The notes beneath the pieces were generated by a model, which saw only the letters and a list, made by a program, of their open reading frames with translations, was not told the origin of the DNA and did no database searches. This document shows positions 1 to 64,000 of a stretch of DNA of 64,000 nt, piece by piece. The position numbers and the translations under genes were made by a program. The stretch lies in NCBI GenBank assembly GCA_002786025.1, contig NHNW01000055.1, forward strand, positions 212,728 through 276,727. The letters run 5' to 3'. This stretch comes from Zasmidium citrigriseum. Its lineage: Eukaryota; Ascomycota; Dothideomycetes; Mycosphaerellales; Mycosphaerellaceae. Positions within the stretch are counted from its first letter, which is position 1. Every line of letters starts with the position of its first letter.

Positions 1-509
1 GGGTGGCTAGCACAAGCCATGGAGGAAGCCTGTTGAGCAGGAGTTAATGAGGACAAGAGATACCGGAGGTAGTGCGTCGGGAGGTGCAGAGGCAAATGTG
101 GTGTTGGGTGGAGTATGCGTTGGTGAAACACCACAAGGGGGATATCTGTTCGGAGATGGTCTCCGTGGCCGGTCCTGCTGCTGCTTCTTCCCGCTGTTTT
201 GATCTGTAGTGGTGCGTTGCCGGTCTTTACGGGCCTGTACGAATCAGACTGGCTCTCCTAGTAAAGCGATGAGATAAGCCTTCTCCCAACGCCTTCAAGC
301 AATGAAAAATGAGGTTATGTCTTGTAGCCTAAATTCTCAGAGGTGTTGCTTCAATCGTGATCGAATGAGAGAGACTAGGTTCTTTACCGCCAAGCTCTTT
401 CACATGCCGGAAAATCCGAGCGCCTGAGGCAGCAACGATCCGGGCGATAGTCCGTGCAGTTGGCAGACGTCCGTCAAGTCTACAAAAACGACACGAGCAA
501 TGTCGAAAC

Positions 510-1214
510 ATGGCTGCGGAAGAGTGGTTAGAGGCTCGAGGACGAGCAATGCCCAACACGCCCGACTGGAACGACGCGATCGCTACTAATCTCGCGACAG
601 CTATGCCAATCCGCTTTGTGTCCTCGAGAGGCACGGTTTCCGAGGTGCCACTAGATGCGAAACCCACGCCTCCTATCGGAAACTTCCAGACAACTGCTCC
701 TCCGGTGCTTTTGTACCAGACGCCAACTCGACCAAGCAATGTCCTGGAGCGATATATCCCATCCACCGGAGTTCAGAAAATGGTCAAGAAATGGGGATGG
801 ACGGAGGGCACCGGTCTGGGTCTGACACAACAAGGAAGGTTCAATCCTCTTCCAATCCACCCAAAGAAAGACCGGTTTGGCATTCCATCGATGGCTACCT
901 CGCAACAGAGAGTCTCTACGAAGGAGCTGCGCTTTGCCCGACCTGTGGTGTTCCTCCTGCCGAATGAGAAGGTCCCTGTCAATACCAATACCGCCTTCTA
1001 CTACATTAGGTGCATTATTTGTCTTCGCCGACCACAGATCACGATTGCACGCCTTGCGGGCATGGCAGTTATGGAGGGCATGTTGCCAAAGGACCACAGT
1101 CTTAGTGTGCCTTCACTTGATATGCATTGTCGCACTAACTATAACTTTTCTTCGCCGCACTACCGCTATTCTTTCTTCCAAACCGCCTGCAAACCTCCAT
1201 CACCAATCTCTTAA
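510..1214 (+). CDS. G-patch domain protein, 3' part uncertain
   Basis: The 234-codon frame from an ATG at 510 contains a G-patch, roughly residues 88-127. It shows the spaced glycines and aromatic residues of the family (KKWGWTEGTGLGLTQQGR, then a basic tail KKDRFGIP). G-patch modules normally bind and activate DEAH-box RNA helicases in splicing or ribosome assembly, so a nuclear RNA-processing role is inferred from the family. After about residue 165 the frame loses character. A second frame near 1,035-1,090 reads as a Cys/His cluster (CTPCGHGSYGGH), suggesting that the real C-terminus is a zinc-binding segment reached by an intron or after a one-base frame break. The annotated end is therefore only the end of the open frame. 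Nothing recognisable lies between 1 and 509. Confidence 0.5.
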   Translation: MAAEEWLEARGRAMPNTPDWNDAIATNLATAMPIRFVSSRGTVSEVPLDAKPTPPIGNFQTTAPPVLLYQTPTRPSNVLERYIPSTGVQKMVKKWGWTEGTGLGLTQQGRFNPLPIHPKKDRFGIPSMATSQQRVSTKELRFARPVVFLLPNEKVPVNTNTAFYYIRCIICLRRPQITIARLAGMAVMEGMLPKDHSLSVPSLDMHCRTNYNFSSPHYRYSFFQTACKPPSPIS

Positions 1215-1303
1215 TACCGAAGATACCATTCCTCCTCTACACCATAGACGATCTAGCTTCCTCTGCCTTTCGCGCCGCCTCAGTTGTCGCGATCTCCGCC
1301 CTC

Positions 1304-2677
1304 GTGCGCATCGCCGTCTTTGGTCTCCTCTTCCACTTCGCCATGCTTGACTATGATCTGTTGGACGCGATCGTCGCGAATTTCAGTTACATGATGCTAT
1401 GCGTCGCCACTGGAGCACAGGTCGCGTACGACGTCGGCTTCTACTTACAGCTCTCCCCGGCCGACCACCTGGCCACTCCCTCAAGCTTCTGCTTTTGTTG
1501 TTACTATGCGATCTCTTGAGGTGAGTTCAGATTGATTCCTTCCACGACAAACCCTGCGCTCACCCTACGCTTAGGCCTGAAACCACGGAGTTGGATCTGT
1601 CGACCAACCGGGACTCTGCTCTTCGTCGCTTACTCGACCGCTCTCATCGTGGCTCCTCGCGAAGCTATCATGCCTCTCATCGCGCTTTTGCTCGGTGTAG
1701 CTTACTACTTTCAATTCCGCCGTAAGTCATGAACGCATGGGATAAAGAGACGAACTGATTCACTGACCTTGTCGTTCAGACTCGCAAAAGGGCGCTGGAT
1801 ATATATTCTCGTCTACCCCAAGCTTGAACAGTAGCAAGAGGTTGAGAAGCCTAAGGAGTCCGCAGCCAACAGGGTCTCCAACATCAGCGAGCTTTTTGGC
1901 AATATCGCCAGTCACTCCGACTGCGTTCGGGACCTCATGATCGTCACCAGCGTGAACCAGACATCCGCTCAAGCCATGAACGAATTTCGTACGATCCGTC
2001 AAGGCCTCAACGACGAGCCATACCCTATCGACGCTGTCGTTCTCTGGCGAAACAACGGAGGACATCAGTATCCCATTTTCCGCACCGACTCCGACTCCGA
2101 TTCCGACTCCATCAACGAGTTGTACTTACCCTACAACCACAACACGTTGCAGGGTTACGCCGCGACTGTCATACGCCTGCATCCAATTGCCAATGCACGA
2201 TTCATGAGAACGCTGTGTACAGAGCTCTCTTTCACACTCAACGACCTCTTACACCACTCATCTGTGAACTGGCTTGCGACCTTGTTCCTAGTCAACCCAC
2301 CCCAGGCGCAGATGACCTTCGACGTCACCTACAAGTTCGTTTTCAAGTCCGACGACGGCGAATGGGTAACGGACGTGGACGGCGGCCACCTCCAAACGCG
2401 TCAAGTGGCGGTCTAGAGTCCCCATGGCATCCGGCTGATCGATATCGTCCATCACCTCGACTTGCTCATTCGACTGGGAGTGCCGCGCGGCATTGCACTC
2501 CCATCTCTCATCCCGCTCATGATGGCGATGGACATCAAGCTTTGCACCCGTGTCGATTCTGCTCTTTCCGAAGACGGCCCAATCGTTCGCATGGCGATTC
2601 GCAATACCATGGTCAAGCGCAAGGGCCGCACAGACTTCCACGGATGGGCAGATCGCCATCGGTACCTTTCGGCTTGA
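1304..2677 (+). pseudogene. Broken gene, membrane-type N-terminus, unknown family
   Basis: No family is recognised. The 5' part (1,304-1,720) encodes hydrophobic stretches (for example LLFVAYSTALIVAP and MPLIALLLGVAYYF) that look like membrane segments. A good intron pattern follows at 1,722-1,779 (GTAAGT donor, CTGAC branch, TTCAG acceptor). From about 1,785 to 2,677 a single frame reads as a plausible soluble protein. It contains a DSDSDSDS run at about 2,090-2,110 and is interrupted by two in-frame TAG codons at 1,832-1,834 and 2,414-2,416. The frame continues with the same character after each stop. Joining the 5' exon to this frame also needs a phase change, so more than one lesion is present. 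It could be a decayed gene, or the TAGs could be RIP-type CAG-to-TAG changes. Confidence 0.4.
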
Positions 2678-2916
2678 TGTAGGAGTGGGAGGATTTGCTT
2701 TTGTTCTTTCATGATCTTACTTTGTGCTGTCTATGCATTTGGTTGCCGCAGGACGGCTCGCGGAGGTTGGAGAAGATGTTTTGCATTAACACCTGTCTTT
2801 GTAGGTTGGAAAGAACGACGACGAGTATGAGCAATATGGAGTGTTCTCCTTTTGACGACCTTGGCATTTCCTGCACGTTTGGTCTGGGCATCTCCAGCAT
2901 CTCCAGCCCCTGAAAA

Positions 2917-3916
2917 TTGCGCGATCTTGGACTCCAAATCGCTGAGCGGAAGCCCTTCCGCAAAACCCACAAGGGCTCAAGAACCTCTCTTCTCCTACGT
3001 TCTTTAACCACCACCCAACGTCCGTCAAACACCGCCACACAACGCTTGCCTACGACACCCTCACCACCCGCTCTCCCTCAACCTCTTAGACGCCAAGCCA
3101 AAAGTTTCAACGTGGCACATCCAAGATCCATCACCATCGAGGTTCACGATATCCTCTCCCTCTCTCTCGCCAGCCCCAAACTGTACCTGAACCCTATCGA
3201 GCTCGAGTTTGTCAAGCGTGAGTAAAACCATCAAAGACAAGTGGGTTCCCAGCTAACATTGGAAGGCATCCACTACGTTATGATTGACCAGCTCCCATAC
3301 AACGTCGAGCTCAACTTTCCACCGTACGACCATGCCCTGAAGTTCGTCGAAAAGTGCTGTCTTCCGTTTCGCCACGACAGCAACACCCTAGTCCTCCACA
3401 TCATGAGCTGGTTCCGCACCACACGCGGGCACACTACCGACGTCTTCCTCCTCAGCATCGAGAACTTGAACAGATCGATCAACTGCATCTTGCAGTACAT
3501 CCACGCGCTTGAGATCCTCGAGACGACCCTGCACCTCTTCTGCCGAAACGACAGCATCCCATTCACCAAGCCTGCTATCGCCCGTGAACTCCTCGCCCTC
3601 CTTTCTCATACATGCATTACTTTAACGAGGGCGTGAGGATGAGGTGAACATACGGCGCCAGCGGTAAGGTTTTGAAGAGCGGTGACTAACTACAAGCAAA
3701 TAAGTGGTCTGGGACAAGCTATGGCAGAACCTCATGGAACTGGATACTGCCTTACTTGAATCAAGTAAGCAGAGATTTCGTGCAAAGCTTAGCGAGCCTG
3801 CAGAGGTAAAGGCAGAGGTCAAGCTCGAGCGAGCGCACTTTTGGATGAAGCTTCCCCCCCGACCAAAGATGTTGGTAACTTCGACCTTGTATAGATTGGA
3901 TCAATTGGCTTCATAG
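2917..3916 (+). CDS. Hypothetical spliced gene
   Basis: Exon 1 opens at 2,917 and ends in FVK. A clear 48-bp intron lies at 3,218-3,265 (GTGAGT donor, GCTAAC branch, GGAAG acceptor). Removing it joins the frame to IHYVMIDQLPYNVELNFPPYD and a well-behaved stretch to about 3,600. A second intron is likely in 3,660-3,705 (GTAAGG donor, GACTAAC branch, acceptor AAG near 3,695-3,705), leading into the frame VWDKLWQNLMELDTALLESS that ends at 3,916. The phase of the second junction could not be fixed, so the C-terminus is provisional. No conserved domain is recognised. The protein would be soluble, with no signal peptide or membrane segment. Confidence 0.4.
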
Positions 3917-3982
3917 CTTGGGCCTTCGATACCGAGAGAAGCAGCGGCAGCAGAGGAAGCTCACGCCAGACGCAGGTAATTC

Positions 3983-5033
3983 TCACTCGAAGCTTGATCT
4001 GCCACTGGGGTGCAGACTTGACGACCGGATGGACAAGCATGTTCGATCAAGACGTCCCTCGAAAGCGATTTTTGGTTGAATACATCTGGCCACATGAGGA
4101 AGAAGGAGATCACCGTCCGGCTCTTGCTCTTCACGAGGCTCAACATGGCCCATGAACCGGTTCTCGACTTCCCAGGTATCGAACTTGCGGAAATACTCCA
4201 CAAGGTGAAAATCGGCCGCGAGTACGGCGTTGCAGGCTGCAAGCGTAACTTTCTGCTGGCGTACGCCGATGGAGCTCCACATCTCCTCGAGCAAACAGAT
4301 CACGACAGGGCGAGGCAGGGTTTGAACTTCGCAGGCATATCTGACCAGGTTTCTCGGGGAGGATGCTATCGTGGGGCGGATCCAGTACAAGGTACAGAGC
4401 GGCTTGCTTCCGACACCATGTGCAAGAACCTGGCAGTTGGAAAATACTTCCACTCACTTGGGAACGGTCTCCGCATCCATTGGCTCTCTGTGGTGGACTT
4501 GGAGATCCCAGTTCTTGATGCAGACTCGGACGTCGCGGACAGCTGTGGCGTAAGGACGGTGGGGGAGCTGCTCGAAGAATGTCTCCACCTTTCCTCCGGC
4601 GATCATGAGAGAATGACGGCCACCGGCGTCTATCTGAACGATGTTCGAACAGGCTCCAAACCGGAGGCCAATGAACTCATACCGAAATTGGCGACAGACT
4701 CGAGTCAGAGGATCGGGTCGAGCGAGTAGATTCTTGGCCACCGGAAGAGCGAATTTGTGGATTGGGTTGCGCAATTCGATCGCCAGGTGGAGGAAGCGAA
4801 AGACGGGAGGGTTGACGGTGGCGGCGATGAGACCAGAGGATCCGGATATGACTGTGGGAGCTGCTGCGCGAGCGGGTCTCCCTAACAGACGATGGGAGCA
4901 TGATCGGCGGCTGTTGTTGAAAAGTTGTGGGAGAGTTCTCGGCCGTGGCGGTGACGTCGGAAGGAGAGCGAGATGTGGTTGGGTTGGGCGCGGATGCGCT
5001 GTGCCGGCGAGTCTGTTTGGCGGGCGATATCAT
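3983..5033 (-). CDS. F-box-like (2EXR-type) protein, frame break near 5' end
   Basis: The diagnostic segment reads FRFLHLAIELRNPIHKFAL, followed by a short linker and RVCRQFRYEFIGLRFG. This is the pattern of the large fungal family of short F-box-like proteins (FRFLDLPxELRNxIYE... CRQIRxE), also seen in the gene at 12,603-14,021. A 51-bp intron at 4,407-4,457 (GTGAGT donor, CCAAC branch, GGAAG acceptor) removes an in-frame TGA and continues into NKPLCTLYWIRPTIASS. The only in-frame-looking ATG (5,033) opens a Ser/Pro/Arg-rich leader. That leader is in a different phase from the conserved segment, with the switch somewhere in 4,800-4,930, near a T4 run on the coding strand. Function beyond a possible adaptor role is unknown. 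Confidence 0.5.
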
Positions 5034-5249
5034 TGTTGGCTGCTTTGGGCGAAGAAGTGCAAGATTGGAGAAAAGCTCGAAAAGTAGCGATCACGAAAGG
5101 CAAAGTCTTCTTTGAAGACGAACAGGACAAACGCACGAAGACACACCGTCGGATCCTCCTCCGCCACCTCACCAAGCTCAGTGTGTATCGTCCGCTCCAA
5201 GATTCTTCGCACCGTCTGTCCACAGGGTGAGGCTGCTCTGCTTGTCTAA

Positions 5250-5664
5250 AAGTCGCTCCGCGTAGATGAAGGCAGTATACTGGGTGTAACTCTCCTTCAT
5301 TGGACTCTTCTATTCCGGCAAGATCGTGAGCCTGGTCAGCCTCCAGCTGCCATTGTGAGATATGTTGAAAGAATCTCTCGAAGCGCCCACGCAAACGAAG
5401 GAAGACGCCATCCACCTCGAGACTGCACTTCTCCATTTCTCCTTCAGCGTGACGCAGTGCGCTGGATTTGCCCTGGCAGGCCTTCGTGTGGCTGGAGATG
5501 GAAAAGGTGATGTAGTTGGAGGGTGAGGGTCGTGCGACGACCACCGCCGGGTGTTTAGATCCACCGGAATCGATCTTTCCTTGGGCTCGGAGGGTTGAAC
5601 GACGGATGGGCATGCATCTGGGTATCCAGACAATGTCGCCGGTGTCGAAGTGGAGTGGGAACAT
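5250..5664 (-). CDS. Hypothetical protein, 3' end unresolved
   Basis: An ATG at 5,664 opens MFPLHFDTGDIVWIPRCMPI, followed by a segment with GGSKHPAVVVARPSPSNYIT. The combination of a GDIVWIP start with a Gly/His-Pro-Val-Val core resembles a common uncharacterised fungal protein type, but no named domain can be assigned. The frame stays open to 4,882. That would overlap the start of the neighbouring F-box-like gene on the same strand, so the downstream part is probably non-coding or lies after an intron. The end given is arbitrary, at the point where the amino-acid pattern stops looking natural. Confidence 0.3.
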
Positions 5665-5769
5665 TGCTGCTGATTTGAGGTATGGTTTGCTGTTGAAAAC
5701 GGTGTGGAAGAGAGCTGTGAGGCAGAAAGTACTCCTCTTAAGTACAGCTCCATCTTTGCGCACATGACA

Positions 5770-6870
5770 GGACGATCTAGGTGAGAATTGATCTAAAGAC
5801 TGCCCACTTTAGTCCTCACTTCGATGGCAACATACTCGGACTTGACTCGTTGAAAGTCTCGCAGCTAGTGAGCATATCGTGCGTTATCGAGAATAGTCTT
5901 TTGGATCACTGCAACTGCGAGTATGAGGTTTTCATAGTTGGAGCTCGTTCCAACAAGAAGAGCAGAAGTCCAACGACCTAATATAGCGCTAAGAACGAAG
6001 TGACAAGCTCGTGATCCCAAATGAGCGCTGCAGAAAGAACTGAATCGATGTTTGGCGCTTGGTGTCCTCACTCGAGCGATGCTGAGATACAATAATACAC
6101 TGAGAAAGGCGCCAGAGCTGGGAAGACCCATTCGTACAGTGAGACTGCAGCTCACCATGGGATTCTAGGGGACAACATTCGCCACAACGCTGTTCTGTCC
6201 AGTAGGTGCCCCGCCACTCCAGGTACGGTCTCAGTCATCGATACTCAGTCTTCAAGCCGTTGAGCATGCATTGCAGAGCTTGGTCGGCAGGCTATGTTTG
6301 GGGATCATCCGGCCCACGCCCGACGAGAAGACTCGGCTAGCTGCCTTTCAACATCCAGTATCGGATAGTTCGAGAAAGTTGTCCCTATGGTCTGCGTGAT
6401 ATCGTTTGAGCTGTCAGTGATAGTATATTAGGCTTTGGCCCGGTATCCCCAGATGAAGCTCGAAGTTCTGCCGTTAGAACGGGCACAGGTTGAAATCAAA
6501 ACAATCTCGGAGTCTTGAAGTCTAGTGAACATCCGGAGATCTTGACTTTGTTGTCCCAGTCTGTCATCTCTGGTAAGGAACTGGTTCGATTTCTTCGGAA
6601 GACAAGCATTGAATGCATGGAACGTTTGGGAACGAAGACGCTGTTGGAATACAGATGCAGCTTTTGTGCAGCGAGCAAAGCTTAGCAAAGTCAAAATGCC
6701 GTGGGAAGATTGTTCTAGGGAAAGGTTCACCCCAATGCCCAGCGTGGTGAAAGGTGAGAACGAAGCTAAGAATGCCATAGACAGCCAGCCGCTGACTTTC
6801 CCATTACCAAGCTTCGAGATCCCAATACACTCCCGAACAAACGCTTAAGCATTCCTCCTAAATAGAAAAA
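5770..6870. other. No gene recognised
   Basis: Only short open frames without coherent composition or splice patterns are visible on either strand. The stretch 6,428-6,848 is open on both strands, but neither reading shows a domain, signal peptide or credible start context. It is probably intergenic sequence between the minus-strand gene ending near 5,250 and the membrane-protein gene ending at 6,874. Confidence 0.4.
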
Positions 6871-6873
6871 ATC

Positions 6874-8211
6874 CTAAGCCTCGGATGCTCTCGTCGAAGG
6901 TCGTCCTACCGCAACTCCTCTTCCTTCCTTCTTCCCAAAGCGTTTCTTCTCCTCGAGCGTCAGATCAGCATTCTCGCCCCGGGCATAGAAGTCCCTCTGT
7001 GATGGCGTGGCATCCTGCTTCCGAACAAGCGGCGCCAAAGGCCGAACCACCCAGTCGAAGTCGCCAATCTTCTCCTTGTCCCGCCCAATGAGACAAAGGT
7101 GGTTCTTGCCACTACACACCCGGCAAGCATACCAGTCGTTCAATGTGCCGTCATCATTCTTCAGCCAGTAAGACTGATCTTGTCGGACCCGGCGATCCGC
7201 GCACTGGACCGATGGGAAAATGTCTCGCAGAGGTCTGCTTCGATGCTTTGCTGGAGCAAGTTCCTCCCATTCGTCGATCATTGCCAGAACTTCAGCTTCC
7301 AGTTCAGGCGCCACTTCTCGCACGTCTTTGATCGTCTTGTCTTCGACGTTGACCAAGAGACCAATTCGAGAGTTTTGTGCATTGGTATTCGTCGCCAGGG
7401 CTGCCTCATCTTCTTCATTCTCGTCGCTGGTATCTCCAAGATCAATCACAAGGCTACGCTGCTGAACATCGATGACCTCGGCGACCGCTCCTTCAACTTG
7501 CGTGCTATCGTCTTCCGGGACTTCATGACGCCGAAGGAAGTTGTCACCGTTCTCCTCTTGTTGGGACTCTTGAAGATACGGCCGAGGGACGTCCTGAAAT
7601 TGTATCGCAGGTGTTTCTGCGCCGAGGGAGTTGGAGGCGGCAGAAGGCGAAGGCGGTCGGACGGCGGCGGGTGTTGGCTTGCTTCGAAGCTCTCGACTGA
7701 TGCTGGCGAGAAGACAACCAAATAGCGAGAGCGACCCCAGCAGAACCACCCCAGGCAAAATAGCTTTCAGCAGGTTGTCTCGTGTATCAATCTCGAACAA
7801 GAGCCACAGAAGAGCCGCGATGATGGCAAGAAATGTCAGAACCACCATCAGAATCCTATGCTCCCGAGCCCAAGTCCTTGCGACGGTTTGCAGTTGCTTG
7901 GGAGAAGGTAGCCTCGGAAGGAAGACCATATAGACTTGGCCAGCCAGAAAGCTAGCCCCAGAAATGCCGACGTAGCGCCCGATTCTGCTTTCGAAGAGAT
8001 AAGAGTACAACAGACCGAGGACGGCGAAGGCGAGCGGCAGGACGAAGTGCTTCTTTCCCATGTCGGCGGCCGTGATCTTGAAGTGAGTAGCAGGATCAGC
8101 GTGCTTCCTGGGAGTCTTCTGGTGGCTTTCGGGTGAAGGCGACTGCATCTCGAGGGTCGGCGAATTCGGCATGATGTGGGGTGTTGGCGGGGGGATGGGA
8201 GTGTGCGGCAT
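6874..8211 (-). CDS. Multipass membrane protein with cytosolic Cys-containing tail
   Basis: This is an uninterrupted 445-aa frame. Residues 1-50 are Pro/Ser/Thr-rich and probably disordered. Four hydrophobic segments follow, at about 55-73, 82-99, 119-140 and 147-170, and the remaining 270 residues are acidic and soluble. The tail ends with a conserved-looking block at about 350-405, containing a WYACRVCSGKNHLCL cysteine cluster that could bind zinc, and WVVRP. No named family is recognised. The layout (short N-terminus, two helical hairpins, long tail) suits an endomembrane or nuclear-envelope protein, but that is inference. ATGs at residues 14, 22 and 51 are alternative starts, and the last would leave only a short leader before the first membrane segment. 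Confidence 0.82.
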   Translation of the reverse strand: MPHTPIPPPTPHIMPNSPTLEMQSPSPESHQKTPRKHADPATHFKITAADMGKKHFVLPLAFAVLGLLYSYLFESRIGRYVGISGASFLAGQVYMVFLPRLPSPKQLQTVARTWAREHRILMVVLTFLAIIAALLWLLFEIDTRDNLLKAILPGVVLLGSLSLFGCLLASISRELRSKPTPAAVRPPSPSAASNSLGAETPAIQFQDVPRPYLQESQQEENGDNFLRRHEVPEDDSTQVEGAVAEVIDVQQRSLVIDLGDTSDENEEDEAALATNTNAQNSRIGLLVNVEDKTIKDVREVAPELEAEVLAMIDEWEELAPAKHRSRPLRDIFPSVQCADRRVRQDQSYWLKNDDGTLNDWYACRVCSGKNHLCLIGRDKEKIGDFDWVVRPLAPLVRKQDATPSQRDFYARGENADLTLEEKKRFGKKEGRGVAVGRPSTRASEA

Positions 8212-8523
8212 TGCCGCAGAGTCGGGTCAAGAAGTCGATTCGGGAGTTTCGAAGGAGCGGGAGATGACGCCGAGGAACTCTGGACAGGCTGGTAGCTGGG
8301 AGTGATGGGATGAAGGAATGTTTTGCAATCGGTGCTTGTGGGAGAGGTCGCTCGCTTCGCCGGGATTTGTTCGGCCGGGGCTTTGTCCGTCCCCGCTTTC
8401 ACATGCCGACGTGAATCGAGTGAATGAATCGTGAAACATGCAATGTATTCTCTTGCGGCAGAAAAGAGAGGATCAATTCCGCCATGACATCCCAGATTAT
8501 CTTCAATTCTATTCCATGGGTAC

Positions 8524-8792
8524 ATGTCCAAGATAGCCGTGATCGAACCGGCTCCCAAAAGCACCAAGGGCGCCGCCGCATTCGAGGCTTCATCGCACCG
8601 AACAGCGAGGCAACACGAGACCGCCTCAAACACAACTCTTCCTCTGCGCTTCATTGATCAGATACAGAAACAGACGGCAGTCGATCCTGATCTGAAGCTC
8701 ATCATCGCGCTCATCACGGACTCCCGAAACCAAAACAGTCTCAACCACCCGATCATCGACACTTCCACATCCGTCGCCAAAGCCAAATCGGC
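8524..8792 (+). CDS. Possible first exon of a hypothetical gene
   Basis: ATG at 8,524 opens MSKIAVIEPAPKSTKGAAAF and continues through a helix-prone stretch (FIDQIQKQTAVDPDLKLIIALITD). A strong donor GTAAGT at 8,793 falls immediately before the frame's stop codon, so this is more likely an exon than a complete 90-aa protein. The next exon was not located with certainty; the candidate coding stretch near 9,490-9,900 on the same strand may belong to it. No domain is recognised. Confidence 0.3.
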
Positions 8793-8799
8793 GTAAGTG

Positions 8800-9470
8800 C
8801 CCGAAGACTCTTCAACTCTGAAGCTTGGAGAAATACGGCCATGCATTCATGGCTCGGTCCATGATGTGGCCCATCTGTCGTCCCTTCGTATCCACTTCAA
8901 GGTCATCCACTTCGATCCAAACGCCGACAATTCAGGCTAATACCTAATCTATGATCTGCGTAGCAGTGTGAGGACTGAGATGAAGCGGATATGCATGAAT
9001 CTAGAGAAGCTCCGACGTCGTCCATCGCTGAACCATGCTTCCAGCGTTGCCGTCTCCCGCACCGAGAATTTTTCTTGATGGAGTTGAGCGTTGAGGCGTT
9101 GCAAGACTACAATTTCCAATAGCACGACTGCTACCTCAGCTTATCCCAACAACCCCTCAATACTGTTGCCACAATAATTCGGGTCATACCAGATTGATAC
9201 CCCCAAAACACCTAATGCAAACCAACATTACCAACCAATCGAGGACCACTCACTGCTCCGCGCCCCCAGGCGGATGAGGATGCACACGTCCACGATCCGA
9301 ATGTCCACGAGACTGTTGCGGCACTTGCTTCTCAAAGAATGATGATGGCATATGTTTGTGTGTGTCCCGAAGTGCCAGGGAGCAGTCGCAATATCATCAC
9401 TGCCCTTACCAACATTCCGATTCTTCTCCCACTTCTCATATCGACGAGTACGTGGGAAGTCTCACCGAAG
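8800..9470. other. No gene recognised
   Basis: No coherent frame is visible on either strand and no repeat is obvious. It may hold introns or untranslated sequence of the gene that appears to start at 8,524. Confidence 0.35.
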
Positions 9471-9489
9471 AGCACAGCGCTGTAGCTGA

Positions 9490-9896
9490 CTGGATATATT
9501 ATATCTGGCGGCGGTCAATCGCAAACTTGCAGCGCAGATCTTGGGGATAGTCGGCCTGCTACTTCACGAGACTCTCCTCTCCTCCCTCGGACAGAAGCGC
9601 GATGGATTGCCGAAGACCGAATAGTGCATTTCATTCTGCCATACGCCGGCCTAATCGAAGAGCTGGTGATAGAGGAGCTCAGCGAGCACTGCTTCGGACA
9701 GGCGGTCGGCGTGACCGCAGAAGGAGAAAGCGGTCTAAGTATTCATACCGGGGGCATAGGTGGCATGGTGGCTTCTTCCACATCTTCAATCGGTCTTGGG
9801 ACTGCGCTTGCGGTGGAGCTTGTGTACGGGGACCAAGAAACATCAGCACCGCGAGACGGCAGAGAGACACCGAAGCATGAGGAGGGAGGACGTTGA
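9490..9896 (+). CDS. Candidate coding exon(s), two competing frames
   Basis: Two plus-strand frames look coding. One reads YLAAVNRKLAAQILGIVGLL and then HETLLSSLGQKRDGLPKTE, stopping near 9,638. The other starts near 9,590 and reads RIVHFILPYAGLIEELVIEE, then a Gly/Ser-rich stretch (GLSIHTGGIGGMVASSTSSI), ending at 9,896. They overlap and cannot both be right unless an intron or frame break joins them. The opposite strand is also open (9,743-10,126). No domain is recognised, and this entry marks a place to check rather than a settled gene. Confidence 0.25.
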
Positions 9897-10133
9897 AGCG
9901 CTAGGGAATCGGAGCTGGCCTCCAGAAAAGGATTGTTCCTGATGGAGCGAAGGGCAGGAAACTCTTTGGCCACCCGATGCGCGCGCCTGCTGGTGAAGGT
10001 AGTGTTGAGAATGTTGTAGAAGTTTTGCACGCGGCCAGTACCCACAAGGATTGATCCTGTATGTATGCAGGGAGCGCGCACAGAAGATGTACCCCGAATG
10101 TTGATCACACTCTCCTCAACACCCATCCTTTGC

Positions 10134-11606
10134 TTACATCTTCAACTGCAACAACGCCAGCGCGGCCTTCACAGCCCCAACAGCATCCTCCACACCGAGA
10201 GCGTGTGCTGCGAAACGCTTTCCGCCTAGCTTCTGGCTGCGGATGGTGCAGACCTTGGCGGCGGCTTTCTTATCGTTCGGCGGCATGTCGGAGAAAGCTA
10301 AGATGGCATTAGTATTGGATTGTATGGTATGAATCAACTTATACACATTCTGCTGGTCCAGGCAGCTGAAAAGTTTTATCATGTTGTGGAGGGCAAGAGC
10401 GGCGTCTTGTGGAGAGCCGTCGACATATGGAAAAGCGAGAGCGTGTCGTGCTAGTTTGCCATTGGTGCGGATGACCTCGAAAGCCTGGTGTAGCGTGTAG
10501 AAGGTGGAGTTCATGTTGGCCTGTTGGCGAAGCTCTTGTCGGCGGGTTTCGATAGCCAAGGCTTTGGAAAAGGGGGCGGCCCAGGCGGCCGCCGTGGAAT
10601 CATCCAACACTGCCATGCAACACCGTACGTTATTGAATGTGTGGAGATTGTGTCTGGCGCCCGCCGAGTACAAGAAGATCTCATGTGAGACTTGACGTTT
10701 GAATGCGCACGCCGCAATCATTAACAAGTCCTCCACTTCATCTGATGGATGTTCTCCATGAGCTCATACAGCGTCTTGATGAATTCGACCCCGAGATTCC
10801 GCACGGCGATGACATCTTCAATGGAGTTGCGGACTTGCTTCCTCCCGAACTTCGCAGAGGGTCCCGTTTCTTTTGTTTGCGCCACTGTTCAGCAAAGCCG
10901 AAGTTCTGAATGGTTGCTGCTGCTTTCTGGACCCCCTTTCTTGAGTCTGAATCTCTCATCTAGGCGGCGAGCCAGGTACAGTGCATTTACTGCTTCCGAA
11001 GATGTCGGATATGAGCAGGTTGATGACCAGTCATGCATTCCCCGCTCATGTAGTTGAAGTTTGAATCGCCGTCTTTCCTTTTCCTCCGCAGGCATTTCCT
11101 CGCATTGACTTAGCCTGAATGTCAACAACATTCGGATGGTCTTGAAAACCTCCACAATGTATCGCACGATCTGTTCCACTTCTTCTGTGATTTCAAGTAG
11201 TGCGAAAAGCCGATCCCCGTGTGGGTTTGAGACCCGCTGAAAGAGCCGACGCATTTCTGATCTGGGGTGGCGCTGTGGGCGGAACAGGTATAGTACCGCG
11301 TTGGCCGCTTTAGTGTAGACGTCCAGATGCCGTCTTATCTCGTCGGCCTGGGTGCTGGTGCTGAATATTACTTCGTTCATGTAGCCGAGCGTCCGGACTG
11401 TTACTGTCAATTCTTCCTCGGCGTCTTCCATTGCTGCAGCATACGCGCCGTCGTCCAAAGCGTACATGGCGTGCACCGTGGCGTCTGGTAGAGTGATCTG
11501 AGGCCTATTGTCGATTAGTCTCTGCTGTTTCGTGAGAAAATGGGACGTACATCTTCGCCATCAGAGCCCGCATTAAGGACCCGCCCTTTTCAAAGAATCC
11601 CTCCAT
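10134..11606 (-). pseudogene. Helical hypothetical protein gene with frame breaks
   Basis: Exon 1 starts at 11,606 (MEGFFEKGGSLMRALMAKM). A 46-bp intron at 11,505-11,550 (GTACGT donor, ACTAAT branch, AATAG acceptor) joins it cleanly to PQITLPDATVHAMYALDDGA and about 165 residues of helix-rich sequence. The frame then changes three times without splice sites: at about 10,960 (near a G5 run), at about 10,850, and at about 10,745. From there a final open frame of about 195 residues runs to 10,134 (from SDEVEDLLMIAACAFKRQ to the C-terminus ALALLQLKM). All segments share the same helical, Ala/Leu/Arg-rich character, so they look like one gene of about 450 codons. Alternatively they are two adjacent genes whose stop and start overlap as TAATG. 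No family is recognised. Confidence 0.5.
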
Positions 11607-12052
11607 TTTGGAACTCGCGCGCAGACTGGTCGTAGTCTTACTTCGGTGACATGATGGCTGTCGATGGAGAATGTTCGTACGCATGTCGTCTCTGCCAAGC
11701 TCTAGCGGGCGGCGTGCCCAGCTCCGACGTCTTCTGGCCCCGTCCCAGAAAATTGACGTGGATTGTTTACATGCAGGACAGGCAGAAATCGTCAATGGAC
11801 AAGGCATTCATCTATTCGTTCCCCACGTAATGGCTTCCGTTTGGAGAGATCAATCGCGAACATTGTTGTGTGTAGAGGGTGAGGGTGAAGTCCAATGATT
11901 GAAGTTTCGCTTGGACGTAGCGTGAAACCTCTCCTTTGCACTTGCCGTCTCTCGGTGCTCCTCTCGACGCCTGCTTCTTCCTCTCTCACACCTCCATCCT
12001 ATGTGCAAATACTACAAACGCCCGAACGCCAACACACACTTACTCTACAACA

Positions 12053-12419
12053 ATGGCAGACGAGCGGGTCGAGACTTTGGTGTGAGTTTTGATCTGATGC
12101 TGCTGGTGACCCTGCTAATCATCCGTGTAGCCCAGAGGCGTACTTTGCACGGCTCAACTTCTCACGACAAATGGCGCAAGCCGCCAACAGCACCACGCCG
12201 TTGCCCCAGCGCATCCAACTATCCGCCGATGTTCTCCGTGTCCTGTTGTCCAAGTCGCCGACACTCACGCATGTGGGCTCTGAGGCTATCTACTTCGAGC
12301 AATTGGCCCTTTTGGCAACGCTCTCGACGCTCTTTTGGGAGAACTCGCTCCTGGTATATCGCGGAGATTCGAACATATCATCAAGGCAACCGAGACTGTT
12401 TGACTTGGGTCTGCGATGA
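12053..12419 (+). CDS. Small two-exon hypothetical protein
   Basis: A short first exon, 12,053-12,081 (MADERVETLV), is followed by a 49-bp intron at 12,082-12,130 with GTGAGT donor, GCTAAT branch and GTGTAG acceptor. Exon 2, 12,131-12,419, reads PEAYFARLNFSRQMAQAANS and continues to a 105-aa product. The phase is preserved exactly and the intron length matches others in the window, so the gene model is credible, although no family is recognised. It contains a hydrophobic helix (FEQLALLATLSTLFW) but no signal peptide. The 3' end could extend through a further intron. Confidence 0.5.
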
Positions 12420-12602
12420 TGAGAGCACATGTCTGATAGGACGATTTGGTATTACAAGGGTCGCCTGTCATTTCGTAGTCACCCGATGTTCCACATGTCC
12501 ACTCGTCTTCAATCTCGCGCGTGTACTCAATTCTCAGCATACTCCTGCTTCTTCCCCTCTGCCAGTCAAGCGGCCGTCATGCGTGGCTCAAGGTGTGAAG
12601 CC

Positions 12603-14021
12603 TCACTTTTGGCGAGCTTCCCACATTGCCTCCCTGCATTTCTGTACTTCCGTGCGAAACCAATCCCATCCCTCCTCACGGGGCTTGTCCTCGGTCAACT
12701 CGATGAAGTACTCTCCATTCTCGTCCTGCTCTGGGGTGCTGGGTTCGTGCGGGTTCTTCTCGTGGATTTCCAGCAAGAGCCGAAGCCATTTCAGTCGCTG
12801 TACCATCTCGGCATCACCGCTGACGGAGTAGACAACAAAGCCATCTTGTCCGCTCTCGACGAATCTGGCGAGGGCTTGAATCTGTACCAGCGTTGTCAAG
12901 ATTCGTTGGTGCTCCTCCCGCTTGTGCGAACCGGGCTCCTTCAAGGATGAGCATATGCTTTTCCGGATTGAGGTTGCCTTTGGCTGGAGAGAGGTGTATT
13001 CGTCGAGGATGTTCGCCGAAGCGCCGCTTGGAAGCTGTTTGGGACGACCGTCATCGAAGTACATGGTGGCATAGTGCTCCAGCCGAGGGATGTCGGGTAG
13101 ATGGACCGTTGTAGTGCGTGGCAACTTCGCCAATGGGTACAAGAAATGTGGCTCGTTCTCCATGCCACCGAGCATCGCCCATGGTCCGAGCGGCATTGTG
13201 TTGGTTGCCGTGGCTTGGAGGGTGAAGTGCTTCAGGTCCTTGCATCGTCCAGCAAGAAAGCTGCAGACCGCATACAAAAACCTGCGGATGGTCCAATTGT
13301 CCATGATCGTGGCATAGTCGTTTGCCTCTGCTACGATTTTGACATTGTGTGCTTTCGCCAGTCCCATAGGCAAGCTGTTGAAGATCTTCTCGGCGCTGCT
13401 CTCCAGGTCCAAAGACACGTCGCCTCCAACCTCGAAGTACCAGGCGTAGTCATCGTACCTCATCTTCGAGAATGCCACTTCCATCGTGAAGGTACTCTGG
13501 GCGTAGAGAATACCTGTTGCTTCTTGATGCACTTGCTTGCAAGTTCGAAGCAGTGCAGCCGTGGCGCCTCGTCCGGTGTTGCGGTCATGGTGGAGCGAGT
13601 ACTCGTAGATGCGGTTGCGGAGCTCGGCGGCCATGTCGAGAAATCGGAATGGTGGTCCGTCGAGGGTGTTCAGCTTGACGGCATCGCCATTGCCATCTTG
13701 GGAGGTGGACGGCGTGATAATGGTTGCGGCATCGTCGCCCTCGGCTGCGAGGTTGATGGCGCTTGTCGAAGCAGGCTCGGCGCCGTCATTGTCCATCTGG
13801 ATGATTGAATTGTACTCGCTGGCCATGGACTTGACGTCTTTGCCGCCGCTCGGCATGATGGGGTGGATGTTCGAGGAGTTGCCAGTGGTCGCGGAGGTGG
13901 CCTCGAGTGCGATGAAGTCGTCGTCCTTGCCGTCTGCTTCGTCGGTGAAGGTCCTGGCGCTGCCTTTGGCGGGACTGAATGCTTCAGAATTGTCAATACA
14001 TACACCCCGGTTACCTTTCAT
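12603..14021 (-). CDS. F-box-like (2EXR-type) protein, 472 aa
   Basis: This is an open frame of 472 residues. Residues 1-120 are low-complexity Ser/Thr/Asp-rich. Residues 125-185 hold the family core FRFLDMAAELRNRIYEYSL, then LLRTCKQVHQEATGILYAQ and STFTM, the signature of fungal F-box-like/2EXR proteins. The remainder is a mixed helix-strand region, with an acidic stretch near the C-terminus (EQDENGEYFIELTEDKP). Members are expanded in Pezizomycotina and most have no known substrate; a ubiquitin-ligase adaptor role is inference. The ATG at 14,021 may not be the true start. Removing a putative 40-bp intron (GTAACC to TTCAG, about 13,973-14,012) would join the frame at SPAKGSAR to an upstream exon ending GKSTPTGKHNE. 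Confidence 0.78.
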   Translation of the reverse strand: MKGNRGVCIDNSEAFSPAKGSARTFTDEADGKDDDFIALEATSATTGNSSNIHPIMPSGGKDVKSMASEYNSIIQMDNDGAEPASTSAINLAAEGDDAATIITPSTSQDGNGDAVKLNTLDGPPFRFLDMAAELRNRIYEYSLHHDRNTGRGATAALLRTCKQVHQEATGILYAQSTFTMEVAFSKMRYDDYAWYFEVGGDVSLDLESSAEKIFNSLPMGLAKAHNVKIVAEANDYATIMDNWTIRRFLYAVCSFLAGRCKDLKHFTLQATATNTMPLGPWAMLGGMENEPHFLYPLAKLPRTTTVHLPDIPRLEHYATMYFDDGRPKQLPSGASANILDEYTSLQPKATSIRKSICSSLKEPGSHKREEHQRILTTLVQIQALARFVESGQDGFVVYSVSGDAEMVQRLKWLRLLLEIHEKNPHEPSTPEQDENGEYFIELTEDKPREEGWDWFRTEVQKCREAMWEARQK

Positions 14022-14743
14022 TGTGCTTGCCCGTCGGCGTGGACTTGCCTGGGATTTCGTCGCTGGTCTCGGCTTCAGATCTTCGGAGCTTCAAGTACTG
14101 GAAACGAGATGGGAAATGCAGACGAGACCGAAATGATTGTGGGCGGGACGTTGGAATGTTATGAAGCCCAGGTGTGGCGGCTTCTTGAGCGGGCGTTTTG
14201 GGGCCGCTTCACTGAGGATGACGTCAAATGCGACAACGCCGGCGACACCTGCTTCGAGGCCACCTTGAGAAGGAACGGGGATGTGTAGCGTGAATGAATC
14301 TAGGAAGTAAAAACTCGCCCGTCGAATTCGACGTTCGCACTGTTGACCTGCAGATTCACGCTCCTCCTATTCTTCCCGAGGAGTGCCAAGCTTCACATGT
14401 CGGCTTTGGCGACTGCCTTCCACAACGCGATGCGCACGAATTTAGTCCTGCGTCGCCATCAGCGCAAGACACATCAAACACAAAACCTCCTGCAGAGCCA
14501 ATGAGATCCCTACAAAGCCTCTCCGTAACCTGCCCTCGTCTCAGAGCACAACGCTGCAAACGCGCAACTACCTCCTCCATCTCCTCGGATACTTCTCCCC
14601 GGAGACACTTATTGTTTACGGATACACACGAGGAGGATCATCCCTGAGGAAACCCATACTACAACACCATAACAGACCTGATTGCAGCCTGATCTACGAA
14701 GTATTCGGCCGCGAGACACAGCACGGCCATACCGGATTACGAG
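14022..14743. other. Mostly unassigned; possible 5' exons
   Basis: Minus strand near 14,030-14,100 may carry an upstream exon of the F-box-like gene (reading YLKLRRSEAETSDEIPGKST). The plus-strand frame 14,294-14,647 is Ser/Pro-rich and unconvincing. No repeat or RNA gene is seen. Confidence 0.3.
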
Positions 14744-16018
14744 ATGAATTACCAATTGAAAGCTTTCGACCTGAACGAGCGGAAGAGAAAGCAAAACGCA
14801 CGAACGGCGAGGGGCACAAGCGGTGGCAAACGTGCCAATGGCACAAGACATCAATCACCGCCTGCCAACGCGTGGACTGCACATGAGGCGGGCCAGTCAG
14901 CGACACAAGTTACCGGCCTCAACAACTCAACCCAGGCAGACACGAACGTCGCAAACGGATTCCTTCGTGCCCGCGAGACAGATCAAGCACTCGATGAGGA
15001 GGTCCTAGCACAGCTGGAACCCTACTATGAGCTGGAGCAGAAGGAGGAGAGCGAGTCACGGCGGACGTGCTATCAACTAGACGCTGGAATACTATTCGTG
15101 TTTCTTCGGAGCAAGTCTCCAACAACCACTCCAATCGAGCGATTCTCCACCCTAGAGAAAATCCCGGCAAGCCTCGAGACAGGTGATGTGGGCCGTACGC
15201 CCCTCTTCTTCCACCAGCCGTTGAACACCATTTTCAAGACGGGTGCCGAGATGCTGGATCAATTGAATCCACAGTGGAAACTGCGGTACCAAGACCCATC
15301 CTGCATGTGGCCATTCCACAACGGCGAGTACAACGTCAGCGAGACGTCCGTAGCAGTCGCCAAGAGCAGACTGACTGCAGGGTCCTCGGATCCAGCAACG
15401 CTTCCTTGGAACTACCTCGACCTGCTCCCAAAGTCGACGACGGGAATAGTGCCCCCAGAATTCGAACGGTCCATGAATGCATGTTCATTGGTCGATGTAG
15501 AGCGAGCTCTGACAACTTCATTGACTGGAAGTGCAGTCGGTCGTGGTGTGGTTGGCAACAAGGATGAAGCAAGGGAGGTCAAAGCTTGGGCGACGATGGC
15601 CGAGCCTGGCGCAATCACCAAGCCTCATCAAGATACGGTAGTGCACACCTTCCTCAGGGTGGTTGAAGGTGAGGTTGGCTTTGGTTGGCTAGACGAGCCA
15701 TCGGAACAAGAGCTACGCTCCTGGCAGAACAGACCTTTTGAACCACCATCAGGTACCATACGGACTATCGTGCTTCGTCCTGGACAAGGCGTCTTTATGC
15801 CCATGGGTACAGTACATTTCGTGTACCGCAGCAAGGCCTGTGGCCTTACGTTGCTCGTCGGAGGTCACCTGTTACTGAAGAATCGTCCGGACGAGTGGAC
15901 TGTGTGTCTCGAGCGAAAGAAGTGTTGTCAAAACATCAAAGAAGATGTATACATCGTTCCCTTTTTCAAGACATTGTCGGTTTCGAGTCAGCCGCATCCC
16001 AAAATGATCGCTGGCTGA
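14744..16018 (+). CDS. JmjC-domain (cupin) protein, 424 aa
   Basis: This is an intact 424-aa frame. Residues 1-105 are Gln/Asn/Glu-rich and probably disordered. The C-terminal half carries a JmjC-type double-stranded beta-helix. WATMAEPGAITKPHQDTVVH supplies an HxD pair (His295, Asp297); GEVGFGWLDE and IVLRPGQGVFMPMGTVHFVY follow, with the third candidate metal ligand His358. These residues match the Fe(II)/2-oxoglutarate oxygenase facial triad, so a hydroxylase or demethylase-like activity is possible. Many fungal members are of unknown substrate. The start is not firmly fixed, because the N-terminal Lys/Arg-rich stretch has no homology to judge by. The last 40 residues (after LVGGHLL) may be an unspliced intron read-through. 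Confidence 0.8.
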   Translation: MNYQLKAFDLNERKRKQNARTARGTSGGKRANGTRHQSPPANAWTAHEAGQSATQVTGLNNSTQADTNVANGFLRARETDQALDEEVLAQLEPYYELEQKEESESRRTCYQLDAGILFVFLRSKSPTTTPIERFSTLEKIPASLETGDVGRTPLFFHQPLNTIFKTGAEMLDQLNPQWKLRYQDPSCMWPFHNGEYNVSETSVAVAKSRLTAGSSDPATLPWNYLDLLPKSTTGIVPPEFERSMNACSLVDVERALTTSLTGSAVGRGVVGNKDEAREVKAWATMAEPGAITKPHQDTVVHTFLRVVEGEVGFGWLDEPSEQELRSWQNRPFEPPSGTIRTIVLRPGQGVFMPMGTVHFVYRSKACGLTLLVGGHLLLKNRPDEWTVCLERKKCCQNIKEDVYIVPFFKTLSVSSQPHPKMIAG

Positions 16019-16034
16019 CTTCGGCGACAAGAAT

Positions 16035-16309
16035 TCAACGTTCAATCCCGAGTGAGCCTGGATGCATGGCGCTCTCACCCACTAATACCACGTCGTCCAT
16101 GTCGCCAAGCGTGGGGCAGATGATATTGTTCCAAACGGCAAGTTCAACGTCACGCAGGACAGCCTCCTCTTGAACGTCTTCCAAGATGTGTGAGAACTTC
16201 GAGCTTGAACCCACGATGTCCATGCTGGCGTCGCATTCTCGATGGTCGCACTGGTGACTGCATCGCACGTTTTTGAGGGATCGTTGCTCTTTGATGGGTT
16301 AGAAGCCAA
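16035..16309 (-). CDS. Candidate exon of a hypothetical gene
   Basis: One minus-strand frame reads FSHILEDVQEEAVLRDVELA followed by VWNNIICPTLGDMDDVVLVG, which looks like genuine protein. The only nearby ATG (16,309, MASNPSKSNDPSKTCDAV) is in another phase, so an intron or frame break between them would be needed. The frame ends at 16,035, just beyond the stop of the convergent JmjC gene. No family is recognised. Confidence 0.25.
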
Positions 16310-16905
16310 GATGAGATCATTCTGGTAGCCGATTCTTTCTCATCACTTCCTTTGTGAGGAGATATGAAATTGGCTTTGTTTTTACAATGCGGCTTGGGAG
16401 AAGTCAGGCATCCAGCAACAACGAATTTGAAAAGATTGCAAGACCCAGCGCAGGACGATGGACTGGGTCGCCTTCTACAGAATGCAGGCCATTAATTGGT
16501 AATGAGGCAGGAGTTGAGGGTGAGGAAATGGTGGCAGTCCCGTCACGCACACTATCCCCGGTTCGTTGCAAATTCCGGTTGCTTCACCCGACTTAGCCTC
16601 TCCGGCTGGCAATGCGACGATAGACATGGACCTGAAACAGAAACGGCGGGACACCAGCCCTAATGCAGGTACCTATCCGACTATCCGACGTACAAGTTGC
16701 TGAGTCTGCGATGTTGTGATGAAAGAGGCTGGAGTGCGGCTTGTTCGGTTGTCCTCATATCTCTGTTCGAGCACCGCCGTGATGATGACGTCCTGAAAGC
16801 AGCAATCATACAGCTGAATCAACCCGCAAGGACGACTACTAATCCATCTGTCGTCCCAGAGAATCGTCAATAGCACTCCCAGTCCCAAGCATTCGCACCC
16901 TGCCA
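16310..16905. other. Intergenic, upstream of the carboxylesterase
   Basis: No credible gene is seen on either strand. It presumably contains the promoter of the esterase starting at 16,906. No TATA-like element or repeated operator is clear enough to name. Confidence 0.35.
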
Positions 16906-18640
16906 ATGATGTTCGTCAAGCGTTTCGCTGCTGCTTTTTCTTTCACCATTCTCCTCGCTACCGCATACGCCGCACCCTATGCTCATTGCAACAACGACTA
17001 CACAATTGTAGATACAACATCGGGAAAGTTCCGACCGCTTCACGATCCAGCATATCCGGACGTCGCTCAATACCTGGGAATCCCATTCGCCGAACCGCCT
17101 TTGGGAAAACTCCGCTTCGCTCCTCCCGTACCTGCGACCAGACGCACGAATATCACCGATGCAACGAAGTATTCTCCAGCTTGCTGGCAGTTCATTCCTC
17201 CAACTCAGAACGAGTTCAGCATCTACGAACCGGGCTACGATTACAATGGGACTCAGAGCGAGGACTGCCTGACGCTCAACATTGCCGCTCCCCGAAGCAA
17301 TAAGCATCCAGAAGCATTGCCTGTCATGATCTTTGTATACGGAGGAGGGTTTGTTCAAGGTGCATCGAACATTACGTTCCAGAAGCCGACGGGTTGGGTG
17401 CAAGCCAAGCAGGACTTGATCATCGTCAACATTCAATACGTAAGTCACTTCACCCAGCATTACCAAAGAACCACTCACGAAAGGGAAATACAGAGGCTTG
17501 AAATCTTCGGCTTCCCAAACAGCGCTGGTCTCGAAGCACAAAACCTTGGACTGCGAGACGTCCGCCTTGCCATCGAATGGGTGCGCAACAACATCGCTGG
17601 CTTCGGCGGCGATCCAGATCGAATGGCTCTTTTTGGCCAATCTGCCGGAAGTGTTGCAACAGATATGTACCCGTATTCGTCATACCAGGATCCGATTGTC
17701 AAAGGTATCATCAGCAGCTCGGGCAGTGTCTTTGCACCACCGTCGTTCCTGTCCTTCGACTTTGCGCAGAACAACTTCACGTACATCGCTCGTGCGTCTG
17801 AACTTGGGTTGCTGGTTTATGGAGCAAGACTGACGGAGACCAGGAAAGATGAATTGCTCCGGTGATGACGAGCAACTGCTGGCTTGCATGCGGACAAAGC
17901 CTGCCGCACAGCTCAATCTGATCGCCCATCAATACGAAGCCAATACCACATTTCTTCCCATTCCGGATCAAAAGCTCGTCTTTGCCAACTACACAGAGCA
18001 ATTGCTCCAAGGCAAGATTGCCAACTTGGTGAGGATTCCTGCGACTCGATGCTTAGCAGGCGGCGACTGACATATCCAGACTGCGATTGTAGGTACGAAC
18101 CGCAACGAGGGCGAGCGGCAGCTCGATAGAGACCTCAATCCCAACGGCCCAAATCAGACTCAAGCGGAGCAATACACCATCGAGAACTTCGTCTGCCCGG
18201 CCACCAACGAAACGCAGGCCAGACACAAGTTTGGACTCCCAACATATCGCTACGAGTATGCAGGCAACTTCACGAATCTCTCGCCGCTATCTTGGATGGG
18301 AGCATGTACGTCTACACGGCGCTCAATCGCTTTTCAATGCTTTGCTGACGATTCGGTAGATCATGGCTCACACATCCCCGTCCTGTTCGGCACATCTGGA
18401 AGCAAAGCGGGTCATCCGTATACGGGAAACTCAACCTGCTTTGAGCTCGAAGTCGGAAGCCATATGCAAAATCTTTGGCGAGCGTTTGCGTATGATCCAC
18501 GATCGTTGACGAAGCTTGGATGGCCTTTGAGTGGAGGCGGCTCAGGAGATAACATAACCAACGCAGTGAAGCTGTTTCCAGGCAGAAATGGCACGGTCTC
18601 TGGGATCGAATATGGCGCAGCGGGTGAAGAGTTCTGCTAA
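16906..18640 (+). CDS. Secreted type B carboxylesterase/lipase, five exons, 507 aa
   Basis: Exons are 16,906-17,439, 17,494-17,791, 17,844-18,028, 18,080-18,305 and 18,360-18,640. The four introns are 51-54 bp and every phase closes, giving 507 residues. Residues 1-22 are a classical signal peptide ending AYAAP. Alpha/beta-hydrolase landmarks appear in order: YLGIPFAEPPLGKLRFAPP (57-75), SEDCLTLNI (118-126), the oxyanion-hole motif YGGGFVQG (145-152), the nucleophile elbow FGQSAGS with Ser228, the acidic residue in VGTNRNEGE (Glu349), and catalytic His416 in HGSHIP. The elbow is GQSAG rather than the commoner GESAG, and the HG-x-E motif reads HGSH. Several NxT/S sites suggest glycosylation. 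It probably hydrolyses extracellular esters; the substrate is not predictable. The second codon is also Met, so the start may be 16,909. Confidence 0.92.
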
Positions 18641-19344
18641 TCTTGAAGAGAACCTGAGAGGATTTCCACGATAGGGCGTCATGAGCGCAAACGCCGCACA
18701 CACCGCAATCGGCTTTGATTCACGCAACGTCCCAACTGCATACCATTCAGCCTCACGACCCTGGCACGACGGCATGCTTCTTGATGTATCCAACTTGTGC
18801 GCCATATCTTGCTTCTGTACATCAGGCACGCTGCCAGCCTTGCGCGGGATTTCTGGCCGATACGGCTTCGCAGATTTCAGCGCCAACCTAATATCAACTT
18901 CACCCGATCCATTTGGAAGCGCAGCAACTTCACCTCCTTAGCAGTAATCAACAACCTGCGCTTGATATGGTGCAGATAGAATCCGCAGGCACTTCACATG
19001 GTTGCTGCCCTTGCTCCATTGATATGCGAGCTGACTCTGCGCTTGCGTTCTATATTCCATACTATCTTCGCCGCGTTGTCAGGGTCAATGGCGTCTCACC
19101 CCGCCTTTCGACTCCTGGTTCATCGTGACTCTTTGGAGCTACCACGATCGCCCTACTTGCTGTCTCTGTAGCCTTCTCTTGTGTCGTTCAGGTCGTCGGC
19201 ATCGCGCGTTGGGTCTCTCTAATCGGCCTGGGTATGCGCTATTGTCGATTAGCTTAGACATCATCCGGTACACAGCTCTTTTCACTTACCCTCTGCCTGC
19301 TGTACCGTCCTCTGCCACTAAAACAACTTCCGCAAGCTATCATT
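18641..19344. other. No gene recognised
   Basis: There are short overlapping open frames on both strands (for example 18,681-18,941 plus and 18,542-18,886 minus), but none has a coherent composition or credible splice sites. It is likely 3' flanking DNA of the esterase and of the paralogue array. Confidence 0.4.
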
Positions 19345-19708
19345 CATGACTCAGAACCGCTTCTCCCACTTCTTGAATCTCTTGGGTGCGTTTTCGCGCA
19401 GGCCGGGGATGAACTCGTCAAAATTCACGTCGTACAGCATCTCTTTTAGCTCTTCGCGGCGGTGCGCGACGTTCTGGAGGTGGTAGGTGAGGCTGTGGCA
19501 CGTGGAAAGGTTCTTCCAGCGTATGATGGAGAGCTGCTACTCACGCGTCGCGCCAGATTGGGATTCCTTCGTAGCGAAGATCCTTTGATGTCGACAAGAC
19601 GGCAGGATTCTCGACGTTGGTTTCATCTTGGAAGTGGAGTGCCAACATCTTCTGTACGAGCTCTGGTGGCATCTTTTGCAGAGGGCTGGTAGTAGTCGTA
19701 GTCTCCAT
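19345..19708 (-). CDS. Tandem small-paralogue family, member 1
   Basis: ATG at 19,708 opens METTTTTSPLQKM and then the family motif MPPELVQKMLALHFQDE. Exon 1 is 164 nt and ends in IPIWRDA. A 52-bp intron at 19,493-19,544 has a GTGAGT donor and CCACAG acceptor in phase 2, the same position and phase as in the three paralogues upstream. Exon 2 begins LTYHLQNVAHRREELKEMLY and is charged and helical; the last codons and the exact stop are less certain. The short N-terminal motif (P-x-E-[ILV]-[ILV]-x(3-4)-L-x-x-HF) recalls a truncated F-box, but no domain assignment is secure. This is the most divergent copy of the array. Confidence 0.6.
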
Positions 19709-20056
19709 GATGGGTTCCTCGGTGGTGTTTGCAATGTGCGTAGTTTAGTGTGATGGATTGTGATGGGATCGGTGAAGTTCACGCGGGAGAGGGGAGGAGA
19801 TGGAGACGAAGTGCTGATGAGCGATGGAGAACTTCCCGCTTTTCGCTTGCTATGCGCATCCCGACAGCAGAGGTCGAATGAGATGTCCGGCGGATGTCCA
19901 ACGTGACAGTCGTGAGACGCGGAAGAATCGGACTACTCTGCTAGCATTGTAACCTTGCATTGCGACAGTGTATATGTCTTTTGTGCAGAAGGCAGTGCGT
20001 CCATGTGCTCTAAAAGCGGTTATTAGCCCGTGTAGCGCGACATCGAGATCTCCGAT

Positions 20057-20460
20057 TTACCGGGCCACAAGCATCGCAGCGCTCATCACCTGTGCCAACT
20101 TGTACTGCTGGAAGAAGGTACATCCCAGCTCACGGCGAAGGCGAACGCACTCTTTCCTCTCATCCTCGCTCAAACTTCCGATCTCTTCCTTCATGCGCTT
20201 CTGTCGCAGCTCTTCCCTCAACTGCGCTTGGGTGCCGTCCATGGCAGTGGTGTGTTCTTGCAGGCTGTTATCCATTAGCACATGCTCTTCCTGTACCCAT
20301 CTTGGAGCTCCACGTACACTTGCTGCATGATGGGAAAGCCAGCTGCGCGAATGTCCCTGCACACCTAGAAAACTCTCAATTTCTTCGTGTCTGTGGGATC
20401 TTCTTGGAAGTGCGCTTTCAGGACTAAGTCCAGGATCTCGGGTGGTTTGTTGGCGGCCAT
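20057..20460 (-). pseudogene. Tandem small-paralogue family, member 2 (premature TAG)
   Basis: Exon 1 is 143 nt, identical in length to members 3 and 4. It reads MAANKPPEILDLVLKAHFQE up to KKLRVF, and then codon 32 is TAG (20,365-20,367), where both sister genes have Gly. The frame resumes as VCRDIRAAGFPIMQQ. The phase-2 intron at 20,265-20,317 (53 bp, GTACGT donor, GCTAAT branch, AACAG acceptor) sits exactly after QQ, as in the others. Exon 2 encodes LQEHTTAMDGTQAQLREELR and a long charged helix ending MLVAR (20,057). Apart from the one codon the gene is intact over 117 codons, so the inactivation is recent or the base call is wrong. Confidence 0.6.
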
Positions 20461-20914
20461 TGCTGGGTGGGACTGTTCTTCGAGGGGTGTGTTGCGAATG
20501 TAGTAGGTGTTGTATTGGCGATGAAGCTGGTAGGCGGACGATAGCAATCGAGCCGAATGAGTCCATCGCCGAAAGGAAAGAGCGGCCATCTTCCGGATTT
20601 CGATCCCTCGTGCTCTGGCTGCCTGCTTCCACCATCACGAGCTATTATGAGAAGCGCATTCCAGGATTGATTCGCTCTCGATGGGCAATAGTTGAAGTCA
20701 CTGCGAAAACTCTACACCTGCGTTCGTATGGCGCACTTGCCTCACACAACCGATTACAGCACTCCTTCATGAAGATATCGGTGTAACTGGGGAAGAGTAA
20801 CTTCTAGACTCTGGGATTTGGCTTCCCCTTCTGTTGATTATTGCCACTCAACATTCATACGCGTGCGTCTGTACTCTTTGTCCATTTGGATGGGCCTCTT
20901 CTTCCGCCTCGGGC

Positions 20915-21329
20915 TCAGTCAAACCTCATCCGCTCGGCTTTCTGCTGCTCCAACAGCAGTGTATACTCTCTCGTTGATAGCATCCCCACGCGGCTCCTCA
21001 GGCGAGCGAACTCCTCCTCCACCTCTTGTCGTGGGGCTTCGTAGGTGGCATCTGCTCGGATGGCTCGCATGGCGGCCAAAGCTTCATCGTTCGCTTGTCT
21101 GATGACGGTAGCGTGTTCTGCAGACCAAAGTTGACTCGGTGGTCAGTATGCCGGCTCGCCAAGTGCAGTCTCCCGTTGTCACTCACACTTGCTGCCAGAG
21201 TGCAATTCCTGGGGCACGCAGAGCACGACACACTCCGAGGAAGTTGACCTTGTGCTTGGGCCTGATGTTGGATTCGAAGTGTAGAGTGAGGATCTTGTAG
21301 ATGATTTCGTGTGGAAGTTCTTTGAGCAT
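20915..21329 (-). CDS. Tandem small-paralogue family, member 3
   Basis: Exon 1 (143 nt from ATG 21,329) reads MLKELPHEIIYKILTLHFES, then VNFLGVCRALRAPGIALWQQ. The intron is 21,135-21,186 (52 bp; GTGAGT donor, TACTGACC branch, CCGAG acceptor). A nearer CTGCAG is not used, because only the CCGAG site preserves the frame. Exon 2 reads VQLWSAEHATVIRQANDEAL and then a Glu/Arg-rich helix ending KAERMRFD, 120 residues in all. The product is small, soluble and probably coiled-coil in its second half. Function is unknown. This copy appears intact. Confidence 0.65.
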
Positions 21330-21817
21330 AGTCGCGGTAGTGGGTGATGTGATATTAGCCTAATGAGGATGTTGATTGGTAGAGGTCTGTTCTGGTGACC
21401 GTTGGAGGTTGATGTCGTGGGCGAGAGCTGAAAGGTGCGGCAGTTTTGCGGCGGCCAAAAGCCGGAGCACACACGCCAAAGGCCTTGATTGCGAGCGCTC
21501 TGGACGCATTTAACTTCAAATATCATCTCTATAATCAAAAGAACAACTGCACTACGTCTGGAAAAGTGTGTTCGACAAAGTGTGTTCGACATGTTCGACA
21601 GGAAGCTATCTAACGGCGTTACTGAGCCATTGAAGCACTTGTCATCCAGCCATAACATCTCATGACTCCAAGGACATCGCATGGACAGTTCGCAAAAGAC
21701 ATTGCCTGGTGTTCATGACCCAGTCAGTCATAGACTCCCTTCTCATAGCCACGCCACGCCCATCGACCCACTTAGTGTCCTTCTAAAGGTTGGCTCTGGC
21801 CGTCCGTCCCTCCTAGA

Positions 21818-22274
21818 TCAACACATGAGCGTATGCAAGTCATCTGACGACAGTGGTGACGTACAAGTCATTCGATCTGCGTTCTGCTTGGCAATCGCGA
21901 GGGCGTATCGTCTCTGGATGATGGCCCAGAGTTGGATGCGCTTGCGATTGACTTCCTGCTTTTCCATCTCGTCCAAACCTTTCGCAACGCTCTCGAGGTG
22001 CATCTGGTGGAGAAACCCTGAGAGGCCTTGGTGATTGGTCTCGGCGCTGGCGATGAGCGTTTGCAGACTGCAGTCGAGGATGTGAAGTAGCGTTTGCGTT
22101 TCTCGTAATGAAGTGTGATGGCGGAACATACACTTGCTGCCAGACAGCGATTGCCCGTCGACGCAGACCTCTGCAAACACCAAAGACGTTGGTTTTCTGC
22201 TTGCTTTTTAGTTGACCCTCGAAGTGCATCTTCAGGATAATGTCCACGATCTCAGCGGGGAGTGGTGTTGCCAT
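21818..22274 (-). CDS. Tandem small-paralogue family, member 4
   Basis: Exon 1 (143 nt from ATG 22,274) reads MATPLPAEIVDIILKMHFEG, then NVFGVCRGLRRRAIAVWQQ. A 64-bp phase-2 intron lies at 22,068-22,131 (GTATGT donor, CTGCAG acceptor). Exon 2 gives VLQTLIASAETNHQGLSGFL, then a Glu/Lys/Arg-rich helix (LDEMEKQEVNRKRIQLWAII), and ends at 21,818, for 130 residues. It is intact. It shares with members 2 and 3 the exon length, the VCR-x-(L/I)R motif and the intron position, which indicates tandem duplication. Function is unknown; an F-box-like protein-interaction role is only a guess from the first 50 residues. Confidence 0.65.
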
Positions 22275-22629
22275 GATCGCGTGCGGATGGCGTTGTGTTT
22301 GGACCTTGTTGCGCTGATGCTTGGGGAAGCAGGAGCTTTTGAGCCCAATTGATAAAGGAAAGTGCGGCTTTTACCGGCACGTACAAAGACAAGACTCCAC
22401 TGTCAATGGCTATTTGGGTAGGACTGACTTCAATACCTGTTCCCCTTCTTTCCTAGGTGCTGTTTATACGACAGAGAAACATGGAACCTCCGCCTTTCGT
22501 CCAGCAGCAGTTGTGTGCCTCCAACCCTTTTCCCGTTGCACTTCACTTCGCGCCCGACTTATTCAAGACAGCAGCTGTATACACCTTCCATTTAGCCAAC
22601 ACGATCTTGATGTCCATAAACCTTCTGCT

Positions 22630-23170
22630 CTACGTCTTCAGCATGAACTTGAGACGAAAGAGTTTGTTCAAGCAATCTTGTCTGTCGATCACAGACGTCT
22701 CTGGCTTTCCGTTCTCTTGCATGGCCACGCAGTGAGATTTCTTTTCGATGTGGCCTCCTCGATGGTCTCCTGTGGACATGTCGACATCGTCTACACCCTT
22801 TCTAGCCAGCGCCTGGAGAATGCTGTGGAGTATTTGCACGCACTGGAGACAAAGACGCCCTGCAACTCCTGCACCGCCGACTGCAGACACATCTTGACGT
22901 GGTCGGAGACTGCACCAATGTCGAAGGCAATCAACTTGGTGATAGTAGAGTCGAGGTCTTGTAAGGTCGGCCGGGATGGTCGAGTGACGATTTGCGTGGA
23001 TTGGTTGAACCACGGGGCTGTAGTGGGGGCGGAGGTCGGTCTTAGGGGCGTGGAGGTGGTAAGCAAGGCAGTCAGCTCGGTGGCGAGCGCCGCGAGGATG
23101 ACTATGATTAATCAATTGGCGCCTCAACTTCCAGAAAGCGCGTGTCTTCGTACATTGAGCGCTTTACAGC
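22630..23170 (-). pseudogene. Hypothetical gene with one frame break
   Basis: Two minus-strand frames look like consecutive parts of one helical protein. The upstream part reads LQDLDSTITKLIAFDIGAVS and then DHVKMCLQSAVQELQGVF. The downstream part, in another phase from about 22,850, reads CVQILHSILQALARKGVDDV and ends KLFRLKFMLKT at 22,630. No splice sites fit the change of phase. The alternation of Leu/Val with charged residues resembles the N-terminal helical domain common in fungal hypothetical proteins, but no name can be given. The 5' end is unresolved (an ATG near 23,160 lies in a third phase). Confidence 0.35.
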
Positions 23171-23259
23171 TCCTCGACCTGAGCTTGATCGTGATGTGAG
23201 CCCCTCCCAGCGCGGTGCGTTGACATGTGATAAAGGGCGTCGTGCGGCAGGCGAAAGTA

Positions 23260-23853
23260 CTATCGTGTAGGATGCTTCAGCTTGCTTGGCAACCCCAGCC
23301 GCATTATAAAGCTCTTGGTGGTCCTCATGTACATCACGTTCTTCAAGATCCGTTCTCTTCTAGCAGGAAATACTTGCTCAAGGATGATGAAGACGTGCTG
23401 GATCTTGTTACGGAAGCTTCGTGTGAAGTCGTCGAGCATGGCGATGTCGGGCACATTCGGGCCGTCATTTTCAGTGGTTGGGATGCGAATTAGGACGGTG
23501 TTGCCGGCCTAGAATGTGTTCTTCGCGTCTTGCTCGAGATCTGTTCCTCGAAATGGCTCCGTGAGCTGTAGGTAGCGGTCCTTCAGCTTGGAGACCGGGA
23601 TTGGCTTCTCATCTTGCACCGCCTTCTTGGTGATCATCACCTATACTTCCGCTGGACAGTGCACATGCTCGCGGAGGACGTCGATGGCGGTGACTACCAT
23701 GATCAGTACGGATCTTTGGTTAGGAGTGAGAGTCCTACCTGGGGTGTGTTCCACGTTGTCGTCCGCTTCACCAGCAACTTGGGCACTCGACAGGTCATCT
23801 TGTGGAGTTGGTTCTGTGTCCTCTATCTGAGCCATGCTGATATGAGAGCCCAA
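23260..23853 (-). pseudogene. Hypothetical gene interrupted by two in-frame TAG codons
   Basis: One frame runs from ATG 23,835 (MAQIEDTEPTPQDDLSSAQV; or 23,853) to a stop at 23,260, about 190-197 codons. It is interrupted at 23,641-23,643 and 23,519-23,521, both TAG. The sequence is coherent across both (HCPAEV, stop, VMITKKAVQDEKPIPVSKLK; and AKNTF, stop, AGNTVLIRIPTTENDGPNV). Both stops are what a CpA-to-TpA change in a CAG codon would give. The middle and C-terminal parts are charged and helical, with no recognised domain. It is divergent from the helicase gene that begins about 130 bp away. Confidence 0.5.
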
Positions 23854-23985
23854 TGTGATCGCGGTTCATCCTCCAGCGCTTAGATCACGGCTTCAGGCTC
23901 GACGAACAGAGTACTCTATCGCAAGCGCTCACAGAGTGTCGAGAATTCTCTGTGATGATCGATACAACGAAGTTTTCCGGCCCAG

Positions 23986-26284
23986 GTGGGTAAGGACCTT
24001 TTGAGAGCGTTCAAAGACACCATCATACCCGCACGGCAAACGTCCTTTAGCAGAAGCGGTGTCGATGACTGGTGGTATGGCAGGCTACCGCACTATAGAG
24101 TCCAAGCGAGCAGCGAACGGCTCGGCGCATTTGTGAAAGACCCAGCGCGTAAGCTGCTGAAACCTCCACACTTGAAGAGATCCAATGGTAAGTGGAACAT
24201 GCTATGTCCGACCAAGAGCACGTCAGAAGCTATCAAGACCCACTTCGCAACGGCGGAGAGTTACGAAGAGCATTTCCTACCACCGATTATCTGGGACCAA
24301 AAGGAGACGCGAAGACTACAGAGCAACCTGTACAATGAGGAAGTGGAATATCCCGCCCAATTCACATGGCTGCAGCAGTCAGGCTATCGCGTGGACGTCA
24401 AATTCAAACCCACCAGAAAAGTCGGTGATGCAACGAAGGACGTCGGTGAAGAGACCAAAATCGTGCCCTCAAATGACACCAAGATATCGGTATTTGTCTC
24501 ATCGCTGTTACCGACCCGAACAAAGGATTCATACTGCGTTGGAAAAGTCATCGACCAGACCGTGGATGGCTTTGACTTCAGTGCTATTGTCAAGGCTCCA
24601 CAGTCCTTGATGCACAGCAAATCTCGGATCAAATGCTCCGTCGAGTATTCCGTGAACGTCTTTTGGGCAGAGTTTGATGCCACCTCCATCCGACGAATGC
24701 GGGCGATACAGTCGGCAGTGGCAGGGCATCTGCAGCGAGAATCACCCGGTCCCGTCCACAAGATCAACGACAAGCATTGCGGACCGTTCACATTGCGTCG
24801 CCTGATTAGCGATGATGACGACTTCCACCACTCACCGCCGTATCTAGAGCTCTTCCATCAAGAGATTTCGGACGAGGCAAGAGCAATCCAAGAGACGATG
24901 ATGAGTATGAGCAGCAAACTGGACCCGCATCAGCTGAAGTTCTACCAGGCCGTGATGGACGGAGTGCGATCCAATGTCGCTATCCTCGAGGGATACCCCG
25001 GTACAGGCAAGACCCACGTACTTGCCATCACGATCTGCTGCTTGATGCTGATGGGCAAGTGCGTGGTTGTTACAAGCCAGTCGAACGATGGCGTGGATGC
25101 ACTGTTCGGAAAGATCGCTGAGATGATCGAAGGTGATGAGAGATTGGCAAACCTACGAGGACAATTCGTGGTGGTGAAGAACGACCAGGAGGAAGAAGCT
25201 TTTGCACGACGTCTCCGCTCCAAAGAAGGCTACGGCGATCAGTTCTGCACCTCTCCATACTGGATGTCGGCAAGGATTGAAGAATTTTGTGAGGCAAACC
25301 CAGACGAGCGACTGGTGCAGGACTACCAGGAACACCTCAACGCCAAACTGGAGGATCGCGACCCACAAGCATCCATGTCTTGGGAGCAAGCACAGACATT
25401 GATGCGCTATCAGATCTTCCAGAAGTCATTGCTGGTGGGATGCACGACATTCGTGTCTTCGAACCTGGAATCCGAGATGTTCGCGGCGTCAGCGATCTTT
25501 TTGGACGAAGCCGGACAGGCGACCGAGGCCGATATGGTCATGCCCACCTTACCTCATATGGGTACCCTCGAGTTACTCGTCCTCAGCGGTGACATGAAGC
25601 AATTGGGACCCGTGGTCATGTCAGCATTGGCGGGGATGAATCCTCTCGGCAATGTCCTTGCAACTTCGGTGTTGCAGCGGCTGCTGGAAGGCTGGCCCCA
25701 ATTCGCGCGGTTCCCACTCAAGCGCAACTATCGGGGACATCCGTCAATTTGGGGTATGGCAAGTGAGCTGTTCTACGACGACACCATGGAACCAGGTCGA
25801 TGCGCCGTTCACTGGGAGACCGAGTTGGCCAAGAAAGTTCAGCGCGCCATGAGAACCTTCTTCGATGCTCTTCAACCAAGGGCCAGGAGTCGAGATGACC
25901 TCCAGCTCTTTTTCGACATCGACACACCGTCCACAAAAGCGCAGGAGGGCGATTCATATTACAACAAGGGCGGGATTCTGGCGATTGATCTTGTTTCTCC
26001 AAGAGGCAGGTGTCGAGCTGAGTGACATCGGCATCATCACGATGTACGGAGAAGACCTGCGCCTGATCATCGAGCATCTACAGGCCGATGGGGTGTCCGA
26101 AATCGAAACGAAGAAGGACTTCAACGAGTCCGGCATCCGTGTGGCCACGGTAGATTCCTTCCAAGGGAAGGAAAAGCCTATGATGATCGGTCACCTCGCC
26201 GCGGCCAACGAAGTCAACGCCAATGCGTTCGGACTCGTTCAGCATCCCAATCGCCTCGACGTTGGCACCGCAAGAGCACATTGA
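23986..26284 (+). CDS. SF1 (Upf1-like) helicase with a C-terminal frame break
   Basis: Helicase motifs appear in order. Q/I region LDPHQLKFYQAVMDG; Walker A GYPGTGKTH (about residues 337-345); Ia VVTSQSNDGVD; II FLDEAGQATE (Asp507-Glu508); III LVLSGDMKQLGP; IV NYRGHPSIW (581-589). Motifs V (VATVDSFQGKE) and VI (PNRLDVGTARAH) lie in the +1 frame. The switch is at about 26,000, where NKGGILAIDLV must continue as FLQEAGVELSDIGIITMYG; one missing T in a T3 run would explain it. The protein therefore looks like an Upf1/SMUBP2-type ATP-dependent 5'-3' helicase. The 5' end is incomplete: position 23,986 is GTG and stop codons precede it, so an upstream exon or truncation is likely. It ends abruptly right after motif VI. 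Confidence 0.85.
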
Positions 26285-26289
26285 TATCA

Positions 26290-27120
26290 CTTGAGCTTCG
26301 CAGCCGCTGCGACTTTGGGAGAAAGCACCAGGGGGCTGGATCGACGAGATGCGAGAGTGCACATCGCGCGCTGAACACGATCGAGTCTCCCGTACCCTTG
26401 TGCTTGTTCCTCTCCATCTCCAGCTCTCGGGAGTTTGCCAAAGTTGACTCCTCCATTGGAGGCCAGCTTCCACCGAACACACGAAGTCAAGCAGGTGAAG
26501 TCAGCATCGAGCGCAAGGACGACACTCGCAGGCAGTTCAACTACACATCCACGATGATGTCAAAGTCCTCATGTGGCACATCGTTTGCAATCTGCTCAGA
26601 AAACGTGGCATACAAACTCCACACATGACCGCCCGGACTTTCAGAAGATCTTGCAAATGCCCTTTGGGTGTTTGGTGTGTGAGACGTTGTCCAGTCGCCG
26701 TCGTCGCAATGGGTGAGGTTCACGAGAGGATTTACATGCTGGTCTTCTTCTCACCTCCTCATTGTGCCAGCCAATTGACAGGCATCGAGTCGACGGCGAA
26801 GGCCTAGCAAGTGCCTCAATGGATACGCAGCTTGTCCATGAGCGACCTCCTGCCATTTCGAAACCAATGAATATGGCAGCTGATGGTCTGTTGCGATGCA
26901 AAACGACACGAGATGCGTAAAAGCGCTACTCAGCTCCTGGTATAACAAATTATGAGCGGGGCGGTATCTTTGTCGGGAAAGAGGTTCATGTGAAGGCGGC
27001 GATGTGGCTGCGGCAAGGCCAACCGCTCCCCTTCGCCACTCGGACCACGTCACGCAGCCTGATGCCTCTCGCTTCATGTACCACCGACGGCAGCTGGCCA
27101 TTGACTGAGACCCGCGCCGT
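26290..27120. other. Unresolved, possible gene fragments
   Basis: A plus-strand stretch near 26,510-26,640 reads AVQLHIHDDVKVLMWHIVCN and then LLRKRGIQTPHMTAR, which looks like protein, but neither start, end nor splice sites could be placed. No repeat is seen. It may be debris of the helicase gene's 3' region or of another gene. Confidence 0.25.
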
Positions 27121-27125
27121 CGTAA

Positions 27126-27755
27126 CTAGTGGGTGATGAACATATTAGCGAGATTCAAGTCCTTTGCCTGTCTGTCATCTCCTTGACCGGTCTTCATCTT
27201 TTCGAAGAGCTCGCTTCTCAAGATCGACGACCGACCAGACTTCATTTCCATGGGGACCTGAACCCGCGAGCTTGCTACCATCATGTCCCTCTCTTCCTCG
27301 TAAAGGAAGTCGTTCATCTCCGTCCCATCGATGGTGGCGTGGCAAGGCGTCTGGCCCAGGCTTAGATGTCCGGGTGTGAGGTGGCCGAGGTATGGTTGCA
27401 CATGCTGACTTGCTGGTACTGCTGAGACTGGCTTCATAGTCGGAGACAGCCAGCCCTTGTCCTGTTCGACCACGTATCTGTCGACTTTCCACTCGGGACC
27501 TTGCTTCATCCACATCTGCTCTTGTGTCTTGGCAGCTTCGACCGATCGCGCCTGCCAGAACCTGCTTATGCGGCGCACGACGATGGCGTCTCGCAGCGAG
27601 AGATTGATGCAGATTGCGTCGAGTAGCTCCGTGGTTCCCAACGCACGTCGACGTTCGTGTACAATTAGTTCCGAGGATGAAGAGGACGTTATGCAGGACA
27701 CTTTGACGTGCTTGCTCCAGTCCTCCGAGATGTGCACCATGATTGCGGTGGTCAT
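27126..27755 (-). CDS. F-box protein, 209 aa
   Basis: This is an intact 209-codon frame starting MTTAIMVHISEDWSKHVKVS. Residues about 38-85 (LGTTELLDAICINLSLRDAI, then VVRRISRFWQARSVEAAKTQ) match the fungal F-box pattern: a Leu-rich first helix, the LxxRDxxxxxRxSRxW core, and a third helix. The C-terminal 120 residues are Met/Gln-rich without a recognised substrate-binding repeat. A Skp1-dependent ubiquitin-ligase adaptor role is the usual inference. It is the last clear gene before the RIP-degraded block. Confidence 0.68.
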   Translation of the reverse strand: MTTAIMVHISEDWSKHVKVSCITSSSSSELIVHERRRALGTTELLDAICINLSLRDAIVVRRISRFWQARSVEAAKTQEQMWMKQGPEWKVDRYVVEQDKGWLSPTMKPVSAVPASQHVQPYLGHLTPGHLSLGQTPCHATIDGTEMNDFLYEEERDMMVASSRVQVPMEMKSGRSSILRSELFEKMKTGQGDDRQAKDLNLANMFITH

Positions 27756-28919
27756 GGATTGGTGCTGTTCTCCGACTGCTGGATGAGTAGGAGTGCCTTG
27801 TTCTTCTCAGTGGCGGCATTGCAGCGACCGCCAGCTGCGACTCCGTTCCCCCAGAACTTCGTGATCGGAGAAGCCATCTTCCATCTTTAATGTCATACTT
27901 GCGCGGGGCATTCAATATGGCTCGTGGCGTCGGTCGCGGTGGATTGCCGTGGGGTGAAATTGTCTGCGGCGATTAAGATGTAGTCATGTGTCCCGCGAGA
28001 GTCTCTTCTTATGCATGACGTCTAGGGAGAATCCTGCGGCACCATTCTGTCGTTCCCATTCTTCTCCCAGTATCAGGCGGCTGAGAGAGGAGCACATGGC
28101 CCGAGTCTGCGCTGGCGGGTGGACTTCGAGCGCGGGAACGCCGTGGCCTCTTCATTGACTCTCCTTCCGCAATATTTGCCTGCTGCCGCCAGCTGTGAAG
28201 ATGCAGCGCCTTGAAGCAAGATGCCATGGAGATGGCAGATGCGAGAAGCGGCCAGGTGAAAACGTCAGCAGAGGCCTGTCATGCTTTTGAGCAGCGTGAG
28301 ATGGAGCGGGATGTTGAGATGGATTCGTCGATTCGTCGTCATGCCGCCTGCATCGGACTTCACTCTGCTCAATCAGCCAGATCTTGCGACCGTGACATGG
28401 GCCCTGTCCGCCCGCTTGTGCTGGACTCATCTCTTCGCCATTGCCGACGCTCTTCTGACTCCCGAGCAGTCGTGCGACGAGCTGACGATTCCGCTGCAGA
28501 CTCGCGCTCTGTCCTGCTGCGGAATGCTTGACTCCAACTCGTCTCAGCCCACTGAGTGTGTCAATCGCCTTGGTATCATGGAACGCTGCTCTTTCGCGGC
28601 CGTTTGAGGCCGGTGCTGCTCGACGTGTCGCAATCTGCTGCGAGACGATGGCAGCGACATGCGGAGTCGATGCGTACACAGCTGTCGCATGCCTTACGCC
28701 CTTTCATGGTTCCTTCTTTCTCGTCGCTTGCGTGTGGTCATCTGGGCGTTTCGTGGTTGGTATCGCGATTTTCGGAGGTGCGCGGCGGGTGCGGTGGCAG
28801 CAGCGGCAGCGACATAGTCTAAAAACGAAACTTGGGAGTACGAAAGACGCTCGAGGACACGTTTAGAGGTGGTGCGTAGAGTACGCGCGATGTCGTAGGT
28901 ATTCGTTACGGTGTAGTTG
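27756..28919. other. Mostly unassigned border zone
   Basis: Both strands are open over 28,150-28,860. The plus frame 28,281-28,607 (DLATVTWALSARLCWTHLFA) and the minus frame 28,152-28,679 are each weak candidates without domains. Composition is still normal (CA and TG present) to about 28,900, after which it changes within about 100 bp to RIP-type sequence. Confidence 0.3.
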
Positions 28920-29138
28920 ATTTCGGGAGGTCGACTTCAACGAATTCCTACGAGATTCTATACGGCGCGTTCGGGCTTCGGGTTAGTACCTCTTCGCGGG
29001 CGCGCGGCCGCGAAACAGATATATATCGACTCGTCGTTACTCGGCGAGTCGTATTATATAAATAGTTTGTCTATTATACGTTACGTCGTAGAGAAAACTA
29101 ACGTAGAAGTTCGTTATTACGCTAGTTAGATTATAATA

Positions 29139-29290
29139 AGTATAATACCTTATAGCTAAGTATAGTTTAGCGCGCTTTCCTCTACTAAGAGTATAATACC
29201 TTTAGGCTTAAAGTAGCTTAGCTAGCTTTCTTATACTAAGTATATAATACCTTTTAGCTAGAAGTAGTCTAGTACTTTTATCTAGCCTAT
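29139..29290. repeat. Degenerate tandem repeat, period 51 bp, three units
   Basis: The motif TATAATACC recurs at 29,141, 29,192 and 29,243, exactly 51 bp apart each time. Each unit contains TAGCT/AGGCT and a CTTTC or CTAGTAC stretch, followed by a TACTAAG spacer. The repeats differ by several substitutions. They lie between the RIP border and the first LTR. Confidence 0.6.
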
Positions 29291-29451
29291 TTTTTATAGA
29301 AGTAGTATAATAGTAAAAAGTCCTTTCTTATACCTTTCTTATACTTCTATAAGAATATTATTAAGTAGATTTTATCTTCTTACTATATACTAAAGAAAGT
29401 ATACTATTAAATACTAGTATAAAGTAACTAAATACCTACTCTATTATACTA

Positions 29452-29456
29452 GTATC
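29452..29456. other. Target-site duplication GTATC, left copy
   Basis: The five bases GTATC directly precede the 5' LTR and are repeated exactly after the 3' LTR at 36,206-36,210. A 5-bp duplication is typical of Ty3/gypsy integration. Confidence 0.85.
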
Positions 29457-29631
29457 TATAATAGGCCTAGCTTAGTAACTACTTAATATATAATACGAGT
29501 TAGCCTAGTATAGCCTATTCTAGGGCTTAGTACTCGATTTCCTATAACTAAGCTAACTTCCTAGCTACCTCTTAGATAAACTTATTAAATATTTAACTAT
29601 TACGCCTATATTCTATTATTAGCCCCTTATA
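29457..29631 (+). repeat. 5' LTR of the gypsy element
   Basis: It is 175 bp, starting TATAATAGGCCTAGC and ending AGCCCCTTATA. The ends are TG...CA after allowing for RIP (now TA...TA). It is similar along its whole length to the copy at 36,031-36,205, with scattered C/T and G/A differences. Confidence 0.9.
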
Positions 29632-32600
29632 TTATATTCGACCTTATAACTAAGTAGCCTTTCTTAAGACGCTCTCTATTACTACTTTATAAGTTTTAGC
29701 GATAGTAATCTACTCTTAATACTATCTAGTATATTAACTATATAAATATCTTAAAGTCGAACTAACTTCTTAAGCTACTAGTAAGCTCTATTATAAGACG
29801 CGACTCTCTATAAGATATAGTCTAGGTTAAAAGTACCTCTTACTATCTTATTATATCTTTAGATAAGACGCTTTAAGTCTAGTACCTAGCTCTTTTCTAT
29901 TATATTACCTATAACTCTCTCTTCTTTAACCTTCTTTTAGTTTAAGATATCTAAGAGACTCTATATATAGATAACGAAGTAGATCTATTCGCTAAGTACG
30001 CTACTAAGTAATAGAATATTCTTAAGTCGATATTAGAAAACCTAATAGTATTAGAGATACTTAGCCTATTAAACTTTCTTACCTAACTTAAACTAGATAA
30101 TATTAATAAAGCTATAGATAAGGTAGCTATTAACTTCGAAAACGATAATATACTTAATACCCTTTATATCCCTCTTAATATACTACGAAACCTTAGTACT
30201 AAATAATTCTATATTTAGGTCTAGGCGACCTCTACTTAGATCTATTTTATACTCTAAAAGATTAAGTAAGTATACTAGAATATAGTTATCGACTATAATA
30301 TACTCCTTAAAGCTAATAAGGTAAATAAGAAGAAGTTAAAGTAAGCTCTTAAAGAGATAAGAAAGTATAAGAGACTCTATAAGTATATAAATAGTAAGAA
30401 GAAGTAATAGTAGAAAGCTTACTATAAAGCTAAGGCTATAAGGGATATACTAAAAGTCTAAATAGAAGACGTTAAGATAGAGCGTAACTTACTTATTTAA
30501 TAACTCTCTAACGCTATATAATAGCTTTTCGATACTATAAATATAGAATATAGTAGACTTATAGAGCGCTAGCTACTATTCTAGTAGCGTTCTAAGTCCT
30601 CTTTATTACTCGAGCGTTATTAGAATAGAGCGCTACTACTATTACTACTAAGAAACTAACGCCTCTTATACTACTACGACTTAGATAGTAAACTATTCGA
30701 CTTCTCTAACTCCTTTAATAATAGAAATAAGCGTTATAAGAACTTTAATAAGAAGAAGGCTAAGAAGGTTAAAAAGAGTAGTAGTATAGGAGACCTATCC
30801 TTTAACGATAACGAAAGCGATATTACGAACTATAATCTAATACTTTATAAGGGCCTAAAGACGAGTCGAGATATAAAGGATCCCTAGCCTTTCTCTAGTA
30901 ATAGTAAGAGTCCTTTCTTTAATAAATAGATAGATAGCCTAAGTAATAAGCTTAATATTACTTACTTCTATAATATACCTACTATACTTAACTATATCCT
31001 CTCCTATACTATAAGTACTATTTATAGTACTATTAAAAGTAAGATTCTACTAACTCTCTACTTTAAGAAAACCTATAAATCTAAAGAAGAATACTTCTAG
31101 TTAGCTAAGGAATATCTCGACTACTTTATAGACTACTTTACTACTTTCGACTCTATAGGTAATACCTAATACTAGATAAACTAGCTAAGTATAGGCCCTA
31201 ACGAGAAATTCTTAGACTTCTACCCTAAATATTAAAAGATTAATACTCTACTACCTAAGCTTAAGAGTAGAAATAGTAATAAGATAGAAGTTAATAAGCT
31301 CTATACTAAATTAAGCTATAAGTATAAGAACGGCCTATACCTATAGGTCTATAATACCCTAAAGTAACTTATTAAGCTTTACTAGCGCCTTTAGTAGGAA
31401 TCTACTATCCTCGAAGATCTATATCTAAAGCTATAGAAAGACTCTAAGAAGGATAGTAGTAGTAATAAGGATACTAGCTCTAGTAGATAAAAGGAATCTA
31501 CTAATACTAGTAATAATAGTAGCCTTAAACTATAGTATAAGCGACCTAATAAATTCTATAACCTACTATATATAATACCTAAGATTAAGGTATAACTTAA
31601 GAAGAAGGGTTATTATAAGCGTTACTATAAGCTAGGTTATAGCTTAAATAATACCTCCTACCTACTTATTAGATATTAGAAGCTTCCGTTCTTTAAGAAG
31701 GAGATAATAATAACTACATCGCTAGCTCTAACTATTAAAGATATAGGAAAAGTATAGACTATTACTTAAGCGTAATAGCTAGTAGTTACTTAAGCGTATT
31801 AATATAGAATATATATATCTTATCTCTCTCTATAGAATAAGACTATAAAGCCTCTAATATTAATAAATACTTTATTATTAATAGTCTAGCTAATAGTATT
31901 AATATAAGTATATTCCTTAATAATAGCTATACTATTTCCTATATTAATATACTCTATATATACGTAAATAACTTTAAATTATTCCTTCTTAAAGAACCCC
32001 TACCTCTTAGACTAGCCGACCTTTCTATAGCTAGAAAATCTATTATATATATAATAGACGTTAATCTTATTATTAATAGCTACTACGAACGTATTAGATA
32101 CTTCGTAATAGATCTTAGCTATAATATTATATTAGGCTACGACTAGTACTATAGATACTAACTTTCGAAAGACTAGGCCTAAAGCTATCTTACCTTTAGC
32201 TACTAAGGCTACTATAGATACTCTCTTTATAAAGACGTCTTAGTATAGGTAGTTATAGGCGCCTCTCTACTACCTTTTAACTAATACTATCTATATACTA
32301 CTAACTAGCTATTAACCTAAGTACCTTTAATAGAGGAGGCTAGACTTAAGAAGGTAGGAGCCTAAGCCTTTAGTATATTCGCTCTCTAACTAGGCGTAGA
32401 TATCTTCGTCTATTATATTAAGGCTCTACTACTACTAGCTCTACTAGCTATCCCCCTATAATTTATAGATCTAGCGTATACTTACGCTCTATACTTAGAA
32501 GATATAGCTAAGTTTATAAAAGGAAAAAACCTTAGCGAAAACGTACTATCTAAACTTCTAAAAGAATACTATAATTAGGTAGATATCTAGTCTAGAACGG

Positions 32601-35600
32601 ATACTAGTAAGCTTCCTCTCTATTACCTAATAGACTATAAAATCGATCTATAAGATAGTAAGACGCCGCCTTACCTAAAGTCGAGGCTAATAAGTACTAT
32701 TAAGAATAAAGTTATTAAGAAATAGACTAACGATTAACTAGTAGCTAGTAGTATTAGGCTAAGTAACTTACTAGCTTTAGTATAAGTACTTATTATCTAA
32801 AAACTAGGCGGAGGCCTATAAGTTTACTAAGATTTCTACGCTCTTAATAAACTTACTATTAAGAGCTAGTACCCTATCCCTTTAATATAGGATATATTAA
32901 ACTATATTATAGGTAAGAAGTAGTATACGAAACTAGATATTATCGTAGCCTTTAATCGTATTAGGATTATAGAAGGTAACGAATAGAAGACTACTTTCTC
33001 TACTCGCTATAGCTAGTTTAAGTACTTAGTTATACCCTTTAGATTATATAACGCGCCTAGTACTTTCTAGTCCTATATTAACGACTCCTTATATAAATAC
33101 CTTAATAATTTCGTCTTAGTATATCTTAACGACCTCCTTATCTTTAGCGATAGCTATAAAGAGTACGTTACTTACGTATAGAAGGTACTTAATAAGCTAC
33201 GAGCTACTAGCTTATAACTCGATATTAATAAGTACAAATTCTATATCTATAAGACTAAATATCTTAGTCTTATTATTACTATAGAAGAAATCTAGATAGA
33301 TCTAGTTAAGGTTACTATAATTAAGGATTAGTAGACTCTATAAATAGTTAAGGAAGTACTTACTTTCCTTAGCTTTATAAACTTCTACTACTACTTTATT
33401 CGAGGCTTCTCTCGTATTATATTACTCCTTACCTAGCTTACTTATAAGACTAATAATAGCGAACTAGTTACGTAGTACTAGACCTCTACCTATATATAAG
33501 CCTTTAACTAGCTTAAAGAAGCCTTCTCTAGTAATATAGTACTAGCGTACTTCGTACTAGGTTATAAGATAATCCTCGAAACTAACGCTTCGGATTTCGT
33601 TATTATAGCGGTCCTTTCCTAATAAGATAACAATAGCCTCCTCTAGCTAGTAGCTTATATATCTAAGAAGATATCCCTATAGGAATATAACTATAATATC
33701 TATAATAAAGAGCTCCTCGTAATTATATAAGCGTTTAAGGAATAGAGACTAGAGCTAATAGCCTACTATTATAACACTAACGCTACTAACTTTAAATAGA
33801 TATATAACGCTAAAGGCTAGCTAGTAATAGTATACTTAGACTATAAGAACCTAGAGTACTTTATAACTAGTAAGTAACTTAATCGCTAATAGGCTCGATA
33901 GGTAGAGTTCCTTTCCTAGTTTTACTTTAAAGTAATATACTAGCTAGGCGTATAAGGTACTAAACTAAACGCCTTAATAAGATAGCCTTAAGATAAGCTA
34001 GCTACTAGCGACTCTCGACTTACCTAATAGAACTAGATCCTACTACTTCTAAACTATATCCTTAACCTTAGTTCTAGCTTCCTTAAGCTATCCTCCTATA
34101 TAGAACTACTACCTAATATTAAAGCTACCTACTCTAATATCTCTATCCTAGAAGCTATTAACTAGATTTAGAATAGTTAACTAGCGAAGCTCCTATATAT
34201 AAATAAAGTCGATAATCGCGGAGTAAGAGTAGTTAATAGTATTATCTACGTTAAGAATCGATATAGACTATATATAATATATATACCTCTAGACGAAAAC
34301 CTTTAGAGAAAGATAGCTAAGGCTTACTATAAGTTACTATTATATAGTTATACTAGGCGAGCGAAGATACTAGATATAATATAACGCGACTTCCTCTAGT
34401 CTAGACTTTTATAGACTATATAATAGGTAGTCCGTATATACTATAACTACCTCTTAAATAAGTAATTAAATAATATTAGAACGGCCCTACTTTAGTCCTT
34501 ACTAGTCCTTTTCTAACTTTAGGACGATATCGCTATAGATTTTATTATTAAGCTCCTAGCTAGTAGGTTATCTATAGATAGATATACTTACTATAATATT
34601 CTTACTATTATAGATAGAATAGGTAAAGGCGCTAAACTACTTAGTATTTAGTCTATAGATACTAAGTATATAGCCTACGTCTTCGTAGATCGCTACTATT
34701 AATACTATAGCCTACTCTTAAATATTATTACTAATTATAGTACCTAGTAGATCTCTACCTTTTAGACTAGACTATACTAGCTCTTAGGTATTAACTATTA
34801 CCTATTAATAGCTTTCTACCTATAGACTAATAGGTAGTTTAAGAATACTAATAAGGAGATAGAACGCTATTTATATATATATATTAGGTATAGATAAGAC
34901 GACTAGATAGATTAGCTCCTACTTTACTAGGTCGCTTATAATAACTATATCTAGGAATCTACTAGTATCTTACCTACCTTTATAGAGACTATAAGAAACC
35001 TATATACTAATATTAATATATTACTACTATAACTACTTCTAATACTATAGCGTATATCCGCTACTATAGCTAATAAGTTTACTAAATATATAAAGGATAT
35101 TTAGTAGTTCCTTTACCTATAGCTCTAGCTAGTATAATAGATATAGATAGACTATACTAACGCTTATAGAGCCGTCCCTCTATCCTATTAAACTAGCGAT
35201 CGAGTCTATATTAGTACTTAGAACTAGTCTACTATAAGACTCTCTAAGAAGCTTAATATAAAATAGTATAGGCTAGTTACTATTACTAAGGTTCTTAATA
35301 GTATATATAAAGTCGACTTTAACTTAGTCTTAGTAGATATCTATAATATCTTTAACGCTAATTACTTACGTCCCTATCTACTAGGCGTCGATAAAGGTAC
35401 TTAGCTACTACCTATTAAAGTAACGAATAACTCTAATAGACGAGTAGACTAGTAGTATATAGAATACCTCTTAGACTTTAGAAAAAGAGGTAAAGGTATA
35501 TAATACCTAGTTAAGTAGCGAGGATATCTAGATAGCTAAGTAACTTAGAAGCCTACTTAGTAAGTATTTAAAGATACGCTAGAGGCGGTAGTAGACTTCT

Positions 35601-36030
35601 ACTTTAACTATTTAGAGAAGCCTATTAATACTAACTTCTACCTACTAGCTAGGTAGATACCTTATAAGCCTCTTAAGGAACTTAATAGTTTAAAGCTAGC
35701 GGCTACTATAGTCGCTATTATAGAGGCTACTAGCTACTACTACTTAGTTAAGCTAGTACTAGGTAGCGTATAATAGTAGGCTATCTCTCGGACTTATAGT
35801 ACTTATCGCTTAACCTCTAGTATATTAGATACTACCCTAATATAGGCTAAGGATACTAGCCTACTAGTATAGTAGGATCTAGCGCTTATATTACTAAAGA
35901 GTAGTATAGATAGTAATTATACTACTAATTATAATAATAAAGACGACTCTCTCTTTACGCGCGTAATACTCGCTACTTAAGGCTATAGAGTACGATTATA
36001 GAGGACTATATTACCTAGAGGGGAGAGTAG

Positions 36031-36205
36031 TATAATAGGCCTAGCCTAGTAACTACCTAATATATAATATAGGTTAGCTTAGTATAGCCTATCCTAGGGC
36101 TTAGTACCTAATTTCCTATAACTAAGCTAACTTCCTAGCTACCTCTTAGATAGACTTATCGAATATTTAACTATTACGCCTATACTCTATTATTAGCCCC
36201 TTATA
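36031..36205 (+). repeat. 3' LTR of the gypsy element
   Basis: It is exactly as long as the 5' copy (175 bp), with the same ends, and is preceded by the polypurine tract. Differences from the 5' LTR are mostly transitions, as expected from independent RIP of the two copies. Confidence 0.9.
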
Positions 36206-36210
36206 GTATC
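36206..36210. other. Target-site duplication GTATC, right copy
   Basis: It is an exact repeat of 29,452-29,456, immediately after the 3' LTR. Confidence 0.85.
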
Positions 36211-36619
36211 TCTATTTAGTATAAATAGAATTTTATAGCTAATTAGCTTAGAAACTACTTTCTAGCTTCTACTTACTTTAATATAATATATAATTAGAAG
36301 GAAATATAAATATTAAGTTATATAAACTACTAGTTAATAGTAATTATTATTCTAATATTATCTAGAGTATATTTACTAATATTCTTTAATACTTCTATAA
36401 GCTTAAGTAACTTTATACTTTTTAGTTATAAAAGTAGGATTAGAAAGTAAAGTTAGAAGCCTAGTCTTAATAGCTAGATTAATAAATCTAATTAGCTAGG
36501 GAAAAGAAGTTAAGTATAATATTTATAACTTATAAAAGTTATATACCTTAGTATAGAGAATAGGAATAGAGAGCTATAGATCCTAGTATATTAAATCCCT
36601 ATAGGTCTAGTATAATAGA

Positions 36620-37238
36620 GATTTAAATAAGAGATATATATATCTTAAGTAAAAGATAGAAATTAGTTTATTTTCTAACTTTTAGTTTAGTTAAGAGCGT
36701 TTTATATACTATAATATACTCTTTAAGTAGATAGCTACTTAATTATATTATAACTATATTATAGCCTTTCTATACTAGTTTCCTCTATATATAAAGTACT
36801 AGCTTTTTTTTATAGTTCTAATTTCTTCTAATAGTTATAGTCTATAGAACTTTAATAATATAGCGCTAAGAGCTTAAACTACTATTACTAGCCTTTTAAT
36901 AGCTACTTATATATAAGCTCTAGCTAATATATAGTATCTTTTAAATAATAGTTAGATTTAGATTAATAATAAAGAAGGCTCTATTAAGCTTAATCCTAAA
37001 GAGGATATAAACGCGGATAATAATAATAATACGCTAGGTACTTTAAATAAAAACTATAATAATAATAATAATAGTAAAACGCTTAACTAAGAACTATATT
37101 ACCTTTAGTAAAAATATACTATTCTATAGTAAGATATAGAAGCTAGTACTTTATAGGCGAGTATTATAAGACTTAGGTATAATATAAAGTAACTTTCTAT
37201 AAATTTAACTCTAGACCTAAATAAGTTAGATAATAAAG

Positions 37239-37271
<33 letters not shown>

Positions 37272-38000
37272 TAAGTTAAATACTATTATAATAATAGTAA
37301 GATAAAAGTCCTTTTCTCTATAGATATAAGCCTTCTACTATTCTATTATTTATAGAAGAAGAGCTAATTACTTTTATAGGTAAAATATATCTAAAGCTTA
37401 AGAAGTTTATATTCTATAAGGCTATATCTATTAAGAAAGCTAGACTATTTCTTTAAGATTTAGACTTAATTTTTAGCCTATCTAGGTAAATCTATAGTAT
37501 AGATAAAGTAAAGATACTATATAGTATTATATATCTTATATATAAAACGAGTAAGTATTAGTATATAGACTATAAGATTAAAGAGCTAGATTAAGGATAC
37601 CTATATACTAACTTTAAGATATAGTATCTTAATATAGTTAGGAACCTAGTAAATTATATACTTACTATTACTTTTAAGTATAAGTAATATTATTAGTATT
37701 AGAATTAGGATATTAAATAATTTATATCTAAATTAAATATCCTTAAGAATTAACTTAAAGACTACCTTAAGCTATAGAAGATATATTATCTTCTTATAAA
37801 GCTTAATCTAAACCTTTATAGTACTATTATTAAGTACTACGAGATTCTAAAGTAATAATATAAACTTATTATACTAGTAACCTATATTAAAACTACTAAT
37901 AAACTAATCTCTAGGAATAAGTAAGATTATAAGAGTAATAATTATAAGAAGAAAGTAAGTAGCTATAGCGCTACTATACTATACTATTAAAAAACTATAG
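36620..38000 (+). pseudogene. Gag-like coding remnant
   Basis: In plus orientation, reading TAG/TAA as Gln/Trp, a frame of about 440 codons appears. An N-terminal helical part is followed by an Asn-rich linker encoded by AAT repeats. Then comes a region with the spacing of LTR-element capsid proteins: FIFYKAISIKKARLFLQDL, ILYSIIYL, QYYQYQNQDIKQFISKLNIL, KLNLNLYSTIIKYYEILKQQ. It ends in a Lys-rich stretch. No protease, RT or LTR follows, so this would be a truncated or non-autonomous element. The assignment rests on pattern only. Between 36,211 and 36,620 nothing is recognised. Confidence 0.4.
37015..37275 (+). repeat. AAT trinucleotide repeats inside the gag-like remnant
   Basis: Runs of AAT occur near 37,019-37,031, 37,055-37,071 and 37,238-37,270, the last about ten units. 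They encode poly-Asn in the frame of the surrounding remnant, so they may be an expanded low-complexity linker rather than independent microsatellites. Confidence 0.6.
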
Positions 38001-38559
38001 TTTTTTAGTTATATTATTTTTAATTTTAACTCTATTTTTACTTTTTCTATATTCTCTACTCTAAATAATAGAGGGTTACCTAAGAAACTATTACTAGATT
38101 TAGCCTAGCTTACCTATAATAAATTACTAAACTTCCTATAGCTCCCTATAGATTAGTTTAGCTCTATAGAAAATTATTTTAGGGTTAGTTATAATTTTCC
38201 TATATCTACTACGCTTAAAAGTATCCTAGATAAAAATATCTTAGCTAGTAGAGTCTCCGTTCCTTTAAAATAAATTAAAAATTAAAGGAAATAGTAGTTT
38301 TAGGACTAAAACCCTCTAAAGACGGATTATTCTAGGCCTACTAATACTTTTTTCGAAATCTATATAAAATTTTAGTCTAGAAAATATCTCTAACTATCCT
38401 AGAATAATTTAGGAAGGGTAAGGAATAAAAGCTATAAGTTAGGCGAGTAAGTTTAAGGTAAAGTATAAAAGTACTATATCTTAGCTAGATAGTCTCTATT
38501 TAACTTCCTATCTTCTAGGCTAACCTTCTAGGCCCTAAGGAATAATATAGAATAGGTCC

Positions 38560-40600
38560 TAGAGTCGTAGAACGTAAAGGGCTAATAGTACCTAGTTATT
38601 ACTATTTTAATATATTTTTATATTCTATAATAAGGTTAACTATATCTACTTTATCTTAACCTCTACTATTTAGGATAAAACTATCTAAATAATCTCTTCT
38701 ACTCTCCTCGAGACTAAAATAAGTATCTAGACGCCTCTTAAAGGATAGGATCTAGTAGTAATAGGTAGAGGAAAGGTATAATAATAATAGAGAAATTAAC
38801 CTCTATCTTACGCTTAGGTATATACTTTAAGAGAATAGCCTACCTATAGTATAGCTTAGAGTAGACGATTCTCTAGTAAAGACGCCTCTCGATACCCTCT
38901 AATACTTACTCTCTAATATAATAGTAAGCTTATAGAATAAGGAGTAAAGCGTAAAAGAGAATACCTTCTCTTCTATCTCTACTATATCTCCTACTTAAAT
39001 CTTAGTTAAAAGAGTTATTAACTATACTAAAGAAGAGATAGAGGGTTATATTTAATACCCCTAAGGTTAAATAGTAGTCGAGCTAGGAGCTTATTAACCC
39101 CTAAGAGTAAGATAAGGTCCTTTATAACTAGAGTATACCTTTTCCTATAAATAGGTAATAAATATTAGGCTTTATAGAAGAGTAATAGCCTACCTTTAGC
39201 TTAGTCGACTAGACTATAGAACTATAAATCGTAGTATTACTAATCTATATATATATCTATTAAGTATAAAAGAGAGCGTTATTTATTAATAAATATAATA
39301 AATATACTACCTTAAGAGATAGAGAGAGTTAGATAGTATTTTACCTACTATAAATACTATACTATTATTCCCTTATAGTTTATTACTACCTATCCTAAAT
39401 TAAAGGAAGAGTATAAAGTATAATAGAGCTAGCTAAAGACTCTACTATCTATAGCTAACTTTAGAGTATATAGATAGCTAGATCTATTTCTTTCTAAGTA
39501 GAATAAAGATAGTACTACTTAAAGTAGAAGATAACCTCTATCCCTTAAATATATAGTATAAGGAAAGTACTATAGTATCTACCTTAGAATAAATACTCTA
39601 TCGTATTATAATAAGAGATAGGGCTAATAGAATTAATAACCTAAATAAGCTATTCTACTTATATAGGAGGTAACTATAGAGTATTATCTAGATAGTACTT
39701 AGGTAGTAGTAGTATTATAAAGTAGTAACGCCTTCTACTATAGAATTAGAGAGTTATACCTAAAGTACTAGTAATAATAGTACTATTATTAAGTATTAAG
39801 GATAGTAGATACTTATAAGAAGCTTAGTATATAAAAGTATAGCTAATAAGTAAGGGCTCTTATAGTCTATTTAGGTAGTAGAGTTTTAGAGATATATAGT
39901 CTTAGAGTAGGACTTCTAAAGTAGTAGATTAGAATATCTTCTCTTTATAGTATAGAATAGATAAGGTTCTACTTTAGCTAAGAGTTATTACGCCTTAGAA
40001 TAGGTCCTAATACTTACCTTAATCTAGGAGTAGCGCTACTAGATAGTATAACTAGGATAAAGTATAAGATAATACTAGTTATATATAATACTTTATAGTT
40101 TTAACTTAAAGTTAAAGAGAATAGAAGAGCTTAGGAGGTTATAGAATAAATAACTATACCTCTTAGAGTATACTACTATCTAAGACTCTTAGACTTATAG
40201 AGTATCTACCTTAGTACTCTTTAAAATACTAGAGTAGAAGGGTCTAAGTAAGTATTATATAGTTAGCTACTTTACTCTACTAGTAGGTCTATAAAGGGCG
40301 TCTAGAAGTAGGCTAATTAGGTAGTATAGTATAGTAGAGTAAGATAAGAATACTATTATACTAGGCTATAGAATAGTCTTATAAAGTCTATTACTAACTA
40401 CTTTCTACTATAGAATAGAGTTAGTATCTATATACTAAAGATAGTAAGTCGCTTAGTAGGTAGACTAAATCCTAGTAGAATAGAGTAGGAGTTATACTAT
40501 AGTAGAGTCTTAGTATACTAGACTATATAATATAATATATAGTAGTAGCTAATATATTTAAGAGTAGAGAGCCTTTACCTTACTATCTATTAAGCTTAGT
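38560..40600 (+). pseudogene. Unidentified coding remnant, plus strand
   Basis: With TAG/TAA read as Gln/Trp, one plus frame shows sustained protein-like patterning for about 650 codons, for example EEIEGYIQYPQGQIVVELGA, LLFPYSLLLPILNQRKS and YFFLSRIKIVLLKVEDNLYP. The sense strand is markedly purine-rich. No reverse transcriptase, transposase or other family motif was recognised, and no terminal repeats were found. Because TGA cannot survive RIP and TAG/TAA are ambiguous, frame openness is weak evidence; the amino-acid pattern is the only support. From 38,000 to 38,560 nothing is recognised. Confidence 0.3.
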
Positions 40601-41389
40601 AGTAAGGTAATTGTCTTTATACTATATTCTATTATTACTATATATTAAGTAATCGCTTAGATATATATACTAGAGTAAGTAAAGTATACCTATATTAATA
40701 TCCTTTCTTATAAGTAGGACTATTATTAGTAGAAAGGACCTACTTCTAGAAATCTTAGAGAGAGTAGAAGATAGAAGGTATACTAGAACGAGGATAGTAG
40801 TTAGGACTACTAGATAGGTATAGGACTAGGTACCTCTACTAGGAATAGACTAAAGATATAAAAGATATAAATACTAGTAGTTAAGAGTATATCTACTACT
40901 AGAATTAGTATCTAAAGCTAAGTATAGAGTAGAATAGGGTAACGAGGTCCTTATTAATAGGAATATATAGAATAAGAGAGGTATAGAGAGTTTACTTCTC
41001 TATAAAGAGTAGATAGATAGAAGGAATATAGTAGACTAGATATATAGAAGAGGATAACTTACTAAATAGGGTATAGAAAGAAAGGTAAGTATTAAAGACG
41101 AAAGAGCTTACTATAAGCTCCGTCTTAGTAGAGTAACTAAGTAGAGGGATAGCTAGAAATAGAGTTACTACTTAGTTACTATATATAAGTACTAAGTAGT
41201 TACCTTAGGCGTCCTCTTAGACCTATAGTATAAGGTACTATTAATAGTATAAGAGAAAAGTAATATTCCTAAGCGTAGATAGAGTATAGAGTAGTAGTAT
41301 AAAATAGTAGTAGAGGAGTAGTAAATAGTACCTAAGATAGAAAAGTAGAGAATAGTTTAGCTTAGTTAAACTCTTAAATCCTTAACTTC

Positions 41390-42600
41390 TACTATTACTC
41401 TTACTACTTAAGCTAAGTCTTTATAATATCGAAGTTATAAATCCTTAGTAAACTATCTACTTAGCTTCCTTAGACCTTTAAACCCTTTCTTACTAATCCT
41501 TCTCTTTCTTCTCTCTACCTCTTTTCTACTTTTCTTCTTCTTTTCTTCTACTACTTCTTTCTAAGTTTATCCCTCTCTAAGACTTATAATCTAAGAATTA
41601 TAAGTACTTAGAGTAGTACTAAACTTAGAGAAGAGTAGTAGATACTCCTTTCTCTTATCCTTTCTCTAGAAAAGTTCTACCTTTTCTAAAACCTTCTTAT
41701 ACTTCTTCCTCTTCTTCTTTTCCTTTCTCTTCCTTTTTCTCTTCTTCTCTTCCTCTTCTATAGATATATAATCTCTATAAAGAAGATCCTCTATCTTATA
41801 GATAGTATAATTATCTAGCTCTTCTATAGTAGAAGTTCTAATAAACTCCTTTATAGTAGCCTTCTTCTCCTCTTTATATAATCTATTAAAAGGATTTATA
41901 CTCTTAAGGAAGTATAAATTATCTTTAATATCTATATAGATATAATAGATACTATTATAAGCTAGATTCTCCTTAAAAGTATTAAACTCCTTAGAAGAAT
42001 AGATACCTTTAGTAAGGAAAGTCTTAACTAGACCTATAAATAAATTAGTAGACTTTCTCTAGTAGTAGAGCTTTAGACTTACTTAGGTCCTTATAGTAGT
42101 AACTATACCTTATTAGATAGAAGTTTAAGTAGAGAAATATCTTCTTAAAATAACTCTTCTTTAAGATATAAGAAGCTATAAACTTTCTTAGATCTAGATA
42201 TAGATCTACTAAAGAACTACTACTCTTATAGAGTAGATCTATAGAGAATAAGTTAGTAAAGACCTTTCTAATATCTAGAGTAGAGTACTTACTAGTAACC
42301 TCTAGATATTATATAAGTTATAGTACTTAAGCCTCTTAATAAAGTAGATAATTCTAACTCTATTAAGATAGTCTATAAGTACTTTACTTTAGTCTCTCTC
42401 TATCTTATTAAAAGTATTAATAATAGACTTAATAGTCTTATCTACTTTAGTAGAAGAGACTTTAGTACTATTAAGAATATACTTCTTAATAAAATAGAGT
42501 AGAGTAATAGTAGTAGTAGTACTAGTACTAGATATCTATAGATATATATTAGTTAAGCCTCTACTAAAGTCTCTAGTAATATTTACTTATCTTTACTAGT
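41390..42600 (-). pseudogene. Unidentified coding remnant, minus strand, Lys/Glu-rich C-terminus
   Basis: The minus strand reads as a plausible frame from about 42,550. Examples are VSSTKVDKTIKSIINTFNKI, VLIDYLNRVRIIYFIKRLKY and NPFNRLYKEEKKATIKEF, followed by a strongly charged tail (EEEEKRRKRKRKGKEEKEEV, then KKKKSRKEVERRKRRI). The shape (helical body, basic-acidic tail) could be a gag or a DNA-binding protein, but no family is recognised. It converges on the plus-strand remnant ending near 40,600. Between 40,600 and 41,390 no coding pattern was recognised. Confidence 0.3.
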
Positions 42601-43860
42601 AGATAGTAAAGTAATAGAAGTAATTTCATTTAATTTTAATTAGAATTCTAATAGAATAGTTAGTTAAGCCTCTAGAATAGTAGTAGTAGTAGTAGTAGAA
42701 ACTTACTACTTCTTTTCCTTCCTTCTTCTCTTCTTCTTCTCTTACTAGATAGTAGAGAATAGTAGAGTAGAATAGAGTAGTATTAAGTTAATAGAAAAGA
42801 AAGGAAAGAAAGGAAAGAGATAGTATATTTATTTTTATTCTCTTCCCTTCTTTTCCTTCTCTCTCTCTTTCTAGCTTTTCTAGCCTTTTTAACCTTTCTA
42901 TTCTTTTTTCTAATCTTTTTAACCTCTTCTACTTTCTTTCTAGCCTTCTTCTAACCTTTTCTACTCTTAAATTTATAAGAGAGAGGAGTTAAGAGAGCCC
43001 TAAGTCCTCTAAGTCCTTTAACTCTATTTAAAGTTTTTTAATTTCTTAGCCTCTCTATCTTTCTAACTCTCTTTCTAGCTTTTCTATTAACCTTAATTCC
43101 TTTCTAACCTTTTCCTAATCTTCTCTATTCTTAATTTAGCTAGAGAGAGGAGTTAGAGAAGCTTTAAGTCTTTTAACTTCTTTAACTCTATTTAAAGTCT
43201 TTTAATTCTTTTAGCTTTCTAGCCTTTCTAGCTTTCTTTCTAGCCTCTCTATTAACTTTAAATTCCCTAGTCTTCTTTCTAACCTCTTTCTAGTCTCTTT
43301 CTTTCTTAATTAAGTTAAAAATAGAAGTTAAAAAAGTCTTAAGTCCTTTAAGTTTTTTAACTTCTTTTTAAGTTTTTTAACTTCTTTCTTAGCTTACTTT
43401 AGCTTCCTAGCCTTTTCTCTAGCCTCTCTTTTAATTTATAAGAAGGTTAGAATACTAGCTTCTCTCTTTCTAAGAGATAGAAGAGAATAGAAAGAAGAGA
43501 AAGATATATAGAAAAGAAAGATTTTTTCTTTTTCTTTTCTTTCTTTTCTTTCTATATCTTCTTTACTATATACTACTTATACTAGTATCTTTCTATACCT
43601 CTTTTCTACTTTAGAGAAGCTAGAGTTCTTTACTTACTATTTTCTTCTCCTTCTTCTACTTTTACTTTAGAAGAAAGTATAAAGAATCCTTCTTCTACCT
43701 TTTTCTACCTTCTTCTAACTCTTCTACTTCTACTTTAAAAGAAAGTAGAAAATATAGAAACTTTTCTAGCTTCTTCTTCTTCCTCTTCTACTTTAGAAGA
43801 AAGTAGAGAGAATAGAAGCTACTTCTAGCTTCTCTTCTTTTTAGTAAATTTACCTTTTTC
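41395..43860. repeat. Long pyrimidine-rich (CT) tract on plus strand
   Basis: The plus strand is dominated by C and T with frequent CTTCTT, TTTCTT and TCTAGCC motifs, the reverse of the purine-rich DNA just upstream (38,600-41,350). The switch is at about 41,360. Part of the skew follows the minus-strand remnant above. The portion 42,840-43,860 has no protein-like reading and contains short internal repeats (AACCTTTCTA, CTAGCCTTTC). Confidence 0.55.
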
Positions 43861-44451
43861 TACTAACTTTTATTTAATTAGTATAGAAACTTATCTAAGG
43901 CTTTACTTTTAATAAAAGTACTTAAAATTTTTAAAAAAGAATAAGAATACTTTAAAGGCTATAGCTTTTTTTTACTTTCTACTAAATTTATACTTAAATT
44001 TAAGTATAAAGAACCTAAAGAGAGCTTTCCTTCTTAGACTTAAATAGAACCTTATACTAACTTCTACTCTTAGACTATCTTAGTTCTAGACTCTTTCTAT
44101 AGTCTCTAATAGCTATATCTTCTCCTTTTAGTAATTTAAAAGCCTTCTTTTCTAGTATTATAGTAGAGCCTAGGCTTAGCTCTAGGAGGTAATATCTATA
44201 GTAGTAGTAGCTAAACTAACTAGTAGCTTAAAGAATCGCTCTAAATTAGAGCCTTTAGTAAAGGGTACCCCCTTTAGCTTATCTTAAAACGCTATAGAAG
44301 GCTAGAAGTAGTATATATAACCTATTAGCTATATAGCTATAAATATCTAGCTATCTATAAAGAAGAAGCTTAGAAAAGCTAAGCTTAAAGAAGGTTAAGT
44401 AACCTATTATAGCCTAAGGTAGGCTAATAGGATCTCCTACTATATACCTCC
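43861..44451. other. Possible LTR-like sequence ending at a CTCCCCTACTTAG motif
   Basis: The right edge (about 44,447, ...CTACTATATA) is followed by CCTCCCCTACTTAG. On the minus strand this reads as a polypurine tract followed by a TATA (ancestral TGTA) start, as at an LTR boundary. No matching second LTR was found to the right, so this is only a candidate. Confidence 0.25.
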
Positions 44452-44699
44452 CCTACTTAGAGAAGTCGTACCCTTATAATAATAAAGGAGTATTAAATCG
44501 CTTATAAATTATCGTAAAAAGCGCTTAAAACGCCTAAATTTTTAAACCTAGAGTCTAACTATCCTTCGCGTAGCGCGCAAAGAAATACTAGTAACTATAT
44601 AATCTATTAAACCTATATACGCCTTAATCTAGCGCCCTTATTTATTAAATTATACTCTAAAACGCTTAAATTAACTATCTATTAAACTCTAAGGTCCTT

Positions 44700-47600
44700 A
44701 AAAACCCGAATCTCTAGCGTCCTTCTTACTCTTATTCTATAGAGTTCTCCTTAGCTTAGCTAGCTCTTCGATAGGCTCTCTATCTACTCTAAATAGCTAT
44801 ATATCCTTAGTAGTAGGCTTACTAGTCTCCTTCTTACTACGCGGCTTCTTTATAGGCGCCTTCTTTAGCGTCTTTACCTTTTTCTAAGACGAAGACTAGC
44901 TCTAGCTAGTACTAGCTAAAGTACTAGATCGAGTAGTTCTACTAGTCGAAATAGGCTATAAGTTAGTCTCCTTATTACTAAGATTATTATTATTCTTAGA
45001 GCTAGCTCTAGTAGCCTATATAGAGGTAGCTAAGATATTCTAAGCCTACTACGAAGGTCTAGGCTTCTTAGGGTCTAGCTATAGCTCGAGTCCTTAGTAG
45101 TAACGCTAAACTCTATACTTAAAGAAAGGTAAGTTAGCTATATTATTTAAGTATAAGTTAGACTAGTCCCTTACCTACTAATTTCCTCTTAGCTCCTTAG
45201 CCTTACGTATTTTCTATAATATACTAGTATTAGACGAGTAGCTCTAGTATAGTAGTAACTCCTTAGTAGCGTACTCTTTTATAGCGTAGAAATCGCCTAT
45301 ACCTACTAACTCTTCTTAGATTCGCTCTCTAGGAAGTACTTAGAAGCTCTTTTCTTTAATCTTAAAGCTATTATAGGCGTTAAGATAAGTAGTATCTCTA
45401 CGAATAAGACTAGTAAGTTCCTCGAAGAGTTCTCTAAAGACTAGTAAGTTCTTCTAACGAATCTTAATAATTAGAGCGTAGCGAGCTTCGTCGTCTTTAC
45501 TAAATAGTACTACTATATCCTTTATAGTCGTCTAATAGTCCTAGCTAGCTCTATTAAGTAGAGCTCTTATAATAGGTAGAAGCTTATAGTATAGGAACGA
45601 TATAGAATAGGCTAGTAGAGTAGTAGGCGAAGGAGAGTACTTAAGGTTATCTCTAGTAGGTAGGAAAGGCGGCAGAGATAGCGTAATATTAGCTTCTTAA
45701 ATATCTCTAACGTACTTTAGGCCTCTAAGTATATAGCTATTATTAATAGGTAGGAAGCGAGTAGTATACTAAACCTAAGAGGTATTTAGTAAGAAGTAGA
45801 TATTAACGCGTAGCGTATATACTTTAAAGATACTAACGTTACTAAAGAGATCTCTAGTAAGCTTCTATAGAGGTACTCTAGTTATAGTAGCCTATAGGTA
45901 TAGCCTACTAAAGAGTATTTCCTTATAATAAGAGATTGTTAGCTTTATAGTTATAGCTAGATTCGCTCTTATTATATTAGTTACGACTAGCTTATAAGTA
46001 TCCTTAGACTAGCTATTTATAAATCTATTAACGACTACTAAAGACTTATTATTAAAGCTAGCTAGAGGCTTTAGAGTAATCTTTCTAGCGCTAGTCTTCT
46101 AAGGCTTAACCGCTTCTACGCCCTAATTATTATTACCTATATAGATAATAAAATTACGAAAGGTATCCTTACCTACGGCCTTAATATCTACCTCTATATA
46201 CTAGAAGGTAATATCTATACGATAAGACGTATTATTCTTATATAGCTTAAAAGGTTATAGGTAGGTAATAACTTAGTAATTCTTACTCTTACTAAGGTAA
46301 ATAGAAAGAATATAAAGCGCTAGATCTATAGAGATAATCTAGCTAATTAGACTATAATAAGAGTTTAGAATTACTAGCTCTAAGAAGAATCTAGGTACGT
46401 AAGACTATATCTAAGAAAGAAGAAGAGTATAAGACGAGATCTTAGCGCGTACTAGTTCTAGCTAGTATATAGTATTAATAACCGTAGTACTAGACTCGCC
46501 TAGCTAGTTCTAGAGCTAAGAGTAGAAGCTCTTAAGAATATAATTAATATTAGTCGTTACGGGCTAGAACGTTAGATCTATATCTAAGAGTATAAAGCTA
46601 TTATATAGTATATAATAGCGCTAAGTAGGAGCTACCTCGATTATAGAACGAGTAAGAAGTAGCTTATTCTTATCTAGATCCTTAAGGAAGTTAAGGAAGT
46701 AGGTACTAGACTCTATACTCTTAAGCTAGTTCGTTAGAAAGCCTCGAATCTAGTCGCTATCTACTCTAGTTAAAGAGTCCTTCGGATATCTAAAGGGCTA
46801 TAATACTTTCTTAAGATACTACTAGTAGGGATAAAGAAGGCGCTTCGAAATAGCCTAGAAGAACTCCTATAGATAGTACTAAGCCCTATTATAATCTAGG
46901 GGAGGTAGATTAACTACCTAAGTTACTATCTACTAAAACTTCTAAGTATTAATAGTCTTATACTTAGGGCTCCTCGTAGGTAAGTATCTATATAGCTCTA
47001 ACTCGTAGAAGGCTTACTTATAGTTCGTAGGAATACTAATAGGTATAGAGTTACTATCGCTAGTATTAGGAAGCTAATCGAGGTCGATAAGCGCTACTAT
47101 TAGCGCCTTAGAATCTAGTTCTTACTAAGGCGAGTCTTCTTCTATATCTTTATCCTTAGGGTTAAGGGTAGGAAGATTATCTTAGCTAGTACTATTAATC
47201 TTATAAAGGGACTCGTTAAGATCTCCCTCGCTATCGTCGTTATTCTTAGTTAATAGGAGCGCCTAAGATTTAGGTTCTAGGGCGGGCTTAAAGCGAGTAC
47301 TTCTTCGCGTACTACGTAAAGAATTATTAGGTAAGGGACCTATATTATCGAAAAGGTTATTAAGGTTAATAACGGCTTTCTTCTTACCCTTTAGATATAG
47401 CGCTATAATATTAAACTCCTCCTAAGTATCGACTATCTCTTCGTCCTTATCCTCGTTATTATCGTTACTATTTAGAGTAGGTAGAGACTTCTAATACTAA
47501 GGTAACTACTAAGTCTACGTCTTAGGCTCTAGCTAAGAATCCTTAATAGAGGGCTAGATATCTTAAGGTTCGTCCTTATTATTAGTACTAGGTAGGGCTA

Positions 47601-49107
47601 CTAATAGCGTCTTCGAGCTACGGATCTATAAGTTTATAGTCCTCGACTTCTTATCTAGGCTCTAATAATATAGTAGCTTAATATAGGTAAAGGACTCCTT
47701 TAACTTCTTAGGACTCTCTTCGCTCTAGGTAATAGTCTTAGCTATATTAAGGACTAGCGTCGTATCTTAGTAAGGGCTTATAGAACGACCGCGCTTCTAA
47801 CTAACCTAACTTAGCTCCTTAAATACTACTTTAATATAAAGGTAAGTAGGACGAATAATAAACTAAGAGGGGTAGACTTACTAAGAAGTACCGCTTTAAT
47901 CTACTTTAAACTTAGCCTAAGTCTAGCTATAAAGGGCTCTAGTCTTATAGTCTATAGTAATATAATAGTAGTTTTTATTATACTTATATCTATTATAGGT
48001 ACTCTAAGCGGCGTTAAGCTTATTCTAGCTCTTATAGTATAGTCTATTATTAATCTCCTATAGATACTTATCGTCGATTTAAAGAAGACCTATCTAAGCG
48101 TTCTTACCTTCTATATACTTCTTCTTAGTAGTATAGTAGTCTAAATAGATAGGCTTATATAAGAAGGTCGTTAAATTCTTTAAGTTCTTATCGATTAGTT
48201 CCGTCTTTACGCGAGCTAAGTAGTACTTATTAATAGCTACTATAACCTATCGCTAGTTCTAGCCTTCCTTATAGGTATACTCGATTATAGGAGCTAGATT
48301 AATTATCTTATTTAAGGAAAGGAGAAGGTTAGGATTACGCTTACTATTATCTATAGCTTCCTAACGCCTATTATTAATAAGGTACGGATAATAGTAGAGA
48401 GGAGTAAGCGACTCGTTATTATTAATAATCTCCTAGATCTTAAGTATAGCCTTACCTTAGTAAAGAACGTTCTTCTTAGATTCCTTTACTAAAGGTAGCC
48501 TCTTAGCGTTCGTATTAATTAGTCCCTCTACTTTTAGGCGGAACTACTTAAAGTAGATAATTACGCTAGTAAGGACTAAGTCGAAGTACTCCTTAGTCTA
48601 GGCGGCTTTATTATTAATATAGCTAAAGAGATCTATTACTATAGTATTAAGATTACTATTATACTCTTAAGATAGCTTATCGAGAGTATTAGAGATACCT
48701 TAAATAAGGCCTAAGTCGTAGTTACGGAAGTAGAGGCTCGTAAAGTCGCTATAGTTCTTAACTATATAGCTCTAAAGACTTAAAGCGAGGTTACTAAGGA
48801 CCTAATTATTCTACTAGGAAGCGGTATAGCTACTAATAACTTAAGCGCCTATAGTCGGAATAACTATAGTAGAGGAAGACTAAGCGGCCTTAGCGGTAGC
48901 TTAAGCTACTTTAACTTCGGCCTAGTTTATAGGCGTAAATAAAGTAGTAGATAAAGAAGTAGTAGGCTAAGAATTATTAGTAGGTATATCTTACTACTTA
49001 GCTAGCTACTTCTTAGCTACTAGCTTAGTAATAGTCTTGGCGCCTAACTTAATAGTAGGAGTTTTAGTAGGTAGGATATTAGGATTCTTAATATTAGCTA
49101 TCTTAAA
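44700..49107 (-). pseudogene. Unidentified large coding remnant (~1,460 codons)
   Basis: Reading minus with TAG/TAA as Gln/Trp gives one coherent frame. It runs from a plausible start at 49,107 (IANIKNPNILPTKTPTIKLG, first codon ATA for ancestral ATG) to a basic C-terminus SKKDARDSGF near 44,700. Low-complexity Ser/Thr/Gln stretches lie near the N-terminus and at about 47,150-47,500. The central part has globular patterning (IEVAPT, SYVPRFFLELVILNSYYSLI, VDIKAVGKDTFRNFIIYIGN). No protease, RT, integrase, transposase or helicase signature was recognised. It could be cargo of a non-autonomous LTR element or a host gene family member caught in RIP. Confidence 0.4.
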
Positions 49108-49109
49108 GT

Positions 49110-50281
49110 AGTACTTATAAAGAGGCGTATAGAAAGTAAGGAATCGAGTAAAGAGTAGTAGTTATAAAGTACTAATAGTAGGCGTATTAGAGAGCGTATA
49201 GTAAAGCTTATAAATAAAAAGCGATTAGGTAGAAGTCTCGAGAAGCGTATATAAATATATATAGGCGCGAGCGAGAATTATAATATAGATAAAAGTAAGT
49301 TACTATAGAGGTAGGTAGCAAAGCTAGAAGTATTATAGTAGTAAAATTTTCTAAACCTTATTACCCTAGGTAACGGCTATATATAGTAACGAGCTTAGGG
49401 AAGGAAAGTATATTAGTTTAGGTTAGAAGAGGCCTAGATAGTATTAATAAGTAGTATAGATAGCTAGAAGTACTTCTAGTATAGTATAGAGAGCGTATTA
49501 TTTAGGGAAGAAAGTAGAAGAGCTTAAAGAGGCCTAATATAGGTATTTATATATACTAGTAGCCTATACGCGTAGTTTCCTCGAGTAACTAGTAAATTAG
49601 AGCTAAAATTAGTATTCTTAGCTTATAATCGACTACTACGCTTTACTCGAGTAAGCTTAGAAACTAGTAAGCTATTAGTTAATATTATTAGCTTAGAGAT
49701 AGGTCCTTCTAAATTAGGTAGGAGGTACTAGTATATACTTAGGAATTTAGGGTCTAGCTATTACTTAAAACCTCGAATCCCTAATAGTTATCTCTTTCTT
49801 CCTTACTTTAAGAAGTCAATCTATAATAAGCCCTTCTATAACTAGCCCTACTATAAGGGACTATCGTTTCTAGTTATATATACCTAGGCGGAGGTTCTCT
49901 AATTCGTAACTATAGATCTAGTTAAGATAGTAAATCTCTAAGATTCTAGTACTAGTAGCTTTCCTCGTTAAATTTATAACTTATAGATAGGACCTATATT
50001 TCCTATTATCTATTCTATTAGTACCTATAGCTAAGTTTAGCTATATAGAGCGATTTCTAATCCTCCTTTACGTATCTTTTATATAGTAAGGATATAAAAG
50101 TTATAATAAAATATTAAATTAATACCTATATCCTTATATATTAATTAAATAGAGTTTATTATTAAAATTTCGAAAAATTAAGTAGTCTCGTATATATTAT
50201 ATAATAAAACAACTAATTTAATACGTTAAAGGATAAATAAAATTTAAAAATTATACTAAAACCTTTCTTAACCTAGGTATA
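49110..50281. other. RIP-degraded sequence, probable LTR of the next element at its right edge
   Basis: No coding pattern is seen. The right edge (...CTAGGTATA, 50,281) is followed by CTTCTCCCCTACTTAG. On minus this is a polypurine tract next to a TATA (ancestral TGTA) LTR start. The left boundary of the LTR cannot be fixed because its partner is missing. Confidence 0.35.
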
Positions 50282-53200
50282 CTTCTCCCCTACTTAGAAG
50301 AGTCTAATCTTAGATATTCTTCGAAGAAGTATCGTTTCTAGTAGTAGGAAGAAGCTATACTATTACTATAGATATAAGCTTATTATATAGAGAAAGTTAA
50401 GTTTCTTAACTAAAAGTAGTAGATCTAGAATACTCTTATTAAGGCGCCTTTAGAGGTAAGCGTCTCGTCTATTAGGGATATTAGGTAAGGCTCCTAAGTA
50501 GAGTAAGTCGATAAGTAGAGTAGTACTAGTAGTATTACGATTATAGTAGTAGCGCTATTACCTATTTCTATCTCTTATAGCTATATACTAGGGAAAGAAA
50601 GTAAAGAAGGCTAGTAGGTAATAGTCTTTTATATTCTAGGAAATAGGGGCTAGCTAATTAGTATCTATCGTTTCTAAGTTATATAGCGTTATCGTCCTTA
50701 GTTTCTAGGTATATATATATAGAGGAATCCTAAGCTTATTTCCTTTCCTTAAGCTAGATACTCTACTACTAAAAATCTATAGCCTAGTAGAGTATTCTAC
50801 TAAGAGAGCTGCGACTATAGCGCTTTTACAAGCGTAAGTATTACGTAGAGTATTTAGATTATTAAAGTATTAATACGAGTAGTAGATATATAAATTATAT
50901 AGTACTAGAGGTAATAGAGGTAGCTTACTTACTTAGGCGTATTAAAGTTAGCCTTTAGAGCGATAAGGCTACGTAGTTAGTATTAGAGTATTAGATTACT
51001 ACTAGCGTTAGTAGTAAAGCGTAGAAAGATATACTAGTAGTAGGTATAAATCTTTACGTAGCGCGTAAAGCTCGGTTTAGGCTTAGCGTAGTCTATATAG
51101 GAGCTCCTAGGCTAATTAGAGCTTAGCTTAGTAGCTAGTAGGTAAATAAAATAGGTTCTAAAGGAGTTTCTAACGTTCTTTATCGATAGCTTTAGGAGCT
51201 TTAAGAAGGTTAATAACCTATAAAAGGTAGTAGAAGATAATAGTACTAGCCGCGCTAGTTTATACGTAAGATAAGAGCTTCGAGAGCCTTAAAAGCGGTA
51301 GTATAATATTAAAAGGATTACCCTCGTATTAAGGATAGCTATATAAGTTAAATAGCGGTAAGACCTTATATGTATTACTACTCTTAAGGTAGAGGTAGTT
51401 ATAGAGTCTAGCGTACGCTAGTATCGAGGTACTCCTTCTTAATCTTCTACTTCTTATAATAAAGAAGAAGCTAGCGAAGAAGGCTACTACTAAGGAGGGC
51501 GAGCGCTAGCTAGCTAGAGGTCTATACTTTTAGTACCTTTTATACTCGTAGTAAAGCCTTCGAGTTTATTAAGTATACTAATATATATACTAAATTCGTC
51601 TACGAGACTATACTATATAGTATATTATAAAGCTTCTATATTAAAGTATATACTATCTCGTACGAGCCCGTTATATATAGGTACGTTATTAAAAAGAATA
51701 CCTTTAAGCTCGTAGAATAATTACGCGTTTAATAGTAGTAAAACTAAGCGCTTATACTTCTATCTAGGGCTAAGGCTAGTATAGATTAAGCGTACGCGTA
51801 CGGACGTAGTAGCGTCGGCTACTTTAAGGTAATACTATAGTATTAGTAGTTTAGAGTTAGACCTAGCCTATTAATCTAATAAAGATATAAGCTAGTAGAA
51901 GCTTAAACTATATACGAGTTCTTCCGTAACTATAAGGGTATATAAGAAGGTTCTTCTTACTTCCTTCTATAGCTAAAGCTAGTAATACTAGAGATAGAGA
52001 AAGTAGAGGTAAAGAGCCTAGCTAGGAGGTAGAGCGCCTAGCTAGGTTAGGAATACCGCTAGGTAGAGCTATTACGTATAGAGCCCTATATAGCTATTAT
52101 TACTATTAAAAACGCTACTATTTAACTCCTAGTAGCTACGCGAGTTAAATAGTATATACTTCGACTATATTAGTTATTATTAAGGGCGATACTTATACTA
52201 GTAGATAAGATATTAGATAGCGGCCTCGTCTAAGTTTTATCTTACGCTTCTTACTACTATTAAAGAAAAGAAGGTCTAGAGAACGTTAAAGTATCGAAGA
52301 TATAGTAGCTTAGGCGTAAAAGTTCGTATAGTACGTAAAGCTAGGTTATTACGTAACTATAATATTATTAAAGGATATCTAGTCGAGTATACTATTAGAG
52401 GTACTTTTTAACGTTATTAACGGGGTAGAGGCTAGTCTATATGTTAATACTTATCGAAGTCGATATAAGTAAAGTCTCTAATAACTTATAGTAACTAGCG
52501 GTTATTATATAAGTCGTACTAGAGTACTAATTCTTACCTATAGCGTTCGCGTTAACGATTATAATTCCTAGTATTTTAAGAAAGTCTAGCGAAGTTACTA
52601 CCTTCGTCGTTATTGGATTTAATAGGCTAGCTATCTTCGTCGATTTAACTAGGCTAGATATCTTCGTCTCCTTCTTCTAGTTCTAGCTCTAGCTCTTAAT
52701 TATTATTAGGCGTAGGTCCTTACTCCTTATCGTTAGGCTCTAAGTTTCGTAGGTATTCTAGAGTAAATTAATCTAGTAGAACTAGAGGTACCTACTAAAG
52801 TTCGGACCTATAGAAGTATCTAGTACCGCCTTAATAATCCTTAAGAACGGCCCTATCGAGTTCTTTAATAGAGAACGTTTAAGATCTATATCTAGTAGAA
52901 GTAATTCGATATAGCCCTCTCTAGTAGAAAGCGAGCTTAAGGTCGAATCTTTTATTAAGATCTAATCTACGTAAGAGTATATAGTCGCCTACTTTCTAGT
53001 TAATATCCTTTACGCGCTTAGCTATATTCTAGTAGGTAATATAAATAAAGCGAAGGCGATTAACGTAGTCTTTAACTTCTTCTATAGTCTAGTTATATTA
53101 TCGAAGCTATATAGCTCGTAATTATAAAAGCTCTGTAGTTCCTTTATCTTTAATTTTATAGAAAGCTTAAAGAAGGATCGTTAGATATACTAGTTCTATA

Positions 53201-56200
53201 GGTAAGATTATATCCCGTCTATATATAACTTTAGTAGGGGTACGGCTAGTAGAATACTTAATAGTAGTCTAATCTACCTAGAGGTAGGTATCGACCTATT
53301 TCTTCTAGCTAGTCTAGTTTTCTTCCCCTAAGTTATAGTAGATCTTAGAAATAGCTTTAATTAATAGCCTATAATATCGTTCGACGATTCTATTAGCCTA
53401 GGGATAATAGGCTATAATCTTAATAGCTTTAATACTTATTCTCCTAAGTAATCGTTCTACTTCTTTAGTATTCTTAGTTCTACTATTAAAGAAGATATAG
53501 TATATATAGCCGTACCTATAGAAGACGTCTTTATAAAGAAAGTTAGTAACTATTAGAGCTATAACCTAGTTACTAGCGTAATAGATAACCCTTACCTTAG
53601 CCTAGCTACTAAGATACTCGACTATAACTATAAGGCTTCCTTTATCGTCTACTTATATAATATCGACGCCCTATCTAGTACTAATAGAGGCTTACTATAA
53701 GTACTAAGCTAGCGAGAACTATTAATCCTTATAGTCTTTCTTATAGACTTTATATACTCGAACTTAGTTCTTAATATCTCTTATTATACTAGCCTAGTAG
53801 TACTAAGCTCTAATCGCTATAAGAGTAGCCTCGCGTCCCTTATAGCCTCGCTAATTATAAAGAGACTCGAAGATTCTCTTCTAAGTAGCTAGGTTATTAA
53901 TTACTACCTATAGTAGGGCGTTATATATAGCTTAGAAAAAGAGCTTCTAGTTCCTAACTAAATATCTTATAGTACGGATCTTCTAGTAATAGAAGTCTAA
54001 GGATTTAACTCGTACTAGGCGCTAACTAGTTACTTTAAAGAAAGCGATATTATAAGAGTTATCGCTATAGTCCCTATTAAGGAATCGCCTAGCTAGAAGA
54101 TCGCCTAGTCCTAAGTATTAAGTTTCTTAATAGTTTAAAGGACTAGCTTTAGGAGTCTCTTAGCGATCCTTAGTAACTATAATAGATATAGATATAACTA
54201 TATTAGATATATTAATATTAGAAAGGTTAATATAGTCTTTAAAGTCTATATTTATATCCTCTAAAAGTATTAAGTTAGGGTACTAGATTACTATAAAGTT
54301 AATATCTAGGAAAGAAGCGTTATAGACTAAGATATTAAAGAAAGCTAAGTCGATTATTTCCTTAACGTCGTTATCTTAAATAATCTCGTTAAGATCTTAA
54401 GGCGTTACTAACCTACGAGAGAGTCTATCTATAGCTATATACTTCTTACTAGGAACGTAAACGATCTTAAAGTCGAAGAGCCTAATCTAGGCTATCTAGT
54501 AAGTAAGAGCTACGTTTAGTAGATTAGAATATACTATATTAAGCTAGTAAATTAGAGTCTAGGTATCTAGTTCTAGTAGAAAGTAGACTCCCTAGAGGTA
54601 TAGCTTAAGCTTCTTAAGAATATTAAGGACGGCCTTATATTCTTTACGTCTAGCGTCGAGCTTTAGTTATCCTTTACTCTAGACTCTGCTCTCGTATCTA
54701 ACTAGGTACCTCTTACTATTCTTATCTATTTACTATAGGACGGCTTTCTAGCTAGCTCTACTTATATTAACGGAAAGAATAATTAGGCCGCTATATAGGC
54801 TATAGTCGAGAGATACTAGAACTAGCGCTATAGTAAGAAGATACTTTAAGGATTTAAAGGCGTAATTACTAAGAATACTCTAGATAAAAGTAGTCTTTCC
54901 TTCCTCTATTTTCTTAACTTTAATAAGATTATAAAGAGGCGAGGAGATAATTATATATCGAGGAATCTAGATCTAGTAGAATATATAAACTCTAAGGAAA
55001 GAGCGAACTTCGGTAGCGTTTAAAGGAATAGGCTAGTTAATAATCTTATTAATACGAGATAGATTAGGATACCTCTCCTTACTACTATAGATATACCTAA
55101 TAACCTTAGTAGATTCGTAAAGGAAGTAAGACTTCGCTAGAGTAATAGTTAAGCTAGCTCGTTTAAGATTAGTAAGAACGTTATCTAAAGTTTAAATAGC
55201 TATAACTACCTAGTTACGAAGTCTAGGAGCGATAAACTCTTCTTTAATATAATAGGAAGGTCCCTTAATACTAACGTTATTAACGAAAACTCTTATAGTA
55301 TATATAATATAATCTAAAATAATATAGTAAAGAGCCCGCTAAAACTAGGTAACTAAATTTATACTACTTTAAGGTAGAGTTATTATCCGAAGAAGTCTAA
55401 AAGGAGTCTAGAAAGCTATAAGATCTTAAGATTCTTTAGCGAGTAGAAGTTAGTTATAGCTACTATAAAGATTAATAAGACTAAAGTATCTAAGGTAGGT
55501 AAAGTCTTCTAAGAAGGTATCCGTTTCTAGAGGAATATATACGTCCCTAATAGTAATACGATTAATTTACTAAGTATTATTAATAAGCCGATATTTCCTA
55601 GAGACGCTCTTAGAAATAATAAACTAGTTATTAGAGTAAGAGCTTTTACTATACTCTAGAATACTATTATTAATCCTCTTATAAAGTATATTATTAATAA
55701 TAGGCTCTAGGGACTTTAGAATCTTATACCTATATTTAGGTACCTAGGCTTAATAAGGAATAGTCTTAATTACCTAAGGAGGTATAACGTCTAGATATAT
55801 TTACCTAATCTCGCTAAAGGTCTAAGATAGAGTATTCTTATAGTTAAAGAGTATCTCTCTAAATAGGTCTATTTCTTCGTTAGTAAGGTTAATACTAGGC
55901 TTAATACTACTAAGTCTTTCTTAGGTAAGTCTCTTTCTATAAGGAATATTAGAGAACTTCTTAATAAGGAAGACGTTATTATAGGGGCTAGTCCCTAGTA
56001 GTATAGTAGCTTCCCTTACTAAGTAATCCTTCTTCTAGTTAATATTACTATATACTAGTATAGTTTCTAAGTTAGATATAGGAGTAGGTATAGGCCTAAC
56101 CTTCTTATCTCTTCTCTTATATATAGTAAAGGTATTAAGTTATATAGGGACTATAATTAGCCCTTAGGGAAGAGGCTTTCTTATAATAGCTAGGTTATAA

Positions 56201-56451
56201 GTTAGCTTTATAGTATATCTAAAGTAAGATATATATAATATCCTACTTTAGATTCTAGTTTATATAAATTATCTAGTAGTAGGCTAAGATCTTAGCGCGA
56301 AGGGAATATAGATTAATCTATTAGTAGGTCCCTCTAAGTAGTTAGAGTTAGGAAGGATATAGCTAGTAGTATTAGCGTCTAGCGATAATAGTCTATTCTA
56401 GCTAATAGGTAAGACGTTAGAGTATCGAGTTAACCTAGACTATATAGCGCT
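50282..56451 (-). mobile_element. Second Ty3/gypsy element, 5'-truncated at an internal telomere tract
   Basis: On minus a full pol order is readable. RT at about 55,900-55,150 shows SVSRKYRLINNTQQINRITI, then LINLYSSYNQLLLAKESQDL and the active-site relic VFVNNVSIKGPS, which in many fungal gypsy elements is FVDDVGIKGP. RNase H is at about 54,850-54,400. Integrase at about 53,700-53,050 shows KAIKIIAYYPQANRIVERYY, then SKIYYNLGE and PIELVY. A C-terminal part reads KVGDYILLRRLD. A polypurine-like tract with LTR start lies at 50,281. Upstream of RT the gag region and the 5' LTR are absent; the sequence stops at 56,451 against TTAGGG repeats. The 50,300-52,600 stretch is unassigned and unusually long for a 3' region. 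This family differs from the element at 29,457. Confidence 0.85.
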
Positions 56452-56467
56452 TTAGGGTTAGGGTTAG
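56452..56467 (+). repeat. Interstitial telomeric repeat (TTAGGG)2TTAG
   Basis: The 16-bp tract TTAGGGTTAGGGTTAG is in the same orientation as the terminal telomere, 7.4 kb before it. It abuts the truncated gypsy element on its left. Two and two-thirds units by chance are unlikely but not impossible in TA-rich DNA. Confidence 0.85.
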
Positions 56468-56484
56468 CTTCGTATATCGACGAC

Positions 56485-56532
56485 GCGGACTAATTAGCTT
56501 ATAAGAGTAGCTAGCTAGCTAATTACGTCCGC
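56485..56532. repeat. Inverted repeat, 15/16-bp arms
   Basis: The left arm GCGGACTAATTAGCT (56,485-56,499) pairs with AGCTAATTACGTCCGC (56,517-56,532), with one unpaired base and a 17-bp loop. It lies 18 bp distal to the internal telomere tract. It could form a hairpin or be a binding site or element end. Confidence 0.65.
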
Positions 56533-57199
56533 CGCTTATACTCTTTACTTTCGCGTACTTCTCTAGGATACCTATAATACTTATAATATTACCTACGTAC
56601 CTTTCTATATACTACGCTTATAAATCTCGAATATCGACCGTCGATATATCCTACCTTTAGGCCGTAATACGGGCGGTTAGTCGTCGTCGCTAGCGCGTAC
56701 GCTTCTTACTAGCTCTCTAGTAGAAAGAATTACGCCTATTATAGTTCCTATAATCGTATCCTTTTAGTAATAATAGTCGTACGTATCGAGCGAAGAAAGT
56801 CGATCCCTTCCGTAGTTCTCTATCGTATACTATAGGCTCTTACTACTATCGTACTATCGAGGTAGGCGAGTAAATCTCTTTACCTTAAGTTATACTACTA
56901 TACTACGCCTACCCGACTAATTAGACGGCTAACCCGCTAATCTAGCTAATTAGCGATCGCCCTTTACTCTTCTACCTTCTATAGTCCTTTAACTAAACGG
57001 AAAATTTCTTCTCGCTCCTTAAATCTATATAGTAAGCGAGCTCCTACTATATACGATATATAAAGGTAGTACTATATTACTACCTACTAAAGTCTCGCCT
57101 ATCGTATCGATACTACTAAAGCCGTTCGCGCTTAGGGTTATAGTCCTTAACGACTAGCCTGCCCTACCCGTAATATATAATATAAATAGAGTCGCCGCC

Positions 57200-60100
57200 T
57201 AGCGACCTACTTCTTAATTTCTCGGTACTAAGTAGCTAGTAGAGAACCTATAACTCCTAGCCGACGTACGTATAGACTACCTATCTATTCCTCTTATAGT
57301 ATTAATACTACCTAAATAGCCTAGTAATTACTAGTACTACCCGCTAACTACGGCGCTATCGTCTATACTACCTATAACCTAATCTACCTACGCGGCTCTA
57401 GCGCTAGTACTACCTACTATACTCTATACCCCTAACTAGTACTACCGACTTACCTACTATCTAATATAGTATCGTCCCCTCGCTTCTATACCGCTTTATA
57501 CTACTATACTAGTTATTCCTCCTATAGGATAGCGCTAACTTCTCTCTCGGCTAGTATATAGTTAGTACTCTTCTAGGCCTATTCTATAGAACTCGCTCCT
57601 ACCGCCTTATACTATATTATATAGCGCTCTCCTCCCGAGTCGTAAGTACTATAAATAGGTATTAAAGACCTAGGACCTAACGCGAAGTACTATAGAACTA
57701 CTTATTTAACTTACTTAACTACTACCCGTACCTATACTTATACTAGCGGGCTTATTACTATAACTATCTATCCTAGCCCTACTAGTATCTACTACTATCG
57801 CCTAACTCGATACTACTAGTTAGTCGATACCTCTAAATAATAGCCCGTCTATATCTAGTATATATAGAGGTCGTAGTAGGAGAGCGAGAGGTCGTAGTAA
57901 TAGAGGAGTTAAACGGACTATAGTATACTAAAGCTAGAACCCTCCTATAATAGCGCTATAGGCCTATATAGGCAGTAGTAGTAGAGGTCGTTCGAGGCCT
58001 ATATCCTCGAACGCTCCTAACTATATACTATCGCTAGCGGTATATTAGGATCGACTCTCGTTACCTCTAGTTAACCTATCCCTTATCGAGGAAGGCGGAG
58101 CCTTCTAGACTACCGACCTCTAGGTCTCTAATCCTTTCGAAGGTTACTATAATCTCGCTAACGACTCTAAGCTATCTCCTCTACCTCGCTAGGCTACTAA
58201 TACCTAATCTACGCCGCTCTAACTAGAATATATATATAGTAGTACCCTATTATATAATACTATAAGGCTCGTAGTATATAGCGTATCTCTTACTACCTAG
58301 AACTAATAACCTACTAATATATACTATTACCGCGCTATTCTATAACGCCCTCGATAGACCTAAACTAGTATAAGCTCGCGCTAGTACGTTTAGACCTCCC
58401 TAGAACTAGTAATATCCCTTCTAGTATCGTCGCTAGTACTACCTTTAAGGATATCCCTAGCGGGGCGTATAACCTTAAGGCCGAATATCCTACGCCGAAT
58501 AAGTATATCTCTTAATTAACATCTACCTAACCGCGCGGCTAAAGTTATAGCCTCGACCTAACGTCTACCTAGTACTAATCCCTCCTACCTACTAGCCTAC
58601 TATCTAACTCCCCTCCTAAGCTCTTTAACGGTAGGCGCCTAGCCGACTCGCTAATAGACCTATTTACCTACCCCTAGCCCTTCGAATACGCTATAATCCT
58701 CTACTAGCCTCCTACTCCGCCTACGTAACTAATAGAGTAGCGTATCTTAGCTAGCCGCCCTTGTACGAGAATCTAGTCGTAATCGTAAGTTAGTATACGA
58801 GAGGAGTCGCTATAGTAATAAAGATAATATAATAGGGTTATTAAGCGAGTTAGATAATAATTCGCTAAGGAATACTCTATTAAATACTAATATTCGACCC
58901 GCCGAGGCCTTAGCGCTAGCTCTACTATATTAAGCTAATAATTACGTAAAAGGTAGAATCTAATTAAGTCTTCGACTAGAAGGATATAAGTATCCTAACG
59001 ACGCCCTTACTAACAACGGTTTCGACGAGAGTGTTATATATACGCTCCCTAACCTTATTAATAGCTTCCTTAGGATTTATACTAACGAAAGCTTAATAGT
59101 TAACGAGGAGCCTAGTCGCTCGAACCCTAACGATAGTACTAGCGCTATTATTAAAGATATCTTATCCTAAACGGCCTCTAAAGGTAAACTCCCTACTATA
59201 AACTCTACTACTAGACCTAACGAATATAGGCTCTAGTCTACTCTTCTCGCTAGCGATACTAAATACGCTAATCGCCCCTCTACGCTCTTCTCGCCCTCCT
59301 TATAGTTAGAGTCTAACGTATAGTTCTTACTACGTATTACCCTTAGCCTCTACTAGTCTTACCTTCTCTATTAAGGTAAAGATATCGAAATTATACGAGC
59401 CTATAATATAGACGTAGTTATCGTACCTCTTAACTCCCTAGTAGTATACTCGTCTAGGTTAGAGCTATTCTATACTTAACGCTTCGCGAAGATAATCTAC
59501 GCTAACTAGTATACGACTATTACCCTACTAGCTATTACCCTATAAGAATATAAATATTTTCGACTTATACGAGATACTAGTACTACTAACTTCGATACGT
59601 TTATATTCTTCCTATATCTTATAGTACCTCCTTAAGATTATAAAGTAAAATTTACTAAACTAGAATAATAGTAGGCTTAGGTATATCTTAATAAAGAGGA
59701 GTAGAGGTACTTTATAGATAATATACTTATACTCGCGGTCGCCGAGATTTATTCTATAGATATCGCCTAGTATTATCTACGAACGTTCGACGAGGTATAT
59801 AGCCGCTACTATACCTAACGCTATAAAGCTATTACTATTAGCGACTTAGTCGCGGAGAGCGAATTATCCTATTCGCTCCTAAATCGATACCTTCCTCCTA
59901 CCGCTACGAGCGAGCTACTCCCTCTTATATATCTCTAAGAATCTATACTTAGACGTATTAGCGCTTATAATAGGGTAGTCGAATTCTAGGACCCCTAACT
60001 AGTAGCCGTTATATATAGCTATAAGGGGCGATATAATACGCCTACTATTATAGAACTCCGTTAGGCGATATACGAAGACCTCTCGCGCTAGTTCGATACG

Positions 60101-62670
60101 CGCTCTATTATACTCGACTATACCTAGATCGACTTTACGTACTAAGATTTTACGAAATACGCGCCTAGTTTAGAATACGAGAATAAACCCCTCGTCCTAC
60201 TCTAGGCTAATAGTTATAACTAATAGGATATAAAGCGTCTAGGTATTAAGGTAACCTAAGAGTTCTAGTAGTATAGTACCCTCTAAGCTTCTAGTATATA
60301 CGGCTCGCTAGCTAAGGAAGATCCTCTATATAAGGGCGGCTACGCCTATATATAGTCGTATAATCCTATTAAAAACCTTTTCGCTAGTATTAATTGTACC
60401 TCCGCTCTAGCCTTCTTCGTAACTAACTTCTATCTTCTAGTATTCTCTACTAGTACCCTAGACGAATATAAGTAGTATAGTAAATATAGCTATAGTAGTT
60501 CTAATACTCGTCGCTTACTCTTTAAAGTACTAAAGGCGACTATTATACGGATCTATTATATACTTAATATAGTATCCTATAGAGTCTATAGCTACTTATC
60601 GTAGGAAGAGTACTATATTTTCCTTAACCTCCTAGATACTATCGAAATCCCTAACGATATATACTAGCCTATAGTTCGAGATAGGCGCTATCTACCTTTC
60701 TACGTCCTATACCTAGAAGACGTTATAAATTTTATTCGTATCTAAGCTAACCGCTACCTTATAGTAATTTATAGTATCTTAACCCTATATCCTAGGGAAG
60801 GATCTCTTCTACTACTATTATAGCTAAAATAGGCCGAATATACTAACGTAGCGATACTCGCCGTCCTCTTTGTATATCTTACTATTACTATTAATAGTAA
60901 TAACCTAAGTCTCTCCTAATTTCGCTATAAGGAATACTAGGTATCTCGCCCTACTAATACTCTAAGTCGCCGCCCTAGAAACCCTTAGGATTACTTACCG
61001 AAAAGATCGAGGCGGAGGTAGTTAAGAGCTTAATAAGGTACCGCTAGTTAGGCCTATAAAACTAAGCTATAGATACCTAGTAAAAATCCTACCGCGACTT
61101 AGGCGGCGGACGAGGATACTTAGCTCTAGAGCCTCTATAGCGATCCTTCTAAAGTTAGTACTATTAAACGCTATAGGCTCGACTTCGAGGAGTCGTTAAA
61201 GACTACTAGTATACTTTAGTTCCTAGCCTAATTATTTAGTTAGACTCCCTTACCCGCTTTCTACGAAGATATACTTAGACGTACCGCTTAGGGTACTAAC
61301 TACCTATATCGTAATCCGACTACTATAATACGACTTTAGCGCGAGTAGCTATTCTAAGATTACGTCGAAGAGAAGATTATATAACTCGTTACGGCTAAAC
61401 GAAACTATAAATAAGGCCTTATACTACGCGTAGAATTCCGCGCGGTAGAAGATAATATATTAGAGACGCTCTAGGAATTATATATATTCCGATACTATTA
61501 TTAGATCCTTACCGTAATAGCTCGCTCTTTAGGGTATAGAGACGAGATAAGACTTATCGATATTAATAACGTATCTATAGGGCCTAACGAGCGTCTTAGT
61601 CTATATAGGCTATCTTATAGTCTTATTAGCCGTACTAGTAGGTATATTCCCCTTATCGTATTTAGTTAATATCGAGAGGGTAACTTACGAGAATATAGGT
61701 ATAGTTACTTAGAAAATAACTAGGAGACTAAACTAAAGATCCTATTTAATTAGCGGCCCTCTTTCGATATATATCGCTATACTAACTAGGAGGACTACCC
61801 CTAGCGCTATTAGACGCGGTACTATTATCGTCGCCTATAAAAACTACTTAACCTATAGGACGCTAACGTATAGCTAGACGGCTTACTAGAGTATACTAAA
61901 TAATATATCTAGATTATCCCTCGCTTCGAAACGGATAAAGTATACGTCCTAAAACCTTTCCCTAAGTAAATATTTAGATATAAGATACTATTATAGTAGC
62001 CTAGCGAAGACGGTATCCTTAAGGTCGTACTTAAGATAAATATAACCTTATCTATATAGTACTAGATAGTATAAAAGGCCGTCCGTTAGTTTACCGTAAA
62101 ACCGACCGATATTTTTAATAGACACGTTAGTATATAGTAATTAATCGCTAAATACCCTAACGAGAAGCGTATAACTAACGACCTCGAACTTATTTATATA
62201 AAAGATAAAGGTCTCGTAAACGGTAAACTACTACGTACTCTACTAGATAGTAATTAGTTTAAACCTATACTAACCGCTCTAGACCTAGAAGATACTAAAA
62301 ATATATAAGCTAAGCCCTCCTTACCTATAGACTAACCGTAGACTATAACTATTAGAATATATTACCGCCTAGCGACCTTTAGCTATATAGCGACGCTTAG
62401 CTAACCTAAATACGCTCGCCGACTAGTAACTATCTTTTACTCTTTAAATACTATTACTATCTATATAGTAATAGCGCTATAATACAATAATCTATATCTA
62501 TTACGACGCTAAACGCTAATAGGTAAACCTAGTTACTACCCCGATTATACTTATCTTACGTAATATAGTTTATTTAAAGTCTAGTCTATCCCTACGTAGC
62601 GGTCGCTATTCTTATCCTTACTATCCTATTCGATACTATAGCGTTCCGCGGTACGCGCGCCTACGATTCT
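57200..62670 (+). pseudogene. Telomere-proximal long coding remnant, unidentified
   Basis: With TAG/TAA as Gln/Trp, 57,200-58,850 reads as a Pro/Ser/Thr/Gln-rich disordered region with RG motifs (YRGRSRRARGRSNRGVKR near 57,860). After a change of frame at about 58,850-58,950 a globular-looking frame of about 1,240 codons follows, for example GKDIEIIRAYNIDVVIVPLN, RYYYRRLQKLLNLQDANVQL and VKPTDIFNRHVSIQQLIAKY. No helicase (Walker A or DEAH), RT or transposase motif was recognised, so it is not an obvious telomere-linked RecQ helicase. It occupies most of the segment between the internal and terminal telomere repeats. The function is unknown. From 56,533 to 57,200 nothing is recognised. Confidence 0.4.
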
Positions 62671-62929
62671 AAGATACTAGCGATTTTAAATATATTTATT
62701 AATTATACAATAGCTCGCTAAAGCTTCCTAATTCTATTACGCTAGCGTAAGTACTAACCTTATTTATAGTCGCGCTATATTAACGCGCTCCTCTAATACG
62801 AATCCTATCCTACTCTAAATACTAACTCTTTATATCTATTATCTGTAACTACTATATCTCGTATACGCTATATCCGCTTTCTAATAGCGCCTATAAGCCC
62901 CTCTCTACCTCTATAGTAACTAGGCGTTA

Positions 62930-63883
62930 CGACTTAGTTAGCCGCTAATACAACCCTCGAATAGTAGGACGAGTAGTAGGAAGAGTAGTAGTAAAAGTAG
63001 TAGGAAGAGTAGTAGTAGTATATAGAAGAAGAGTAAAAAGAAAAGTAAGATAAAGTAGAGGAATAGGAAGAGGAAGACTTATAAAAGTAGGAATATACTT
63101 ACGTTATTAGACGTATATATAATAAGGCTTTAGTCGCCTAGGTACCGTATTAAGGTTGTTATTTTAAACCCTCGTAGATTCCGTATAAGAATCTTAGCGA
63201 GGACTATTTCGCTATTAAAGCTATCCTTATAGAAGACTAGCGCTTCTTCCTAGTATAGTAGGAGTCTAACGCGTATACTAGTACTAAATACGCGCCGTAG
63301 TAGGTTACTAAGCGTAATGTAACTAAATCCCTTATAGCCGAGTAGAGACGTAAGAATCCTACTATTACTACTAGTATATCCCTTACTACGAGAATCTATA
63401 TAGGGCCTACTAGCGCCTCTATAACTATTAACGAAGCGCTTAAGGGTCGACTCGTAGTTAATAACTCCTCCCCTCTTACTACTAAGAAGTCTATTAAAGC
63501 TAACGCTAAAGAGAAGCCTTCTCGCCTATCTCGACCTTTACCTAGCTCGCCTTATATCTCTACTAAAGCTCTACGAGTCGAGAAACGTAAGAAATCGTTA
63601 TCCTAACTACCTAAATACCGCCGCTCTCTTCCGAAAGCCTTCGATCGGTCCCCTAAACTATAAGAGGAGACTATCTAGCCCTCTCGCGAGCTAATAGACT
63701 CGTATAAGTAACTATTATACGCTACTAAGTACGTAGTCGAAGAAGAGTCGCTAGAACTAAACGCTAGTATACTATAGGTGTTAGAAGCCGTAGTATAGAT
63801 CGCGTTACTAGTAAAAGGTCTACTAACTCCTACTCCTAGCTAAACGGTACCTTAGTAGCTCGAATACGTCTTATCTCCTACCT
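62930..63883 (+). pseudogene. Q/E-rich coding remnant with chromodomain-like segment, ends at telomere
   Basis: The stretch 62,960-63,090 encodes a Gln/Glu/Lys-rich run. Next, at about 63,110-63,350, comes IEDQRFFLVQQESNAYTS, then VTKRNVTKSLIAEQRRK. If the TAG codons were Trp, this matches the aromatic pattern of a chromodomain (YLVxWxG... TWxP... LIxxW). The rest (SRPLPSSPYISTKALRVEKR, then KYVVEEESLELNASILQVLE) is basic and then helical. The frame runs without obvious end into the TTAGGG array at 63,884, so the gene may be cut by the chromosome end. Assignment is by pattern only. Confidence 0.35.
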
Positions 63884-64000
63884 AAGGGTTAGGGTTAGGG
63901 TTAGGGTTAGGGTTAGGGTTAGGGTTAGGGTTAGGGTTAGGGTTAGGGTTAGGGTTAGGGTTAGGGTTAGGGTTAGGGTTAGGGTTAGGGTTAGGGTTAG
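63884..64000 (+). repeat. Terminal telomere, (TTAGGG)n
   Basis: From 63,889 to 64,000 the sequence is perfect TTAGGG repeats (about 18.7 units), preceded by AAGGG. The G-rich strand runs 5'->3' toward the window end, as required for a right chromosome end. It shows that the window reaches the physical end of the chromosome assembly. Confidence 0.98.

Follow-up and report, generated by a model that had tools for sequence, protein, structure and literature searches.

In fungal subtelomeres, an interstitial telomere tract is easily mistaken for a scar of telomere insertion or healing. The MoTeR elements of Magnaporthe oryzae, as presented in the available part of PMC7367193, lie at chromosome ends, carry telomere-type repeats at the 5' end, occur with interstitial TTAGGG and have truncated ends that are capped anew; the unit described here resembles them in each respect. 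MoTeRs are, however, retrotransposons with the 5' end towards the telomere (an orientation inferred from 5'-truncated terminal copies), whereas our unit has its 5' end on the centromere side and yielded no reverse transcriptase. The FoTeR elements of Fusarium oxysporum (PMC12857005, in the sections available) share with the unit a short telomere motif beside a conserved 5' flank, RIP decay and many truncated copies, but have TAACCC at both junctions, while the unit has a coding-strand TTAGGG at its proximal 5' end. Since TAACCC stands on both sides, our reading of Table 3 of that paper places the FoTeR 3' end proximally. In both families the 3' end thus points to the centromere and telomere repeats lie at the junctions. 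In our unit the conserved frame is on the + strand and runs towards the telomere, and the tract, although present, begins only after the first 13 bp of the unit, which is flanked by gypsy sequence and not by telomere.

The Terminons of bdelloid rotifers are likewise large chromosome-end elements with telomere-repeat stretches of their own, but they attach by the 3' end and encode a reverse transcriptase (PMC6431247, available part); in our unit the repeat is at the 5' end and no reverse transcriptase is seen. Telomere-linked helicase regions, as far as the same sections of PMC12857005 describe them, are gene-bearing chromosome ends with repeated, truncated copies and interstitial telomere repeats, again like the unit; their gene is a RecQ-type helicase, and no RecQ or DEAD domain was found in the element. 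A literature search for a fungal element of this kind returned the MoTeR, FoTeR and telomere-linked helicase work and, in the parts of those sources available, nothing that we recognised as the type A unit.

Our window, 64,000 bp long, lies at the right-hand end of C100, a contig of 276727 bp in a draft assembly of Zasmidium citrigriseum with 148 contigs (Table 1). We consider that the TTAGGG tract near its end is most likely part of the conserved 5' end of an unclassified mobile-element-like unit that was later shortened by a new telomere, and not the scar of a healed break.

Table 1. Features at the right end of the window
Feature	Position	Strand	Basis or remark
RNase H domain of the interrupted Ty3/gypsy element, RIPped	54541..54783	-	Pfam RT_RNaseH, E 9.7e-07, above cut-off; stops read as X
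Gypsy end stretch common to 10 other copies	55440..56438	-	Other copies run on past 56438 with one common sequence
Type A unit, 5' part, 7447 bp, RIPped, mobile-element-like	56439..63885	+	92-93% identity to the C107 copy
ACTATATAGCGCT box, first bases of the type A unit	56439..56451	+	Same in C107; C87 and C80 have ACCTATATAGGCTTT there
TTAGGG-type tract TTAGGGTTAGGGTTAG, within the 5' terminus of the type A unit	56452..56467	+	Exact match search
ORF1 region	58541..62440	+	Read through 95 TAG/TAA stops
ORF2 region, frame of 56440	62930..63885	+	Frame goes on in C107
Terminal (TTAGGG)n array	63886..64000	+	Presumably added de novo to the broken unit; non-shared part from 63886

The proximal junction and the start of the unit

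The tract sequence has 18 exact matches in the window, 17 of them in the terminal array and the sole outsider at 56452-56467, oriented as the array; the mean number of matches in 100 dinucleotide shuffles was 0.00. This bears out the first-pass annotation of this DNA, which had noted the tract and its orientation. It had also described a gypsy element as cut off precisely beside the tract. The cut is real but lies at 56438/56439, 13 bp ahead of the tract. Ten other gypsy copies match up to 56438, nine over the whole 999 bp and one, at a contig start, over the last 101 bp (11 weaker partial matches were left out of the comparison). Past this point all ten share one continuation, which lacks the tract. 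By eye there is no microhomology between gypsy element and unit. The window is RIP-saturated from about 30 kb to its end, with a (CA+TG)/(AC+GT) ratio of 0.00-0.03, and the saturation is unbroken across the junction. It is the reason why the coding of the distal segment resembles remnants, while the telomere unit survives because it contains neither CA nor TG. The remaining part of the gypsy element, expected distal to the segment had the insertion stayed untruncated, was not found there, and terminal loss therefore has to be assumed.

Only one further long copy of the segment exists in the genome. It is found where contig C107 ends, and each of the two contig ends carries a terminal telomere. 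They differ by 523 transitions and 14 transversions. The C107 copy begins as the window copy does, with the box, the tract and the following bases identical, in unrelated flanks. The first-pass annotation proposed looking for further copies bounded proximally by TTAGGG; the C107 copy does have the tract, but the box precedes it.

A second, strongly diverged family, type B, is represented by two copies, on C87 and C80, with 15.8 kb in common. These start with a motif of about 30 bp that matches the type A start, again in unrelated flanks. In this pair, shared sequence starts at most about 10 bp ahead of the box, so that the exact first base of type B is not fixed. Apart from the start motif, type A and type B DNA aligns in short patches only, and protein similarity is strongest in one + strand frame. 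The tract itself is nearly identical in C87 and decayed in C80. A pattern for the 5' motif gave four matches in 44.4 Mb, every one at a unit start, and none when reversed as a control; it was derived from the same four starts, and what is informative is the lack of other matches and the position of those found.

Comparison of the copies thus points to a conserved 5' terminus of about 30 bp, in which the TTAGGG tract comes after an AT-rich box, AC[C]TATATAG. We assign the tract to this terminus because the shared starts recur in unrelated flanks (C107, and the motif in C87 and C80). A precise, recurrent end in unrelated flanks, as expected of a transposable element, is seen for the 5' end only, in four copies of two families, exact in type A and within about 10 bp in type B. 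All the ends known are 5' ends, four of them in two pairs. In the type A and type B units, for which the DNA read stops short of the 3' ends, we found neither a 3' end nor a target-site duplication, a terminal repeat or an enzyme of transposition. Searches for terminal or inverted repeats in the segment gave weak pairs at most, and for the copies on C107, C87 and C80 we saw no empty site. The suggestion that this is a different kind of telomere-resident element, one lacking a reverse transcriptase, is compatible with these data, but strict residence at telomeres is not established because about 88 kb separate the start of the C87 copy from the end of its contig. There type B interrupts a gene of a third type, type C, and the rest of that gene was not among the protein-search matches.

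Coding capacity

The unit encodes an unnamed protein family. The conserved core of ORF1 (about 59336-61990) has 33-43% protein identity to its relatives on C87 and C80. In C107 the ORF2 frame has 5 stops in 184 codons past the equivalent of 63885, the other two forward frames having 21 and 28. No useful match to the family was found in Pfam, the PDB or protein databases (the fungal coverage of the protein-cluster database being uncertain), and a plasmid search and a PDB profile search gave nothing useful for the unit. An AlphaFold model of the conserved core had a mean pLDDT of 28 and was not used further. A chromodomain suspected by eye in ORF2 was unsupported by Pfam or the PDB on short pieces, and Pfam matches to DUF645 and YaiA in the segment were far under cut-off.

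No reverse transcriptase was recognised in the six frames of the segment, as the first-pass annotation had stated; the gypsy RNase H served as a control and was found in RIPped DNA, and an integrase domain was recognised weakly, under its curated cut-off. The six frames were also negative for a RecQ or DEAD helicase, although RIP could mask a degraded domain. A DEAD search of the genome gave none on C80, C87, C100 or C107 among the 41 matches listed, with 37 of 75 candidates scored.

Starships are giant transposons with a defined 5' end, inward-pointing genes and, near the 5' end, a DUF3435 tyrosine recombinase, the captain; they also have a short target-site duplication and a defined 3' end. 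The unit is like them in its defined 5' end and inward genes, and type B reaches at least 15.8 kb. It is unlike them in that no captain (PF11917) was matched in the element copies, though the model detects a stop-riddled gene on C70, in three pieces; the only other match, a weak one, was on C116 (4 of 4 candidates scored).

The distal edge and the history of the locus

At the distal edge the window reads CCTAA/GGGTTAG and C107 reads CCTAA/TACTTAG. Such an abrupt switch at 63885/63886, on a short seed, from sequence that continues in C107 is what de novo telomere addition produces, and we take this edge, rather than the tract at 56452-56467, to be the probable healed break. In Magnaporthe, truncation with de novo telomere addition is on record, 19 of 24 events using seeds of 1-4 nt (PMC7367193, available part). 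The type C copy on C80 likewise runs in frame into a telomere. Two other chromosome ends have comparable junctions. At C80:404635 the 15.8-kb unit breaks off at a point where the C87 copy continues; the C80 sequence changes there to GGGTTAGGGTAGGGTTAG, after which comes another unit. The second junction is at C107:15332-15391, where a degenerate telomere tract terminates a copy of the window block 37972-42027. A history of breakage, healing and extension, which had been proposed for the window, is not supported there but does seem, from these junctions, to fit the C80 and C107 ends.

For the window, that proposal had the chromosome breaking inside the gypsy element, telomerase healing it at 56452 and the distal segment being gained afterwards. 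A telomere-oriented tract does adjoin a truncated gypsy element, and the same history is seen at the two ends just described. Nevertheless, 13 non-telomeric bases separate gypsy from tract; these, the tract and the next bases are identical at the C107 start, and the motif is met again in C87 and C80, which makes healing at 56452 very unlikely. We give more weight, while still thinking it improbable, to an ordinary subtelomeric segmental duplication between chromosome ends, by break-induced replication or end joining, with the tract carried along and no mobile element involved. The position of both type A copies at telomere-bearing contig ends is in its favour, such exchanges with interstitial telomeres are known in Magnaporthe (PMC7367193, available part), and a gypsy junction free of microhomology would fit end joining. 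It does not lead one to expect that two barely alignable pairs should break at one motif, as random breaks would not, or that the flanks should be unrelated at all four starts.

An assembly artefact joining gypsy, segment and telomere might be suspected in a draft of 148 contigs, but continuous RIP saturation over the proximal junction and the return of the 5' terminus at three other places render it very improbable. Least probable of all is a telomere-targeted non-LTR retrotransposon of the MoTeR or FoTeR kind, decayed past recognition. FoTeRs, in the available sections of PMC12857005, do combine a chromosome-end position, a telomere motif at one end, RIP decay and truncated copies; coding towards the telomere is the reverse of those families, and the six frames show no reverse transcriptase although gypsy RNase H is recognised in RIPped DNA.

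Under the preferred reading, that of a mobile-element-like unit shortened by a new telomere, the recurrent start in unrelated flanks suggests that the gypsy element took up a type A unit whose 5' end is defined. Near-identical copies were RIPped, as 523 of 537 substitutions being transitions shows. The chromosome would have broken in ORF2 at about 63885, a position deduced from the C107 copy reading on, with loss of the remainder of both unit and gypsy element and of everything distal. Telomerase may then have capped the break on a seed of at most a few bases; RIP and breakage could have come in either order. In the element's own biology the tract would probably be bound by a telomere-repeat protein, either where transcription starts or for recognition of the end.

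The tract seems to belong to the conserved start of a repeated unit itself, beside apparently real scars in the same genome; a comparison of copies can therefore separate the two cases. Should the unit be a transposon, it would represent a chromosome-end family with no recognisable reverse transcriptase, in reverse orientation to the known ones and with a built-in telomere motif of testable purpose. More speculatively, and in our view rather doubtfully, such a family might use chromosome ends as its vehicle: eroded or broken ends bearing telomere repeats would invade the 5' TTAGGG seed and extend outwards from it by copying the element until a new end is reached, and any break within the element would be readily capped. 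The type C unit on C80 would have arisen by this process; it comes after the healed tract and has no TATATAG box.

Start of the unit and the interrupted gypsy element

The window spans bases 212728-276727 of contig C100 (276727 bp) and forms its right end, in a genome of 44.4 Mb and 148 contigs. From about 30 kb to its end it is RIP-saturated, with CA and TG nearly absent; the ratio (CA+TG)/(AC+GT) is 0.00-0.03 there, compared with 1.12-1.42 in the first 28 kb. RIP in combination with TTAGGG telomeres indicates a filamentous ascomycete. The short telomere tract reported by the first-pass annotation is present as TTAGGGTTAGGGTTAG, and the expected count of this 16-mer is 0.00 (100 shuffles).

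Coordinates of the features discussed (window positions unless a contig is named)
Feature	Position	Strand	Remark
Gypsy RNase H	54541-54783	minus	profile match
Gypsy stretch	55440-56438		ends at interruption point
Box	56439-56451		first 13 bp of the unit
Tract TTAGGGTTAGGGTTAG	56452-56467		follows the box
ORF1 region	58541-62440	plus	type A unit
ORF2 region	62930-63885	plus	type A unit
Type B copy	C87:372488-388318
Type B copy	C80:388821-404637

A genome search with the gypsy stretch gave 22 matches, the window included. Ten others extend to query base 999 (56438), nine over all 999 bases and one, at a contig start, over the last 101; the comparison of continuations covers these ten, the other 11 matches being partial (65-92%). 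All ten share one continuation, GTAGGTATAAGG or near it, and the telomere tract is absent from it in every copy. Since these copies read on past 56438, the window's gypsy element breaks off at the 56438/56439 boundary, with thirteen bases separating it from the tract.

A genome search with 56468-63884 located a single further long copy of the distal, mobile-element-like unit (type A). It lies on C107, split into 13871-11117 and 6688-2054, at 92-93% identity; C80 and C87 gave four short matches between them. The C107 copy sits at the left end of its contig, which opens with telomere. Its homology to the window starts at window base 56439 with ACTATATAGCGCT, followed by the tract; the sequence upstream is unrelated and has no other match in the genome. 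The 537 substitutions between the copies comprise 523 transitions and 14 transversions, so the two were nearly identical before RIP. The C107 copy holds a 4.4-kb insert (C107:6689-11116) which, by eye, ends in a gypsy RNase H-like peptide, and about 24 bp of target are missing at the insertion site. The last 1.5 kb of the window had no match at E 1e-6 when compared with 1.5 kb from each of 18 other chromosome ends. This set includes C107, where the shared part lies further in, and is smaller than the full set of ends, C132 being another contig that ends in telomere.

A protein search with the plus-strand ORF1 frame (stops as X) recovered C107, three stretches of C87 and one of C80, the last four at 33-43% identity; the strongest tblastx matches lie in the same frame and strand. 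The diverged family on these contigs, type B, is one 15.8-kb unit in two copies (85.7% identity) with unrelated flanks. On C87 the flank is a further member of the family, designated type C, which seems to have been severed inside its gene. Each type B start has ACCTATATAGGCTTT with a tract behind it that is almost intact in C87 and decayed in C80. The alignment of the pair begins 8-9 bases upstream of the box (TAGGTT.. in both), so that the exact first base is uncertain. At the DNA level, types A and B align over about 30 bp where the units begin (93%) and over a single patch of some 230 bp within the gene (67%). A start-motif pattern matched the genome four times, exactly at the four unit starts, and its reversed control not at all; as the pattern was written from those starts, the informative part is the absence of further matches.

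The tract as a probable part of a terminus

The box marks the exact start of the type A pair and the start of the A-to-B match, and the type B pair begins no more than about 10 bp from it. In type A, 13 bp of the unit precede the tract; in type B the distance is the same or slightly larger. These coinciding starts argue that the tract is part of the terminus of the unit rather than a telomere added onto a broken gypsy element, and the proposal that telomerase healed such a break at 56452 is not borne out. We favour a unit with its own 5' terminus over a subtelomeric segmental duplication involving no mobile element; because the type B pair has a less sharply defined start, a very small part of our confidence shifted towards duplication. 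Neither 3' ends nor empty sites were found for the two pairs of copies. We infer mobility from 5' ends, in two pairs of copies only; any function of the tract is putative.

Pfam returned no family at cut-off in any of the six frames of the window segment or in the subset of the relatives' frames covered. Among the controls, gypsy RNase H was found above cut-off in adjacent RIPped DNA (E 9.7e-07), and DUF3435 was recognised on C70 with stops inside (E 3.9e-22); a gypsy integrase zinc finger in RIPped DNA fell below the curated cut-off (4.9e-05). RIP therefore weakens detection, and a missing domain is no proof of absence. With the protein of the unit, a protein-cluster search gave no match, a solved-structure search no useful match and fold prediction no usable fold (mean pLDDT 28). 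Judged by its conservation, the family is real, though without a name.

MoTeR, FoTeR and Terminon are nearest in behaviour, but the orientation of the unit and the lack of a reverse transcriptase in the six frames of the segment count against membership. The Starship captain (DUF3435) was not found in the unit copies, all four candidates having been scored. No telomere-linked helicase was seen in six frames of the segment, where RIP could hide a degraded domain; genome-wide, with 37 of 75 DEAD candidates scored, there are at least 41 matches, and none of those listed lies on C80, C87, C100 or C107. Three DEAD-helicase genes (C58:837096-837719, C135:85283-85906 and C136:29535-30158) have identical scores and stop-free 717-aa frames; they are either products of a recent duplication that RIP has spared or redundant in the assembly.

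Probable healed ends

Across the distal junction, TCCTACCTAA is followed by GGGTTAGGG in the window and by TACTTAGCC in C107; the terminal array starts with GGG at 63886, after a CCTAA common to both. The 184 codons of C107 that follow contain 5 stops when read in the ORF2 frame, compared with 21 and 28 in the remaining forward frames. Because C107 continues this frame past the switch point, the window copy would have lost its distal part to a cut within ORF2, and a new telomere would cap the break. The type C copy on C80 is likewise in frame up to a few bases from the telomere. On C107, RIP comes within about 150 bp of the telomere. In Magnaporthe, seeds of 1-4 nt are described for 19 of 24 de novo telomeres (PMC7367193).

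Type B on C80 matches C87 up to TTATTA, after which C80 has GGGTTAGGGTAGGGTTAG and another unit, and C87 continues ATATATTC. The C80 site (C80:404635-404655) resembles a genuine interstitial telomere formed by healing, with a type C unit beyond the cut at TTATTA/GGGTTAGGGTAGGGTTAG that is itself in frame where it meets the terminal telomere. Window block 37972-42027 has a truncated copy on C107 (92%), and the truncation gives way to some 60 bp of degenerate TTAGGG/TTAGAG (C107:15332-15391). Both sites look as one would expect if a healed end had acquired distal sequence afterwards; the history of breakage, healing and gain proposed for the window tract finds no support in the window, where the tract probably belongs to a unit terminus, and fits these two sites instead.

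Other telomere tracts and RIPped regions

Of the genome's 22 exact tracts in this phase, half are terminal; the 11 interior ones include both type A starts. The other nine (C1:171949, C1:1286670, C15:5343, C26:7139, C54:866358, C57:136330, C57:710445, C109:120104 and C128:60941) lie in RIPped DNA, with 0-1 CA and 0-1 TG per 161-162 bp. C1:1286670 and C109 have common sequence after the (TTAGGG)n tract and different sequence for about 60 bp before it, and downstream of the former lies a stretch resembling gypsy integrase, with a score below cut-off. Telomere tracts may therefore be carried by some of this genome's gypsies as well. C87:365000-393500 is RIPped throughout, as are all five 0.8-kb samples from 400-450 kb (GC 0.41-0.47), and the end of C87 is probably a RIPped terminal region of roughly 95 kb.
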